Assembly: GCA_037039685.1 (NCBI GenBank)
Contig: JAWNGF010000006.1
Location: forward strand, 744,001 to 808,000
From: Ceratobasidium sp. AG-K
Taxonomy: Eukaryota > Basidiomycota > Agaricomycetes > Cantharellales > Ceratobasidiaceae
DNA: 64,000 nucleotides
Reading direction: 5' to 3'
This document shows, one piece after another, positions 1-64,000 of this stretch. Position 1 is the stretch's first letter; each line of letters begins with the position of its first letter. The position numbers were made by a program, and so were the translations under genes. The notes beneath the pieces were generated by a model that did not search any database, was not told where the DNA came from, and was given only the letters and a program-made list of their open reading frames with translations.

Positions 1-354
1 CCAAGGAACTCAATGTTGACTCAATTCATAACTTCCTCAATATTGTTGTTTCCAAGTTAGAGTTGTTGTGGAAGGATGGAATAGCCATTTGCACAAGCAC
101 AGGTGAGTTACCAAACCTATCTATTATCCTATGAGAGGGTTATGTGTAATAGGCAATGTTGAACTCTGGCATGCTGCACTTGTTGTGTGTATATGCAACA
201 GTCCAGCAGCACACAAGTTACACAGAACCCAAGGCATGTCTGGGACCAATCTGTGCACCAAATGTTGGTGTCCCAAAGAAGACATTGCTGATATTACAAA
301 AGGTGCATTGGCTGCATATCCATCTTAACACTCTTTGAATATCAGGCTTCTATT
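1..354 (+). pseudogene. Tnp2-type transposase, 5' fragment (cut by window edge and by Gypsy-1)
   Basis: Exon pieces of a CACTA-like Tnp2 transposase. The first exon (1 to about 111) reads KELNVDSIHNFLNIV...LLWKDGIAI, the usual segment before the zinc-knuckle part. The next exon (about 131-302) has NSPAAHKLH followed by CTKCWCPKEDIADI, which matches the family's 'D-x-PAA-K...FC-x2-C' block. An intron with GTGCAT donor and ATCAG acceptor fits 303-345, and the exon after it is interrupted at 354 by the LTR of Gypsy-1. The reading continues at 8333. The family call rests on motif recall and is firm because the 3' half carries the diagnostic LPYWDGA...VDPMH motif. Confidence 0.7.
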
Positions 355-852
355 TGTCGCAACCTGCTAATGCCTATGGTTGACAACCGCTAATGGCCTT
401 TGAGATGTGGGAACAATATGTGATAAGTCTTCTAAGACTCTATCACTAAGGTGGACAAACGCTAGTCTTGTCAGTGCAAGTCACTAGCTCCTAAGTCCAA
501 GTGGCTGCGCTGAAGGCTAAGTAGCCAAGTGCCTCTGATCACACTGCAGGGAGAGTTGACAAGGCAAAGCAAGCTGGGGATGACCATGCTTGCAAGCCAG
601 TATATATACTCAGAAAACAAGTGAGTCATAGTAAATACATGAGTCACAGGTCTGAGTCAAAGTCCAAGTCATAAAGGGGGCTGCGCAGGCCAGCCAATAG
701 AAAACAGCATGAGTCATATGACTCATGGTGACACATCATCCATACACCTTACTAAACAAGGGAGAGGGCTCAACAAAGGGAAAGGGCACTTAAGGCGCTA
801 GTACAAGCCACAAGACTGCAAACAGAGAGAGAGGGAGGGATAGGTCACGACA
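355..852 (-). repeat. Gypsy-1 LTR (3' LTR in element orientation)
   Basis: 498-bp direct repeat of 7835-8332, bounded by TG and CA. It contains a TATATATA box (about 602-609) and several GAGTCA/TGACTC motifs (for example around 643, 706 and 719). The same sites occur in the partner LTR and are candidate bZIP-type enhancer elements. Confidence 0.95.
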
Positions 853-870
853 TTGCCCCCCCACAAAGGC
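853..870 (-). other. Gypsy-1 polypurine tract
   Basis: On the - strand a purine run (TGTGGGGGGG then CAA) ends exactly where the 3' LTR begins. This is the expected place of the plus-strand primer. Confidence 0.7.
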
Positions 871-975
871 AAGTGTAGTGGAGCGCACTCGCCTATTTGC
901 GGGCGACCCATTCCTTCAGCTCCAACCACCCAACCCTTTCTGCCAGGGCATGCATGTCTGCTTTGAGGACCTCAT

Positions 976-3900
976 TCATTCAGTCCCATATCTCCTGGTA
1001 GAGGTGGTCAAGCTCCTCTTGGTGTTGTTCTTGAAGGTGCTCAAGTTCTGCTGCCTCCTTTTGGGACCACTGTTCTTGCCTGTGGTCGAGCCATTTGTTG
1101 AGCTGCTTGACGCTCCAGGAGCCACATTGGACAAGGCGGTAGGCCTCAAGAACATTGGTGTCACAAGGCATTCGGTTACCCAGTGGGTGTGGTTCCATGT
1201 TGGCAATGGCGTTGCCAACATCGGCAATGAGAGCCTCGACATTTGCTTGGGCCTTGTCCCAGGTGGCCTCCCATTCTTGTTCGACTTGTTCGGCCTCCTT
1301 GTTGGTGATGTGGGGAGGGGCAGGGAGGTTGTTCCCGCTGTCAGAGCTTGGGGGTGCTGGGGGGCCTTTGACAAACTTCTTCCTTGACATCTCCATTGGC
1401 TGTCCCGCCAGGTTGATGTGGCCACTTCCGTCAGCGCCTTTTGACCAGTCAATGGTGTTGAAGGAGGGATTGTCTCTTGGGTAAGTGTTTGTGGGGACTG
1501 GTAGATGTTCAAACTCACAGTCTGTTGGCCATCCTGACTCAAAGTCAGTAGCGCATGGGTGCCACCAAAAACCATCCTCATCACAGTGTCTGTTGTTGCC
1601 AAGGGCAAGGCAAGGGTCGTTTTCTCTCTTGAACCACTTGTCTCCTTCCCATTTGAAACCGGTGTTGCAGTTCCAGGCATCCGCCCTCTTGAGGATGACA
1701 TTGTGGACGGTGAGTCCAATACATCCACGGCAGTGGTAGTATTTGTTGCGGCCAATGTCGGTGGGATTGGAAGGCCGGGATTTGGGGTGGCTGACCCAGA
1801 GGAGGGACCCAAGGCAAGGGGTGATGAGGGACCTGCACTGTTCGTCCCATTTGATTGTTCCCTGCTCCCGTAGGGGAAAGTACCCCCGCTGGACGCCAGG
1901 CTCAAGGGCCTCAGCGAGAGCCTTGGCCTTGTTGAGGGACCAGGGAGCAGTGTCCCGGTTGTTGATGGCGAGCTTGCCTGGTCCTGCGAGCTTGAGGGCC
2001 TTTCCATAGGCTCTTGCCTTCTTGTAATCAGGGACCCAGGAGAAAGCGGAAGTGGTGGCAGTGTGAGCAGCAGGCATTGTTGGTTGAGTGAGAAAGAGTT
2101 TTTTGTGGTGGAGGAAGTGTTTTGCAGTGTACTAGTAGTAGTTGGCTGAAAAGCTGGAGTGATAACTTCTGCTGCTTTCCCTTTTGCCTTTTTGTACTCT
2201 GAGGAAGTGAAATTCAGAGGAAGAGGGCTGGTGGGAAAGTCCTTCTGGAACCTTCTCATAACATGAGTCAGGTCAGCAAAGTTCTCTGCTGGTTCTTCTG
2301 TGTCTTCCAGAGGGCTGTAGCCCTTCCATCTGATGCAGTATTTCAGCCCATCAGGGTCTTGATGCCAATCTACAATCTTTTCTACTTCACATTCTTCTTC
2401 GCCTTCTTCAGTCATGATCAGCGGAGGTCGGGGCTGATTTTGTTGGAAATCTATATCCTCAGTATAGTGTGTCAGCATGTTTCCATGGAAGACATTGCAG
2501 ATGCGCATGGATCTTGGAAGATCAAGTTGGTAGGCATGTGAAGAGATTTGTTTCTTCACAACAAAGGGGCCTGTTTTTTTGTCATCAAGCTTTTTGCTTG
2601 GGTGTCTTGTGGTGATGTTGGTAGTCAAGAGCCAGACGTTGTCCCCTTCCTTGTATTGTATTTTTGGGGCTTCTTCCCTTGATTGATGATATTCCATCAG
2701 GGCCCTTGTTTCTTCCCACACAGCCTCCATATCCTTTGTCCATTTGTCTCCTTCTGGGGAGCAAGTCACATAGTCCTCAATAGACCATTTGGGAATCATG
2801 CCATAGATGACTTCAAAGGGGGATTTGTTTGTGACTTGGTTTTTGTGGTTGTTGTGGCAGAATTCTGCAATGGGTAACCATTTTGCCCAATCATCCTGCT
2901 TGTGATTTCCAAAGATGCATATCCATCCCTCAAGCCATTGGTTTGTTCTCTCCACCAAGCCATCTGTTTCAGGGTGGAAGGCAGTGGAGAATGTCCCTTG
3001 GATTCCTAGCTGCTTGTAGACCGCTTCTAGGAAGTGTGATTTGAAGGTGGTTCCTCTGTCTGAGACAGTGGTTTTGGGGAAACCATGAAGGTGCCATACT
3101 TCCTTCACAAAAATATCAGCTAGTTCTTCTGAGTTTGTGGATTCCTTGCAGGGGATGCAGTGTGCCATTCTGGAAAAGCAGTCCGTCACAACAAGGACAC
3201 TGTCAAACCCTTGTGATCTTGGTAATTTCCCTATGAAATAATATGCAATGTTTTCCCACGGTTTCTCCGGAATGGGCAAGGGTTTGAGTGGTAGGTGTCC
3301 CTTGCTTCCCTTCCCCCTCTGGCACGCTTTGCAACTGTCAACATACTTGTTGACTTGGGCTTTCATCCCTGGCCAGTAGTAGTTTCTAGAGATGAGTTCT
3401 AAAGTTCTGGCTTGTCCTTGGTGACCTGCAATGGGCGAGTCGTGGTAGAGCTTGAGAAGCTTCAGTTTGATGTCCTTTTTGTCAGGAACAACAATTCTTC
3501 CTTGATACCAGAGGAGATCTTCACTCATTTTGTAGTCTTTGAACTGCTTTTTCACAAAGGGAGGTAGGTCTTCCTTTCCTTTGGTACTTTTGATCAGGGT
3601 TTCCAAGCTCTCATCTTCCTCCAGGGCTTCTTTGATTTCCGCAATGATGTTGTTGCTCATCAGGGCTGAGAATCCCTTGAAGTTTTTGGTGGAGATCATC
3701 ACCTGTTCCGCAGAGACAATGTCGTTGTGATCACTTCTCCTGGAAAGGATGTCCAGTTTTTCCGACATTTTGCCAGGTCTGTAGTGGATCTTGAAATTGT
3801 AGCTTTCCAGCATGAGGAGCCATCTGTTGTGTTGTTGGTTGAAAGTGCTGGCCTTCTGCCAGTAAGTAAGGTTTTTGTGATCTGTGTAGATCACTATTGG

Positions 3901-5592
3901 TTCCTTTGTTCCTTCAAGGTGGATGCGCCAGTGTCGTAATGCTTCCATGATGGCAAGAAGCTCCTTGTCATGTGTTTTGTAATTCAGCTCTGCTTCCTTG
4001 AAGCTTTTTGAGAGAAATCCTACTGGGTGTAAGTATCCGTCCTTTTGCTGTTGGCTAAGAATAGCCCCCATTGCTACCCCTGAGGCATCCGTCTCAAGGA
4101 AGTACTGCTTTGATTTGTCAGGATGCACAAGCACTGGTTCTCTTGATATGACATCTTTCAGGGAGTCGAAGGCTTCCTGGTGTTCTGAGTTCCATTCCCA
4201 TATCCTGTCCTTTCTCGTCAGTTGAGTCAGGGGTTTGACAATTGAGGAGAAGGCCACCACAAATCTTCTATAGAAGTTGCAGAAACCAATGAATGCCTGT
4301 AGTTGTTTCATGGTTTTGGGAGTGGGCCATTCTTGGATAGTTTTGATCTTGTCCTTGTTCATGGAAATGCCGTCCTGATCAACAACAAACCCTACCCAGT
4401 TGGCCCTTTTTCCATAGAAGGTGCATTTTTTCAGGTTTCCAAAGAGGTTGTTCTTCCTCAATTGTTGCAAGACTTCCTTGATATCTATGGTGTGTTGATT
4501 TCTTCCTCAAGAAATGATCAGGATGTCATTGATGTAGATCACAATCTTCATTCCAATCATGTCCCTGAAGATGTGGTCCATCATTCTTTGGAAAGTAGAT
4601 GGTGCATTCTTGAGGCCAAAGGCCATCATGGTGTACTCAAATAGCCCTTCTGAGGTGATAAACGCTGTCTTCCACTTGTCTCCTTCTCTGATTCTGACAT
4701 TCCAAAAACCATTCTTCAGGTCAAGCAAAGTGACGAAAAGTTCTTCCTTTGAACTTTCTCCAGTCTTCTTGAAAATTTCTAGAAGTTGTTCAAGGAGCAG
4801 AATAGGATATTGGTCCAGGATGGTTTCTTTGTTTGCTCCTCTGTAGTCAACAACAAGTCATAGGTCAGGGATGGTTTGTCCTTCCTTCCAGGCTTTTTTG
4901 ACAAAGAAAAGGCTTGCAGCTAGGGGAGACTTGCTGGGCCTGATACGTCCTGACTGGAGTTTGTTCTCAATGTATTCCTTTGTAGCTTCTCTTCCCCTTG
5001 GTGACAGAGGGTAGGCCTTCTTTGGTTTTGGAAGCCGATTGTTGTCATAGAAGTTGATTCTACAATCCCATTCTTTATGTTCAGGCAGTTTGTTGTACTT
5101 TTCTTTGTCAAAGACGTCCTTGAATTCTTCAAGTTCTTTTGGTAGCTCCTGAAGTAGTCCTGCTTTGGTGATAAGGGGATCTTCTGTTTTCCATTTGATA
5201 GCAAAGGGGGACCGGGATATCTCAGGGTTGGTTTCCTTCAACCATGGCATTCCTAAAATCATGGGTTGTGTGCCAGTGTTCATGACATAGAATTTTTGGT
5301 AGAAAGTCCTTCCTTCTAGATCAAATTTCAGCTTGCACCTGAACTGGATCTGATCCTTTTGTGTTTTTCCGTCAATGGTTTTGATGCTTCTGGGGCTTTG
5401 TAACTTGATCAACAGGATATCGTTTTCCTTGGCAAAGTTCAGGTCAATGAAGTTTCTAGACAAGCCGGAGTCAATGAGAGTAGAAATTTTTTCTGTGATT
5501 CCTTCTGCAGTTGTGTATACCATGGGTGTTTCATTTGTAGCCTTGCAATAGTATACATTTCGCAGAGAGGATATTGGGGCATCTTCACACAC
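976..5592 (-). pseudogene. pol: Gypsy-1 pol polyprotein (PR-RT-RNase H-IN-chromodomain), broken
   Basis: One frame, -1 relative to gag, interrupted by TGA at 4858-4860 and 4507-4509. In order: aspartic protease with LIDSGLSRNFID (the usual Ala after DSG is Leu), RT with FGLKNAPSTFQ and a catalytic YIND in place of YIDD (codon 4528-4530), RNase H (FLETDASGVAMGAILSQ), and integrase with its HHCC finger and SDRGTTF. The first integrase Asp is replaced: IAYYFIGKLP here, IAFDFVVKLP in Gypsy-2 (codon 3238-3240). The chromodomain has EVEKIVDW and IRWKGYSP but lacks the usual Trp in T-W-E-P. Both stops fall where Arg is expected (CGA to TGA). The tail after about 2200 is low complexity and is probably only a shadow of ORF3. 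Confidence 0.9.
980..2077 (-). CDS. Gypsy-1 ORF3, tryptophan-rich protein of unknown function
   Basis: A 365-codon ATG-initiated frame beginning MPAAHTATTS. It lies in the -1 frame relative to pol and overlaps the low-complexity tail of the pol frame. The product is rich in Trp, Cys and charged residues. It has a middle part with WNCNTGF, GFWWHP and FNTIDWSKG, and a C-terminal coiled-coil-like part (QEQWSQKEAAELEHLQEQ). There is no signal peptide and no hydrophobic stretch, so it is not an obvious envelope protein. Gypsy-2 carries an ORF at the same place, in the same relative frame, that also starts MPA. I recognise no domain. That it is translated is inferred from its length, ATG, composition and recurrence in both elements. 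Confidence 0.6.
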   Translation of the reverse strand: MPAAHTATTSAFSWVPDYKKARAYGKALKLAGPGKLAINNRDTAPWSLNKAKALAEALEPGVQRGYFPLREQGTIKWDEQCRSLITPCLGSLLWVSHPKSRPSNPTDIGRNKYYHCRGCIGLTVHNVILKRADAWNCNTGFKWEGDKWFKRENDPCLALGNNRHCDEDGFWWHPCATDFESGWPTDCEFEHLPVPTNTYPRDNPSFNTIDWSKGADGSGHINLAGQPMEMSRKKFVKGPPAPPSSDSGNNLPAPPHITNKEAEQVEQEWEATWDKAQANVEALIADVGNAIANMEPHPLGNRMPCDTNVLEAYRLVQCGSWSVKQLNKWLDHRQEQWSQKEAAELEHLQEQHQEELDHLYQEIWD

Positions 5593-5609
5593 AGTGGAGA
5601 GATGCCCAT

Positions 5610-7517
5610 CTAGGTTTCCAACTTGGAATCGGTGGATCCGTTCTCATCCACTTTCTCAACTTTGAGTTTGGCAGCTTTTCCTTTCACAGGCTTCTTTCCT
5701 TTGCCCTTGTAGGTCCACTCCTTTGTGCAGTCAGCAAGATTGTGACCTGCTTCCCCACATTTGATGCAGAGGTTGTTTTCCCTTCGGCATTTCTTTTCTT
5801 CCTTTGGGACTAGGTCCCCTTTGATCTTCTGGGACCTTGAACCTTCTGCTTGAGCAGGTTGTTTGTTCTTCTTCCTTGTGCTAACCGGATTGGTCAGTTT
5901 GTTGATTTCCTCCACCTGCAGGGCAATATTGATCCATCCTTCCAGATCTTGCTGTTCAGCCCCTGCTCTGTCCCTAAGTTCCTCATGAACAAGTTCTGCT
6001 TTGATGAAGTGGTTCAGTCCTTGTCTGAATTGTGCTGCTAGGGCTGCATCATTCCAGTCAAGTTCTTGGGAAAGAAGTCGGAAGTCAGAGACATATTTGG
6101 ATATGCTCTTGTTTTGGTAAAGCCATTGAATCCCTTGTTCAGCTTGAACTTTCTTGCTGGGGTCACTCCATTGTCTGTTGTAAGCTTCTTGGAAAGCTTC
6201 CCATGAGTCTAGCCATGGATGGTCTAGATTGTTGTTGTATCTGTTCAGAACTGGCTGTGCCCAATTTCCAGCGGGTCCTTCTGCCATGTTCATCAGAACC
6301 GCAACAATGCGCTGTTCATCCGTGTCATACTGGGTAGGGTTCAGACAAAAATAGGCCTTCATTCTTGCAAGGAAGGTTTTGGCTGCAGTTCCCCTCGTTA
6401 CTTTGAAAGCTTTTGGCATCTTGATGCGTGGTCCTGAGTTTCCTCCATTGCCTCCTTGATTTGTTTGGAAGATAAAGGTTCTTCCTTCATCCCTAACTTG
6501 ATATCCGGATTGTCCTTGTACCTCAAATGAGGGTGATCGTTGTCCCTGTGACAGATGAGGAGGTGGCTGTCTTTGTTGTGGGATATCAACAGAGGTTTGT
6601 TGTGTTTCCTCCCTTTGGTGTTCAGTTTCTGCTTGGGCATCAGCACCAACTTGCTTGAGAAGATCAAACGTTTCCCCAGTTTGCAGACAGACTTCTTGCA
6701 TCCTAGTGGTTTGATCCTGGAATCCCTTGGTAACTTCCTCATTGATCCTTCCAAGGGTGATGGTCATGTTTCTCATTCCTTCTGCCATCCTTCCTAGGGT
6801 TTGTTCAATGTGTGTAATACGCTGGGTTTGTCCCTGCAAGGTTTGGTTCATCAGGAGATTGAAATTGTTCAACCTATTGTTTATTTGTTCGGAATTTTCA
6901 ACTGATTGCTCGAAGACTTCAAGGATTCGCTGTTGAACGCAATCTACATTCCTAAGCCTTTTGTAGCAAGTGTTGACTCCATCTTCTGTTCTGGAAGCAA
7001 TGTGCTCAATTCTCTGCATCATGTTTGTTGTATCTTGGGTTTGTAGATCCCATCGTCGCTCCAATCCTTTGATTCTAAGGGCCTGGACTGCATTTTCTTG
7101 TTGATATTGGACCTGAAGGGTGTTGAAGATCCTTTCCAGGGTTTGGATTGGATTTCCCTCCACATTTTCCATCAGTCGTTCTTGCCTCAGTCCTTCATCT
7201 TGTGAGATTGACTCAACGCTTCCCTGTGATTGGAAGGTTGATGGGACGCTCAGGGCACTGTGAGTCCTAGGAACTTCTACTATTGGTGGCATGGACGCAG
7301 GGGTAGCTATCGGTGGTGGAAATTGCATTCCAAAGTCAGGAAATGCTAATGGACGTCTAGTCCCTGTTGTTCTGGTGTTTGATGGTCCTGGGGTTGCATT
7401 TCTAAGTGGTCCTGGTATCCTAATCACACGCACAGCCCTAGGGCTAATCACACTTTCCCCATGGAAAGTGACAATTGGTGCTGCTGGTGGTGGTGTGTTG
7501 ATTGGATTTTCAACCAC
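5610..7517 (-). CDS. gag: Gypsy-1 gag polyprotein
   Basis: 635-codon open frame. The N-terminal part is Pro-rich and disordered. Coiled-coil-like helices follow, then a capsid-like region (PKAFKVTRGTAAKTFLARMKAYF...) and a CCHC zinc knuckle CIKCGEAGHNLADC near the C-terminus. It ends with TAG at 5610-5612, and the pol frame overlaps this end in the -1 frame. No ATG is found near the 5' end: the frame opens with GTG after a TGA at 7518-7520. The likely original N-terminus continues in another frame up to about 7717, so the start of this copy appears damaged by a frameshift. Confidence 0.85.
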   Translation of the reverse strand: MVENPINTPPPAAPIVTFHGESVISPRAVRVIRIPGPLRNATPGPSNTRTTGTRRPLAFPDFGMQFPPPIATPASMPPIVEVPRTHSALSVPSTFQSQGSVESISQDEGLRQERLMENVEGNPIQTLERIFNTLQVQYQQENAVQALRIKGLERRWDLQTQDTTNMMQRIEHIASRTEDGVNTCYKRLRNVDCVQQRILEVFEQSVENSEQINNRLNNFNLLMNQTLQGQTQRITHIEQTLGRMAEGMRNMTITLGRINEEVTKGFQDQTTRMQEVCLQTGETFDLLKQVGADAQAETEHQREETQQTSVDIPQQRQPPPHLSQGQRSPSFEVQGQSGYQVRDEGRTFIFQTNQGGNGGNSGPRIKMPKAFKVTRGTAAKTFLARMKAYFCLNPTQYDTDEQRIVAVLMNMAEGPAGNWAQPVLNRYNNNLDHPWLDSWEAFQEAYNRQWSDPSKKVQAEQGIQWLYQNKSISKYVSDFRLLSQELDWNDAALAAQFRQGLNHFIKAELVHEELRDRAGAEQQDLEGWINIALQVEEINKLTNPVSTRKKNKQPAQAEGSRSQKIKGDLVPKEEKKCRRENNLCIKCGEAGHNLADCTKEWTYKGKGKKPVKGKAAKLKVEKVDENGSTDSKLET

Positions 7518-7810
7518 TCAAATTGTTGGTGAGGTGGACCTTCACTCATTTGAACTCCTGGTTTCTTCTTGAGTTCCTGATGTTTTGATAATGTTGCCGA
7601 TGCCTCCTGGGATGCTGGTAGAAGGGGGTCTTGATGCGCGGCTGGCACTTCTAAGTGGCGCCGTCCAATCACCTGCCCGTTCCCTTGCTCCCCTTGAGGG
7701 GTTTGCTTGGATTTCAACTATTGTTGCTGTTGCAGCCTCACTCCTTCAAGACGCTGTACTTGAGGATCGATTGTCCATGTTGTCACGTGACCTTGTTTTC
7801 TCATGGCTCA

Positions 7811-7834
7811 GCGTACTAAGAGCTTGCTTTGCAA
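7811..7834 (-). other. Gypsy-1 candidate primer-binding region
   Basis: The - strand sequence directly after the 5' LTR starts TTGCAAAGCAAGCT. Gypsy-2 has TTACAAAACAAGCT at the identical place. It does not start TGG, so priming by the 3' CCA end of a tRNA is not evident. Confidence 0.4.
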
Positions 7835-8332
7835 TGTTGCAACCTGCTAATGCCTATGGTTGACAACCGCTAATGGCCTTTGAGATGTGGGAACAATATG
7901 TGATAAGTCTTCTAAGACTCTATCACTAAGGTGGACAAACGCTAGTCTTATCAGTACAAGTCACTAGCTCCTAAGTCCAAGTGGCTGCGCTGAAGGCTAA
8001 GTAGCCAAGTGCCTCTGATCACACTGCAGGGAGAGTTGACAAGGCAAAGCAAGCTGGGGATGACCATGCTTGCAAGCCAGTATATATACTCAGAAAACAA
8101 GTGAGTCATAGTAAATACATGAGTCACAGGTCTGAGTCAAAGTCCAAGTCATAAAGGGGGCTGCGCAGGCCAGCCAATAGAAAACAGCATGAGTCATATG
8201 ACTCATGGTGACACATCATCCATACACCTTACTAAACAAGGGAGAGGGCTCAACAAAGGGAAAGGGCACTTAAGGTGCCAGTACAAGCCACAAGACCGCA
8301 CACAGAGAGAGAGGGAGGGATAGGTCACGACA
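7835..8332 (-). repeat. Gypsy-1 LTR (5' LTR in element orientation)
   Basis: Direct repeat of 355-852, same length, TG...CA ends. It is followed by the CTATT target duplication at 8333-8337. Confidence 0.95.
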
Positions 8333-10464
8333 CTATTAGTTCACAAGCCTTGGACAGCGCATGAGCATTGAAAGGCTGCAAGGGAATATCTATGGATTTG
8401 CAATGCAAACCAACAAGATAAGTTTGTCTGGACTCGCTATTCTGAGCGGGAACCAGCTGAGTATAGATATAGCGCACTACTCTGACTACCATATTGGGAT
8501 GGTGCATGAATGATGATTGTAGATCCTATGCATTGTTTTTTCCTTGGTAGGTGTGCCTTAGCACCTGTGTACACCCCAGCAGGCTGACTTGTTACTAGGG
8601 ATAGTCAAGTGGCAATTACAATGGGTCTGGGCTGGATTTACACATATGCGTGAGGGGAAAGGTCTCGAGTTTGATGAATTACACAATAGTATTGAACAGG
8701 TGGGCACTTCAATCTCAGAGACTTGAAGCTGGCTAAGATATCTTAGACCAAGCTGCCAGATTTCCTTGGTCGACCTCCAGATAAGACTGGAGTAAAGGAA
8801 GGAGGCTTGCTTACAGCTGATCAGCTTTGCACCCCCATATCGGTCATTTTCCCGATTGCAGTGAGTGTTATAAACACATTATACACTGGTAGGAAGACGC
8901 CTATGATCAGATCCCAGTTATCTGGGGTAAAATCGATGTTTCTTCAGCAGATCAACATGCCATGGAGGAATACCAACATCAAAAGCAGGAATATGCACAA
9001 ACATTGGCGATTCGCCAAGCAACTGGGAGATCCTTAGGGGCCATGAATTTGCATCTTGTTGATGCTGCCACACCTCTTCCAATGGCACCACACAAACCCT
9101 GTCAGTCGAAAGGAAAATCAAAGCAAGTCCACACCATGGTCAATGGCAAAGAAGAAGATGAAGCTGTGGACCTTGAACATGTTGAACAACGCTTTAGTAT
9201 GCAAGCAGCAACACTCACATCATTTCAGCCACACGATGCTGAGGCAATATGTTACCTTAGCCTTGCAATACACAACTTGACTGGACACACAATTGGCCAC
9301 ACTCAAGTAGAACTCGGGAAGGAATACTTGATTAAATATCTGAACAATTTTTCCAAGGTATTTCCCCTGTTTCTGGATCTGTATCCTCTGGCTCACTAAC
9401 ACATTCAAATCACTAGAAACGGGGTGCTGAAAACATGGCACCAAATCATCACATTGTGTTGCACATTCCTGATCAATGCTATGAGTATGGCCCACTGGCT
9501 CAGATTTGGGCCTATGGAAGTGAACGCCTTAACAAACAATTAAAATTGGTCAACAAAAACCGTCATAAACATGGCGAGATGGAGGAGAGCATCACAAATG
9601 CATATTTCCGAAATCAGGAGTCACATGTTTGGGTATGTCCCCGTATCACTGATTTCTTTTCGAGTTCATCAACTAGTGTAAATATACATTTTATCATAGC
9701 TTCAATCGATTTCTAGCAGTGAAACTGACACCTTGGCCCCCTGGGCTAGAATAGCCTTGTCCACAGGTTCAACTGATCTTCAAGGAACTGTGGCAACCTT
9801 GTGCTCAGTGGCTGGTGTGTAACGCCCCAATCAATCTCCTGGTTGTATTGATCTAACAACATTTAGATAATGCCCTCAGCCGCCAGTCATCTGTTTGTAT
9901 GCTCACAGACTCGGAACACTCCATCATCTTCCAGTATCTTTGCCCCAAATATCGGCATTCCCATTTTTGCCTCTCCGTTCACTCTCCTGGAACCTTAGAG
10001 GTCCTTTCAAAAGAAGTGAAGGCTTATTCATATGTCATTGTTGCTGGGCGACAGGTTCACCCATTCTCTCAGAACGGGATTGTCAAGGCCAAAGTTCTTG
10101 TTGGCGCCAAGTATGATATTCATGTGGGTGATGTATGTGAAGTATTTGCACACACATGCTGTTGACGGTTATGACAAAACCGAGTTATTCCTCAAAATGC
10201 GATGGTATGTTGGGACAGCAAATGGATTTGCAGAGGCAGCCTTGCAACTTTGGATGGATGTCAGGTGAGTTTCAGGTCATGCTGAATTATGTATTAAATC
10301 CTCATTTCATACATAGTGGTCCCCTCAGCATCCGTCAACACCTGTTTGGACACTATATGCCCTCAGTCAACATCATTCCCCTCTTGGATATGATTGCACT
10401 TTGTGCACAATCTACAATAGTGCTTGGTGACCACACCTTGTGGGTCACTATACCTATTGTTTGG
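8333..10464 (+). pseudogene. Tnp2-type transposase, 3' fragment
   Basis: Continuation of the transposase interrupted by Gypsy-1, with several short introns. Recognisable blocks are YRYSALL-stop-LPYWDGA-stop-MMIVDPMHCFFLG (8462-8547), KLPDFLGRPPDKTG...LLTADQL (about 8750-8830), and NHHIVLHIPDQCYEYGPL...ERLNKQLKLVNKN...GEMEESI (9430-9600). C-terminal strands (SYVIVAGRQ, HVGDVCEVF, LWVTIPIVW) run to about 10464. Three in-frame TGA codons (8369-8371, 8483-8485, 8507-8509) each replace an Arg expected by the family. The exact 3' end is uncertain; a frame after a possible intron (10465-10610) runs into the convergent gene. The gene is dead from the insertion plus nonsense changes. Confidence 0.8.
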
Positions 10465-10680
10465 GTAAGTTTTGACCACATTTGCATACAGAAGTATTGA
10501 TATATATTGCTAGTAGTGATCAATGTAGTCGTGGCTTGTTCATATGTCAATGTTCCCACACTCCCACACTTTGTGTTCAACTCAAATACTAATTCATTTA
10601 TTTTTCACAGGTTCAAATATTGGTTTCAGTATACATTAAACTCTTAACTGTAGCTATGTTTCTGTTTCCAAGGTCTCAAC

Positions 10681-11166
10681 CTACCAACTGGGGGGGCTTG
10701 GATGCACCAATGCGCACTTTGCATCATCCATCACATCTGTGTAAACCCAGTCCTTGAGCATACAATGAGGGATCTCATCTGGTATTTCATCAACCTTGAG
10801 CCGACGAGTGGTTGTGTGGTAGTAACAAGAGAGCTGGGGTCTTGACCCATGATCAGCATGTCCCCACTAAGAGAGCTGATGAAACAGCTCAGTAAACTAC
10901 AGGTGTGTTAGTGTCACATAGTCCGCAAAATGAACACAGCGACTTACTTCCACTTTCCTCCATGGTGGGGTGATCATTTTGAGGCTTGCACCTCCACAGA
11001 GATCACAATATCGCATATGATTGATGGGGGGTTCAATATCTGCGATGCTGGTTGGTTCTGGGTCGCGCTCACCATCTGAGTGGAACTCAGGTGAAAAGAA
11101 TTTGACTGGGATTGCCCTCCCTTGCCAGGTACGGCTCTCTGCAGCTAGAGCTCGAAGTGCTGCCAG
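10681..11166 (-). pseudogene. Split accessory gene of the Tnp2 element, 3' exons
   Basis: Two exons on the - strand: 11166-10948 (73 codons, beginning LAALRALAAESRTW, with CDLCGGASL) and 10896-10681, separated by an intron with GTAAGT donor and CTGTAG acceptor. The last exon has an in-frame TAG at 10867-10869 and then continues RRLKVDEIPDEIPHCML and DDAKCALVH to a stop at 10681-10683. The 5' exons lie 16 kb away at 28389-27366. The exon phases match across the Plavaka insertion. The function is unknown. I have a vague recall of similar reading frames beside Tnp2 genes in other Agaricomycetes, which was not checked. Confidence 0.6.
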
Positions 11167-11191
11167 CTAATAGAACAAAAGTGAGATACTA

Positions 11192-11222
11192 CATCAGCAA
11201 AAACCCACCCAGCTTAGGAGGA
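11192..11222 (+). repeat. Plavaka element left terminal inverted repeat
   Basis: Inverted partner of 27308-27338. The first 15 bases are identical, then four mismatches occur in the next 16. The outside flank is TA (11190-11191). Confidence 0.75.
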
Positions 11223-11988
11223 CTATAAAGTACTATAAATCCTCAAATCACCAGAATGCAAGTTCGATTTTAAAAGGTCTATAAAGATCTCTCAAATTAA
11301 CTTTCATTATTCAAGGTCCTTCAAATCAATCCCCCTGAATAGGAGAGCCTCAGATTATCAAGCATGATTCATATTGCTCTGATGTGTTGAAGTCTACTTC
11401 AAATCGCATTTGGCTGTTTTAAATGACTTCAAATCATTACTAGGGCAGTTAAAAACCGCTTCAAATCACCCCCAGGTGCTTCAAATCCACCTAACAGTGC
11501 TTTGGAGCACTCCAAACCAACCCCAGCCAGATTTAAATCGTAGTGCCAGATATATATCTCATGGGATTATAGGTACATGTTCAATGATTAGTGTGCTACG
11601 TGAATAGTAATGCCACCCCATACCAACATGTTTCAACAGCCATGATCACGATCCAATCAATATCAGTTCAACAGCCATTCATAGGCTCATTGGTTGAAAA
11701 GACAAAACTACAAGTGTACATGAACAACTAGCTACATACCCTTCAAAACGAAACACGAGTCCATAGGGATGAGACCATTAGAGCAGGAGAAGTGTCCAAA
11801 TGTGAGGGTTGGCAATTAGGGATGGGAAAACGGAAGTGGGGGGCAGACGACGCAACAGCATATGAGATAGAATCAACTAATCATAAGGAGTAAAAGTGAA
11901 AGTCACTTGAGAGCTCGTCGTACATTGGTACAGCTCTACTAGTCTAATCATAGACAAGGTTAGATTCGACTTAGAAGTGACTTAGTTA
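11223..11988. repeat. Left subterminal repeat region, no gene seen
   Basis: Between about 11240 and 11540 a short motif close to CTTCAAATC recurs about eight times in direct orientation, together with GTGCTTTGGAGCAC. The opposite end of the element (26990-27307) has the inverted form. This is typical of transposase binding sites in CACTA-related elements. From 11600 to 11988 I see only AT-rich sequence. Confidence 0.55.
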
Positions 11989-14793
11989 CTACAGACCTTC
12001 ACCTGGGAGACGAGTCACAGACACATACTCAGTCTCACTATCACATTCATACTGCTGCTCAGGACGAACGGGGACAGCATGAAGTGGTTCTTCAACATGA
12101 CTTCAAAGAACATGAGTAAACATGGGACAGATAAAAAGCTGTATGACTTACTAGCACGAGTCAAACATATGGTTAACCAAGTTACTGATGCAGATTGGGT
12201 TATTGTTGGGCTGGGTGGCCTCGTGAAGGTGGTCCAGATAGTACTGGAACCACTCTTTCTGGTTATTGGCATCCAACGGAGCCTTCTTGTAGGCATAGCC
12301 TGACTCGTACGTTGTGATCAGGAAGCGAATCTAAGATGGATTTCAATTTAAGATCACTCTATCAACAGACAAGCTTACCGTTGCGCAGTGAAACACTAGG
12401 GTTGGTAAAGGAATGGGCTTGAAGCGGGCAGCATGCTTGTACCCAACAGCCTTGTTTGGAACATCAAAATGCGTGTTCTTAATGCAGTTGGCCAGTATTG
12501 GATGATGGAAATCTCCTTTACCGGGTTGACAGTGCTAGTTCAAACAAGTCAGTAAATTCAACAAGCGTGTGAGTGGCACTGACCTTGGCATGGAAGGCAT
12601 TGTTGAGAAGATCCTTGACCTGTTGTTTGATTTCTTGTGGGCTAAACTTGAGGCCGAGTTTGTAGGCGCTCTCAACATAGCCACGCGCAACTGTCTTTGC
12701 AGAGTGACAAAGTTGCGTATAAACATGTTTAGACTAATACAACGGGTTGTGAGAGGACTGAGGAGCGAGCGAGGGGGAATCTGCTTACATAGACCACATA
12801 TTCCGCTAGAAGCGGGAGAGGTTTGATATCCTTGCGCAGTTGGTGATTGACGGCCACCCACTCATCAACAACAATCTGGTCGAAGGCAACTCCAGTTTGA
12901 TAGACGTTTCCATCGGGGTCAGGATCAGAATAAACGGGAGTGACATTGGCGTATGGGTTTTCAACCACAGCACGGAGGAGCAGTCGCTCAACAAGCGCAT
13001 CGACTAGTGGTCGGGCAATTGGGGCAAAATTGCCACGCCGAGCACGCTCTCGCATTGTGGCATAGAAGACAAGGGTTGCCTTGCCATTGTTGATGGCTAG
13101 GAAGTACTTGTTAGCAATGTAAACGCAGGCAGATTGCATTACATACATTCATCGTTGGCATCTTCACCGTCGCTCTGTTGAGGCCCCCTCCTGGCGCGCC
13201 CCTGCCCTCCTTTGGGATCTTTGCGTGGTTGGTTGCAATGTTGCTGTATGTCATCTTGAGGGCGACAGCTAGTCAAGCGGCCACATGGAGTAAGCTCGCA
13301 AGTAGTCTCACGAGAGGCAAGCTGTTGAGGAGGCTGGTCGCGATGCGGCTTCTGCTTTGATCCGGGATTACGCTCGGGACTCTTGGATGGAGGGCGGTTG
13401 AGTTCAGCACAACGCTGGCGTTCGCGTTCAAGTTTGCGTTCTTCTCGGCGGTGATGTTCTTTGTGTTTGCGGGCCTCCTGCTTCCGTTCCTCCTCAGCCT
13501 CAGCCTCGGCCTCTTCCTCATCAAGACGCTGACAAAGTTCAAGCGCTTCCTCATCCCGCCGGCAATGCTCAGCACGACGGTGTTCACGCTGCAACTCATG
13601 TTCCGCCTCGCGCCGACGGATGTCCGCGAGTGCCTCCTCGTCCCAACGCGCAACCTGAGCTTGGTACTCACGAGCAATTGCTTTGTGGTCAACATGGATT
13701 TCAGGCTCAAAGTCGCCTGCGGTGTCAGAATTCCTGCCATCGCCTTGGCCAGGCTTGGGGGGATGCTCATTGCGGGTGAGAGTAGGCTTGGACTGGGAGG
13801 AGGCATGTGTTGGACGAGGTGAGAGGAGTCTCAAGCCAGTAGTTGGTAGACGCTTGGCAAGGCTTATTGACGGGCTAGCAACCGGCGTCACAGTGCCGAG
13901 GCGGTAGGTGGAGCGAGACGTCGCCGGCAGCAAGGAAGTGGTGGAGCCGGATGGTTCTGTCAAGTGGTTAGTAAGTAAACAGATTTGTTGACAGAAGAGC
14001 CAACGTACGAGTCTTAAGGGATGGCTGGGGTTGCGGAGCACCAGGGACAATGGTCGTGGAATCTGTACGCTGGGCAAATTTGCCTTTGGCATTGGCTGTA
14101 GGCAAGGCATGAAGCTAATGAAACTTGGTAAGTATCCATGACAATTATCGGTAGACACGTTGGAACTTACCTGGGTCCCAGTTTTGTTTGTATATAGAGC
14201 TTCTAGCTGGCGCAGCGTGAGGTTTCTTGACGTGTAATTGCGACCAGTAAGGGGTCCGAGCATGCCAACCAACCAAGCTATACGATCTCCTTCCGTTGCA
14301 AGTTCATCATACTGCAAATCTAATGGGGTATCAACAACGAAGAGTCTATAAATTACAATTGGACACGTACCAAGCAGGGCCTCGTTGTGTGAGGCTTTGT
14401 CCTTGCCAGTCTTGGCTCGCTTTGCTGGTGGCTTGTCACCGGGGTTGTCCCTCTCATCCATGGGCGTGGGAGGGTCAGAGCCTTCGGGTGTCACCGACGA
14501 TAAACGATCTTGACCACGCTTCTGACCAGGTGACGCTATTGGGCAATAGCATCAAAAAGAAAAGCCAAAGAGGAGCAGCTAGAACGCACCTCCAGCAACA
14601 GCAACTGTAGTACTTGTTTGCGTAGCCTGTGCCGCTCGCGTTGGCAAGTACTGGTCGACTAAATTACGGATTAGCTGAAATAAAAAGAGGCAGGTGAATA
14701 CATACCATATGGGCGTGCCTTTGCAGGGACTGGTGCATTACAACGCGGCCAAGACGAGGAAGACCCACCATCCAAGTCGGACTGTGAGGACAT
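11989..14793 (-). CDS. Divergent cargo gene of the Plavaka element, coiled-coil plus DUF6532-like domain
   Basis: About ten exons on the - strand. The start is ATG at 14791-14793 (MSSQSDLDGGSSSSW). Early exons are 14706-14793, 14590-14658, 14371-14535, 14171-14319, 14009-14114 and about 13144-13956. They encode a disordered N-terminus, a block LTGRNYTSRNLTLRQLEALY, and about 100 residues of charged coiled coil (REAEHELQREHRRAEH...). The later exons (about 13120 down to 11989) encode an alpha-helical domain with GNFAPIARPLVDALVERLL, LRKDIKPLPLLAEYVV, GDFHHPILANCIK and KPIPLPTLVFHCATIRF. It resembles DUF6532-type fungal domains as I remember them. It ends with a TAG at 11989-11991. All junctions keep phase, so the gene may be intact. 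Its role in transposition is unknown. Confidence 0.6.
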
Positions 14794-15268
14794 GGCTAAA
14801 AGAAAGCACAGTGGGGAGAGATGGTGAAACTGGGGTGATATGAGTGAAGAAAACAATCAAAGGACGTTCAGGTATGATGAATGGTGTGAAAGAAGATGAT
14901 GAGCAACTCACTCTTGAAGTCCAGCCCTCTCTATACGCTGGAAAAGCCCTTTGCAACACTTCTCGAAGGCCGGTCCTTGACAGTTTTGATTAATTACTGT
15001 ATTGAGCTCCAATAATGGAGCTGTTTCGGGAGTTGTACCTGAGCTTCGTAAATGCAATGTGGGTGCAAATACATTGTCAAGAAAGGAAATTTACCTTTTT
15101 CGATGGGTGCATGCACGCCGAGCGCCCTGCTGCCTCGTTTTCTGGTGCCCAAGGCACCTGGTATGTCGTCATATTAAGGCTGCACGTCAGCAAGCATGAC
15201 GACACGCAGGCCGAGTGAAAATACCTAAGTCCCTCTACCTGAGACAAGTCGTCTCTCTCCTTTGCACC
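14794..15268. promoter_or_regulatory. Divergent intergenic region between cargo gene and transposase
   Basis: 475 bp separating two divergent starts inside the Plavaka element. No ORF of interest is present. It probably holds both promoters, but no clear TATA element was identified. Confidence 0.4.
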
Positions 15269-18200
15269 ATGTCTTGGGCCTGGCCACAGTTTCAATGTCA
15301 GTGGTGCAACCATCTTGTGCCTACTCGTTGCGGCCTGGAGAGTCACTACAGTCAGAAGCGTGATTGCGCAAAGAAACAGAACGATTACTATAATCTTGCC
15401 GTTTGCCGAGCTTGCTTCCCTTACTATATCCTCCCCCGCTTCCATTCGTCCTTAGCAAAGTCTCGCCCAAAGCATACTCAAAGTCCCTCGACAGAGCCGC
15501 CCGAGCCGGAACCAATGGATGTTGACACAGGTGTGTTGCATGAACCAGCCGAACCTGTTGTTCCAGTTGAGCCTGCCCATCCAATCGAGCCCAACAAAAT
15601 CCCGATCGACCAGGCGGTGTCGCCACAGGAGGATGATGATATGCAATCACCCGGCGCTGGTCCGAGTTCTTGTCACTCCACAGGCGAGACACGAATGCCC
15701 TCATTGGAGGACGCGGACGACAAGGACAAAGAGGATGAGGACGACAAAGATTGGTTGCCCAATTTATCCAACGAGGACAGCGAAGATGATGAGCTTGACA
15801 ATTACACCGACAGTGACAATGACGATAGCGATGGCCCATTTGTTCGCAATGTGCCACCCAAAGTGGACCCAACACCATGTCGTTCCCCACCGCATAAGTC
15901 AATCATCAAGGAGGCCCACCCCGACCCGACTGCTGGCGGTGTTTTGCGATGGGAAACCGCCAACGACCGCCCTAGACTAGTCTACGATACAATGTGGCAG
16001 GACAAGGCACTGTTTGAACATGCCGCATGGTTAGGGAACGTCCATGTGAGTAATGGCAACTGCAAACGTTACCTGCGCCAACATGTGAGTATATTCACCC
16101 CCGTGCGCAAATGAAGGCTTACCTGAATGCGTCCGCAGCATGAATCACTGCCGTGGCATTGCTGTAGTGACTTCCTACGTGATGTGGACGAGCTGCCACA
16201 TGGCCCGGACTGGCAACGGACCGTCATTGAGAGTCCTGAGGGCAAGTTAGTCGACTTTTACGTGCGAGACCCTATTAAGGTCATTCATCAGCTGATGTCT
16301 AACCGTGAGTTTGCAAACGATATGCGATACGCACCTGTGCAACAACGAACATCTGGGCCGAACGGGAAGCGCGTATTCAATGAGGTCTGGACTGGGAGCC
16401 GGTGGTGGCGTCTACAAGTACGAGTTCTATCGTCAACTTTGTGTGCAATAGGTGTAACTTACAACTAACAAAGACTGCCCTCGGTCGAGGACGTGGCGCG
16501 ACGATTGTGATGGTAATTGTGTCGACCGACAAAACACAACTGTCACTTGTGAGCGGCAGGCGCAAAGCCTGGCCAGTCTATCTAACTCTGGGGAACATCA
16601 GCAATCGTCTTTGGCGCCACCCTTCTGCCCATGCGCAGGTCCTTCTAGGGTACATACCTGTAACCGATACGTCCGGCCAAGCTGGCTGGCAATTCTATCA
16701 CTGGTGCATGAAACGCCTCTTGAAGCCGCTCAAGAAGGCCGGCGGGCAGGGCGTCGAAATGCTTTGTTCCGACGGCGGTGTTTGGCTTGTCTTTCCCCTC
16801 CTCGCAGCGTTCGTTGGCGATTGGCCCGAGCAATGTCTAGTGGCTTGTGTCCGCCAAAGTCGTTGCCCAATCTGTTACACCCCATCAAAAGGACGCGGGA
16901 AGACACGCTACTACCGCAAACGGGAGAAAGGAGAGTTCCTCAAAACATTGAATGGGGAGGCAAAGGGTAAAGCTAAGCGTTTGCGTACCCTGGGATATCG
17001 TCCCGTCCACCTGTTCTGGGAAGACTTGCCCTTCGCCGACCTCGCAACCACAATCACGCCCGATCTGTTACACCAAGTTAACAAAGGCGTCTTCCTTCAT
17101 CATCTCGTCAAATGGATGACAAACGAACTCACCACACCTGTTTTCGACGAGTGGCTCACCGGGCTCCCAAGAACGGCTCGTCTCCGACATTTCCGACGTG
17201 GGAAGTCGGTAATCAGCCAATGGACGGGGAGGGAATCAAAGGCGCTCGCGCAGGTGTTCATGGCGGTCGTAGCAGGATGCACAGAGGCCGACGCTGTCGC
17301 TGCATCACGTAGTCTAATGGATTTCATTTTCCTCGCGCACCAGTTGCAACTGACAGACGACGACTGGGCAGACATGGACGCCGCTCTCGCTCGATTCCAC
17401 GCGCTGAAGAACATTTTTGTTAAGCTCGGGGTCACGACTGGTCCGGACTTCGACAACATACCAAAGTTACACATGCTTGGCCACATAACCGACTCGATTC
17501 GAAGCCTTGGTACGACTGACAACTTCAACACGGAGGCGACCGAGCGCCTTCATATCGAGTACATGAAGGACGGCTGGCGAGCATCAAATAAAGTCAACAA
17601 GCTGCCCCAGATGGCCCGGTATCTTCAGCGACGGGAGGCCTGGGTATTACTCCGAACTCACCTTATTGAGATCGGTATCTTGCCTAGTCATGACAACCCC
17701 GACGACATGACTGATGTGACCAACGACAACGACGGCGATGAATCCACGTGTGATCAAGGTATTTTCGAGGTCATTCGGAACACTCAGGCTGGCAAGGTGC
17801 GAGACGGGGGCGACCTTAAGCGAAGAGTCCTTGGTGGGCGGCAATTAAACGAGCCAGAACAGAGCATCGAGATTCGGAAGGAGTGGGATGCCGACTTGGT
17901 CTGGATGGCTGACCCTTTGGTGTCGGCGTCGGGCAATAAGTGTCACGTGCTGACTCAGGGGTCCCAGTTGGTCCAATCATATCAGGCCTTGTGCCTCATC
18001 CAAGCCACGAAGGACTTCCTCGCCTTTCGTTCTGGTAACCGCTCCGGCCACCCACTCAACGAAGACCATGTCTTCTCTGTCTGGCACCGATGTCGACTCA
18101 AGCATGGGCGTCTCCCATTCCTCCCTGCCAAAGGCCCACATGTCGATGTCATCCGAGCGACCCCCAAAACCCAGGACGAGTACGGTCGCGTAACCCGACA

Positions 18201-18756
18201 CGGCGCGTTCGACACCGTCCTTTTTGTTTCCAACCCCAAAGCCCAGGGAATTCACCGTAAGTCTTTGTTCTCGTATTTTTTCTATTTTTTTTTCATTGGT
18301 TGCTCACCGTCGTAACTCAGGTTATACCGTCGGCCGGGTGCGGGTGATTTTCAAGTTACCCAAGCACCTGCGACATCACTATCGCAAGAAGTTAGTCTAC
18401 GTCGAGCACTTCCAATAGTTCTCTCGTGTGCCCGGCGATCCGCATGGCTTCTACTCAACCAGCCACTATATGTCTGGTCCGAATGTTCGACGCGTCTCGG
18501 TTATGCCGTTGTACAAGCTAAAGATGGCTTGCCACTTGACACCTCGGTATCATTCGCTCGAGCCCGACCATCCTATTTCTTCGCACGACAATCTTCTAGA
18601 GACATGCAAGATTTTCTATCTCAACCATTATAGTTCTCACTTTATCTTTGCCGTTTTCAACCACTGGCGCAAACGTCTCGGCCCCCAGGTGAGCCTTAAA
18701 CTACTCCCGGTCAATTGTCCCATGTTGACATTGTTTTGTAGGCACGTATCGCTTGA
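15269..18756 (+). pseudogene. Plavaka transposase (one internal stop)
   Basis: Five exons: 15269-16084, 16139-16417, 16474-18256, 18321-18688 and 18742-18756. All introns are 53-64 bp with matching phase, giving about 1086 codons. It starts MSWAWPQFQCQWCNHLV. An N-terminal C2H2-like finger (CQWCNHLVPTRCGLESHYS) is followed by an acidic linker (EDADDKDKEDEDDKDW). The catalytic part has DKTQLSLVSGRRKAWPVYLT, LLGYIPVTD, CSDGG, TPDLLHQVNKGVFLHHLVKW and GKSVISQWTGRESKAL, characteristic of Plavaka. The C-terminus (VPGDPHGFYSTS, FYLNHYSSH) is also conserved. An in-frame TAG at 18416-18418, just after LVYVEHFQ, truncates the protein about 95 residues early, within a conserved block. Everything else looks intact. 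Confidence 0.85.
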
Positions 18757-19111
18757 TACATGCTTTTTTTATGGCTGGTCACTCGCGTTCGGCCCGTTAA
18801 TACAACTTGTCTCCACTCTTGCTGGTATACACTCCAGTCCTGGCTTCATAACGGGCACCGCCTCTCGTGGCCGGACTTCTTGCAGGCTCACGCCCTTGTC
18901 GGCATTACAAGATGTTGCCTGCGTCTTATCCGTTGCCCGAGTCCCTCGAAACCACGTGTACCCTTCAATCATGCTGTATGTGTTTCCCTGGAACGTGCTA
19001 CGTACAACAGATATGTACTGACGCGCACCACGTAAGTAGAACAGGACGCCAAAATTGGGGCTTGGTGATGGCCTTGATAGCGGCGTAGTGAGACCGGCAG
19101 AACCCCTTGCG

Positions 19112-22100
19112 GCCTTGGCGAACTCGAACCATTCTACCTCTCAAGCCAACTACGAACGCTTACTTACCGCTGTTCACCCAAGGTATGTTGGATCTTTGAT
19201 CTTGCTGGCATTTGTTAACTGTCTGTCGTAAGCTTCTTCTTGATGGCTATGGGACAAGCCGAGATGGAGAGTGGACGGCACTAAGACCTAAGTGACCTCT
19301 TGAACCGCAACACACTTAAGCGTCTGTAGGCTCTTGAGGGTAGGGGTGGTTCTAAGTGTCACTCAGAGGGGATGTTTTGACGAGACAAAACAAGCTGGGG
19401 TTACCAGGCTTGTTGGTCCCCTATATATATTCAAGAAAAGGCCGAGTCATACAAGGCGCAGCCACATGAGTCATACAGTCTACCAGTCAGGAGTGTCCAA
19501 GTGAGTCATGCTGTATGAACAGACATGACTTGTACAAAGCACAGCCGCGTTACACAATGTAACAAGATAACCACAAGAAGGTGGCAACGCGGCGAACGGA
19601 AACGGAACACAATCACAAAAGAAGGGAACAGGCGGGCGAGACAACAGGCGAGTCCGATGGAGTGAGCTAGCTCATGACATTACTCCCCCCTAAGAGTCCG
19701 TTTGGGGGACCTGAACGGACCTACTGCACTGCACAGTCCTTTTCCTTCTTCAGCATATACTCCTCCAACCCCTCCTCCTCCTCCAAGGTCAGGTCGATGG
19801 GATTAAAAACGGTATTTCCCGGTTCGTCCGAGAACTTCTCCCATTCCTCCCAAGTCTCTTCCTTCGTCCAGTCCGCCTTGGACCACTCCAAAACCCTCTC
19901 CTGGGCCTCCACAAACTCCCCATCCCATTGTCGCACATCGGGCTCTGCCTCCTTCCATGCCGACACATCAGTCTCCTCCTTCCTCCACCAGTAGGGTTCC
20001 CATTCGATTTTTTCCTTCTGGTATCTGCCCCTCTCCATCCTCCAGTCGCTCAGGTCCTTCTCGTAGTTGGCGTCCCAGGCATCGTTCCATCTAGGTCGGA
20101 GCGTTGGTTGCCTTCCGTCGTAACCTGGTACCCACTCGCTCGAGTACGCTCCTTCTTGTCCCCATTCGACCACTCCAAGCATGTGGGTGGAGAGGAGGAT
20201 GACCTCCGAGACCTGGAAAGCAGCGCACCCTCGACAGACGAATATGTCCTTTCATTGGAGCTGCATGCGTGTCGGCCATTTTTTCCCAACCCACTGGAAT
20301 TCCCCCAGGTCTGAGGGGAGGATATTGTCTGAGGCCCTGAAGTGCATCCTTCCAGAGCCTTGTTGCGACCTCTTGAAGACGTAGAGGGCAGCTCCGGAGT
20401 CGAGGATCCTTGCCGTGGCAAAGGCAGGTCCTTCGAGGACGCGGGTGAGGTTGTTGGCAATGGTGGAACAGGTGACAGCAGGCATTGTAGAGGGCAAAAG
20501 AGATTTAAAGCGTAGAGTTGGTGGTGTTTCTTGGAGTAGTAGCAAGTTTTGCAAGTGACACTACCTGTTTCACTCCCCCTGCCTTTTATCTTCCTTGGAG
20601 CATAGTTAGATGGCGTGGGAGCTTCGGGGTGTCGGCGTAGAAGGTCCTTGATGATCTTTGAAAGGTGACCAAAATCTTCCGCCCTTTGTTCTGTGTCTTC
20701 TTCACTTCCATAACCCTTCCATCTGACCCTGTAAAAAAGGCCGTCCTTTGTCTCCTTCCAGTCCAAGATCTTCTCTACTTCGTATTCTTCTTCTCCTTCT
20801 TCTGTTATGATCGGCGGTGGCCGGGGTTGGTTGCGGTTGAATTCGGTATCTTCCTTGTAAGGGCTGAGCAAATCGATGTGGAAAACAGGGTGCACCCTCA
20901 TTGTTGCCGGCAGATCAAGCTCATAAGCGTGTGATCCTATCTGTCGCTTCACGACAAATGGCCCGTGCTTTTTGTTGTCCAGTTTCTTTGATGGTCTTTT
21001 TGTTTGAATGTTCTTTCCAAGTAGCCATACTAGATCTCCTTCTTGGTACTTGTCCTTTGGCTCTTCTTCTGGGAGCCTTTGGGTTTCCATAGATGCAATT
21101 GCTTCGTCGTGGATTTTACGCCATTTTCCTGTGATGTTGTTTGCTTCTGGAACCGCTGATTCTTCCGCTGAGATGTTCCACAGTGGTTCCCTCCCGTAGA
21201 CAATTTCGAAAGGGGAACCACCTGTTACCCAATGCTTCTGTAGATTATAGCTGAACTCTGCAATCGGTAATAAGTCCGCCCAATCATCCTGCCGGTAGTT
21301 GACGAACGATCATAGCCAGCCTTCCATCCATTGATTGATTCTCTCCGTTATTCCATCTGTTTGGGGGTGGTAGGCAGTACTGAATCCTGGGCTAGTTCCA
21401 ATTTTCTCATAAATGGCTTTCATAAGTTTGGAATTGAAAGTAGTCCCTCGGTCTGAGATCGTGCTCTTTGGGAAACCGTGCAGTTTCCAGACATTTGTGA
21501 TAAAAAGATTTGCAAGGTCACTTGCCGTGTGAGATTCTTTGCAGGGTATGAAGTGCGCCATTCTTGAGAATCGGTCCACCACTACTAAGATGCTATCTGA
21601 TCCTCTGGATTTTGGTAGCTTCACCACGAAGTCGAACGCTATGTCTTCCCACGGTCCTTTTGGAATCTCCAGAGGCTTGATTGGAACTATTGACTTCGAT
21701 CCCTTTGTCCGCTGGCAGGTCTCGCAGGATTCCACGTATCTGTTTATGCTTTGTTTCATCCCTGGCCAGAAGTACCTTCTTGATATTAGTTCCAGTGTTC
21801 TAGCCTGTCCTTGATGTCCTGCGATTTTTGAGTCGTGATGAACTCGCATGATGGCCAGTCTGGATTCCTTATCCTCTGGCACGTAGATCCTTCCTTTGAA
21901 CCATAATAGTCCCTCCTTGAAATCATAATCTTTTGCGCTGTGTTGTAGGGTTTTTGGTAACGTTTCCCTTGATTTGCAGATTTCTTTGATTTGTGCCAAT
22001 CCTTCATCTGTTTCCTGAGCCTCCTTGATAGTTCCTATGATGTTTGTGTCTACCTGTCCCATAAATCCTTTGAACCTTTCAACAGATATCATAACTTGTT

Positions 22101-25100
22101 CAGGCGTCGGGATATCTTCATGGTCTGACCGTCTTGATAACAGGTCCGGTTTTGATGACAGGATGCCGGGGCGATATATGATGTCAAAGTTATAGGAAGC
22201 AAGTAGTTGGTGCCATCTTGCGTGTTGACGGTTGAACGTTCTTGCTTCCTTCCAGAATTGTAGGTTCCTATGATCGGTGTAGATGGTGATGGGGTCCCTT
22301 GTTCCTTCAAGGTATAGCCTCCAATGTGTTAAAGATTCTATGATAGCCATAAGTTCTTTATCGTGGACGTCGTAGTTGAGTTGAGCCTCGTTGAAAGACT
22401 TTGAGAGAAAAGCAATAGGATGCAGGTAGCCATCGTCTTGCCTTTGCGACAAGATTGCTCCCATTGCTACTCCACTTGCGTCTGTTTCCAGGAAAAACGG
22501 TTTGTCAGGGTTTGGATGGCGTAGAGTGGGTTCCTTGCTGATTTCTGTTTTTAGGGCCACAAATGCTTCCTGCTGATCGTTTCCCCATTCCCATTTGTTT
22601 TCTTTTCTTGTCAAGGTTGTCAGGGGTTTTGCTAATCGGCTGAAATTCGGTACAAATCTTCGGTAAAAATTTGTGAATCCTAGGAATGCTTGAACTTGCT
22701 TGACCGTTCTTGGTTCCTTCCATTCCTTTATTGCCTTTACTTTTTCTTCCTCCATAGAGATGCCTGAATCGCTGATTCCAAGTCCAGTATATGTCAATTT
22801 GGTGATGAAGAATTCGCATTTTGGAAGCTTTGCAAAAAGATTTTCCTCCAGCAAGATCTTCAGTACTTTTCTGACATCCACGATATGTTGGCTTCTGTCC
22901 TTAGAGAAGACTAGGATGTCGTCAATGTATACTATGACACATACGTCAATAAGGTCATGGAAAATGTGATTCATATATCTTTGGAAGATGGCGGGAGCGT
23001 TCTTTAGTCCAAAAGGCATGACGACATATTTGAACAGTCCTTCTTTTGTTCTGAAAGCTGTCTTCCATTCGTCGCCTTCCCTAATTCTGATATTGTTGAA
23101 ACCCATGCGTAGATCGATCTTGGAGAAAATCTTTGCGTCCTTGATTTTATCCAGGAGGTCTTCCATTAGGGGCATTGGGAATCTGTTGTCCTTTGTAATG
23201 GCGTTTACTCCTCTGAGGTCTTGAACGAGTCGTAGTTGGCGAACTGCCCCTGGATTTTTTGGATCGATAGGTTTTTTGACAAAGAAACAAGGTGATGCAA
23301 TGGGGGATTTGCTGGGTCGAATCTTTCCCGCCGCAATTTCTTCATCCAGGTATTCTCTCAGTGCAATAGATTCTGCTGGAGAAAGTGGGATAGGTCTGGC
23401 TGGTCTTGGAAGTTCAGCCCCTTCCTTGAAGTCGATGGCGCAGTCGTATGGACGATGATCCGGGATTCTCTTGAATTTTTCTTCACTGAAGATGTCGGCA
23501 AATTCCTTGAGTTCCTTGGGCAGATCGTCTATTGAGGCTGTCCTTGCTTGAATGGGTTCTGTCCGCCATGATATGTGCTTCGTTTTCCAATCGATGACAG
23601 GGTTTGACTCCTCTAACCATTCCAATCCCAAGATAAGTTTAGTTTCTCCAGTAGGCATAGCAAAGAAGACTTGTTTGAAGGTTCTTCCTTCTACTTCTAG
23701 TTCCAGCTTAGCTTTGAAGCGTATTTGGTGGGAGAGTTCCTTCCCCTGGATACCAATTACTTTTCTAGGAGTGGAAAGTTCCATGAGTGGGATGTTGTTG
23801 GATCGAGCCCACGAGATGTCCAAGAAGTTCTTTGATGCTCCGGAATCGATGAGAGTAGGGATAGTTTCTGTGATTCTGGCAACGTTTGCGTAAACAATGG
23901 TAGATTCATTTGTCGCTCTAAAGTACATTGTTTCTGTTGCCGGTTTTTTGGTCTCTCCACACACAGTTAGAGGGAGACCCCTTCTTTTCCCGAGTCTTCT
24001 ACGATTGTTGCCTCCCTTCCTTTAACGCTAGGTTCCATTGTTATCCATTCCTTAGACGGACATTTGAATGAACGGTGTCCTTCTTGTCCGCACTTCAGGC
24101 AGCGATTGGTTGCTATCCTTGCTTTGTATACCTCGTCAGGCAGCCGCTTTGTAGAGGACTGTCCGCTAGTGGTTGGCTGGGCCGCCTTCTTCCCTGTCGA
24201 GGTCTTGATTTGTTGCAATTTCTGGTCAATAGAGATTGCAATTGAGATCCACCGGTCAAGGGAAAGTTCCCGTTCTGTCCCATCCTCATTGATCAGGGTC
24301 AGTTCAAAGCGAGCTAGTTCAGTCTTGACTTCTGACTTCAATCCTTCCTTGAATTGGTTGATCAGAGCTTCCTGTCCCCAATTTACGTCTACCAGGAGAT
24401 ATCGGAATTCCGAAGTGTAGTTTGCTACTGAGTTGTTCTGTTTGCATTTTCGGATGTCCGATTCGGCCTTAGCCTTTTTGTTGGGGTTGCTGAACTGTTC
24501 CATGAAGTGTGCCTTGAAACTTTCCCATGAGGCGAGGTTTTGGTTATTCTCCCTTTGGTTAAGCGATCGTAAGAGTACTTGTGCCCAGTGAGTGGTGGCC
24601 TTATTCTCGGATTTGAAGTTTGCTAGAGCTTCGCGTATTCTTTCTTCATTGGAAGTGTATTGATCGCCAAGACGTACAAAGTAACTTTCCATTTGTGTGA
24701 TGAACATTTCAGCACCTTCTCCTTTCTTTCCATCGAAGGCTTCTGGACGAGTCACTTTGGGACAACGAGGTCCGTTACCGATGTTTGGATTTTCAGTTAG
24801 TCGTTGAATTCTTAATTCCAATTCGTCGATCCTGGTAGACTCTGCTTCTGGGTGTGGTGGAGAATTTGATCGCCTGGAGGGAAGCCCGTGCAGGGAAGTT
24901 TCGTCCATTTCTTCTTGCATACTGTTGATAGCTTCCTGAACCTCCGTGATTTTGGTAGTGAAGGAGGTTCCTTCCTGTCGTAGGGATTCTAGTCCCTGTG
25001 TAACTGCCTCGTTCCATTCGAGTTGCCCTTGTCTGGTAGTGTTGAGTTCTTCGCGAATATTGTTCACTAGTCCTTGAGTGTTGGTTACTTCATTTCGAAG

Positions 25101-26683
25101 GCGGGTTACATCTTGGCCGACTAGAAAGGAATTGTGTTCGCCATTTCTTGCCGCATTCAGGATGTCTGTCAAGGTACCTTGTAGGGTGTTGATGGAGTCG
25201 TTAAAGATTTGTTGGTTGTTTGCTAGGATTTGTGTAGCTTGTTCTAGGCTGCTAAGCCTTCGATCTATAGTGACTCTCATTCCGTCTATAACCCTAATGG
25301 TGGCGTTGTGTCTTCCTTCTAGAAGGTCGTCCAAGTCGTCTAGATTACTGATTACAGTCCCATTGCTAGAGCTGGAACTTGAACTTGAGCTTCCTGGATC
25401 ACCGGTGCTTTGTTGTACCGGGCCCGATTGCCCGGAGTAACCTTGTGGGACATATGGTGGTGCCGGATTCACAGGCGTAACTGGCTGGGAAGCCACTGGA
25501 ATTGGTCCTGTGTTGGTGATAGTTCCTCCAATTTGGGGGACTGTGGGGACGTGTGGTGTAGGAGGAGGTCTAATCGGAACAAGCAACACGCCTCCATGTG
25601 CTTTGGGTTGGGGGGAAAAGAACTGTCTCCTAGTCCCTAGTGGCCATAAAGGACGTGATGGCCCTGGACTTCCAGTTGGAATGCGAATTACAGCTGGAGT
25701 GGGGTCATTTGTGAGATCTCCTGGTTCTCTATTCGTGATAGTGGGTTCTTCCTCTTGTACAGTTGTCATGTCAACGATGCCGAAAGCTCCCGGCATTGAT
25801 GTTTGGCTTTGGGAGCGTGATCGGACGGGAGCTCCCGCTTGATTTTGTGCAATATCTTGCTTGTTTAGTGATCCTGTGGGCCTTGCTGCCTGACTGGGTC
25901 CTCTTCTTGTTGATAATGTGGATGAGGGTCGTGACCCTCCATCTTCTTGAATAGACATATTTGTGTGTTGTTAAGCTTGTTTTGTAATGTCGTAAGCTTC
26001 TTCTTGATGGCTATGGGACAAGCCGCGATGGAGAGTGGACGGCACTAAGACCTAAGTGACCTCTTGAACTGCAACACACTTAAGCGTCTGTAGGCTCTTG
26101 AGGGTAGGGGTGGTTCTAAGTGTCACTCAGAGGGGATGTTTTGACGAGACAAAACAAGCTGGGGTTACCAGGCTTGTTGGTCCCCTATATATATTCAAGA
26201 AAAGGCCGAGTCATACAAGGCGCAGCCACATGAGTCATACAGTCTACCAGTCAGGAGTGTCCAAGTGAGTCATGCTGTATGAACAGACATGACTTGTACA
26301 AAGCACAGCCGCGTTACACAATGTAACAAGATAACCACAAGAAGGTGGCAACACGGCGAACGGAAACGGAACACAATCACAAAAGAAGGGAACAGGCGGG
26401 CGAGACAACAGGCGAGTCCGATGGAGTGAGCTAGCTCATGACACTGTCATTTCAGAATTGCCCGAGTGTAGTGCCAGTTGTATTTGACTCGACAGGCACT
26501 TTTTGTCCCTCTCGCACATTTTCAAGGTTTCCGACACCCAGGTCCGGTCCAAACTCAACCCCCGTCAACATGTTGTTTGGCGGTGTCCGTCACATTGCCA
26601 TCGGTCGTAGTCTCGCAACTCCGCGTGATTCGTTTCATACATTGCACCCGTATTTTGTCGGCCCTACGACCGGCGTGATTTGA
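19112..26683 (+). CDS. Possible third Plavaka-borne gene, interrupted in an intron by Gypsy-2
   Basis: Weakly supported. An exon ending at 19182 (reading ELEPFYLSSQLRTLTY...SPK) and an exon 26456-26683 (NCPSVVPVVFDSTGTF...RHIAIGRSLATPRDSF, stop TGA) can be joined in phase. The joining intron runs 19183-19223 plus 26449-26455 once Gypsy-2 and one target copy are removed. That gives 48 bp with GTATGT donor, TTAAC branch-like site and TTTCAG acceptor. The 5' end of the gene was not found; 18757-19111 shows no convincing exon. I recognise no domain. Confidence 0.3.
19224..19679 (-). repeat. Gypsy-2 LTR (3' LTR in element orientation)
   Basis: 456-bp direct repeat of 25988-26443 with TG...CA ends, a TATATATA box and repeated GAGTCAT motifs. 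Confidence 0.95.
19680..19697 (-). other. Gypsy-2 polypurine tract
   Basis: On the - strand the purine run AGGGGGGAG followed by TAA abuts the 3' LTR. Confidence 0.65.
19721..20485 (-). pseudogene. Gypsy-2 ORF3, tryptophan-rich, one internal stop
   Basis: A frame starting with ATG at 20483-20485 (MPAVTCSTIANNL), -1 relative to pol, about 254 codons, with one TGA at 20252-20254. Without that stop it is open to TAG at 19721. The C-terminal part is strongly acidic and Trp-rich (WNDAWDANYEKDLSDW, EWEPYWWRKEE, ETWEEWEKF). FNPIDLTLEEEE recalls FNTIDWSKG of Gypsy-1 ORF3. There is no transmembrane segment. The shared position, frame and MPA start in two distinct elements argue for a real third gene. 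Confidence 0.5.
20050..23964 (-). pseudogene. pol: Gypsy-2 pol polyprotein (PR-RT-RNase H-IN-chromodomain), one internal stop
   Basis: Frame -1 relative to gag. Protease LIDSGASKNFLD; RT with FGLKNAPAIFQR and intact YIDDILVFSKD; RNase H FLETDASGVAMGAILSQ; integrase finger HHDSKIAGHQGQ...CETCQR. The integrase catalytic residues are present in FDFVVKLP, SDRGTTF and TDGITERINQ. A TGA at 21310-21312 follows MEGWL where Arg is expected. The same frame resumes with NYRQDDWADLLPIAEF, the GPFVVKRQIGSHAYELDLP block and a chromodomain (YEVEKILDW...YRVRWKGYG). Except for the stop, every catalytic motif I can see is intact. The tail beyond about 20560 is probably only a shadow of ORF3. Confidence 0.9.
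23967..25958 (-). CDS. gag: Gypsy-2 gag polyprotein
   Basis: 663-codon ATG-initiated frame (MSIQEDGGSRPSS), starting about 29 nt inside the 5' LTR. Disordered Pro/Ser-rich N-terminus, long coiled-coil middle (LDDLLEGRHNATIRVIDG...), capsid-like region (CPKVTRPEAFDGKKGEGAEM, WESFKAHFMEQFSNP) and one CCHC knuckle CLKCGQEGHRSFKC. It stops with TAA at 23967-23969. The pol frame overlaps this end, so pol expression would need a -1 shift. Confidence 0.9.
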   Translation of the reverse strand: MSIQEDGGSRPSSTLSTRRGPSQAARPTGSLNKQDIAQNQAGAPVRSRSQSQTSMPGAFGIVDMTTVQEEEPTITNREPGDLTNDPTPAVIRIPTGSPGPSRPLWPLGTRRQFFSPQPKAHGGVLLVPIRPPPTPHVPTVPQIGGTITNTGPIPVASQPVTPVNPAPPYVPQGYSGQSGPVQQSTGDPGSSSSSSSSSNGTVISNLDDLDDLLEGRHNATIRVIDGMRVTIDRRLSSLEQATQILANNQQIFNDSINTLQGTLTDILNAARNGEHNSFLVGQDVTRLRNEVTNTQGLVNNIREELNTTRQGQLEWNEAVTQGLESLRQEGTSFTTKITEVQEAINSMQEEMDETSLHGLPSRRSNSPPHPEAESTRIDELELRIQRLTENPNIGNGPRCPKVTRPEAFDGKKGEGAEMFITQMESYFVRLGDQYTSNEERIREALANFKSENKATTHWAQVLLRSLNQRENNQNLASWESFKAHFMEQFSNPNKKAKAESDIRKCKQNNSVANYTSEFRYLLVDVNWGQEALINQFKEGLKSEVKTELARFELTLINEDGTERELSLDRWISIAISIDQKLQQIKTSTGKKAAQPTTSGQSSTKRLPDEVYKARIATNRCLKCGQEGHRSFKCPSKEWITMEPSVKGREATIVEDSGKEGVSL
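25964..25987 (-). other. Gypsy-2 candidate primer-binding region
   Basis: Directly after the 5' LTR on the - strand the sequence is TTACAAAACAAGCTTAACA, close to the same site of Gypsy-1. Confidence 0.4.
25988..26443 (-). repeat. Gypsy-2 LTR (5' LTR in element orientation)
   Basis: Partner of 19224-19679, 456 bp, followed by the CTGTC duplication. Confidence 0.95.
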
Positions 26684-27307
26684 ACGTGGTATTTAGTATG
26701 GTGGACATTGTCATAGCGGTCGATTTGGTGCTGTTTGATCGGCTGGCGGGGATCTGGACTTGAAATCACACTGCATTATTACTCCACTAGACTGTTCAGA
26801 TGTATATACACGCTGTAAAGGAAAAAAGTTTTCGGGTGAAACGGCAACCTGCAACAAAAATCAGTTATCTGAGTTGTTGGCGCTTAACTCGCATCCATGT
26901 CACTCCTCCACTGCCCGACAACAGGAAGGAGGGTATGAGCGTGCTGCGGTAAAAACACCTGGGGTCGACTTGAAGTTCAAACAGATTTACATGTGCCCTT
27001 CAAGGACCAAGTACTTGATAATGTGGGCATTGAATTCATAATTTTGACCATGATTCGGAGTGATTTCGAGTGCTCCAAAGCGCTCGGAATCCTGTTCAAG
27101 GTGCTTTGGAGCAGCGCGGGCGCAATTTGGAGCTATTTCAAAATGGTCAAGTTATTTGAATGTTAGGCCAACTTTCAAACTACTCAACGTACTGTGTAAT
27201 TATTTGGAGGACGCGAAAGCCCTTCGTATAACGAGCTTCAACTCAAAGTACTTTGATAATACATGTCATATTTGTAGTCCTAATCTTGAAAGTCCGATTA
27301 TTTGGAC
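26684..27307. repeat. Right subterminal region of the Plavaka element
   Basis: No gene seen. From about 26990 on, motifs of the type TATTTGGAG, TATTTGAAT and GATTTCGAG recur, plus GGTGCTTTGGAGCA. These are the inverted form of the left-end array. Confidence 0.5.
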
Positions 27308-27338
27308 TCCTCCTGAGGTTGGCGGGTTTTTGCTGATG
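27308..27338 (-). repeat. Plavaka element right terminal inverted repeat
   Basis: Inverted partner of 11192-11222 (27 of 31 bases). The outside flank is TA (27339-27340). Confidence 0.75.
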
Positions 27339-27365
27339 TATTTACATTTCCCTGAATATACTTAC

Positions 27366-28389
27366 CGCCCTCCTCCTTTCCTTTGATTTATTCCGTTCCT
27401 TGTTGAGCTTCTGCTTCCTCAGGCGTTCCCCTGTTGGGTCAGTGTTCTGTGCAACATTGGCTCGGGCATTGGCCCACGTTGAATGCAACAGCTTGTTGAT
27501 CGAGAGGTCCGAGAGGTCATTCTCAGTAATATCCCCCCGGCAAAGCAGCTCCTTGGTCTGTAAGTGACAGTGTGTTAGAGAACTCCTCTACAAAAGGCCC
27601 AAAATCTCGTTCGTCTCGTGGGGTCTCGGGATTCAGGGGAGGTGCTCGTCAGGCTCCCAAGCGCTCGTGATGTCTTGTGAGCCCTCGCGAGATAAGCGCG
27701 CATTTCGCTCTTGATTGCTCGCGAGCCCTCAGGAGCGCTTCGGAGCCGCCACGAGCTCGACGAGCACCTCCCATTGATCCCGAGACCACACGAGATTCTT
27801 GGGTATTGCTGACGTCGGGCTGATCACCAACTTATAGTACTTGCCATTCTATCATTCCGGGCCTCAGTACGAAGCCTTTCAAGGTACACCTGATTGTCCC
27901 GATGATTAAAGTTTGACCAGTTGAACACCCAGTAGGACTCGTCGTCGTCGTCAAGAGCTGGGTTGTCGCTGGTTCCCATCGTGCCAGGCTGCCGATCCGA
28001 ACCAATATCGGACAGTTTACTGGCCCAAGTCCCTCTTTCAAGATACGTGTGAGGATTTGCTAGGCTTGGGTGAGCAAACATCCGAGTCCACAAAACACTC
28101 GACTGACCTGCAATGGTGCGCATTTATATCCATTTTGTGATCGAGCAACACCAGTCGGTGCTACCACCAGTTGGTTCAAGTTCAGCTGCGATGCAACCTG
28201 GGTGGCCAGCAGATTAACATCCAGAGAGCCAGGAACACCTCCTGGCTGTCCCAGTAGATGCCCAGCTACCTGGGATGCAAGCGAGGCCACATCTGCAGCC
28301 GAGAACACCAAGGGAGGAAGCGGAGGGTCTGGTAGGGGATTGTCAACAGCGAAGGCCTGCAGCGGGATGGGGGCTGAGTCGAAAGACAT
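27366..28389 (-). pseudogene. Split accessory gene of the Tnp2 element, 5' exons
   Basis: Three exons on the - strand: 28389-28152 (ATG start, MSFDSAPIPLQAFAV, Ala/Val/Leu-rich), 28107-27845 (QSSVLWTRMFAHPSLANP, acidic ALDDDDESYWVFNWSNF) and 27557-27366 (TKELLCRGDITENDLSDL...RLRKQKLNKERNKSKERRRA). Intron 1 is 44 bp. Intron 2 (27558-27844) is 287 bp, uses a GC donor (GCAAGT) and contains the foldback repeat. Intron 3 starts GTAAGT at 27365 and is now filled by the 16-kb Plavaka insertion; the next exon is at 11166. All phases agree. No known domain is recognised. Convergence with the Tnp2 transposase suggests it is the second gene of that element (inference). Confidence 0.6.
27598..27803. mobile_element. 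Foldback/MITE-like inverted repeat in an intron
   Basis: About 206 bp whose two halves are imperfect inverted copies. The left arm begins CCCAAAATCTCGT and has GGTCTCGGGAT and GGAGGTGCTCGTC. The right arm read backwards begins CCCAAGAATCTCGT with the same blocks. The arms meet near GCGCGC at about 27697. No target duplication is obvious. Confidence 0.6.
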
Positions 28390-29216
28390 GTTGGTGAGAC
28401 ACCATCTGCTTGGTACATCCCTGTTAACTTATATCCGCGCCAAAGTGACAGTTCTTAACCCGTAGAACTCCGAAATCACTAATACAACGCTTGGTTTTTG
28501 TCGCTATATTGAGGTGAGTTGGCTCTTGTGTAGCATTGGCATGCTCAACAAGCGAAGCGATATGCTACAGTCTTGACGATACCCCCGTCATCAACCGTCC
28601 AACACCTGTCATCGATCAGCCCACTCTTCCCGCTTTTCCGATTTTTCTTTTGTTTGACTTGTGGCCCGAGCACTACAAAATTCATCTAACTCTTTTCTGT
28701 ACTTTTTCCGGAACCCTCCTGTTCCATACTTGTCATATAAGTTCGAATTGATTGATTAATACATCGAATTAAGACTATTTTGGTAAATCAAGGACAAATT
28801 TTAATCGCCGGTGGAACCCCCTATTCCGTACGACCTACATATGACGGCACACGTATCCAACCCTCCCTATTGTTCTTTATCGACCCGGGCCGGGAGATAC
28901 GAGTCCAGTCGCAGCTAGTGGCTGGGGAAGCCGGGCCGCAACATTCCCATGTCAGTTTAGTTCGGCTGCATTGCACATATGCTACGTTACTCAGATCATG
29001 TGCCAGCTAGTCACATTCGACAAGGTATTTACAGTGCTGATATAACCCGGTCAGATACGATGAGCGGCACATGCAGCGGCCAGCCTTAGGCGCTTGACCT
29101 AGGATGACCAAGCTTCGATTGGAAAATTAGGTTAAGGTCAGTGCATTCCCCAGTGACTGCACCCTAGTCCCCAGTATACTTGTCATCGGAATTTTTCCCT
29201 ATCTCACCTCTCGACC
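28390..29216. other. Intergenic region between the split accessory gene and the NLR
   Basis: Two divergent gene starts flank it. No ORF with coding character. The right end of the outer Tnp2 element should lie here, but no terminal repeat could be matched because the left end is outside the window. Confidence 0.4.
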
Positions 29217-32200
29217 ATGACTCAAACAGAGGACACGATGGCATCCGAATCAGAACCTCAGCGGGGTAGCCAGCTACGCATCGATTCACCGCAGCCGAAG
29301 CACCGCGCTAGTCCTTACTCATCGAATACGCCGACACCCAATCGCAATTCTCCAGTTGGACGCAGCTCGACGCCCGCTCGAGCGAGCTCACCAACGGCCA
29401 TACGGCCTGAGCAAACGACTGCAAGCGGTGCCCTCCTGGCGGAACGGACTAGGCTCAAGGGTGTGCTCAAAAAACAGGAGGTCAGGTTGAATGGACTGGC
29501 CCAAGTTCAATCTGTGGTCGGTAGATTGGAAAAATGCCTTGACTATCTGCCTGTACGCTCCTCAATTTCGTAGTATTTTGCTCAACCACTGAAACGAATA
29601 CACTAGATCAGAGAGAAAACACAGGATGATTATAAAGATCTTCTATCCGAACTGACCAACCTAATACCTGTGCTCTGGAAACCTTTCATTGATTCGAACC
29701 CCCGGAACGTACCACAGGTGATTCTCGAAACTGTAGAGTGAGTGGAATGCTACTCAGTAGCTCGTTTGCAGTCTGTTAAATCAGCGTGTAGGTCCATCAC
29801 ATATCAAATACAAGGAATTGAAACCCTCCAAAGCCACTCGCGAGACGCTCAAATGTTCACGGAAGAGGGCAAGGGGAATTTCGTGCTGAGGTGCTTCCAA
29901 GAGGTAAGAAATCAATTCAGAAACTTGCAGGTGAGCAGCTAAGCTCTACGGTCGCGACCTACACCCTGATCCAGTAATACCAGGCTGAGATCAGTGCCTG
30001 GGGAACACAAAGGGAAAAGTGGACGGTAAGCACTTACGCCCTCGCGTGATTTAGCAAAATCGAGACCACCCATGGCTACAGGATGCCCACCTCAAAGACC
30101 TCTTACCGACTCACGAGGCATACTACAACGCAGCACTGTCCACCACAGTTGCCAAACGCGTTGGATGTACAGAGAACACTCGGGTCCACCTGCTCGATGA
30201 CACTCGGGCTTGGACTTGGGATAAAGACGGAGCGAAGATCTTCTGGCTGAACGGCATGGCTGGTACCGGCAAGACTACGATCGCCTACACGATGTGCAAA
30301 TGGCTCCAGGAAGATGGACGACTCGCCGCTAGCTTCTTTTGCTCTCGCAACTCGCTGGAATGCCGGAACGTCAACAATATTGTCCCCACGATCGCATATC
30401 AGCTCGGGCAGCCTGGGCGATACTCGAACTCGTACCGGCACAGAATTTGCACCGCGCTTGAAGAGGACACGGACATTGCGAAGCGGGACATCAGCACACA
30501 GTTCGAGAACCTCATTTCAAAGCCACTATCAGCTATAGGCGAAGTTATGACGAACAGCATGGTGGTGGTGATCGACGCCCTGGACGAGTGCACCGACGTG
30601 CATGGAGCAGAAGTGGTACTGAGCATGCTGCTTCAACATGCAGAAAATCTGCCAATTAAGTTCTTTGTTACTAGTCGGCCCGAGCCTGCCATCATCCAAC
30701 GCATGACGACTAGTGGCGGTGCCATGCGCTCGGTCATCTGGCTACACGATATCAATGAGTCACTGGTACAGGCAGATATCAGGACATACCTCGCCGAAGC
30801 ACTGCAATCAATCCAAGTTACGCCTTCCGAGCTCAACGCACTCGTTGAGAGAGCCGGCTGTCTATTTATCTATGCGGCCACAGCCGTTCGATATATTATT
30901 CCCAGCCGAGGCTCCGTGAATCACAGACAGCGTTTGCGGACCGTTCTGACGCTCAGTCCAAGTCGGGGGAACAAAAGTCACAAATACATCGACGACTTGT
31001 ACATCACGATCCTATCGAATGCCCTCGATGATGAAATTTTTGAAGAAGAGGAACTGGCGCTGAGACGGCAAGTCCTCTGGACGGTTGCTTGTGCAAATGA
31101 GCCCTTGACCATCTTAGCGATCGCCCAGCTGCTTAGCTTACCTGATGCCGAAGCGGTCGATGTTGCGATACAGCCTCTCCAATCGGTTCTGCGCATATCG
31201 GAGACGACCAATATAGTGTCTACGCTACATGCGTCGTTTCCTGACTTTCTGCTCAACAAAGAACGTGCTGGGCAGTTCTACTGCAGCGAGGTAATGCAAA
31301 ATGCCTCCCTAGCTGAATGCTGCTTCCGAACCATGGATCGGTCACTGCAGTTCAATATATGCAGACTCGAATCGTCGTATATGCTTGACCAGGATGTACC
31401 AGATCTCCAGGATCGAATCGATAAGGTGATCTCAACCGAACTGTTCTATGCATGCAGATACTGGGCCGACCATCTTGCAAAATGCCCATCATCTGTATTA
31501 TTGATGGATCACCTGAGCTCGTTTATGCAACATCAATTCTTATCTTGGATAGAGGTGCTTAATCTGAAAAAGCACGTCGGCCATGGTGATGGTGTGCTAG
31601 GTCAGGCGCTGGCCTGGATTTCGGTGAGTCTGGGTGTGGTTCTCAAGCAGGGACTGCTGCTGATGGACAGCAGCTGGACTGCAATTCAACAGACCTCCAA
31701 GACTTCATACACGATGCGCGCAACTTTCTTATCACCTTTGCATCCAGTCCGATCTCACTTTCGACTCCCCATATCTACGTATCTGCGCTACCCTTCACGC
31801 CAAAAACAAGTCATGTGTGGGCAACATACTGGCCTCGGACTCAAGGGTTGATACGGGTGGAAGGTAAAGCCATGGAGGCGAGAGGGAAGCCTGCGCTTGC
31901 AACCTGGGTCATTGAGGGTGCTGTTCATAGCGTCGCCCAATCGAGCGACGGCAAACGCATTGTATCGGGGTCGGAATCGAGGCGGAGGCCAGACCGCACC
32001 TGGGGCCCGTGCTTGAATTGGGAGCGCAGTCACTCACAGCCGCAAAGCAGGGAAGTGAGCATCAGGGATGCATTCAGTGGTACCTGCATTATAGGACCGC
32101 TGATGGGACACGGGGCACAAATTCTTTCGGTTGCGTTCTCTCACGACGATTCCCGCATCGCGTCAGGTTCGGCAGATCAGACGATATGTATCTGGGATGC

Positions 32201-34001
32201 GAGTGATGGACACTTGATTGCTGGCCCTCTGCGCGGTCATACTCACAATGTAAACTCGGTATCCTTCTCGCTCGACGGCGCTTGCCTCGCCTCCGGTTCC
32301 GACGACCATACTATTCGCATGTGGGATGCTCACTCGGGCACTCAGCTCGGTGAGCCTCTCAACGGACACCAGGGCGGTGTGATGTCGGTCGCATTCTCAC
32401 CGGACGGCAAGCATATTGCCTCTGGCTCAAGTGACTACTCAATCCGTATCTGGGACCACCAAACACCCACAATTGTTGGGGGACTGTTCAACGGGCATAC
32501 CGATACCGTCTACTCTATCGCGTATTCTCCTGATGCCCTACGTCTAGTGTCCTGCTCAGGCGACCAAACAGTCAGAGTATGGGATGTATCAGGGGGTGTA
32601 TTGCTCGCTGGCCCATTCGTCGGTCATACCGGCGCCGTCTCATCGGTTTCGTTCTCACCTAATGGCGGTCTGGTTGTGTCCGGTTCACATGATAAAACAA
32701 TTCGGATATGGGAAGCTACTAGTGGGACATTGCTTGCTGGGCCATTCGAGGGGCACACCGACCAAGTCAACTCGGTGCTCTTTGCCGTGGACGGCCCTCG
32801 CATTCTCTCCGGTTCTGAGGATGGCACGATCCGTGTATGGGACGCACGCCACAGGAAGACAGGCGTTACCGATTCTTCGGGTCACACTGGCGGCATCAAC
32901 TCTATCGCCTTATCCCCCGATGGCGCATACGCTGCCTCCGGCTCGGATGACCGCACGATCTGCGTCTGGGATACGCACGATGGAGCGCTCGTCGCTGGTC
33001 CATTCGAGGGTCACACCAGATCTGTCAGCTCGGTGTCACGATCACCAGACGGAGCACGCATCGTGTCTGGCTCGCGGGATCGCACCCTCCGCATATGGGA
33101 GACTTCCACCGGCGCTTTGCTTGCTGGCCCATTCGTGGGACACACCGATTGGGTCGTGGCGGTTACGTTTTCACCAGACGGTAATCACGTTGCGTCCGGA
33201 TCACATGACGGCACTATCCGAATATGGAACTCGTATACCGGCGAACTGGTTGCCGAGCCATTCAATAGTCACTTCGCCGGGGTCACGTCAATTGCATTTT
33301 CACCTGACGGTGCTCGCCTCGTCTCAGGCTCATATGACCGCGCAGTACGAATGTGGGACCCCAACGACAGTGTCGAACCACTCTGGACGACCTACTATCA
33401 CAGCTGGGCTGTCTACTGTGTGGCCTTCTCACCCAATGGGACGCAAGTCGTGTCTGGCTCGTACGACTGCACTATCTGGGTGTTGGATGCGTTCAACGGC
33501 GTAGTGGTCCATGGTCCGTTCACAGGCCATAGTGACTGGGTCTGGTCCGTCTCATTCTCGCCCGATGGAACGCGCGTCGTATCTGCTTCTAGGGATAATA
33601 CAGTGCGAGTGTGGGACGTGCAAAGTGGGACCACGGTGGCTGGCCCGCTCGAGGGTTCCACAAGCGATGTCAAGTCGGTCGTTTTCTCTCCAGACGGTGC
33701 ACGTGTCATCTCTGGCTCGGCTGATGGCACCATTAGGTCATGGGACCTCGCAGTTGCTACCAAACCAGGTTCCATATCTCACCACCACTTGTCCATGAAT
33801 CGCGACGGATGGCTTACCAATTCGGACTCGCAACGGTTGCTCTGGGTGCCCCCTGATCTGCGGAGCGAGTTTACCCTCCGCAACCTTTCCAACTTCATTA
33901 TTATTGGCAACGACTGTTCCATCTTCATCAACGATTCCGATTTATGTCTCGGAGACGAATGGCACATATGCTATTGCCCAGCGCTGTCACCCGCAGTCTA
34001 A
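29217..34001 (+). CDS. NLR-type receptor: coiled coil, NACHT NTPase, WD40 repeats
   Basis: Six exons with introns at 29553-29606, 29738-29791, 29931-29983, 30026-30081 and 31624-31673, all in phase. The start is the first ATG (MTQTEDTMASE). A disordered N-terminus precedes a coiled coil (RLKGVLKKQEVRLNGL...). The linker VGCTENTRVHLLDDTRAW is typical of Agaricomycete NACHT proteins. The NACHT domain has a P-loop GMAGTGKTTIAYT (about 30253-30290) and Walker B VVVIDALDECTD. The link to the repeats has STPHIYVSALPF. Then come about 14 WD40 repeats (GHTxxVxSVxFSPDG...TIRIWD), the first one degenerate, consistent with two seven-bladed propellers. Stop TAA at 33999-34001. Expected role: cytosolic sensor in non-self or heterokaryon recognition (family knowledge). 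No break seen. Confidence 0.9.
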
Positions 34002-34451
34002 CAACTTGTACATTTTTTCCTTTGCGCTACTTCCCGCTTGCGTTCTTTTTTAATAATTATACTATCTTGAATAAATTGCCCCTGGCGGCCCTGTACTGCG
34101 GTGGCTGGGAGGGCGGCCGATGTCAACGATTACTCGAAGTATGGTTTGCCCTTGTGACCAATAAACCTTCAAAGCGCATGCCGATACGGTAGATAATTGT
34201 CGCCTTCTTGCCTTTACAATGGTCTACATGTAATCGTGTCCCATTCTTTGTGGAATGTTTTCGATTCGCAGTAGCATTCCAGGCCACTCGAAACACGTGC
34301 CTCGGTGTAACTAGCACTGCGTCATCTCATTTCCCTCCTACATGTTTATGTTGTGGTTGGCGCGTTTTGCCGAGCTATACGGGGTGTATCTCAGCTTGTG
34401 CTACTTAGTAGTAGAGAACTGTGGATGTTATGACATAACACGACAGTCTGA
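34002..34451. other. Intergenic, 3' side of the NLR gene
   Basis: Likely NLR 3' UTR followed by non-coding sequence. No ORF of substance. Confidence 0.5.
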
Positions 34452-34462
34452 ATAAACAATGC

Positions 34463-35583
34463 TTTTTTTTTTTTTTGAATCAAGTTAAATTGTACGACGT
34501 TTCGGGGCAGGACCCTATGGTGCGCCGGTCTAGAGGTCGGGTGGCGTAAGGCCAAACATAAAAGCCCCAAAAAAGGGGGACAGAACAGGCCGAGGCAAGA
34601 AGAGACGGCTAAATACGCTATACATATGCGCCAGGACAGTAAATAAAAGGGACGCTATAGTAAGTCAAGGACAGAGATATCTATGGGAGCCGTGGCAAGC
34701 GAGAAACACACCGAGGCAACAGGGTAAGAGGAGAGCAGGCGCACTGGTGGCAGGTCACCTGAGCAGATCCGTGAATCTGCCTGAGGATCTCAGGAATTCA
34801 AACAGTGGCTTGAGAGCCTCCGACGAAAAGAGCAGGAAACTCAGGCTGGAGAACTGGTACCCGCGTGATCCAAGGTAAAGGTACCGCTCCGACGCGTAGT
34901 GACGGCAGTGCAGGAGAAAGTGGGCGACTGTCTCTGGGGCTTCCCCACAATGTTCACACACCGGGGTGTCTACGACCTGAAGGCGGTGGAGGTGGCTGTG
35001 CAGCTGCACATGACCAGTGGTCAGACGGAAGAGGAGTGTGGCTTGGGACCGGGGTAATTGATGGGTGTGGGCTAGGAAATCCCCCGCATGAATGTGTGGG
35101 AAACGAGCACTGTAGCGTAGGCCTGGTTTGGAGGACTGCCAGTGAGTCCTCGCCGCGATCCTGTTATCCGCCTGGAGCTTTCTCTTCAGCGTGGTTGGGT
35201 TGGTTGGGGGCCGGTAGTTGCGTAGTGCTGCTGGAACTAGGGCGTGTGGGTACACCCTTTCCTGTATCGCCGCTTTGGCCTCCAGATCTGCAGCCTCGTT
35301 CCCCGGAACACCCATATGCCCTGGGCACCACTGGAGACGCACCACTGTGCCGCCTGCTTTACTTCTGGCCCGCTTTAGCGCCCGTTGCACCATCTTCAGT
35401 AGGACCTGCGTGGCACCCTGCGCCGATCCATTAATGCACGAGAGAGCCTCCTGCGAGTCGGTGAAGATAGTTGCATCGTCCACGACCACTGTCTCTAGTA
35501 TGAGATGTGTGGCTAGGAGGATCCCTGCTAGCTCAGCATCAAGCACAGAGTGAGCGCCCTGTTCTCCAAGTCTGAAGCCTGTC
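34463..35583 (-). mobile_element. 5'-truncated LINE (non-LTR retrotransposon)
   Basis: On the - strand it ends in a poly-A run (T14 at 34463-34476 on +). It is flanked by a 12-bp target duplication ATAAACAATGCT at 34452-34463 and 35584-35595. About 1.1 kb of the 3' part remains. The poly-A tail, long duplication and 5' truncation together are the mark of target-primed reverse transcription. Confidence 0.9.
34755..35583 (-). pseudogene. LINE ORF2 C-terminus: RNase H and zinc knuckle
   Basis: The open frame enters at the truncation point and ends with a stop at 34755. RNase H residues are visible: DAELAGILLA, IFTDSQEAL, and VRLQWCPGHMGVPGNEAADLEAK. A C-terminal CCHC-like knuckle, CEHCGEAPETVAHFLLHC, follows. 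An RNase H domain within a LINE fits the Tad1-like fungal clade. Endonuclease and RT are missing, so this copy is inactive. Codons above 35583 belong to the flank. Confidence 0.85.
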
Positions 35584-35595
35584 ATAAACAATGCT

Positions 35596-36036
35596 GACAC
35601 GCTCCAGTCACATAACTATATACATAACCGAGTAAGACTGAAGTTCCAGCAGTTTGGAGCTGCTTTGAGTGAATGCTTGCTACCAGGGGGGTCAAGGCTA
35701 AGCTTAGGAGGAGGTCGATGTGCTTCTGCGTGCATGTGCCATTCCAGGTATGTTACAGTACATTGGGTAGGCCGAATTTTGTTCTTAACTTTTGCCATGA
35801 CCTAGGTTTATACTTGGTCGGTCGTGTACGTGGCCAACAGTTACATTGAGAATGATTACCACTCATAGAATACGTCACGGTAGATCGTTGGATTAGGATA
35901 TGTGTACAAGATGGCCCAGCGCTCTGCCCCAAGACCGAGACAAGGTGCAATGAACCCGGCCCCGAGGACATACACAGTATACAAAGTGGGATTCATTAAC
36001 ATAGCCTACATTTTACGTGACTGGCTTGAGGACATT
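35596..36036. other. Intergenic between LINE and hAT-like element
   Basis: No gene or repeat recognised. Confidence 0.5.
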
Positions 36037-36044
36037 AATCACTC

Positions 36045-37565
36045 TAGGGTGCAGTTATTAACTCCCAGAGAGATAATCACACGTTAATAACCGGGGGTGT
36101 TAATAACAGGGCGTTATTAACACGTGTTATTACCACCACGTGACACAATAATTTGTATGGTGTAATACACTGCGTGAACTAGAATACATCCAAGTTAACT
36201 GCACTAACATCCTTCTTGGCCGACAACTGTCCCTCAGAAGGCCTTTTGCGTGATGATTCCGGTCCCAAACTCTCTGCTTGCGCCCCTTCCACTCCCTCAA
36301 CCGCTTGATCTGCCAGGAGACCAAGCAAAACCGGGTTCTAAGGTCAACACCGTAGACGGTCGTCACATCAAACCCCTTTGCATCGAGGATCACTGCCTCA
36401 TGCACCTCCTCCCCGTCGTCGCTGCCAATCTCATCATCAATCAAATCTACGATATCCACCTCTTCGGTGCTGGTTTTGTCTTCACCACACTTGTCGTGTC
36501 CATTGTTTGTGCTTTTGAACACCTCAAGCTCAATAACCTGTTTTGCGACATATATGCGTATCAGATATGTAAGTATTAGCTGGCAAATACCAGCAAAACT
36601 GCGCACCTTTTCTGTAACAGACTGTGACATCTCCTCCGCTGCGTTTGACAGATCTTCTACCCATTTTGAGAGTAAAGCTTTCTCCCGAAAGTCGCCAGTA
36701 AGGTAGTAAGAAAACAGATCTACAATTGATTCGATCCCAGTCCCTTGCTCTCGAAAGGTCAGGGGCGTGACTGCTCGGAGCCCCAAAATATCTTCTAGAT
36801 CAGCATTGAGCACACTACATGGCGCACCAAGAAGATCGAGCTTGTCGGGATCAGGAGTCCAGTATCTGAAATCATAGATACTCGAACCCGAAGGCAGAGA
36901 AGTCGGCAGAGCGTGTAAAGCCGCGCGCAAGTGGTCAATTTTGTGTTGGTAAGAGTGATCGGACTGCATGTAAGGGAACTGCGAAACGCTGAGTACTACC
37001 TCGAGAGCAGATCGTTGGGGGTATTTATGCACTTTTATTGCGCCCTTTATAAGCTGACGCTGCTACAAACCTGAGTGAGCAAGCTCTGCGTGCTGTATGC
37101 TCTATGCACAGCCTTGATTCGGCACTTGAGGGGCTCAAATCGCCGGATGAATGTCCTTTGCCTAAGAAAGAGCGGCGCCGGACAACCCGGGCACAGGCTG
37201 CACGACTAATTCTGCCGATCGGTCGCGTCCCAGCTATCACCTGCCATATCTAACGTGTATTCCGGCTTAATGGGCACTTGGTGCAATGTGTTTGCGCGTA
37301 CAACACGGATTCCCTTTATTTCCGAACCAAAGGGTCAAATCCAGTCTGAGAGTACCTGGAAGCGGTCTCACCATAATCGCTAGCAATGTTTGGTGGGCCG
37401 AACTTGACTCAACAGGACAATTTGCAGTGTGTTGAGCCGAGTTATGCAATAATTGTTATTAGCACGCCATTTTTCCGGGTCAGTTTCTACCATCGTTATT
37501 AACACATTTGTAACGTAATGTGTGCAACACTGGTTAGGAACATATCACCCAATAACTGCACCCTA
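36045..37565 (-). mobile_element. hAT-like DNA element with a non-transposase gene
   Basis: 1521 bp bounded by perfect 15-bp inverted repeats (TAGGGTGCAGTTATT at 36045-36059, its complement at 37551-37565). The perfect 8-bp target duplication AATCACTC is at 36037-36044 and 37566-37573. An 8-bp duplication is typical of the hAT superfamily. Copies of GTTATTAAC or TTAATAAC cluster just inside both ends (36055-36140 and 37450-37505). No hAT transposase is encoded, so it would be mobilised in trans. Confidence 0.85.
36130..36969 (-). CDS. Gene carried by the hAT-like element, unknown function
   Basis: Begins at the first in-frame ATG (MQSDHSYQHKIDHL); the frame is open further up to 37032. The body reads like a globular protein: SLPSGSSIYDFRYW, DLLGAPCSVLNADLEDILG, TFREQGTGIESIVDLFS, LLSKWVEDLSNAAEEM. 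It then has an acidic stretch (VDIVDLIDDEIGSDDGEE). A 69-bp segment ending at about 36537 has intron borders (GTGCGC...AACAG) and a GCTAATAC branch-like site. Its length is a multiple of three, so both forms stay in frame. An upstream exon may exist at 37070-37245 (SRLCIEHTARRACSLR). No domain is recognised. It may be captured host sequence or an N-terminal remnant of a transposase. Confidence 0.5.
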   Translation of the reverse strand: MQSDHSYQHKIDHLRAALHALPTSLPSGSSIYDFRYWTPDPDKLDLLGAPCSVLNADLEDILGLRAVTPLTFREQGTGIESIVDLFSYYLTGDFREKALLSKWVEDLSNAAEEMSQSVTEKVRSFAGICQLILTYLIRIYVAKQVIELEVFKSTNNGHDKCGEDKTSTEEVDIVDLIDDEIGSDDGEEVHEAVILDAKGFDVTTVYGVDLRTRFCLVSWQIKRLREWKGRKQRVWDRNHHAKGLLRDSCRPRRMLVQLTWMYSSSRSVLHHTNYCVTWW

Positions 37566-37777
37566 AATCACTCAAACGAGGCCGGCGCGTTTGTCCGGCT
37601 TCAGCTCCCTGAAATCCTTGGCGCTTACGGCTGTTTGTCCAAGTCACGTGTACCTTGTAACTCAGACTCGACCACATCCACCTGGCTCATGGCAGCTCAC
37701 ATCAAGCACACCCGGCGCCAAGTTAGTATTCGAAATAATGATAGGAGTGGATATAGCTATATAAAAAAACCTAGGTG

Positions 37778-40700
37778 ATGGCGACTGCGGATGCCCGAAA
37801 TACGTTGTTGGCGCGGAAGACTGAGGAGCGTCAGTAAGTCTGACGGAAATTTGGCAAGCTGGTCGTACTTATGCATTTGTTTTGTTGGTTAGAGCTGCTT
37901 CAGCCGCGCGAGAACGACATATACGAGAGCTGCTGCGAGTGACCGAGTCGCGGAGTAAGATAGGGGTGGGCGGGTTTCCGCGAAGGCAGGAGGTACCAGC
38001 AGAGTTGCTGAAGTACTATCTGACGCCATTTCCTGAGTAAGTGGTGCTCACCTTATTAATATATATATATATATATATATGGCTGATATATTATTACTAT
38101 AGTGGTACATTTCCTTCTGTCCTCGAACTGGTCCAACGACACCTTGCACCTACTCCCGAACCCGAACCTCAGCCCGAGCCTGAACCCGAGCCTGAACCCG
38201 TGGTCATTTCTGAGCTCGAGCCCGCACCGGTGGAAGCAGAAGCCGCCTCGCCTGAAGTCAAGACAGAGGAAGATGACACGCCTATGGATGAGTCTGACGA
38301 GGTGAGCATATTGCATTGTAACGACACTGAACTGACGGTTATCTAGCCCGTAGCAACCGATGGCGACGATGATGTGGAAATGCAAGCACCACCCATCGTG
38401 CCTCCCAGCCTTCCTCCTCCTGAACCTACCCCGATTCAAGAATCAAACGACCCACTGCCGTTCGCGCCATCTCCGCCCAAGTCAAATGATCCACAACCTG
38501 CAGCTGAACCTCGACCAGAGCCTGCGAGTGACCACGCTCCCAGTAGTCCAACCCAGTCTCGCCAGCCACGCACCAAGTTCGATCCATCCCGGCCCCTTCA
38601 AGCAGACCAAACTCCGCTCGCCCCACCTCCGCAAGATGCACGGATCCCGAGTGCGTCTGAGCTGAAAGGGATGATGTTCCCGGAGGGCGAGGAGACAGAG
38701 GAAATGGTCAACCCAGCACTGATTACAGCACCTCCGAACCCACCTCAGACACCGACGACGATTAATCCAACTCTCACCCTTTCTACGCCAACAACCTCGA
38801 GGCCAACGCCTTCGTCGACCCCACTACGAACACCAACGACGTCGAATGCCCCTGCGCGTCTCACGTCACATATCAAGCCGCTTACGAATGCGTATACTGC
38901 TTCGCTCCCGCCTCTTCCCCAGTTGCCACCTGATATCGCCAAGAAAGTGGCAGGAGTCAAAGTTCGGCGACGAGGAATGCAAAATTCGGGTCCAGGAGTG
39001 AACTGGGGCGAAAATGGGATATGGAAGGGTGCACAATCCCCTGGGGCAGCCCCAGGCGGGTTGGGTCCAGGCGGAGCAGGCGCACAGGGATGGTGGGCGA
39101 GCCTGAGCGGTATGCTCTACAATCTCGGCGTCTATTTTGGGATATTAATGTGTTATGTAGTGGGACAAGCACCTCAGGCTGGAACATCCAATGCTCCTCA
39201 ACCTGGGATGGAGCTCCTTCGGTGGCAGGCAATCTTGCAGATTAATCCCGCGCACGTGTTTGCACGGCGTCCGACCAAGTGCGTCACGACGCACGAATGG
39301 AGGGTGGGTGTTCAAAGTTATGAATTTCGTTTATTGACCTTGTTTGTACACAGGTCCTTCGACGCGAGCTGGAATATACTCGCGCGATGCAGCGTATCGA
39401 GTCGCTCAAACAAGATGGCATGTGGTCGTTCCGTCAGCCCAAGAAGCAGCGCGGCCCTGTGATGCCCAAGACGCACTGGGACTATCTTATGGACGAGATG
39501 GTTGGTTTTTGATCCCTTCGTCTAAGCCCACTCGTTGATATTTGGAATTAGAAATGGCTGCAGGTAGATTTTCGAGAGGAGAGGCGGTGGAAGACTGCTC
39601 TCGCATTCGAGATTGCACATGCTGTTAAGGACTGGCACGATGCGTCACCGGAGGAACGCAAGGAGATGCGTGTTGGGTTCAGGAGGATCGTTGAAGTAGA
39701 CACGGAAGCGGAGGACATGGAGATGGGCGAGGCGGATAAAGGGGGGGATGTGGAGATGCAGGGCGTGGGCGACGACGGAAAAGCAAACGAAGTCCGGTCA
39801 GAGCCGGATGACGATGGAGAGGGCGAGCAGGAACCAGAGCCGGAGCCGGAGAAACCACATACCGAGGGGTTAGCGCCGAGGGAGGATGTGATGGGTGCCG
39901 ACGAGCCGACCTTGGAGATTCCAGCTGCGGTTGAGGAGGAAAAGAGGGACGAGAACGAGGAGCCAGGGGCGCTGACCAAGGACTGGGCAGGAGATGCAGA
40001 TGCCGAGGGCGAGGTGGAGGAGGTGTTGACAATGGAAGGAGTCGAGGACAGCAAGGGCACGCTGGAGGACGGCCTGGGCAAGGACCAACTAGATGGCGAA
40101 ACCGAAGACCCGGTTCAAAGTGGTCTTCGAGCTAATGCGGCTGGCGACGCGACGCTTGTTGCGAGCGACGATCCGACTCCGTCAAAAGAGGAGGAAGAGT
40201 ACCTGAACGCGGTCCGAAGCGAACTCCTGGAGTTTGCTCAAACCCCCTCGCTGGCTACGACGTTCAACCTCCCTCCCCTCCCTGAAAAAGATTCTGTCGA
40301 CGCCCTGGCCGATCTCTTCCCCGATTTATCCCTCTATACCGGCCTGCCATCGACGATCGAGTCCGACCCGAACAAGCAAGAGAAACGACCAGACGAGAGC
40401 ATGTCGTCTGTCGCAGCCGGGAAACTGGCACATACGTCTCGGTTGATGGACGTTCGGCCCATTCTGGTGGGCACGCTCGACCCTGCGCGGCACTTGTTCA
40501 AGACCAAATGGGAAGACTTGGACGAGGTGCCGGCGGTGGAAGACGGACGCGAGGTTGGGGCGATTAGAGCTGACACGGTGTTTGCTGGGAATTGTGAGTA
40601 CCCAGAGTTGATTTATAAACCGGCACTGATTCCGGGTAGACTTGTTCGCGCCTGAGCGCAAAGCAGAAGAAAAGCAAGTCCGCCGGCGACCAGATAGTGG

Positions 40701-42209
40701 GATGGTCCACCCCCTCGCTGCTCAAGTCCCTGCGCCCCCACGTGACGCAGCTGCCCGACTAGAACGCGTGATATGGACGTCCGACGATGACGTACTGCTC
40801 AAGTCCATCTGCGACGCGTACCCGAACAGCTGGGCTCTTATTGCCGACGTGTTCAACTCTTCCCGAGTGACCATCAAGCCCGATATGCGGACGCCGTGGG
40901 ATTGCTTCGACCGCTACGTCAAGCTATATGGTGGTGGGATGCCAGACGAGCAGGAGCGCAAGCCCGGGTTCCCGGTCGAGATTGCGCTTCCATCCCCTGG
41001 TGGTACGGTCAAAAAGGACGTCAAGGCCAGCGCGCCGAAGCGCGGAGTGTTTGAGAACAAGAAGCAGGTTCGGCAGCACTTTTTGTACGACACGCTGCGC
41101 AAGGTGGTTAGGAAGCGGGAGAACGCGAACAAGGCGAACCGTAAGCCATCCTCCATCCCTTCACTCTGGTAATTAAATTTTCCATAGAACCCCCTAAACG
41201 GACCATTCCCCCGCCGCACGAGACACATTCCCAATTAGCCAGTGGGCAGCGAATATATACTCCGGCCGAGCTATCTAAACTCAAGGCTGAGCGGGATCAG
41301 AGGCACTATACCGAGATGATGAAGCGGAGGCAGGAGATATATCAGCAAGCGGTGGCTGCTGGGCGGCCCGTTGTGAGTAACTCGATGCTTAGTATACTTT
41401 TCGTGCTAATTCGGTGTAGCCGCGTATGCCTCCAGGCTTGGTCAACGTGCCGATTCGAACCGCCCAGATGAACGCCCATATGCAAATGCAAATGCAGCAA
41501 CAACAGGCGCAACAGTCTGGCGTGCAGCAGTCCCCCAGCCAACAGGCTCAAGTTCCCCAAGCCGCTGCACAACCCGGCCTACCCCAATCGACAGATCCCC
41601 AGGTGCAAGCCCAATTCGCCGCGAGGATGCAAACGGCCCAACGGGTCATGCCGAATCAGCAACAAGCACAGGCGCTTCTTCAAGCTGGAATGAATGGCCA
41701 AATGTCCCCGCCGAACCAGGCGGCGCAGTCTCCAAACCTCCATACCCCAGGGATGCAGGCTGGGGGGCCTATTGCGCGCCCATCGTCGGCGATGCGGCCA
41801 GGAAGCGGGAGTCCAGGGATCGTCAACGGCCAAGCCATGTCTCACCTACTTAGGACGAATGGTATGCACCAGATGCATCTTAACCTCGCGAATGGTGTTA
41901 TTCCCCCGAATATGCAACAAAACTCGGGCATGACAAATGGGAATTCGGTATTCGGGAACGGACTGGTGAACGGGCGCGGCCAGCTGGGGCCTGAGCAGAT
42001 GAATCAGCTGCTATTGGTGAGTCGTTCGTTTTAAAGTCGAGTTGGTATTGACAGTCCTCTAGCAACAAGCCGCTCGTCAAATTAGTGCGCAAATGCAGCA
42101 AAATCAGCAACCGGCGCAAAATCAGACACCAGCCCAATCCACCACACAACTCCAAGTTCCCACTATCCAGCAGTCGCCGGCGACGGAAAATGATGTGACC
42201 ATGCAGTGA
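37778..42209 (+). CDS. EAF1: Chromatin modification-related protein EAF1/VID21 (NuA4 platform subunit)
   Basis: Ten exons; introns at about 37833-37888, 38037-38102, 38302-38346, 39304-39353, 39501-39551, 40594-40639, 41141-41187, 41373-41419 and 42017-42062, in phase. Start MATADARNTLLARK. Order: helical N-terminus; long Pro/Glu-rich disordered part; HSA domain (THWDYLMDEM, then KWLQVDFREERRWK across an intron) that in the family binds actin and Arp4; acidic linker; SANT/Myb domain (VIWTSDDDVLLKSICDAYP...WALIADVF); NKKQVRQHFLYDTLRKV; and a Gln-rich tail (MQMQMQQQQAQQ). The HSA followed by SANT without an SNF2 helicase is diagnostic of Eaf1. Expected role: scaffold of the NuA4 histone H4/H2A acetyltransferase in the nucleus. 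Stop TGA at 42207. No damage seen. Confidence 0.9.
38059..38080. repeat. (AT)n microsatellite in EAF1 intron 2
   Basis: About eleven AT units within the 66-bp intron 38037-38102. Confidence 0.9.
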
Positions 42210-42582
42210 CCGGTCTGTTTCTTGTCCTTGTATATTAGCTTGTAGGGTTATTATTCGAGTTTCCTTTTTGAGTGTGATCGCTGGCAGGATCGGTAGAACC
42301 AACTCGATCAACTCTGCTCGGAAGAATTGCGTCAATTCTGCGCTTCTTGTCGCCGCGCCAAGGACCGGCGGTCCGCTCGATGACTTGCTTCGCGCCTTGT
42401 TGCACATCCATATACGAGGTACCAACATTGAGAAGTGTGGTTTCGAGGCAATCCATTCATCATGCAAGCACGTTCATTCGCTCGTCCAGCTGCTTTGACA
42501 CGACGGCCGGAGGACGCGGGCCGCCGAACGAGGTATATATGCTCGCTGGACAACGGCATGGTACGGCATTCTCTGTTTAAAT
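42210..42582. promoter_or_regulatory. Intergenic EAF1 to AA9; promoter of the AA9 gene
   Basis: No coding frame. GGTATATATGCTC near 42530 is a plausible TATA element about 50 bp before the AA9 start codon. Confidence 0.45.
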
Positions 42583-43918
42583 ATGCGCAGCTTTGTTGTG
42601 TTTTCGAGTTTGTCTTTTGCAGCGACTGCCTTGGCGCACGGGTATGTCCAACAGTTGAAGATTGGTAACCAGTACGTGCAAACTTGGAACCCGTACAAGG
42701 TGGGTCCGCCAATTTGGATCTGCTCATATGCTTACATCGAGTTCTGTGTAGGATCCTCAGCAAAAGGTCACTCGCATTACCAGGGCCTTCAAGGATAACG
42801 GACCTATCCCTGATGGGTGAGTACTTCCTATTTCAACTCTGGACGAAAGCTCATTCTTTCTCCGTCTAAAAGCGAGTTCACAGTACGAAATACAGTTTTC
42901 GCCGGTGAATGTATGCTAACCCCACTGGCAGACATCGGCCATCACATGCAACGTCGGCAAGACCACAGATACTCAAAACATCCCCGTAAACGCAACAGCT
43001 TTGGTTCCAGCAGGAACCACCGTGGATTTCCTCTGGACTGACTGGCAGTCCGATCATCCCGGACCCAGTACGTGCTATCAATACTACGCTAAGCCACTGA
43101 CACTATATTTGTCAATAGTTATGACGTATTTGGCCAAGTGTCCTGGCTCGTGCTCTACTTTCAAGGCCGACTCGGGAAACATTTGGGTCAAGGTATAGCA
43201 AAAAAACTTTCCTCTCACTCGGTTAAATGACTTTTGTATATTCTCAGATTCAAGAGGATGGCTACGACGCGGTAAGCTTGGCTACCTGATTTGACTGTAA
43301 ATATCAATCTTGATCACTGGCACAGACCAAGACACCCCCTTGGGCTTCCAAGCGTCTCCCTACTGTCAATAGGTATGCGTCTACTTCAATCACCCGACTT
43401 TTCGTTCACCACCTCCCATTCAGCACCTGGTCGGCGACTATCCCCAAGACTCTGCAAAATGGAGAATATATCCTTCGTCGTGAGTATTATTAATCGCTAT
43501 GCGACAAAAGTAATTTGAGGAGCGATCGAATTGTAGACGAAATCTTGGGACTGCAACGTGCTACCGAATCTGGCCGTGCCCAATTTTATCCGGCTTGCCA
43601 TCAAATTACCGTCACAAACGTATGCACTCCATCGCCAGCATAACAGACCATGAATCTGACATTCGAACCTTAGGGAGGGACCAAAGCTCTCCCTACGGGT
43701 ATCGCCTTGCCTGGCAATTATACTCTCACCGATCCCGGCGTGAGTATCCTTTGCCAAGAATTTTTGAATTTACACTAAACAATTGAACAGATCCTCCTCG
43801 AGTACCGTGAAATCTCTGCCACAAAGCCATACACTCCCCCAGGTGAGGAGGATTTTCATTCCTTGCCCTATGACTCATTGTGGCAATTGACTCAGGCGGT
43901 CGCCCCTGGACCGGTTAA
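42583..43918 (+). CDS. AA9 lytic polysaccharide monooxygenase, secreted
   Basis: About ten short exons; clear introns include 42700-42751, those ending near 43118 and 43248, and the last before 43905. Signal peptide MRSFVVFSSLSFAATALA is followed directly by HGYVQQLKIGN, so the N-terminal His of the copper brace is present. The second copper His is in WQSDHPGP and the axial Tyr in AQFYPACHQITV. EYILRHEILGL is the usual block near the active site. Length is about 235 residues, a catalytic domain only, with no CBM1. Expected role: oxidative cleavage of cellulose or other glucans outside the cell. Exon 3 (about 42872-42903) is short and its acceptor GCGAG is weak, so that junction is the least certain. 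Stop TAA at 43916-43918. Confidence 0.85.
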
Positions 43919-44125
43919 TGCTCACGCGTCTGTCGTAACAAATGGCGACTGTTCCCTGTATAATAAAGATTCAATTCATGATTGGTTCTATTTACTCCGT
44001 GTAGTCTGAGATTCACTTATTACGCTTGAGCTGCTCCCTGTCACCTAGTTGAAAAGGTATACCAAGAATGGATGCTCATACCCGAAAATCATGTAGCCTC
44101 GCCACGTTAATCAACCCAGCCACTA

Positions 44126-45754
44126 CTACCCGCTTTGAATTGACTTGGTCTCAGTTGGCTCAAGTCCTGTAGCGCTCGACTCCGGGGTTGGGCCAGCAGC
44201 TGGCAGCTCCGACTTGGGCGCATCGGGATCCGTAGGAGCAGCAGACTGGGCTCCCTTTTTGCCCTTGCCGGGCGGAGGAGGATGGTACACTTTTTCCTAT
44301 ATCCCCATCACACGTAAGTTCACAAAGCGACACAGATCACGACCTAACGCATACCTTTTTCTTCTTCACCTCTGCCACAGCTACGGGATATGCCAGTCTC
44401 TCTGCCTCTTTCCACTCCTCGCTTGCTTCAAACGTTTTTTGAATCGGCTCCAGAATCGAGGCGACGGCCTCGGCGACAGCGGCTTTGAGATCACCCGGGT
44501 GAACTTCTTTGGCGGCAAAAGCACGTTCCAAATCGTCAGCGTTTGAAAAGTGCGACGGGCCGCCGTACTCTGGCTTCCTCGAAATCGTGAATAGCGTGCC
44601 CTCGGGAGCATCCGTTCCGACCAAAGGTTGCAGTTGACTCGATGGAACCCCCCTCGCCAGTCGTCCCTCAACCACACGCATCAACACGGCCCTCACAAAC
44701 GCCAGTACACCGTTCCCCTCGACGACGCCCTCTTCACAGAATGCCGCCTTGATTTTTTTGCGCACCGTCGCAGGAGGGTCCAAGAAGTCGATTTTGGAGT
44801 TGGCTTCTGACGATGACATTTTCCCTCCAGTAAGACCGGGGACCATGGTGTTCATCAGGTGAGCTCGTTTCCGATAACCGAGTTTGGGGAGGTAGAGTTC
44901 GGCAAAAGTGAAGATTTTTCGCTGGATTATAATTAGGAGCTGCGACGATCGAGATGTAAAACACTCACCTGATCGACGCCACCAAACTGGAAATCACAAT
45001 CCAGGTACTGTTCATCCAGGGCCTGCATCCCAGGGTACAGAAGCCCACTCAGAAGGGGGCTAGCGACCTGCTTGACAACCTCTGCTCCGGCTTTCTTTGC
45101 GTCGTGCTCAGTAACCGTTGCACATAGCCGGTAGTTGTCCATATTGTATTCTTTCGTGAGTTGGTAAGAAGACCCGACGACAAATTTGAGGCGATCGACG
45201 GGGACACCGAGTGATTCAAATGTCGCTTTGAGGAGGTGAGAGTAGTAAGAGACCCGGTGAGCGATGAGCTCGAAAGGCGCTTTGAGGTTGTCCAGGAATG
45301 CGTGTACATCTGGTCGTAAATGATTTAGCATGGATCGGATCAAGTGAGATAATGGTGGCCGTTACCTGCGAGAAGTATTGTGACCTGAATAATGATGGGG
45401 TAAGTGAACATCAATGACGATACGCCAGTATGGGCGACATACCTCGACGCCAGCTGCCAAAAAGTCTGCAATCTTCATAAGCGGGACGAAATATCCGATA
45501 TGAGCTATTAAAAAAGAGACGGTTTAGCTATCATCTAAACTCAAGGTACGTTGACTTACGTCGGCCTGTGGTGGCCGTTCCTATAGCGAGTAGCCAAACA
45601 TTAGCCTCCAAGTCGCTTCGACCTGCGCCAACGCACCCCAGTAACATTTCGGGTTTTTGCCCTCGTCCAGGACAGCCTTTATAATATCTCCCCCGAGCAC
45701 CTCCTGGAGATTTCTTGTAATGAGTTCAAATCGTGCTTCTGAGCTGGCAGCCAT
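44126..45754 (-). CDS. TYS1: Tyrosyl-tRNA synthetase, cytosolic
   Basis: Class I aminoacyl-tRNA synthetase on the - strand, about 420 residues over several exons (two introns placed at 44922-44968 and 44297-44354). Starts [15 protein letters not shown]. The HIGH-like site is [10 protein letters not shown] across an intron near 45500. The tyrosine pocket region is [20 protein letters not shown], and the KMSSS loop is [17 protein letters not shown]. Eukaryotic or archaeal-type layout, like yeast Tys1. The C-terminal tail ([18 protein letters not shown]) is short and disordered with no EMAP II domain. It charges tRNA-Tyr in the cytosol. No break seen. Confidence 0.92.
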
Positions 45755-45955
45755 CGTTGGTCGAGTCAAGATGAAAGATCTTCAATAAGCGCCGAGAGGT
45801 AAATCCCGATGATGGCTGTGCTCAACGAAGCCTCAAGTGTTGGTAGCCGCCCTGACCATTGACGCGATTCTTGTGTTGGACACGACCATTCCGGTTCCGG
45901 TTTACTTATTCCTTTCCCTCATTGTAATCGAACCCTCAATTGAGTTTCTGAGCTC

Positions 45956-47802
45956 ATGAGCTTATCCACATTGCTAGATGAAATCTTGGATCAGATCCTA
46001 CGTTACCTCTCGCTGTTAGATCTCTGCAGTCTCCCTGCTTTGTTGGGCCTGGCAAACACGAGTATTTCCACACTTGTACCACACTATCTATCTTCTAGGC
46101 GGAGGCTACCCCGATGCTCTAGATGAGAGGGTCAGACGGTTAGCTGAGAGGATTGAAACGGACGATGAGAGCAGTGTGTTCTCAATTGGCGCGAGCGCGA
46201 AAAGACTTTTCTTCCGCAGTTCAACCAACTGTGAGAAAGATCTTGAGATGATAATTTCTCGAATCTCTAGCCTCAAATATCTCTTCTGGAATACCTGGGT
46301 GAGAGAGGAGGATCTAGCAAAAATTCACTTGCCCGGACCCGGTGCCCGCATCTTGAGTCGGTCGACATTTTGGTATGGGGGGTATCAGCCCCCAATTTCG
46401 GTATGTGTGTCTACCACTTGCCTGGGTATCAAATACGCGCTGAATGGTTGAAGAAATCTTTACGAAGTAAGCAGGATCCGTTAGTCCATCCACGGACATG
46501 TTTTAACTGATTTGTGGATCAGATTCTTGACTTTTACGAATCTCTCCCATTTGTCTCTCAGCTTTGACAGCACATGTGAGGACACACCTATTGTATTTTT
46601 AATTCCTCACAGATATTGTGCATAGACAGTCCTATCCTACAAACTGCACCTCGAAGCTTTGACCCTCTTGCCATCGACCTGTCCCAACCTCGCATCGCTT
46701 GCGCTCAACCTCAACGAAGTTGACTGCCCCACGGATTACGGCGACTTGATTCTGCCAGACATATTTAATGTCCTACAGCACTCTAATTTTCCCTTTCTAC
46801 AAAGATTTCGCGTCCTTGGTTACGCAGATCCGGACTGGAACAACATGTTCGCAGAGAACGGCTCGCATCAACCCCTGCGCGCGCTCTTTACTAAAAATTC
46901 CTCACATTTCCGGCGCTGCTTCTATCCAGTTCTCCCAACCTTCAATGACTTGTCCTCAATCTTAATGGGGTGGACCGCCCAGCAGATTACTACAACGTAG
47001 ATCTAGTAGACGTCTTCGATATCTTGCAGCACGCCACCTCGCCCCATCTACAAAGCTTCCACGTCTGAGGCTGTCCAGATCCCGACTGGGACGATGTATT
47101 TGCTGGGAGCAACTCGCATCGACCGCTTCACGAATTCTTTTCCAAGCATCCTCAGATAGAAGACCTGGTGCTAGTCTCTACTCACAACTATGCCTGGACC
47201 GACCATTGCATTGAGATCGACCCAAAGGATATGCACAGCCTCCTCGCCTCAAACACTTCGAGGGCCCTTTGTTCCTGTGTGAGGCAATTGTCGCATCGCC
47301 GCCGGCCCTTCAGCTGGAGATTTTACTGGTATCAGACCACACACTCGATCGGAATGTGGCGGAAAACAACTTCTCGCTTTTCCACGTTGCTGATTCTGCT
47401 ACCTGGTCATCATGGCCTATAACTTAGAGTCGCTCTCAATGCTCGCTCTTGGCGCCCTCCTGCGAGCGGCGAGTGGGCTGAAAGACCTAGAGGTTAGATC
47501 GGAGGTAGATAACCCAGTAAGTCATCCGTAAAGTTGTCTTCAAGGAAACGACCCAAACAAACAACGACTAGGAGGAGTTCCTCAATATGATTCAGAGGCT
47601 GTCCGATCTACGTCGACTCACTGTGTATAGCCCAGCTGGAACCCACGTACCTAGAACTGTGAACGGCAAGAGTAAGCCTGTCTTTATCCCAAATGAACAA
47701 TGGATCCCCTTTATCAAAAAACTTGCAACGTCATGCCCCGCCAAACAGTGGTACGAGGGCACCGATCACGCGGAATATCGTATCATGTGTGGGAGATTAT
47801 AA
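45956..47802 (+). pseudogene. F-box/LRR-like protein gene, decayed
   Basis: Starts with an F-box-like segment MSLSTLLDEILDQILRYLS. The frame shifts near 46070, where the continuation is LYHTIYLLGGGYPDALDERVRRLAERI. LRR-like segments follow in pieces (RISSLKYLFWNTW; LPSTCPNLASLALNLNEVD), then a final part MIQRLSDLRRLTVYSPAG and a stop at 47800-47802. A segment of about 250 bp is present twice (46667-46920 and 46932-47165; LQHSNFPFLQRFRVLG against LQHATSPHLQSFHV). The second copy has an in-frame TGA. Some frame changes could be unplaced introns, but the stop and duplication favour a pseudogene. Confidence 0.55.
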
Positions 47803-48466
47803 GAGCTCGCGGCGAGATGAAGGTTGAGTATATGAACAATGGAGTGGATAGTCATGCTCCAGAGTTTTACTAGTGTTCCATTCTTAAAAAGAATAAATCG
47901 TTTGCTTTTCACGCAGGTGTCATGAGATGACGGGCGACTACCTGATAGATATGTAGGCGCGCATACACCCACCTTTTCCGAGGTATACCAACAATTAAAC
48001 TGACTGATGTATATGTATTAGCCTATCCCTGTGAATAAGGACACACCGGTCACTAGGGTCGAGAGCCAGGTCACGATCTGAGTCGGCTGTGACTAGCCCA
48101 CTAACCCGAGACTCCGACTCTTTCCGCAATCTAACAGTCCAATCGACGAACGTTGACCACTCCCGAGCCAGTAATCTTCTGTCACATGAGTGAGGATAAA
48201 ACTAATATGGACAGCTGTTTAATATGGTGTACAAAAGGGTTACTAAACAAGAGAGCAGACGAGAAATGGCGTCATGATTCGAGGGATGGAGTTATACAAA
48301 CTAAGGAACAGTTCAGTGTATAGGCACTCGAACGTCGAGAATTTCAACACAGAAAAAAAGCAGGAAGTATACAAAGCTAAATGCGAGAGGGAAAAAAGCT
48401 ACATGGAACGAAGCAAGGAGCGACAGAGGTAATGACAATTTCTCTATAAGCCAGGACAAAGCGGAT
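47803..48466. other. Convergent intergenic region
   Basis: Lies between two 3' ends. No coding frame or repeat recognised. Confidence 0.5.
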
Positions 48467-50237
48467 TTAGTGGTTGGTCCGAGCGATTCCCTTTGACATA
48501 ACGATGTACTCGGACAGCGACTCCTCCGCTATCTCCAAGTTCATACGGTGGTCGTGGAGTTGGTACCATACTCCATCAAGGGACATGTGAACCTCGTAGG
48601 TGGCCGGGTTCATCGATCCTAGGTTCTCGGTCGGGCGTCGGAAGGTGAACAATGGTCGAGGGCGTTCGGTTTGGTCGCAAAATTCTAGATAGGTCATTTA
48701 AGCGTTTAGGAACCAAACACGAGATACTACAAACCATACCTTTCAAAATCTGGCTAAAGCTTTTATCAGACTTTCCCTGGGGTTCCTTCTCCTTCTCCTT
48801 CGTGTGGCTGGTGGCCGTCTGTGAGACCTCAGATTCCAGCTTCCGCCTCTTGCCCAATGGCGCCTTCCCGCTCCCCATCGCTGCTTGGGGTTGAAGGGCG
48901 AGTGTGCCAACGATCGGGGGCAGGCCAATTCCAGGTACCGGTCTTTGCCTCGTGTAATGATTCGCATGACCTACAGAACGAGCCCGCTTTGTCCCCGCAC
49001 TACGCAAAGGGGGCGCTGGATTGGGCAACATAATGGGTGCTGGAGGCGGAGATCTTGCCCTGGGAGGAAGGGTGCCTCGTTCCGTGATGACAAAGTCTGG
49101 CAAGTAGAGAGGAGGGGTTCGAAGGGCTGGACGATGTGGAATACTGCTGGTAGAGGGCATCAAGTTACTCAGAGGAGCAACAGTGCCGGAGGAAGAAGGA
49201 TTCACCTGAATAGAAGTTGTGAGTGCTCCAAGTAGTGTGGACGGAGACGCAGCGGGCTGGCCACCTGGGCACGCCGACGAGATGAAATCTAGAACCCCGG
49301 CATCAAGAGCAAGCGTGATGACCGCGAGCTTTGCGCCCTTGACGGAGACATACGTCCGACAGGGCGTGTCAATCACTCCATAACACTGTGAACGGCCGAA
49401 GGGTTTTCTAACCGTAAATCTAGCCGCGAATCCTGTAATCCGGTTGGTCAGCTCGATTCACATGGCTTGATCAGAGTACTTACCGCTTGTCCCAATTAGT
49501 ACAACTTCCCATTCCAGTGACGTCCTGGGAACTGGGAGTCCACGCGCTTGATAGGCACGTTGTAAGCCTTGGTTGACTCGCTTGATTAAATTATTCCAGC
49601 AGGTCTCAGCATTCTTTGCGCTAGCTTGCTGAAGGGCAGGCCCTAACATTTCTCTAGGAATATGAGGCACCTGACTTGCACCGTCAACATTGGTACGGTG
49701 AGGGGGAGTAGAAGTGGACGGAAGCACCGAAGACCCCTCGGAGAGAACCAGAGCGGAACCTTTGGGATAAAATGAAACACCCTAGTTAGCACGACGAACT
49801 CTACTGCCGCATGGCTGCCTATCCAATTACTCACCACCTAGAATAAATTCCAGCGCTCCTCGCTTCACGGCGAAAAGTGCTGTCTCGAGCATCGCCTGTT
49901 TGTAGTGAGCGTACGTCCGGTCAGCTGTAAACTCGGACCGGGTGTTATCGGGGCGAGTAATCGTAAGTGTAGATGAGAAAGCTAAGGGGAAATAAGACTG
50001 CGTGTACTCCAACATCCCAGTCGACGTACCTTGTGGATGGTGATGTAATTTGACACTGAAGTCGAGGGCGTCAAGAGTTCCATACCGCTCATTGCAAATA
50101 TGATATAGTAGCGGATATGCATCCAGAATATGTAGGCTGGAGTAGTCGGACCGAACCGTGGGGTCTCGAGCAGACGTAAGTATATCCACCCGTAGAGGGC
50201 GATTCACAACAAGCATCCATTCCTCGAGGGGATTCAT
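48467..50237 (-). CDS. Conserved-looking hypothetical protein
   Basis: Four exons on -: 50237-49835, 49759-49484, 49432-48740 and 48684-48467, with introns 49760-49834, 49433-49483 and 48685-48739 in phase. Start MNPLEEWMLVVNRPLRVD. The first two exons and start of the third (LDALDFSVKLHHHPQG, TCWNNLIKRVNQGLQRAYQ, CRTYVSVKGAKLAVITLALDAG) look folded. The third exon becomes Pro/Ser-rich and basic (LGKRRKLE, KEKEKEPQGKSDKSF), like a nuclear disordered region. The last exon returns to folded sequence (YEVHMSLDGVWYQLHD). No family recognised. About 530 residues, no stop or frameshift. Confidence 0.65.
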
Positions 50238-53030
50238 TTGATGATGTAGTAGAGAGAAAGGTATGAAGGAGAGATGGTGAGAGGTTATGAGCCCAAGTTG
50301 AAGTATTTAAGAAATGAGAGACCATAATCCCGGCTATCTATGTGGCCGACTAGATAGGAGAACTCGGGGGAGCTCCAACCTTGCGCCCGTAAATAGCGAG
50401 AATTGGGTCGATACAAATCGTGGTATTTCCTGGTGATCTCTAATCCCACCAATATTTCAGAAATAAGACATCCACTGACTCGAAATAACACCTTCTTTCA
50501 GTGCCTAGTACCCGCTGTGAGATTGCCTCAAGGACCCGGACCGAGGAGAGCTTGGCCATTCAATACGTCGGCGCCCCACCGGTAAATTATTGAACATCCA
50601 GTCTGGAATCTGAATGTGGTCTAATCGGCTACTGGGCAAGCACACGAGACGACGGGGAGAGCCATACTTTGGTAGAATGCGGTCCAACGGCGAAGCGAAA
50701 GTCCCGTGCCCTCCCCCGTGAGCAATGATCCGCCCGGTTGCGCCCGACGAAAGCGGCAATAGGGGCGGTCTCTATTTGCCGACTCAACAAGAAGCTCAGG
50801 TCCGAGATCTGCAGTATACATTCACTCAAATTTCATGGCCGAGGATGGCCAGTGCGCGTTCCCACCCCTGTGTCGCTGGGGGCTACTTAGTCCGAGAGTT
50901 GGAGAGCATTCGACCCCAACGGACTCTCACTTTCACCCTCATGCCACCACGACAAAGTAAGTTTCATCGCACTTGCTTCGAGCTACACTGACCTGCTCGC
51001 CTGTAGATTTGTCCAGGCAGCCTATGCGATTGACTCCTCTATGCTTGCGCACGCAGCTCATGCGACACAGTATTTCCCGCGCATTTTTCAAGTACTTGAC
51101 TGACTTTTACACTTGGGCATCGATGGTATAACCCGCACCGCCGCGACTTGTGAGTTCTTCTATTTCTCATCATCCTCAGCTAACGTGTTCGCAGCACCTA
51201 TAACATCCCCTGGACACCCACCCCCCACTCGGTCGCATGTCGGTTTATGGATGGTTGATATCTAATTCAGGGCTGACCCTGTCTGATCTTTCCCGACTGA
51301 GTGGGGGCTCGGTCCGTCTCCCCGCTGATGCTTGGCACGGGGAGCACCGGCTTGGCCCGGGGGTATGGCGTCTCGGATCGGCTGTTCCCTCGAATGAGGG
51401 ACCAGAGTGGGCTCGTAAGTCGTACCATCGTGACGCCTTGGGCCCTCAACACAACTGGTGAGTCCTGGATCTCTCCAAGCGCTCGCTTGTATTTACAGAG
51501 CTTGGACAGGAGCCAAGGTGGGATGGTCTCCGACTCGGCGCTGGGTCGAAGGAAGGGTGGGCTGTATGGGTCTCTCTTGTAAGTTGATACGAAGATTGGG
51601 GCTGTTGCTGAGTTTGTTCACACTGAGAAACGTGACCCGCGCGCTCCTTCGATTCACGCCAAGGAGCGTTGCCGACAACGGACTCAAGACATCTACGGAC
51701 ACATCCAGTGGGTTGCATTCACCTATTTTTCTTGTTATTTACTAATATCTCCGTTCGTAGATACCACGAATATCCGACAACCAAGACGGCGATCGATGGT
51801 GAGGAGGTACGAGGGCGAAGGATGCTGGATCAGGTCTGGAACGGACACTGTACGCGCATTGCGACTTTAGTTGGACATATAGGCGCAGCGTCTTGCTGCC
51901 TACATGTGCCGGGCGGGCGGGAATGGCCAATCCCCTAATACCATTCACATCGGATTGTCACTTGTGCGCTCGCTTAAGACCTTCACCAAAGACATTTAAT
52001 CGCACTCCTGGTTTGAAGGGAGCTGCCCTTGATAGAAACACCTAACATTTATGAGTGTCATAGCCAACCTAGCGATTCCAGCACCGGTCAACATGGAACC
52101 TCGGTAAAAACTCTCATACACTGGAGCTGGCTTTGGGCGAGTACTCGCGCCTCACCGATTGAACCTAGTCGAACCATTCCAATATTGCTTCCCATTTTTT
52201 TTCCGGTCCGTCAGGGTGGAACTGCCTAGCGTAAGGTGATTTGGGATGAGGTCACGGTGGAGATATCGAATGTCGTCTTGGCCCGATTCCGCAGAGACAA
52301 ATTGAAACAAAGCGACAAATTTACAATGCGATACCCATTACCCAGACCTCCACCCACCTTAGTTGACTAGTTGAGGTGAAAGTGACAATCGGTCTTAGCA
52401 TCCGGGGCGGTCCTCCGCATACTCTTACACAATGACTGATATTGTTCTCAGGTCTTTTTTACCAACCGAAACGGATGAGGGTTAGTCTGGGAAATATGCT
52501 CGAACGTCCAGACAAACTTAGTAGGTCTAGAGGGACCCGCCATCAAAAAATTGCAGCTTTAGAGAGGATCTCAAAAATTTGTGTATTACGACAACGGACT
52601 CATGCAATGCTTGGTTCCCGAGGACAGGACAACAAATACATTCTTGTTTTCTATTTCGAAACACCATTCTTTACGGCCTAATATTAGGTCCTGGAAACGG
52701 ATCGACAATTGAAATCGGGCTTTGGGTTGAGACTCATACTATTTTTGGCTGCATATATGGACCAATCGACCCTGGTAAAATGACAAGATCGACGTTTTGA
52801 CTTCCACTGCCCGGACCGTCAGGGCAGGATCGTCAGGCGTGAGATATTTTACGAAGAAATAGAGATACCGCCCGTTATTCCCGGAGGGGCTGGTTCTGAA
52901 CGGAGATCAAACAAGGCGGCAAACTAATAATGCCATAACCACTGCTCAGATTGCCGACCACCTCGGTTGAGGGGCCGAAAGTGACAATCGGTCTCAGTAT
53001 CCAGGACGTTCATTTGTGTAATCGTAGGCA
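50238..53030. other. Gene-poor region with degraded duplicate sequence
   Basis: No convincing gene. 50725-51760 holds short + frames with protein-like stretches (YLVRELESIRPQRTLTFTLMPP; ARGYGVSDRLFPRMRDQSGL; TIVTPWALNTTGESWISPS). They may be the remains of a decayed gene that I cannot name. From about 52190 to 52800 lies a diverged tandem copy of 52800-53300; shared blocks include GTGACAATCGGTCT. Confidence 0.4.
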
Positions 53031-53330
53031 ATGGCCGACGGCGTTCTCAGGTCAGGTTTTATCTCTGACGTCAACGAGGGTCATGTGGGAAATACGCTTG
53101 GACTCACGTACAAGCCCTTCGAGAACACGTGGGTATATGCGCCCGGGTTTCCAGTTGAATCCCGCCTTGATGACACTCTCTCAAGTCTAAGGGTGCTTGA
53201 CAGCTCACTGAAGGTCTGGACACTCGTCTGCACGGCTCATGGAATAAAATTGTTTGATAACCCGAACGAGAATTGTGAAAAAAGCATCGATTCGATCATT
53301 AACATACAAGTCGTACAAGATACTCGCTAA
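53031..53330 (+). CDS. Possible small protein, second copy of a tandem duplication
   Basis: 99-codon ATG frame (MADGVLRSGFISDVNEGHVG). About 600 bp upstream (from 52433) the diverged copy starts MTDIVLRSFLPTETDEG and then meets TAG, so only this copy is open. No family, signal peptide or membrane segment seen. It may be a chance frame in a duplicated non-coding repeat. Confidence 0.25.
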   Translation: MADGVLRSGFISDVNEGHVGNTLGLTYKPFENTWVYAPGFPVESRLDDTLSSLRVLDSSLKVWTLVCTAHGIKLFDNPNENCEKSIDSIINIQVVQDTR

Positions 53331-53356
53331 CCCAAACATAACACCATTTCTCTCGA

Positions 53357-55123
53357 TTACAAAGTATATCTCCACGCAACAGTCTCGACACCCTTTCGCT
53401 CGCTTGATTCTGACGATTCACCCTTGGCGTCCAACTCGGCGTTCATGCTGCGGAAGCGGAGGGCGACGACACCAACGATGACAAACAGGCCGGCTTGCAT
53501 GGCGATAGAGGCTATGCATCCCTGGCGATACAAAGGAGCGCTCGAGGAGATGCTGGTGGGAAATTAGAGATCGGGTACGGGATAGAGAGAATTGAACTTA
53601 CAAGAGGGTAGTAGAAGCCATGTATCCGATAGCACCGAAGCCGAGAGTGATGGCGCCAGCGACGGCACGCTTGCAGGTACCACGGACACTTCAGCTCTAT
53701 GTCAGAATCCCCATTCGGCAATATTGCAAATGTACGTACTTGTTCTGGAGCATGACCATGATCAATGGTAACTGCGTCGCGCTTCCGGCAATGGCCAAGA
53801 AAGTTCCGAATACCGACGCGCCAACGTTCTTGCTGAGCATGCATCCGAACCCAACGATGCACATGACGGCACCAGCGAGAATGTACGGAGAGCGAACGCG
53901 GGTGCGGTCCGAGTGCCAGGACATGGCGATGGCGACACCCGCACCGATGACCCAAGGTGCAATGGCGAGTCCCGAAGTGCCAGCGGGAGTGTAGCCTAGC
54001 GACCCAAGATGCACCATTCCGACCGTGGGCAAAGCAGTGACCGAAACGTTGGCGCAACCATAGGCAAGCCCGAGCGCCCAGATCATCCAGCAACGGAAGT
54101 GGTAGACAATCTTCTCCCAGACATGGGCGTCACAGACGATATGGTCATTTCGGTCTTCCTCGAGGCGGTCGAGAACTAAGGGGAGCGTGAGTTGGCAGTG
54201 ACGAAAGATGAACTGAAATCGTACCTCGCTTGCGGTCGTCCTCACTCAAGAAGGTAGCACGCTCGGGGAAGTTTTGCACAAATACTAAGGCGACGAACGA
54301 GATGATGATGATGATGATACCTGACACGCCATGGTTAGTGACTATCTCAGCGTGCGACGATTCAGGGACTCACCGAAGATGATGAAGATCCATTGCCATC
54401 CCTGGAGTCCGGCAATCCCATTCATGAGTGCCACAAGGTACGCCAGAATAGGAGATACGGCGAGGTTGATCGTGACTGCCTGGTAGAAGATCGACATGCG
54501 AAGCCCGAGTTCGAAGCGCGTATACCAGCACGTAATGAGAAGCGTACAGACCGAGAGGAAGCTTTACGATTGGATTTGATCAACCCGGTCTCACGACCCA
54601 AAATGGAAATACCTACCCGCTCTCGAGACCACCCAAAATCCCACGAACGACAGCGAGCTGCTGCCAGTTCTTGACAAAGGCAACAGCGATCCCACCATCA
54701 ATTCCCCAGAAGAAAACAATGGCAAAGAGGAAGTATCGAGGATGGTACCGACGAACGAGCAAGGCTGCTGGGAGCTGGAAGATGATATCTGTAATTGTTT
54801 TCGTCAATACAAAAGGGAGCCAAGAGAACAAGCAGCTCACAGCCGATGAAGAAGACAAGCAACGACACCCAATAATCGTTATTTTTGAACCCCATTAGCG
54901 ATACTCCGAGGGTATCCATGCGAGCGGCCCCAAAGTTGACCAAGAACAAGACGGGCACCGTCCACAAGTCGATTCGCTGCACAAGGCTCAAGCCGCTGGT
55001 CCGACCGCCCTCGGAGGAATAGTCAAGGGCAGCAATATCGGGGACAGGGCTGTTGACCGCCTTGAGATCGGCCTTGTCGTCAGAGATGGACGAGGCGTCT
55101 TCACGCTTGACAGTGCTGGACAT
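53357..55123 (-). CDS. MFS transporter, anion:cation symporter (Dal5/Tna1-like) group
   Basis: Multi-exon gene on -, about 490 residues. Start ATG at 55121-55123 (MSSTVKREDASSISDD), stop TAA at 53357-53359. A hydrophilic N-terminus leads to LVQRIDLWTVPVLFLVNF, NDYWVSLLVFFIG, DIIFQLPAALLVRRYHPRYF, FFWGIDGGIAVAFVKNW and VVRGILGGLES. A central hydrophilic loop follows (NFPERATFLSEDDRKR, then LDRLEEDRNDHI). The second half has ALPTVGMVHLGSLGYTPAG and LIMVMLQNK. This two-by-six layout and the RGxLGxxE-type motif match the ACS family that takes up vitamins or small organic anions. Plasma membrane location is expected; the substrate cannot be told from sequence. No break seen. Confidence 0.8.
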
Positions 55124-58100
55124 GGTGAGCTAGCGACTGAGGGAGGGGGAGAGGGGGGAACTCCTGTCGTTCCATGTCCAACTGGGGAGCCTTTTCAACT
55201 CTCGCAGTGTCTATCTGAGGGGATTGCACAACGAAAGCGTTACCTGAATGAAACTGGTCAAGAAGGCGCATCCCTAGATACTTTGAAGATCTGGCTGAAT
55301 ATGGTGTAGAGGAACAGGGTACACACAGATGAAGGGCGTCTAGCCTCGATCTACTTTCGTCCGATCCAAAGAAGCATCGGTTCACGACGACCCTGAGAGG
55401 CGCGTTTTCCCACTCGAGGTAATAGAGAATGATTGACGTGATGCGACCGAGAGAGTCACAGGCCTACTCCATCGGGCCTCCAGGGGAATTTTTGTCGACC
55501 AGCCTGTACGCAGTGAAAGAGCGATAAATGGGCCACAACAGCGGCCACCCAGATCGGGGCCACCCGCTCGCGCCACTGACGATAGCGGGTGGCAACGATA
55601 CCACGACTAAAAGCTGTTGCCAGACGAAGTCCAAGTCAGGAACAAGTGCCATTCCATGACAGGATAAGCGGGGGGGATCAACAACGTGGTGACTGTCTAT
55701 CACACGGAGTATTTGCAATGTCAAACATCCAGCGCCTGTTCGGTCCGTGGATCCAACTACGTTCTCAGGTCCCCGTTGGTCAACGCTAGTTAACATTCAA
55801 GTGGTCTCCTCAACCTCTAAATGACTAGCTTCGCCCAACTCAATGTATGATGCAAGTCGAGCTTGACTAAAAAAGAGTGAATACGAGCTCCGACACACAT
55901 ATCCCCGACTAAATAATGAAAATTTGCTTCTCATCGTTCTGGCCAACTTTTCAAGGCGGCAGATTCGCCAAACCAACTTGAACCATCAACCTCGTTTTCT
56001 GTGGAGCGTTGTTGAACGGTACTTGCCGCGCATGGTGGAAGACAGTGATGCCCGCGGCACGAGATCTCTCGAAGACCCAAGCGATAGCCAGGACTCGGGG
56101 TGGCTCTGTCAAGAAATACCGCCACCAAATCTGACAGCTGTACGTTCCTTCGAAGCCCCATGACCGACACCGTTAGGTTTGCGCGAGGGTGATCTCTAGT
56201 TAGATACCGATCTGGCCAATCACATACTAATCTTATACAATTCTCGCCATCAATCGCATCGCGGATGCCAGCCAAGAGCTATCCGCTAACCTAATTCTTA
56301 TGACAGACAGAGGTAAATTGGTTTAACCAATGATGAATCAACAACTCTTTTCCGACACGGGGTGCACTTGACCATTCCGGTGGTTTAGGAAACCCTACGG
56401 TTCGGCGGAGGTGTCAAGCCTAATCAATCTGGTTTATTTGACTGTCGCCACAAATGACTGGCGCGGCTCGAATATGATGTTACATACACCCCCGCGCCCC
56501 AGCCCTAATGATATCATGATAGTTTGTTCCAAATTTAATGGCAATACATCTTTACCAGTTCCTTACCTTAACGGGTCCCTATCCTATTCCGAGAATCAAT
56601 AGAATTTATTTGCAAGGGTTTGGCAATTGGGATCGAATCTCAGGTTCGATGAACCAGAAGCTACGACCTACCTCGACCCTAGTCTCATCAATTGGTAGAT
56701 CGAAAGATTGTGTTTCGGGTTCATGGAGTGCCTAGACAGCAAAAGTGGATCCACCGTTAAGCGCGAGGAAAATAGCCCTTGGCTGTATGCGCGTGGGTGG
56801 TGTGGGTCCATATATGCTCTCGACAGGGATGGATGACCCTAGCTACGTTATAAGACAGGCTCGGCTCGAAAGGGTGCTTGGAACACTCGAAACATTCAGC
56901 AAAACTCTCGCTCGATGTGATGTGGAGCGTGAACTAGCGAGGGTTGTGATCTGCTCCAGTGCCGCGACCTTCTGGCGAGACGCATTGCGCGGGAGTTCTA
57001 GTGCAAAATGCTGGCGTGGAGTACGGCTGAGTCCGAGGCCACGGTCGCGAAGTGTTTTCAGTAGATGGTCTACTAATTGGAGACGTCGGGCTTGATATAG
57101 CTTTTAGCTCACTGATAGAGTCAACACGGGGATAGCGTTTGACCGAAACATACGTAAGGCTGCAAGTGGTTATTCAGGTACAGTTGGTCGTAATCTGGGA
57201 GGACAAAAAAGAGCAAGATAGTACCAGAATTGTCGCGATAGGGGCTGACATTCCCATGTCTATTTCACGGCTTAAGCAGTGCATTAAATTCCCTAGGAAC
57301 CCCATGATCTAGCGTGCGTCGTCGCTGCCTATGCAGTTCCTAGGGACGGAAGCGACTGGACGAAGGCTTGAATTGAACGTCCGAGCACTCAGTCAGTAGA
57401 AAAGTGAGTTCCCAGATACAGAAGTCGCTCCTCGATAGAGAGTGAGATAAAGGGGCGTGGCCAGGCCTTCGAAAAATTCGGTAGTAGCGATGGCCGATCG
57501 GTCGAGCCCAAAATAGGCTGGATCGCACTAGATGATACGACACAGCGCGAGATGTGAGAAATGTGAGGAAGTTCTCCCAGGCATGGTGGTAAAAGAGAAA
57601 GGGCCCAGAGTAACTTTGTAGGGGTCGTGAGACGGATGTCGTGGTAGGCAGCGAAAGACATTATCGCACAACACGTGACAGTACCGGTAAATTCATGTTC
57701 CGACGCTCACTAAGCTTCACAACCCAGCCGAATGAGGGGTATATACATATTGGATCTCGTTTTCCCGTTCAAATTATCCTTTAAATGTCCTGAGTGAGTG
57801 TCATTGTTACGAACAGCCACCCCAATACAACAATGCTTGTACTTACCGCAGAGCGTTGTAACACGCAACGGCTACTTGGGAGCGTAGAATAATAATTTCT
57901 TAGGGGATGTAACAAGCATGGAAGTTTTCTCATGTTTTGTGCTCAGGCTGTTATCGGTCCCTGGTACTCGCTGGCAGGAGAACGGGAAAGCATAACTCCC
58001 ACTAGCAGCCTCAAAAATCGGATTGTATTGGAGTAAGTAAATGCTGTTAGGACCAATTCATACTTACCGATGGATACGTTTCCGAAAGCAAACCCATTCG

Positions 58101-58296
58101 TTTAATCTCCGTTGGAGATGCCGTGAGTTGGAACCTGGCATGTGCATATAGGCCATGTTATAGCCCCATATCCTAAGCGCCGAAAACATATCTCACCCTA
58201 GATCGACACTTCGGCTTATCGGAGATTAGATTAGCTTCACTTTTCTTCCTCCTTCCTCCTTCCTCCTCGACCAGCACTGATCCCCACTCCGTCTCA
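55124..58296. other. Long gene-poor intergenic region
   Basis: About 3.2 kb between two divergent genes (MFS on -, GGC1 on +). Only short, composition-random ORFs. A CT-rich stretch (TTCCTCCTTCCTCC) lies about 50 bp before the GGC1 ATG and is a likely core-promoter feature. Confidence 0.45.
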
Positions 58297-59560
58297 ATGG
58301 CTCCCATTACCTCTGGTGGAAAGCATAAGGAATCTGGAACAGCGCGAGTCCTGGGCTCTGGAGCATCCGGTAAGTAAAGTGGTCAACCCGTTCAAATTAA
58401 TCTGACTCGACTGGTAGGCGTCGCCGAGTTGTTGGTTTTCCACCCAGTAGATACGGTCGCTAAGCGCTTGATGAGCAACAAGGCCAAGGCGAGTCGAGTG
58501 AGCCGTCAAGACGGCTTGTAGTAACTCGCGAGTGTAGGTCTCATTTTCGACGCTGTCACCTATCATCTTCCGGGAATACGCCCAAGCACCCGTCCTGAAG
58601 AAAGCTTTGAGTTTGTTTCCCGGCCTGGGATATGCAGCTGGTTACAAGGTGAGTTGTTAACCACTAAACGAGAAGGCTAAGATCAATATCTCTCCTAGAT
58701 TTCTCAACGAATTTACAAATTTGGTGGGCAACCGTACTTCAACGACCTAATCTCGTCACATTACAAGGACAACTTTACCTCGGCATTTGGCGAGAAGAAT
58801 GGAAAGATGTTGATGCATGCTTGCGCTGGAAGGCGAGTCTCCTCAACATTCCTACATACCTCCTTGCTAATACCTCTTGTATAGCTTGACTGGTATCGGC
58901 GAGGTCGTTCTTTTGCCTCTTGATGTACTCAAGATCAAGCGTCAAGTTAATCCGGAGGCGTTCCGAGGTCGTGGGGTTCTCCGAATTGTCGCGGACGAAG
59001 GATTTGCTCTATACCGTGGTTGGGGATGGACGATGGCACGAAACGCACCAGGGAGCTTTGCGGTACGAGTATTATTATCGAATTTGTGATGTGAGTCTGA
59101 TCAGAGGAATTTTAATTTGATTATAGCTCTTTGGCGCATCATCGTTTACTAAATCCAGGGTTCTGCATATCGAGGATTATTCCAAGGCGACCTGGACACA
59201 AAATTTCATCGCGTCGATTGCTGGTGCTGTAGCTAGTATCACCGTCGCTGCACCGCTCGATGTTGTCAAGACTCGAATTCAAAACGCCAACTTTGAGTCC
59301 AACGTGAGTTCCTCCTGTCCGTAGCCGGCCAATAATCTAATTTTCATCTAGGTTGGCGGACTGACCGTAGTAAAGGACTTGATCAAGAACGAAGGCCCTA
59401 CTGCATTCTTCAAGGGGCTTACTCCCAAGGTACTTGCATTCACTTCCGGCTCCTGTGCTTGACTTACGTGGCCTGTTAGATTATTGTTGTTGGACCTAAG
59501 CTTGTCTTCAGCTACACCCTAGCCCAGTCCCTCATCCCATTCTTTGCGAACTACGTATAA
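58297..59560 (+). CDS. GGC1: Mitochondrial GTP/GDP carrier
   Basis: Eight exons with introns 58370-58417, 58498-58537, 58649-58698, 58833-58884, 59063-59126, 59304-59351 and 59430-59479. Start MAPITSGGKHKESG, stop TAA at 59558-59560, about 300 residues. Carrier signatures PxDxxxxR/K: FHPVDTVAKRLMSN, LLPLDVLKIKRQ and AAPLDVVKTRIQN. GLGYAAGYK, YKFGGQPYFND, LYRGWGWTMARNAPGSFALFG and FFKGLTPK are close to yeast Ggc1. Expected role: exchange of GTP and GDP across the inner mitochondrial membrane, linked to iron homeostasis in yeast. Intron 4 has a GC donor (AG|GCGAGT). No damage seen. Confidence 0.92.
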
Positions 59561-59931
59561 GAGCGTAAAATCAAGGAACCGGATCTTGTATCTCTATATG
59601 TAGAAGGGTATTTCGGCCGATTAGATTATTTTGTTTCACTGAACCACCGCTCATGATACCTCCGTATCTTGATATTCTCTCTATCCCGACTCCTAAATGA
59701 ACAATTTATGTACTCGCGAATTGCTAAATATTCGTTGAAGACGATTAGAACAAATGTCAGGTGGAAGTTGGTTGGGCAGATACCAACAATCCGGCGCCGT
59801 TGGTCGGCTTTGTAGGAGCGAATCTATGCGCGCGGCGCGCCTGTGAAGCTTTTTACGTAATATGGCAGAAGTGCGTCATGTTGTCGACTACCACTGGTAT
59901 TGGTGATTGCAAATTTGGCGCTTTCTAACAT
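59561..59931. other. Intergenic, 3' side of GGC1
   Basis: Likely 3' UTR, then unremarkable sequence. Confidence 0.5.
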
Positions 59932-61336
59932 TTGCCACTGAATGTCGACAAAGACTCTCGCCGGACTTTAAATAACGGAAATAGTCGCAGCTATCTGCTT
60001 GTCTGCGATTCTCAGTTTTCCTACGACAAGGCTTCAACGTCGCACCGCCTACCGTCTTTTGTTGGCCTCTCCCGCCTTTTTTCGTGCCTCGATATCACAC
60101 TATGGGCGCATGTTTTCATTGAACACTTATTCTTCCTGATGCCTTCCGCTCGCATGTATCTTTGGGGCCAGGATGTACCCCAGCTTGAGGTACGACATTT
60201 CAGTGCTACCACCGTTCCCCACGTCGACGACTGTGGCATGAGGATATTGCATCGTGTGAACCAACCATTGAGAAGCTCTCACGAGCAACACGCGAAAGTA
60301 CTGGACGTTGCGGGGGGCGCATACCACGGAGGACCCAAACGAACACTTATCGAGCTACTTAAAACACCACTTGGACAATCCATTCTGCACTATGTGTCGG
60401 ACCAAATAGTGCTCCCTGTTCTGAAGGGGCTACATCCCTCGCCCCGCAGCATGGTTGAGTTTCCCTTCAATTTGATTATTGCATTGACCCCCCCACCCCC
60501 CTTCGCTCGACAGCCTGGTGGTGCGACTGACAGAGATTGAGGCCGGTATATCCAATGAGGTCAGAGATTTCCCTCGCTAAATCTGTTCTTGAAAAGTGCA
60601 AAACGCTGAACACCCTCGACATAGCCTTTGCATGCAACTGCAGGGTCTACCCCCGAACCTATAATAATTTTGTGCAACTTCCAATCTCGAGCAACTTGTC
60701 CCGCCTCATTGTTCGCAGTCATCACATCAACGCTGGTTGGTTGGGATGGGCATCTCAACTTCCGCGTCTACGAGAGCTTCATCTCCTTGATCATCGCTGT
60801 GACCGTGACGATTTCTACGACACGAACGATAGCTCCCATCCCGATCATGTGCTTAGCGAGCCGAGTACTTGTATATCTGGCTGGAAGACCAATTGGACCT
60901 ATTCTTCACGCTATGGAAGACTTGTCGATGCCCCGTGCTGAAGAAGCTGTATATTAATTATGGCCATATATCCTTTCACGACCCGCGTATGCATGATTTC
61001 ATTGAATATATGGTACGCCTGTGCCCGCTCATCAACTATATGACAGTTAAAGCATATTCGGGCGATGAGGAACTTGTGTTAACCAGTCGAAAAAGTCGGG
61101 GCGATCGTTTTCGACCACTTTCACTCTCCAATTTGTACTTGAGACTAACTCTGACCAACTCTGCGGAGAAAATTTATAGTTTAGTGCACGTTGTTGCTAG
61201 CTGTTGGCCAGACCTCTGGTATCTAGCTCTCGGCTTAATTCTTGAGCCAGACAAACTTGCTCTCGTTGTTGGCTCCTTTCCTAAACTCAGGGCGTTTTGC
61301 TTCGTTCGTATACCCTGTCATTCATTTCCAGCTTAA
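59932..61336 (+). pseudogene. F-box/LRR-like gene remnant
   Basis: Frames on + with the Leu spacing and wording of Rhizoctonia-type F-box/LRR proteins: SFVGLSRLFSCLDITLW, KCKTLNTLDIAFACNC, LPRLRELHLLDHRCDR, VLKKLYINYGHISFHD and LSLSNLYLRLTLTNSAEK. The parts lie in different frames: about 60000-60540, then 60537-60941, then 60869-61336 ending in TAA. The last switch happens near 60865 without intron borders, so it is probably a one-base frameshift. No clear F-box is found at the N-terminus. Confidence 0.45.
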
Positions 61337-61547
61337 GTTTCTGCTCTGCATATAGTCTCGAGAGCGCCGTTGATTCTGGGGTTTAACATGTGTAAGCCTA
61401 GGAGGACACCAGATCAGCTGGATCAGTTAGTTAGGCAAGTACCGATTGTTTTTTCAATGGTCCTTTCCTGACTCCATTGCAGAGGTCTGGCGAGGCTACA
61501 TACTGGCATCCAATGTCAGCACTGGTCGGATGGGGAAGAGTGGATTG

Positions 61548-61827
61548 TATTGAGATATTACCGGAAACGTTCCGCACTCAATGAGCTTCTTAGCTAAGCC
61601 GCGCAGTGGAAGTAGGACTACAAGGATGATGTATATAGCGAATACGCAGTCGCCTTTATATACATGTGGACGTAGAACATAGAACGAGAGTGAAAGAACA
61701 ATTAGTAACACGAATACGTGTACTCTCAGTCAGCACAAGAATAATCAGTCAGCATACAGCCAGTCAATCGTACATATTCAGTAAGTAGTACGTGTACATT
61801 CGATTCCATTCCATTCGATTCTCAATA
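61548..61827. mobile_element. Solo LTR (Copia-like)
   Basis: 280 bp with terminal inverted ends TATTGAGA...TCTCAATA and a perfect 5-bp duplication GATTG at 61543-61547 and 61828-61832. Inside are a TTTATATAC box and AGTCAGCA/AGTCAATC repeats. The usual ends would be TG...CA; both appear changed by one transition. The Copia-like label is from recall of similar fungal LTRs. Confidence 0.65.
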
Positions 61828-61994
61828 GATTGAGGACTGGGTGAATGCTAAGATCCAAGACTATTTTCAAAGCTCTGAATAAAGATAGAGTCTAAATTTC
61901 AACTCGCAGTGGTGGACTTTTGTTTCACTTGGTAACGTATCGCCGCTAATTTAGTCTCTGAAATAGTAATGGCTTTGCATTAAGGATGTAATTT

Positions 61995-63810
61995 TTATTC
62001 CAACAGCTTCTCCAGCATAAACGTATCATGCCTTGTGTCCATCACTGCCCCTGGACCCACGCCATTTGCCCACTTAATCTCCTTCAAATTGATATCCCAG
62101 GGATAACAATCCTTCCCAGCTTCTCCGCACCAATCAAAGTCGATCAACATGGCTTGAGGCGGTTTGGGTGGACGAACCGCTGGAACAAGAATGTTTGGCG
62201 AGCGGAGGTCCCCAAAAACCAGCCCTTCCTTGTGCAAAATATACAGTGCAGCGCCAAGTGTGGCGTAAGCCTCGTCGTGACCGGGGGCGGTGGGAGCCTC
62301 GGTAACAAATTCCATGACTATCATGATGAAGTTAGCGGGGTGCGGGAATATTGGATGCTCCGAGCTATCGAAGTATAAATCTGGTGCAAAATCGTGCGCC
62401 GTCATCAACCGATGGGCCCTAGTGTTGTACCGTGTGGTAAATTTGACAACAATCTTTCGGGGCTGATCTTCGAGGGTCTCGGCTAGAAAAACAGCTTTGC
62501 GTTCGTGTTGCAATCCTCCCAGTGCTCGAATATAACGAAAACGGACTTCCTGGGTTTCGCCATCCAGAAAATGTGAAAGCTACGGAAAGAATCGACTTGG
62601 TTGTTCTTCTGAAGCGAGTTCGTTGTAATAGCAGTCTAAACTCTTGAGGCAAGTGGATAGGGCCTCAAATACCCGCGCCACATTGTGGATGCCGTCTTCG
62701 AGACAATTACCTGGCCCAATCCAAGTGAAGTCGGTGAGGGGTTGAACTATGACAGATTCCAGGAATATGGCACCCAAAACGCATATCCAGGGACCGGCTA
62801 CTGCAAGGATGAACGATGGGCAACAGGAAGCATTGCGAAACGATGTGACCTTTAATGGAAAGGTAAGAGGAGCAAAGCTATTGTAAACTAGTACGTACGG
62901 TACTTTGGCCCCAGTACCGACTGTAAGATAGGGCAGATTGTACGGACAGATCGCTTTCTCCGGTTCCTATTTCGTTTCTTCCATTCGCTCACCAGCAAGT
63001 AGGCCCCGTTGCTCCTTCGAACGACCCAATCGCTTTCGCAGACACGAGATCTATCTTTGAGAAAAGTGAAACCAATCATCTTATTGGGCAGAGGTTCCAG
63101 GGCTGCCACCCGAAGGTCCTCTTTGAGGTAGAGCAAGCGAGAAGCGCAAATGAATTCGTAGACAGGGGCGCTCTTCAGGTATCCTGCTGAGGGCGGTCCG
63201 CTGGCCGCAGCCAGGAAGTCGTCAAAGATTTTGTGATGTAGAGAGATTGGGCGTCCAGCGTTTTGGAGCGAGCGACCGTTGCGGATAGGATGCTTCCCGT
63301 TCTGGATGGCGATGAAGTTGCTTACTTTTGCACCCTGAGATGGTGGAGGTACATGGTTAAGATACTTGATGGTACTCTCTTGGACTACCAGATGGTGGCT
63401 CAGCGGTGGTAGATGAAGTTAGGCCGGAAACCCAACTTGCTGCTAACTGTGCGGCTCCATACGACGCAGGCTGCGGATTTAACGGCCTTGGTAGTTCAAC
63501 TAGATGAACAAATTAGAAACTGCCCCTCAAACAACAAATATAACTAACCCGGTATTTCTTCAACGATAATTTCGACGCGGGAAGGATCAAATCCGTTGGG
63601 CCAAAGCTCGGAGACTAAATCCCGCGAGTTGAGTTGCTGATACCGGCCCCAGATACCATCAAAATTGGTGTCGAACAACTCCTCGGCCTCTTCGTATGAG
63701 AGAGAAGTCTTGTATAAACAGAGTTGCGGATCCGGAATCCCAAGTTGTTGCGCCACAAAGGTCCTCACTCCCCCAACTCTAGCTGGCGAAACCCCCTCGC
63801 GAGGCACGCA
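61995..63810 (-). pseudogene. Crinkler-like N-terminus joined to a kinase-like domain, one internal stop
   Basis: Multi-exon gene on -. The 5' exon (about 63807-63544) reads like the ubiquitin-like header of Crinkler (CRN) proteins: FVAQQLGIPDPQLCLYKTSL and the closing VEIIVEEIP. Its initiator is not certain; the frame may start in an exon above 63820. A Ser/Pro-rich link (about 63492-63365) and an exon at about 63341-62900 (SNFIAIQNGKHPIRNG) follow. The kinase-like part starts GPWICVLGAIF. A TAG at 62580-62582 interrupts it after RFFP; the same frame resumes and carries KIVVKF, FGDLRSPNIL (catalytic-loop Asp and Asn kept, His-Arg lost) and LIDFDW (in place of DFG), to TAA at 61995. Unless read through, the product lacks the catalytic loop. 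CRN-kinase fusions are known in fungi and oomycetes; host-directed or conflict roles are inference. Confidence 0.6.
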
Positions 63811-63830
63811 TAGGAAAATATGTCGCGTCT

Positions 63831-64000
63831 AATAGGACATACGAACTGAAACCAGTAGACCTAAAAGCAGAGGGTAAATAGAATGATAATAGTCGATTGT
63901 TTATACTGACACTGCTGGGTATAGTGCTGTGGAGAAAACGGAACACGTGGAACTGAGTAACGATTACCCGATGGGCCCTGTTGCAAGTGCCTTGAGCGCC
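63831..64000. other. Window edge, no feature seen
   Basis: Short stretch upstream of the Crinkler-like gene; may hold its first exon or promoter. Confidence 0.3.

Follow-up and report, generated by a model that had tools for sequence, protein, structure and literature searches.

The DNA considered here raises the question of whether a multi-exon gene, lying divergent to a Plavaka transposase and between the same termini, belongs to the transposon, and of what its product would do there. The window is the whole stretch of 64,000 nucleotides that was analysed.

Ends, target site and gene content of the element

Positions 11192-27338 of the window hold a complete cut-and-paste transposon of the PlavakaB type, recognised by its PF18759 transposase, termini, target site duplication (TSD) and motifs. 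Its features are as follows.

11190..11191, no strand: left TSD (TA), exact 2-bp duplication
11192..11229, + strand: left terminal inverted repeat (TIR), CATCAGCAAAAACCC..., from repeat comparison and genome pattern search
11241..11519, mostly + strand: left subterminal array of CTTCAAATC / CTCCAAATC-like motifs, from motif counts against shuffles
11989..14793, - strand: partner gene, 11 exons, 763 aa, exon model built by hand, PF20149 profile match
14794..15268, no strand: 475 bp between the divergent start codons of the gene models, presumed shared promoter
15269..18690, + strand: Plavaka transposase, several exons (approximate model), PF18759 at 3.8e-68 and 1.8e-19 in two exons
16522..17553, + strand: putative catalytic core, DDE assignment tentative, from reading of the translation
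16528 and 16771, + strand: putative core residues in the translation, D of STDKTQ and D of CSDGG
16864 and about 17470, + strand: C(2)C motif CPIC and H(3)H motif HMLGH in the translation
17533 or 17542, + strand: putative last E, in TEATERLH of the translation
19219..26448, - strand: nested Ty3/gypsy LTR retrotransposon with 5-bp CTGTC duplication, from domains and LTRs
27052..27209, mostly - strand: right subterminal array of CTCCAAATC-like motifs, from motif counts against shuffles
27301..27338, - strand: right TIR, ...GGGTTTTTGCTGATG, from repeat comparison and genome pattern search
27339..27340, no strand: right TSD (TA), exact 2-bp duplication

The element runs from CATCAG to CTGATG with a 2-bp TSD. 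The inverted termini (11190-11229 and 27301-27340) are 83% complementary over 40 nt, and the pattern CATCAGCAAAAACCC, with at most one mismatch, occurs at 62 places genome-wide versus 2 for the reversed control. When joined, the flanks of the element are 99% identical over 511 nt to C6:130174-130684, an uninterrupted site with a single TA, which shows that the TA on either side is a genuine 2-bp duplication. The TIRs, the duplication and the uninterrupted site bear out the original prediction that the Plavaka unit is complete and has defined ends. Exact 2-bp duplications border all 13 MITEs examined (from 16 TIR pairs spaced 246-247 bp, two of the 13 having the same flanks), and among nine long TIR pairs the duplication is present in five and absent in four. 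Since the duplicated sequence varies among the MITEs, TA-specific insertion was rejected, so that the TA flanks noted in the prediction stand as a duplication at this locus and fall as a specific target. The genome search and the MITEs agree that the TIR is common to other copies, as had been expected. One TIR pair 19.7 kb apart (C3:2147206-2166874) was rejected as an element copy and is probably a chance pairing: it has no DNA in common with the window element, no duplication, and no tblastn match to the partner or transposase queries.

The CATCAGCAAAAACCC and GGGTTTTTGCTGATG ends conform to the 5'-CATCA..TGATG-3' termini by which PMC12730594 defines PlavakaB, and the 2-bp TSD, with its uninterrupted site, to a PlavakaB TSD of 2 or 3 bp. 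The CATCAG termini and 2-bp TSD do not fit CACTA (En/Spm proper), with CAC..GTG termini and a 3-bp TSD. The transposase comprises a zinc-finger-like N-terminus, recognised by eye, followed by an acidic linker and the PF18759 core, and CPIC and HMLGH lie between the putative second D and last E, where C(2)C and H(3-4)H define PlavakaB (PMC12730594). This copy has an in-frame TAG at 18416-18418, where both sister copies encode an amino acid.

The partner gene has 763 codons without an internal stop in the window copy; the sister copy on C11 is also free of internal stops and that on C15 has two. The middle of the protein is charged, basic/acidic, and the C-terminus (aa 560-703) matches DUF6532 (PF20149; E 2.3e-20, 73.8 bits versus a cut-off of 24). 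A Pfam scan of the partner gave no other model, neither an enzyme domain nor a Myb/SANT match; a sequence search of the PDB gave no relative of DUF6532, and the structure models, which are weak (mean pLDDT 39 and 54), gave no usable fold match. A possible third gene, and with it a three-gene system, was rejected, as the region concerned is the nested retrotransposon (body 19224-26443; LTRs 19224-19679 and 25988-26443) with its CTGTC duplication, which is missing from both sister copies (C15, C11).

Recurrence and co-inheritance of the gene pair

A second protein is encoded inside the same TIRs in all three copies of the window family (window, C15 and C11) and in two elements of a second family, on C3 and C8. 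An uninterrupted target site exists for an element of this second family also. At three other Plavaka loci the partners, once spliced, match PF20149 at 112.2, 77.7 and 107 bits. Within the single 53.6-Mb genome studied, and with linkage defined as a distance of at most 15 kb between a DUF6532 locus and a Plavaka transposase, a first count placed 29 of 32 DUF6532 clusters next to a Plavaka cluster, all 29 divergent, versus a mean of 0.85 and a maximum of 5 linked clusters in 2,000 random placements. Four further loci, among which splicing confirmed one (E 1.4e-21), bring the linked total to 32 of 36 DUF6532 loci, again all divergent; the other four have no Plavaka nearby, and no partner was detected for 14 of the 47 Plavaka clusters. 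As a control, DUF6532 occurs near one of ten KDZ clusters by hand count, at a locus that also holds Plavaka. The divergent partner thus recurs as anticipated, in sister copies and at deeply diverged Plavaka loci, and is multi-locus rather than a single-copy host gene absent from other copies.

The two genes have diverged together. Partner and transposase distance matrices correlate over 17 pairs (Mantel r = 0.86, 0 of 20,000 permutations) and over eight deep representatives (r = 0.65, 3 of 20,000 permutations). Of 12 transposase clades supported at 0.7 or more, nine recur among the 11 supported clades of the DUF6532 tree, which was built on 84 columns, and three are missing from it. Between the C3 and C8 elements, dS is 0.91 for the partner (omega 0.23) and 0.87 for the transposase (omega 0.14), and both genes are under purifying selection where measurable.

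These comparisons bear on whether the DUF6532 gene is host cargo, captured and hitch-hiking on the transposon. Gene capture is real here, the second family carrying a piece of a P-type ATPase that is 89% identical to a copy at C11:969758-971864, and the four DUF6532 loci away from Plavaka would fit such an origin. The captured piece differs from the partner, however, in its dS of 0.50, whereas the dS of partner and transposase match, their layout is always divergent and their trees are concordant between lineages with transposase identities of 34-41% in tblastn matches. Capture of host cargo is therefore largely refuted for the genome studied and very improbable. The transposase/DUF6532 pair is recurrent and co-inherited in this genome, and that the two genes form the core of Plavaka here is close to certain.

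Subterminal arrays and a candidate role for the DUF6532 protein

The terminal 450 bp contain seven matches to CTCCAAATC (at most one mismatch) on the left, six of them on the + strand, and six on the right, five of them on the - strand, with 0.17 and 0.15 expected from shuffles. Exact CTTCAAATC occurs six times on the left and twice on the right, so that the inverted arrays foreseen at both ends hold for the CTCCAAATC-like motif, while exact CTTCAAATC is concentrated at the left end alone. Repeated, inverted subterminal motifs are family-specific in the two families compared, with CTCCAAATC at both ends of one and GTAGATCTAC at both ends of the other; in a third family, the nested C11 element, a 7-mer count gave no comparable array (best motif, four occurrences).

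The most likely reading is that DUF6532 is the core second gene of Plavaka and encodes an end-binding partner similar to TNPA, its biochemistry being argued by analogy. As the second transposition protein of the element, it would bind the subterminal arrays of its own family at both ends, keep the ends together and bring in the transposase, which would cut at the CATCAG termini and insert with a 2-bp stagger. MITEs retaining the TIR and array-like motifs would be mobilised in trans, and labour would be divided as between TNPA and TNPD of plant En/Spm. We give the two-gene core and the TNPA-like mechanism together a probability of roughly 0.55; for the TNPA-like mechanism by itself the odds are about even.

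The arrays might instead be bound by the zinc-finger-like N-terminus of the transposase, with the DUF6532 protein acting through protein contact to regulate the transposase, choose target sites or assist nuclear import. The N-terminus of the C3 element transposase has a weak C2H2 match and the partner has a charged, coiled-coil-like stretch that could dimerise, but that match is sub-threshold (18 bits, cut-off 25.2) and absent from the window transposase, which is similar by eye only. Such a role is quite unlikely.

The decay of the copies points to a further candidate role. Private C-to-T changes in the three window-family copies fall at CpG in 222 of 228 cases, CpG making up 26% of C sites. 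CpA (RIP-type) decay was therefore rejected, and the copies seem to be methylated. VANC is the anti-silencing factor of VANDAL elements, and a DUF6532 protein that bound the element motifs could likewise keep the element unmethylated or expressed, a role that family-specific arrays would fit. TET/JBP genes, present in some PlavakaB families of other fungi, have been proposed as anti-silencing for other fungal transposons (PMC12730594). In the genome studied, TET/JBP cargo was rejected: of six matches, one of them over the cut-off, hand comparison placed none at 15 kb or less from Plavaka or DUF6532 loci. However, the copies decayed though the DUF6532 gene was present, the protein has no enzyme domain in the Pfam scan, and co-inheritance in nearly every lineage sampled favours an essential over an accessory part. 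We regard anti-silencing as unlikely, and retain the end-binding partner as the preferred reading.

Comparison with known systems

The original prediction held that Plavaka is usually described from its transposase alone. This does not apply to the termini, already described in PMC12730594 (Kojima 2025) and PMC8290104; the DUF6532 partner was not found in the literature searched, and a search of the main text of PMC12730594, section 20 included, gave no mention of DUF6532 or a second core protein. PMC8955403 names PF18759 and PF20149 as additional domains in two Ganoderma species and draws no connection between them. DUF6532 proteins of Ceratobasidium and Mycena (P0001-P0013) are annotated as hypothetical and, like the partner described here, carry DUF6532 in the C-terminal half after a long disordered-looking N-terminal part. 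It is conceivable, at somewhat less than even odds, that DUF6532 is the second core protein of Plavaka across Agaricomycetes, a TNPA-type end-binder co-diversified with the subterminal motif of each family, and that most of the DUF6532 genes now bearing a host annotation belong to transposons. Should the pairing hold in further species, many DUF6532 genes would have to be reassigned from host to transposon. DUF6532, a domain of unknown function, gains a home and a testable job, and Plavaka passes from a transposase label to a unit comprising two genes, ends, arrays, 2-bp duplications and MITEs.

Some PlavakaB families elsewhere carry TET/JBP genes (PMC12730594), which are lacking at the loci studied here. 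Nuwa, which is Harbinger-like, has a transposase of a different superfamily, and the DUF6532 protein has no Myb/SANT match. The closest parallels are with En/Spm and other plant CACTA elements, which also have two element proteins, a multi-exon partner, a transposase of a related superfamily, conserved termini, family-specific subterminal repeats and non-autonomous derivatives moved in trans; TNPA binds the subterminal repeats, and En/Spm needs both TNPA and TNPD (PMC2613891). The Pfam scan of the DUF6532 partner gave no sequence link to TNPA. Plavaka has CATCAG termini, a 2-bp TSD and two divergent genes, whereas En/Spm has CACTA termini, a 3-bp TSD and overlapping, alternatively spliced transcripts. 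The Plavaka pair would be the fungal equivalent of TNPA/TNPD, with many families in a single genome across which to compare arrays and partner proteins.

The window element and its sister copies

The window corresponds to C6:744001-808000 in a genome of 53.6 Mb in 17 contigs, and the features of the original prediction are all present in its element (11192-27338): the termini with their TA flanks, the subterminal inverted arrays and the multi-exon gene. An empty target at C6:130174-130684, 99% identical to the joined flanks of the element, carries a single TA. The host DNA around the insertion is duplicated: this 99% identical copy lies on contig C6 as well, at a distance of 0.6 Mb and in opposite orientation. 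Just beyond the right end of the element is a 43-nt inverted repeat (window 27614-27795; 86% complementary, 96-nt spacer). A genome search with the terminal inverted repeat (TIR) identified with at most one mismatch 62 places compared with 2 for the control, including 16 MITE-spaced pairs (246-247 bp). All 13 MITEs examined, taken from the 16 pairs, display an exact 2-bp duplication of variable sequence, two of them with identical flanks and thus probably representing a single insertion. Among the long TIR pairs (n = 9), five carry a 2-bp duplication and four none. Five of the 13 MITEs are just 63-65% identical to the MITE of stretch L011 (orientation as given), and two differ in length.

Two sister copies carry the same two genes, the Plavaka transposase (PF18759) and the divergent DUF6532 partner (PF20149; window 11989-14793), with 97-99% identity to the window element. 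The second is broken by a different nested Plavaka, whose ends were judged by eye:

C15:1196035-1204956, sister copy of 8,922 bp (C15 copy)
C11:1246527-1266665, sister copy (C11 copy)
about C11:1255391-1266601 (L039-L041), nested Plavaka with ends CGTCAGTAAAAA, a 3-bp TCT duplication and its own divergent DUF6532 gene

A possible third gene of the element is discounted, as window 19224-26443 is a nested retrotransposon: it has gag-pol domains, a pair of LTRs differing at 3 of 456 positions and a 5-bp duplication, and it is missing from both sisters. The exon-intron borders of the partner are conserved in all three copies. The window copy combines an open partner with a transposase whose last part contains a TAG, at a position occupied by a sense codon in both sisters. 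Stops also interrupt the C15 copy, two in the partner gene and a single one in the transposase, and the C11 copy is open throughout the parts read.

Genome-wide linkage of the two genes

Transposase and partner move together and stay together. The partner protein comprises 763 aa and its DUF6532 domain scores 73.8 bits (cut-off 24). An exon-by-exon profile search of the genome resulted in 91 PF18759 matches forming 47 clusters and 35 PF20149 matches forming 32 clusters. In this one genome, 29 of the 32 DUF6532 clusters have a Plavaka cluster at most 15 kb away, with gaps of 2.5-11.9 kb and a divergent arrangement in 29/29; 2,000 trials of random placement linked 0.85 clusters on average and never more than 5. 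The nested C11 element, missed by the family search, displays a clear DUF6532 partner once spliced (1.4e-21), which as query found its own locus and three further DUF6532 loci:

C8:84868-85728, divergent from a Plavaka cluster previously seeming partnerless
C8:132026-132677, divergent from a Plavaka cluster previously seeming partnerless
C3:2647806-2656358, two pieces treated as a single locus, without a neighbouring Plavaka

Recurrence of the partner at other Plavaka loci, proposed as a check on the original prediction, is confirmed in this one genome, where the pairing holds for 32 of the 36 DUF6532 loci and for 32 of the 47 Plavaka clusters. A 33rd Plavaka cluster, C4:2324516, has a DNA-level match to the 5' portion of a partner gene, and at the remaining 14 no DUF6532 was detected by the family search and the extra query. 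Nine of these 14 are partial Plavaka-profile matches of at most 54 bits (one cluster read) and, as at C1:315335-316016 (L090), may represent another Plavaka-like lineage, perhaps PlavakaA. The other unpaired loci are:

C1:851519, C13:147825, C7:1194577, C8:166654 and C8:2391151, five other partnerless Plavaka clusters
C1:526417, C13:1327676, C14:985602 and C3:2647806-2656358, four DUF6532 loci without nearby Plavaka, either remnants or domesticated genes

As a control, KDZ clusters near DUF6532 genes were counted by hand: one of 10 has such a gene no more than 15 kb away, and Plavaka is present at that locus too. At C9:2131553-2132139, a KDZ transposase is separated by about 7 kb from the nearby Plavaka/DUF6532 pair.

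Thirteen distinct homologues of the DUF6532 protein, of which two lack a precomputed domain, come from Ceratobasidium spp. and a Mycena. The closest named relatives identified for this genome's DUF6532 proteins are from Ceratobasidium, so that the genome is likely that of a fungus close to the Ceratobasidiaceae. Among the portions of literature searched, DUF6532/PF20149 is named only in PMC8955403, in one list with PF18759. A DUF6532 partner is unmentioned in the portions covered of PMC12730594 (including section 20), PMC8290104, PMC9674265 and PMC11075540; an earlier description may exist in Iyer et al. 2014, in Repbase reports or in supplementary files.

A second family and the joint divergence of the two genes

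A second Plavaka family is represented by two elements sharing about 75% DNA identity in their genes:

C3 element, 10,948 bp, duplication GG
C8 element, 10,585 bp, duplication GA

Their terminal sequences are CATCAGAGAAAACC and CATCAGGAAAAA, and their end arrays are GTAGATCTAC-like, replacing the CTCCAAATC of the window family; with at most two mismatches the motif occurs 4-5 times at the left and 2-3 times at the right, against 0.2-0.3 expected. Empty sites for the C3 insertion were identified at C12:50433-50782 and C1:9824944-9825293. Such ends extend beyond the two families, since a CATCAGGAAAAACC end lies 1.9 kb past the transposase side of the C6:2767775 pair. The second family also holds a captured P-type Ca2+-ATPase-like gene piece (PF00689, 4e-45), at about 8477-11237 of L061+L062 (C3:3930501-3942400) and also in L063+L060 (C8), and a copy of 89% identity lies at C11:969758-971864. 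Translation of both elements in the three forward frames shows no DKTG phosphorylation motif. Between C3 and C8 the piece has a dS of 0.50, below both transposition genes, which may reflect later capture or exchange.

Transposase and DUF6532 distances were compared over 17 pairs (13 representatives plus window, C3, C8 and C9), using 304 columns of the transposase domain and 84 of a hand-spliced DUF6532 piece. The distances correlate with r = 0.86 (0/20,000 permutations), and with r = 0.65 (3/20,000) for eight deep representatives. Nine of the 12 transposase clades that reach a support of at least 0.7 are found among the 11 equally supported DUF6532 clades; the other three are absent, and the position of the C3/C8/C7 group differs between the trees. 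In the comparison of C3 with C8, dS is 0.91 for the partner (omega 0.23; 672/819 codons kept) and 0.87 for the transposase (omega 0.14; 916/967), poorly aligned stretches having been dropped. This similar dS in both genes indicates a pace unlike that expected of a passenger.

Possible role of the DUF6532 protein and likeness to En/Spm

Comparison of window 11192-19223 with the C15 and C11 copies revealed that 222 of 228 private C-to-T changes fall at CpG, a pattern that fits cytosine methylation and deamination rather than CpA-type RIP. Because the copies decay almost only at CpG, the DUF6532 protein possibly has an anti-silencing role. In the favoured reading, by analogy with TNPA of the plant En/Spm system, the DUF6532 protein would serve the ends of the element. 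In En/Spm, as described in the part of PMC2613891 covered, TNPA binds family-specific subterminal repeats, and TNPA and TNPD are both required. The two systems are alike in that the terminal sequence is conserved and the arrays vary between families; in Plavaka here the transposase is, in addition, better conserved than its partner (omega 0.14 vs 0.23).
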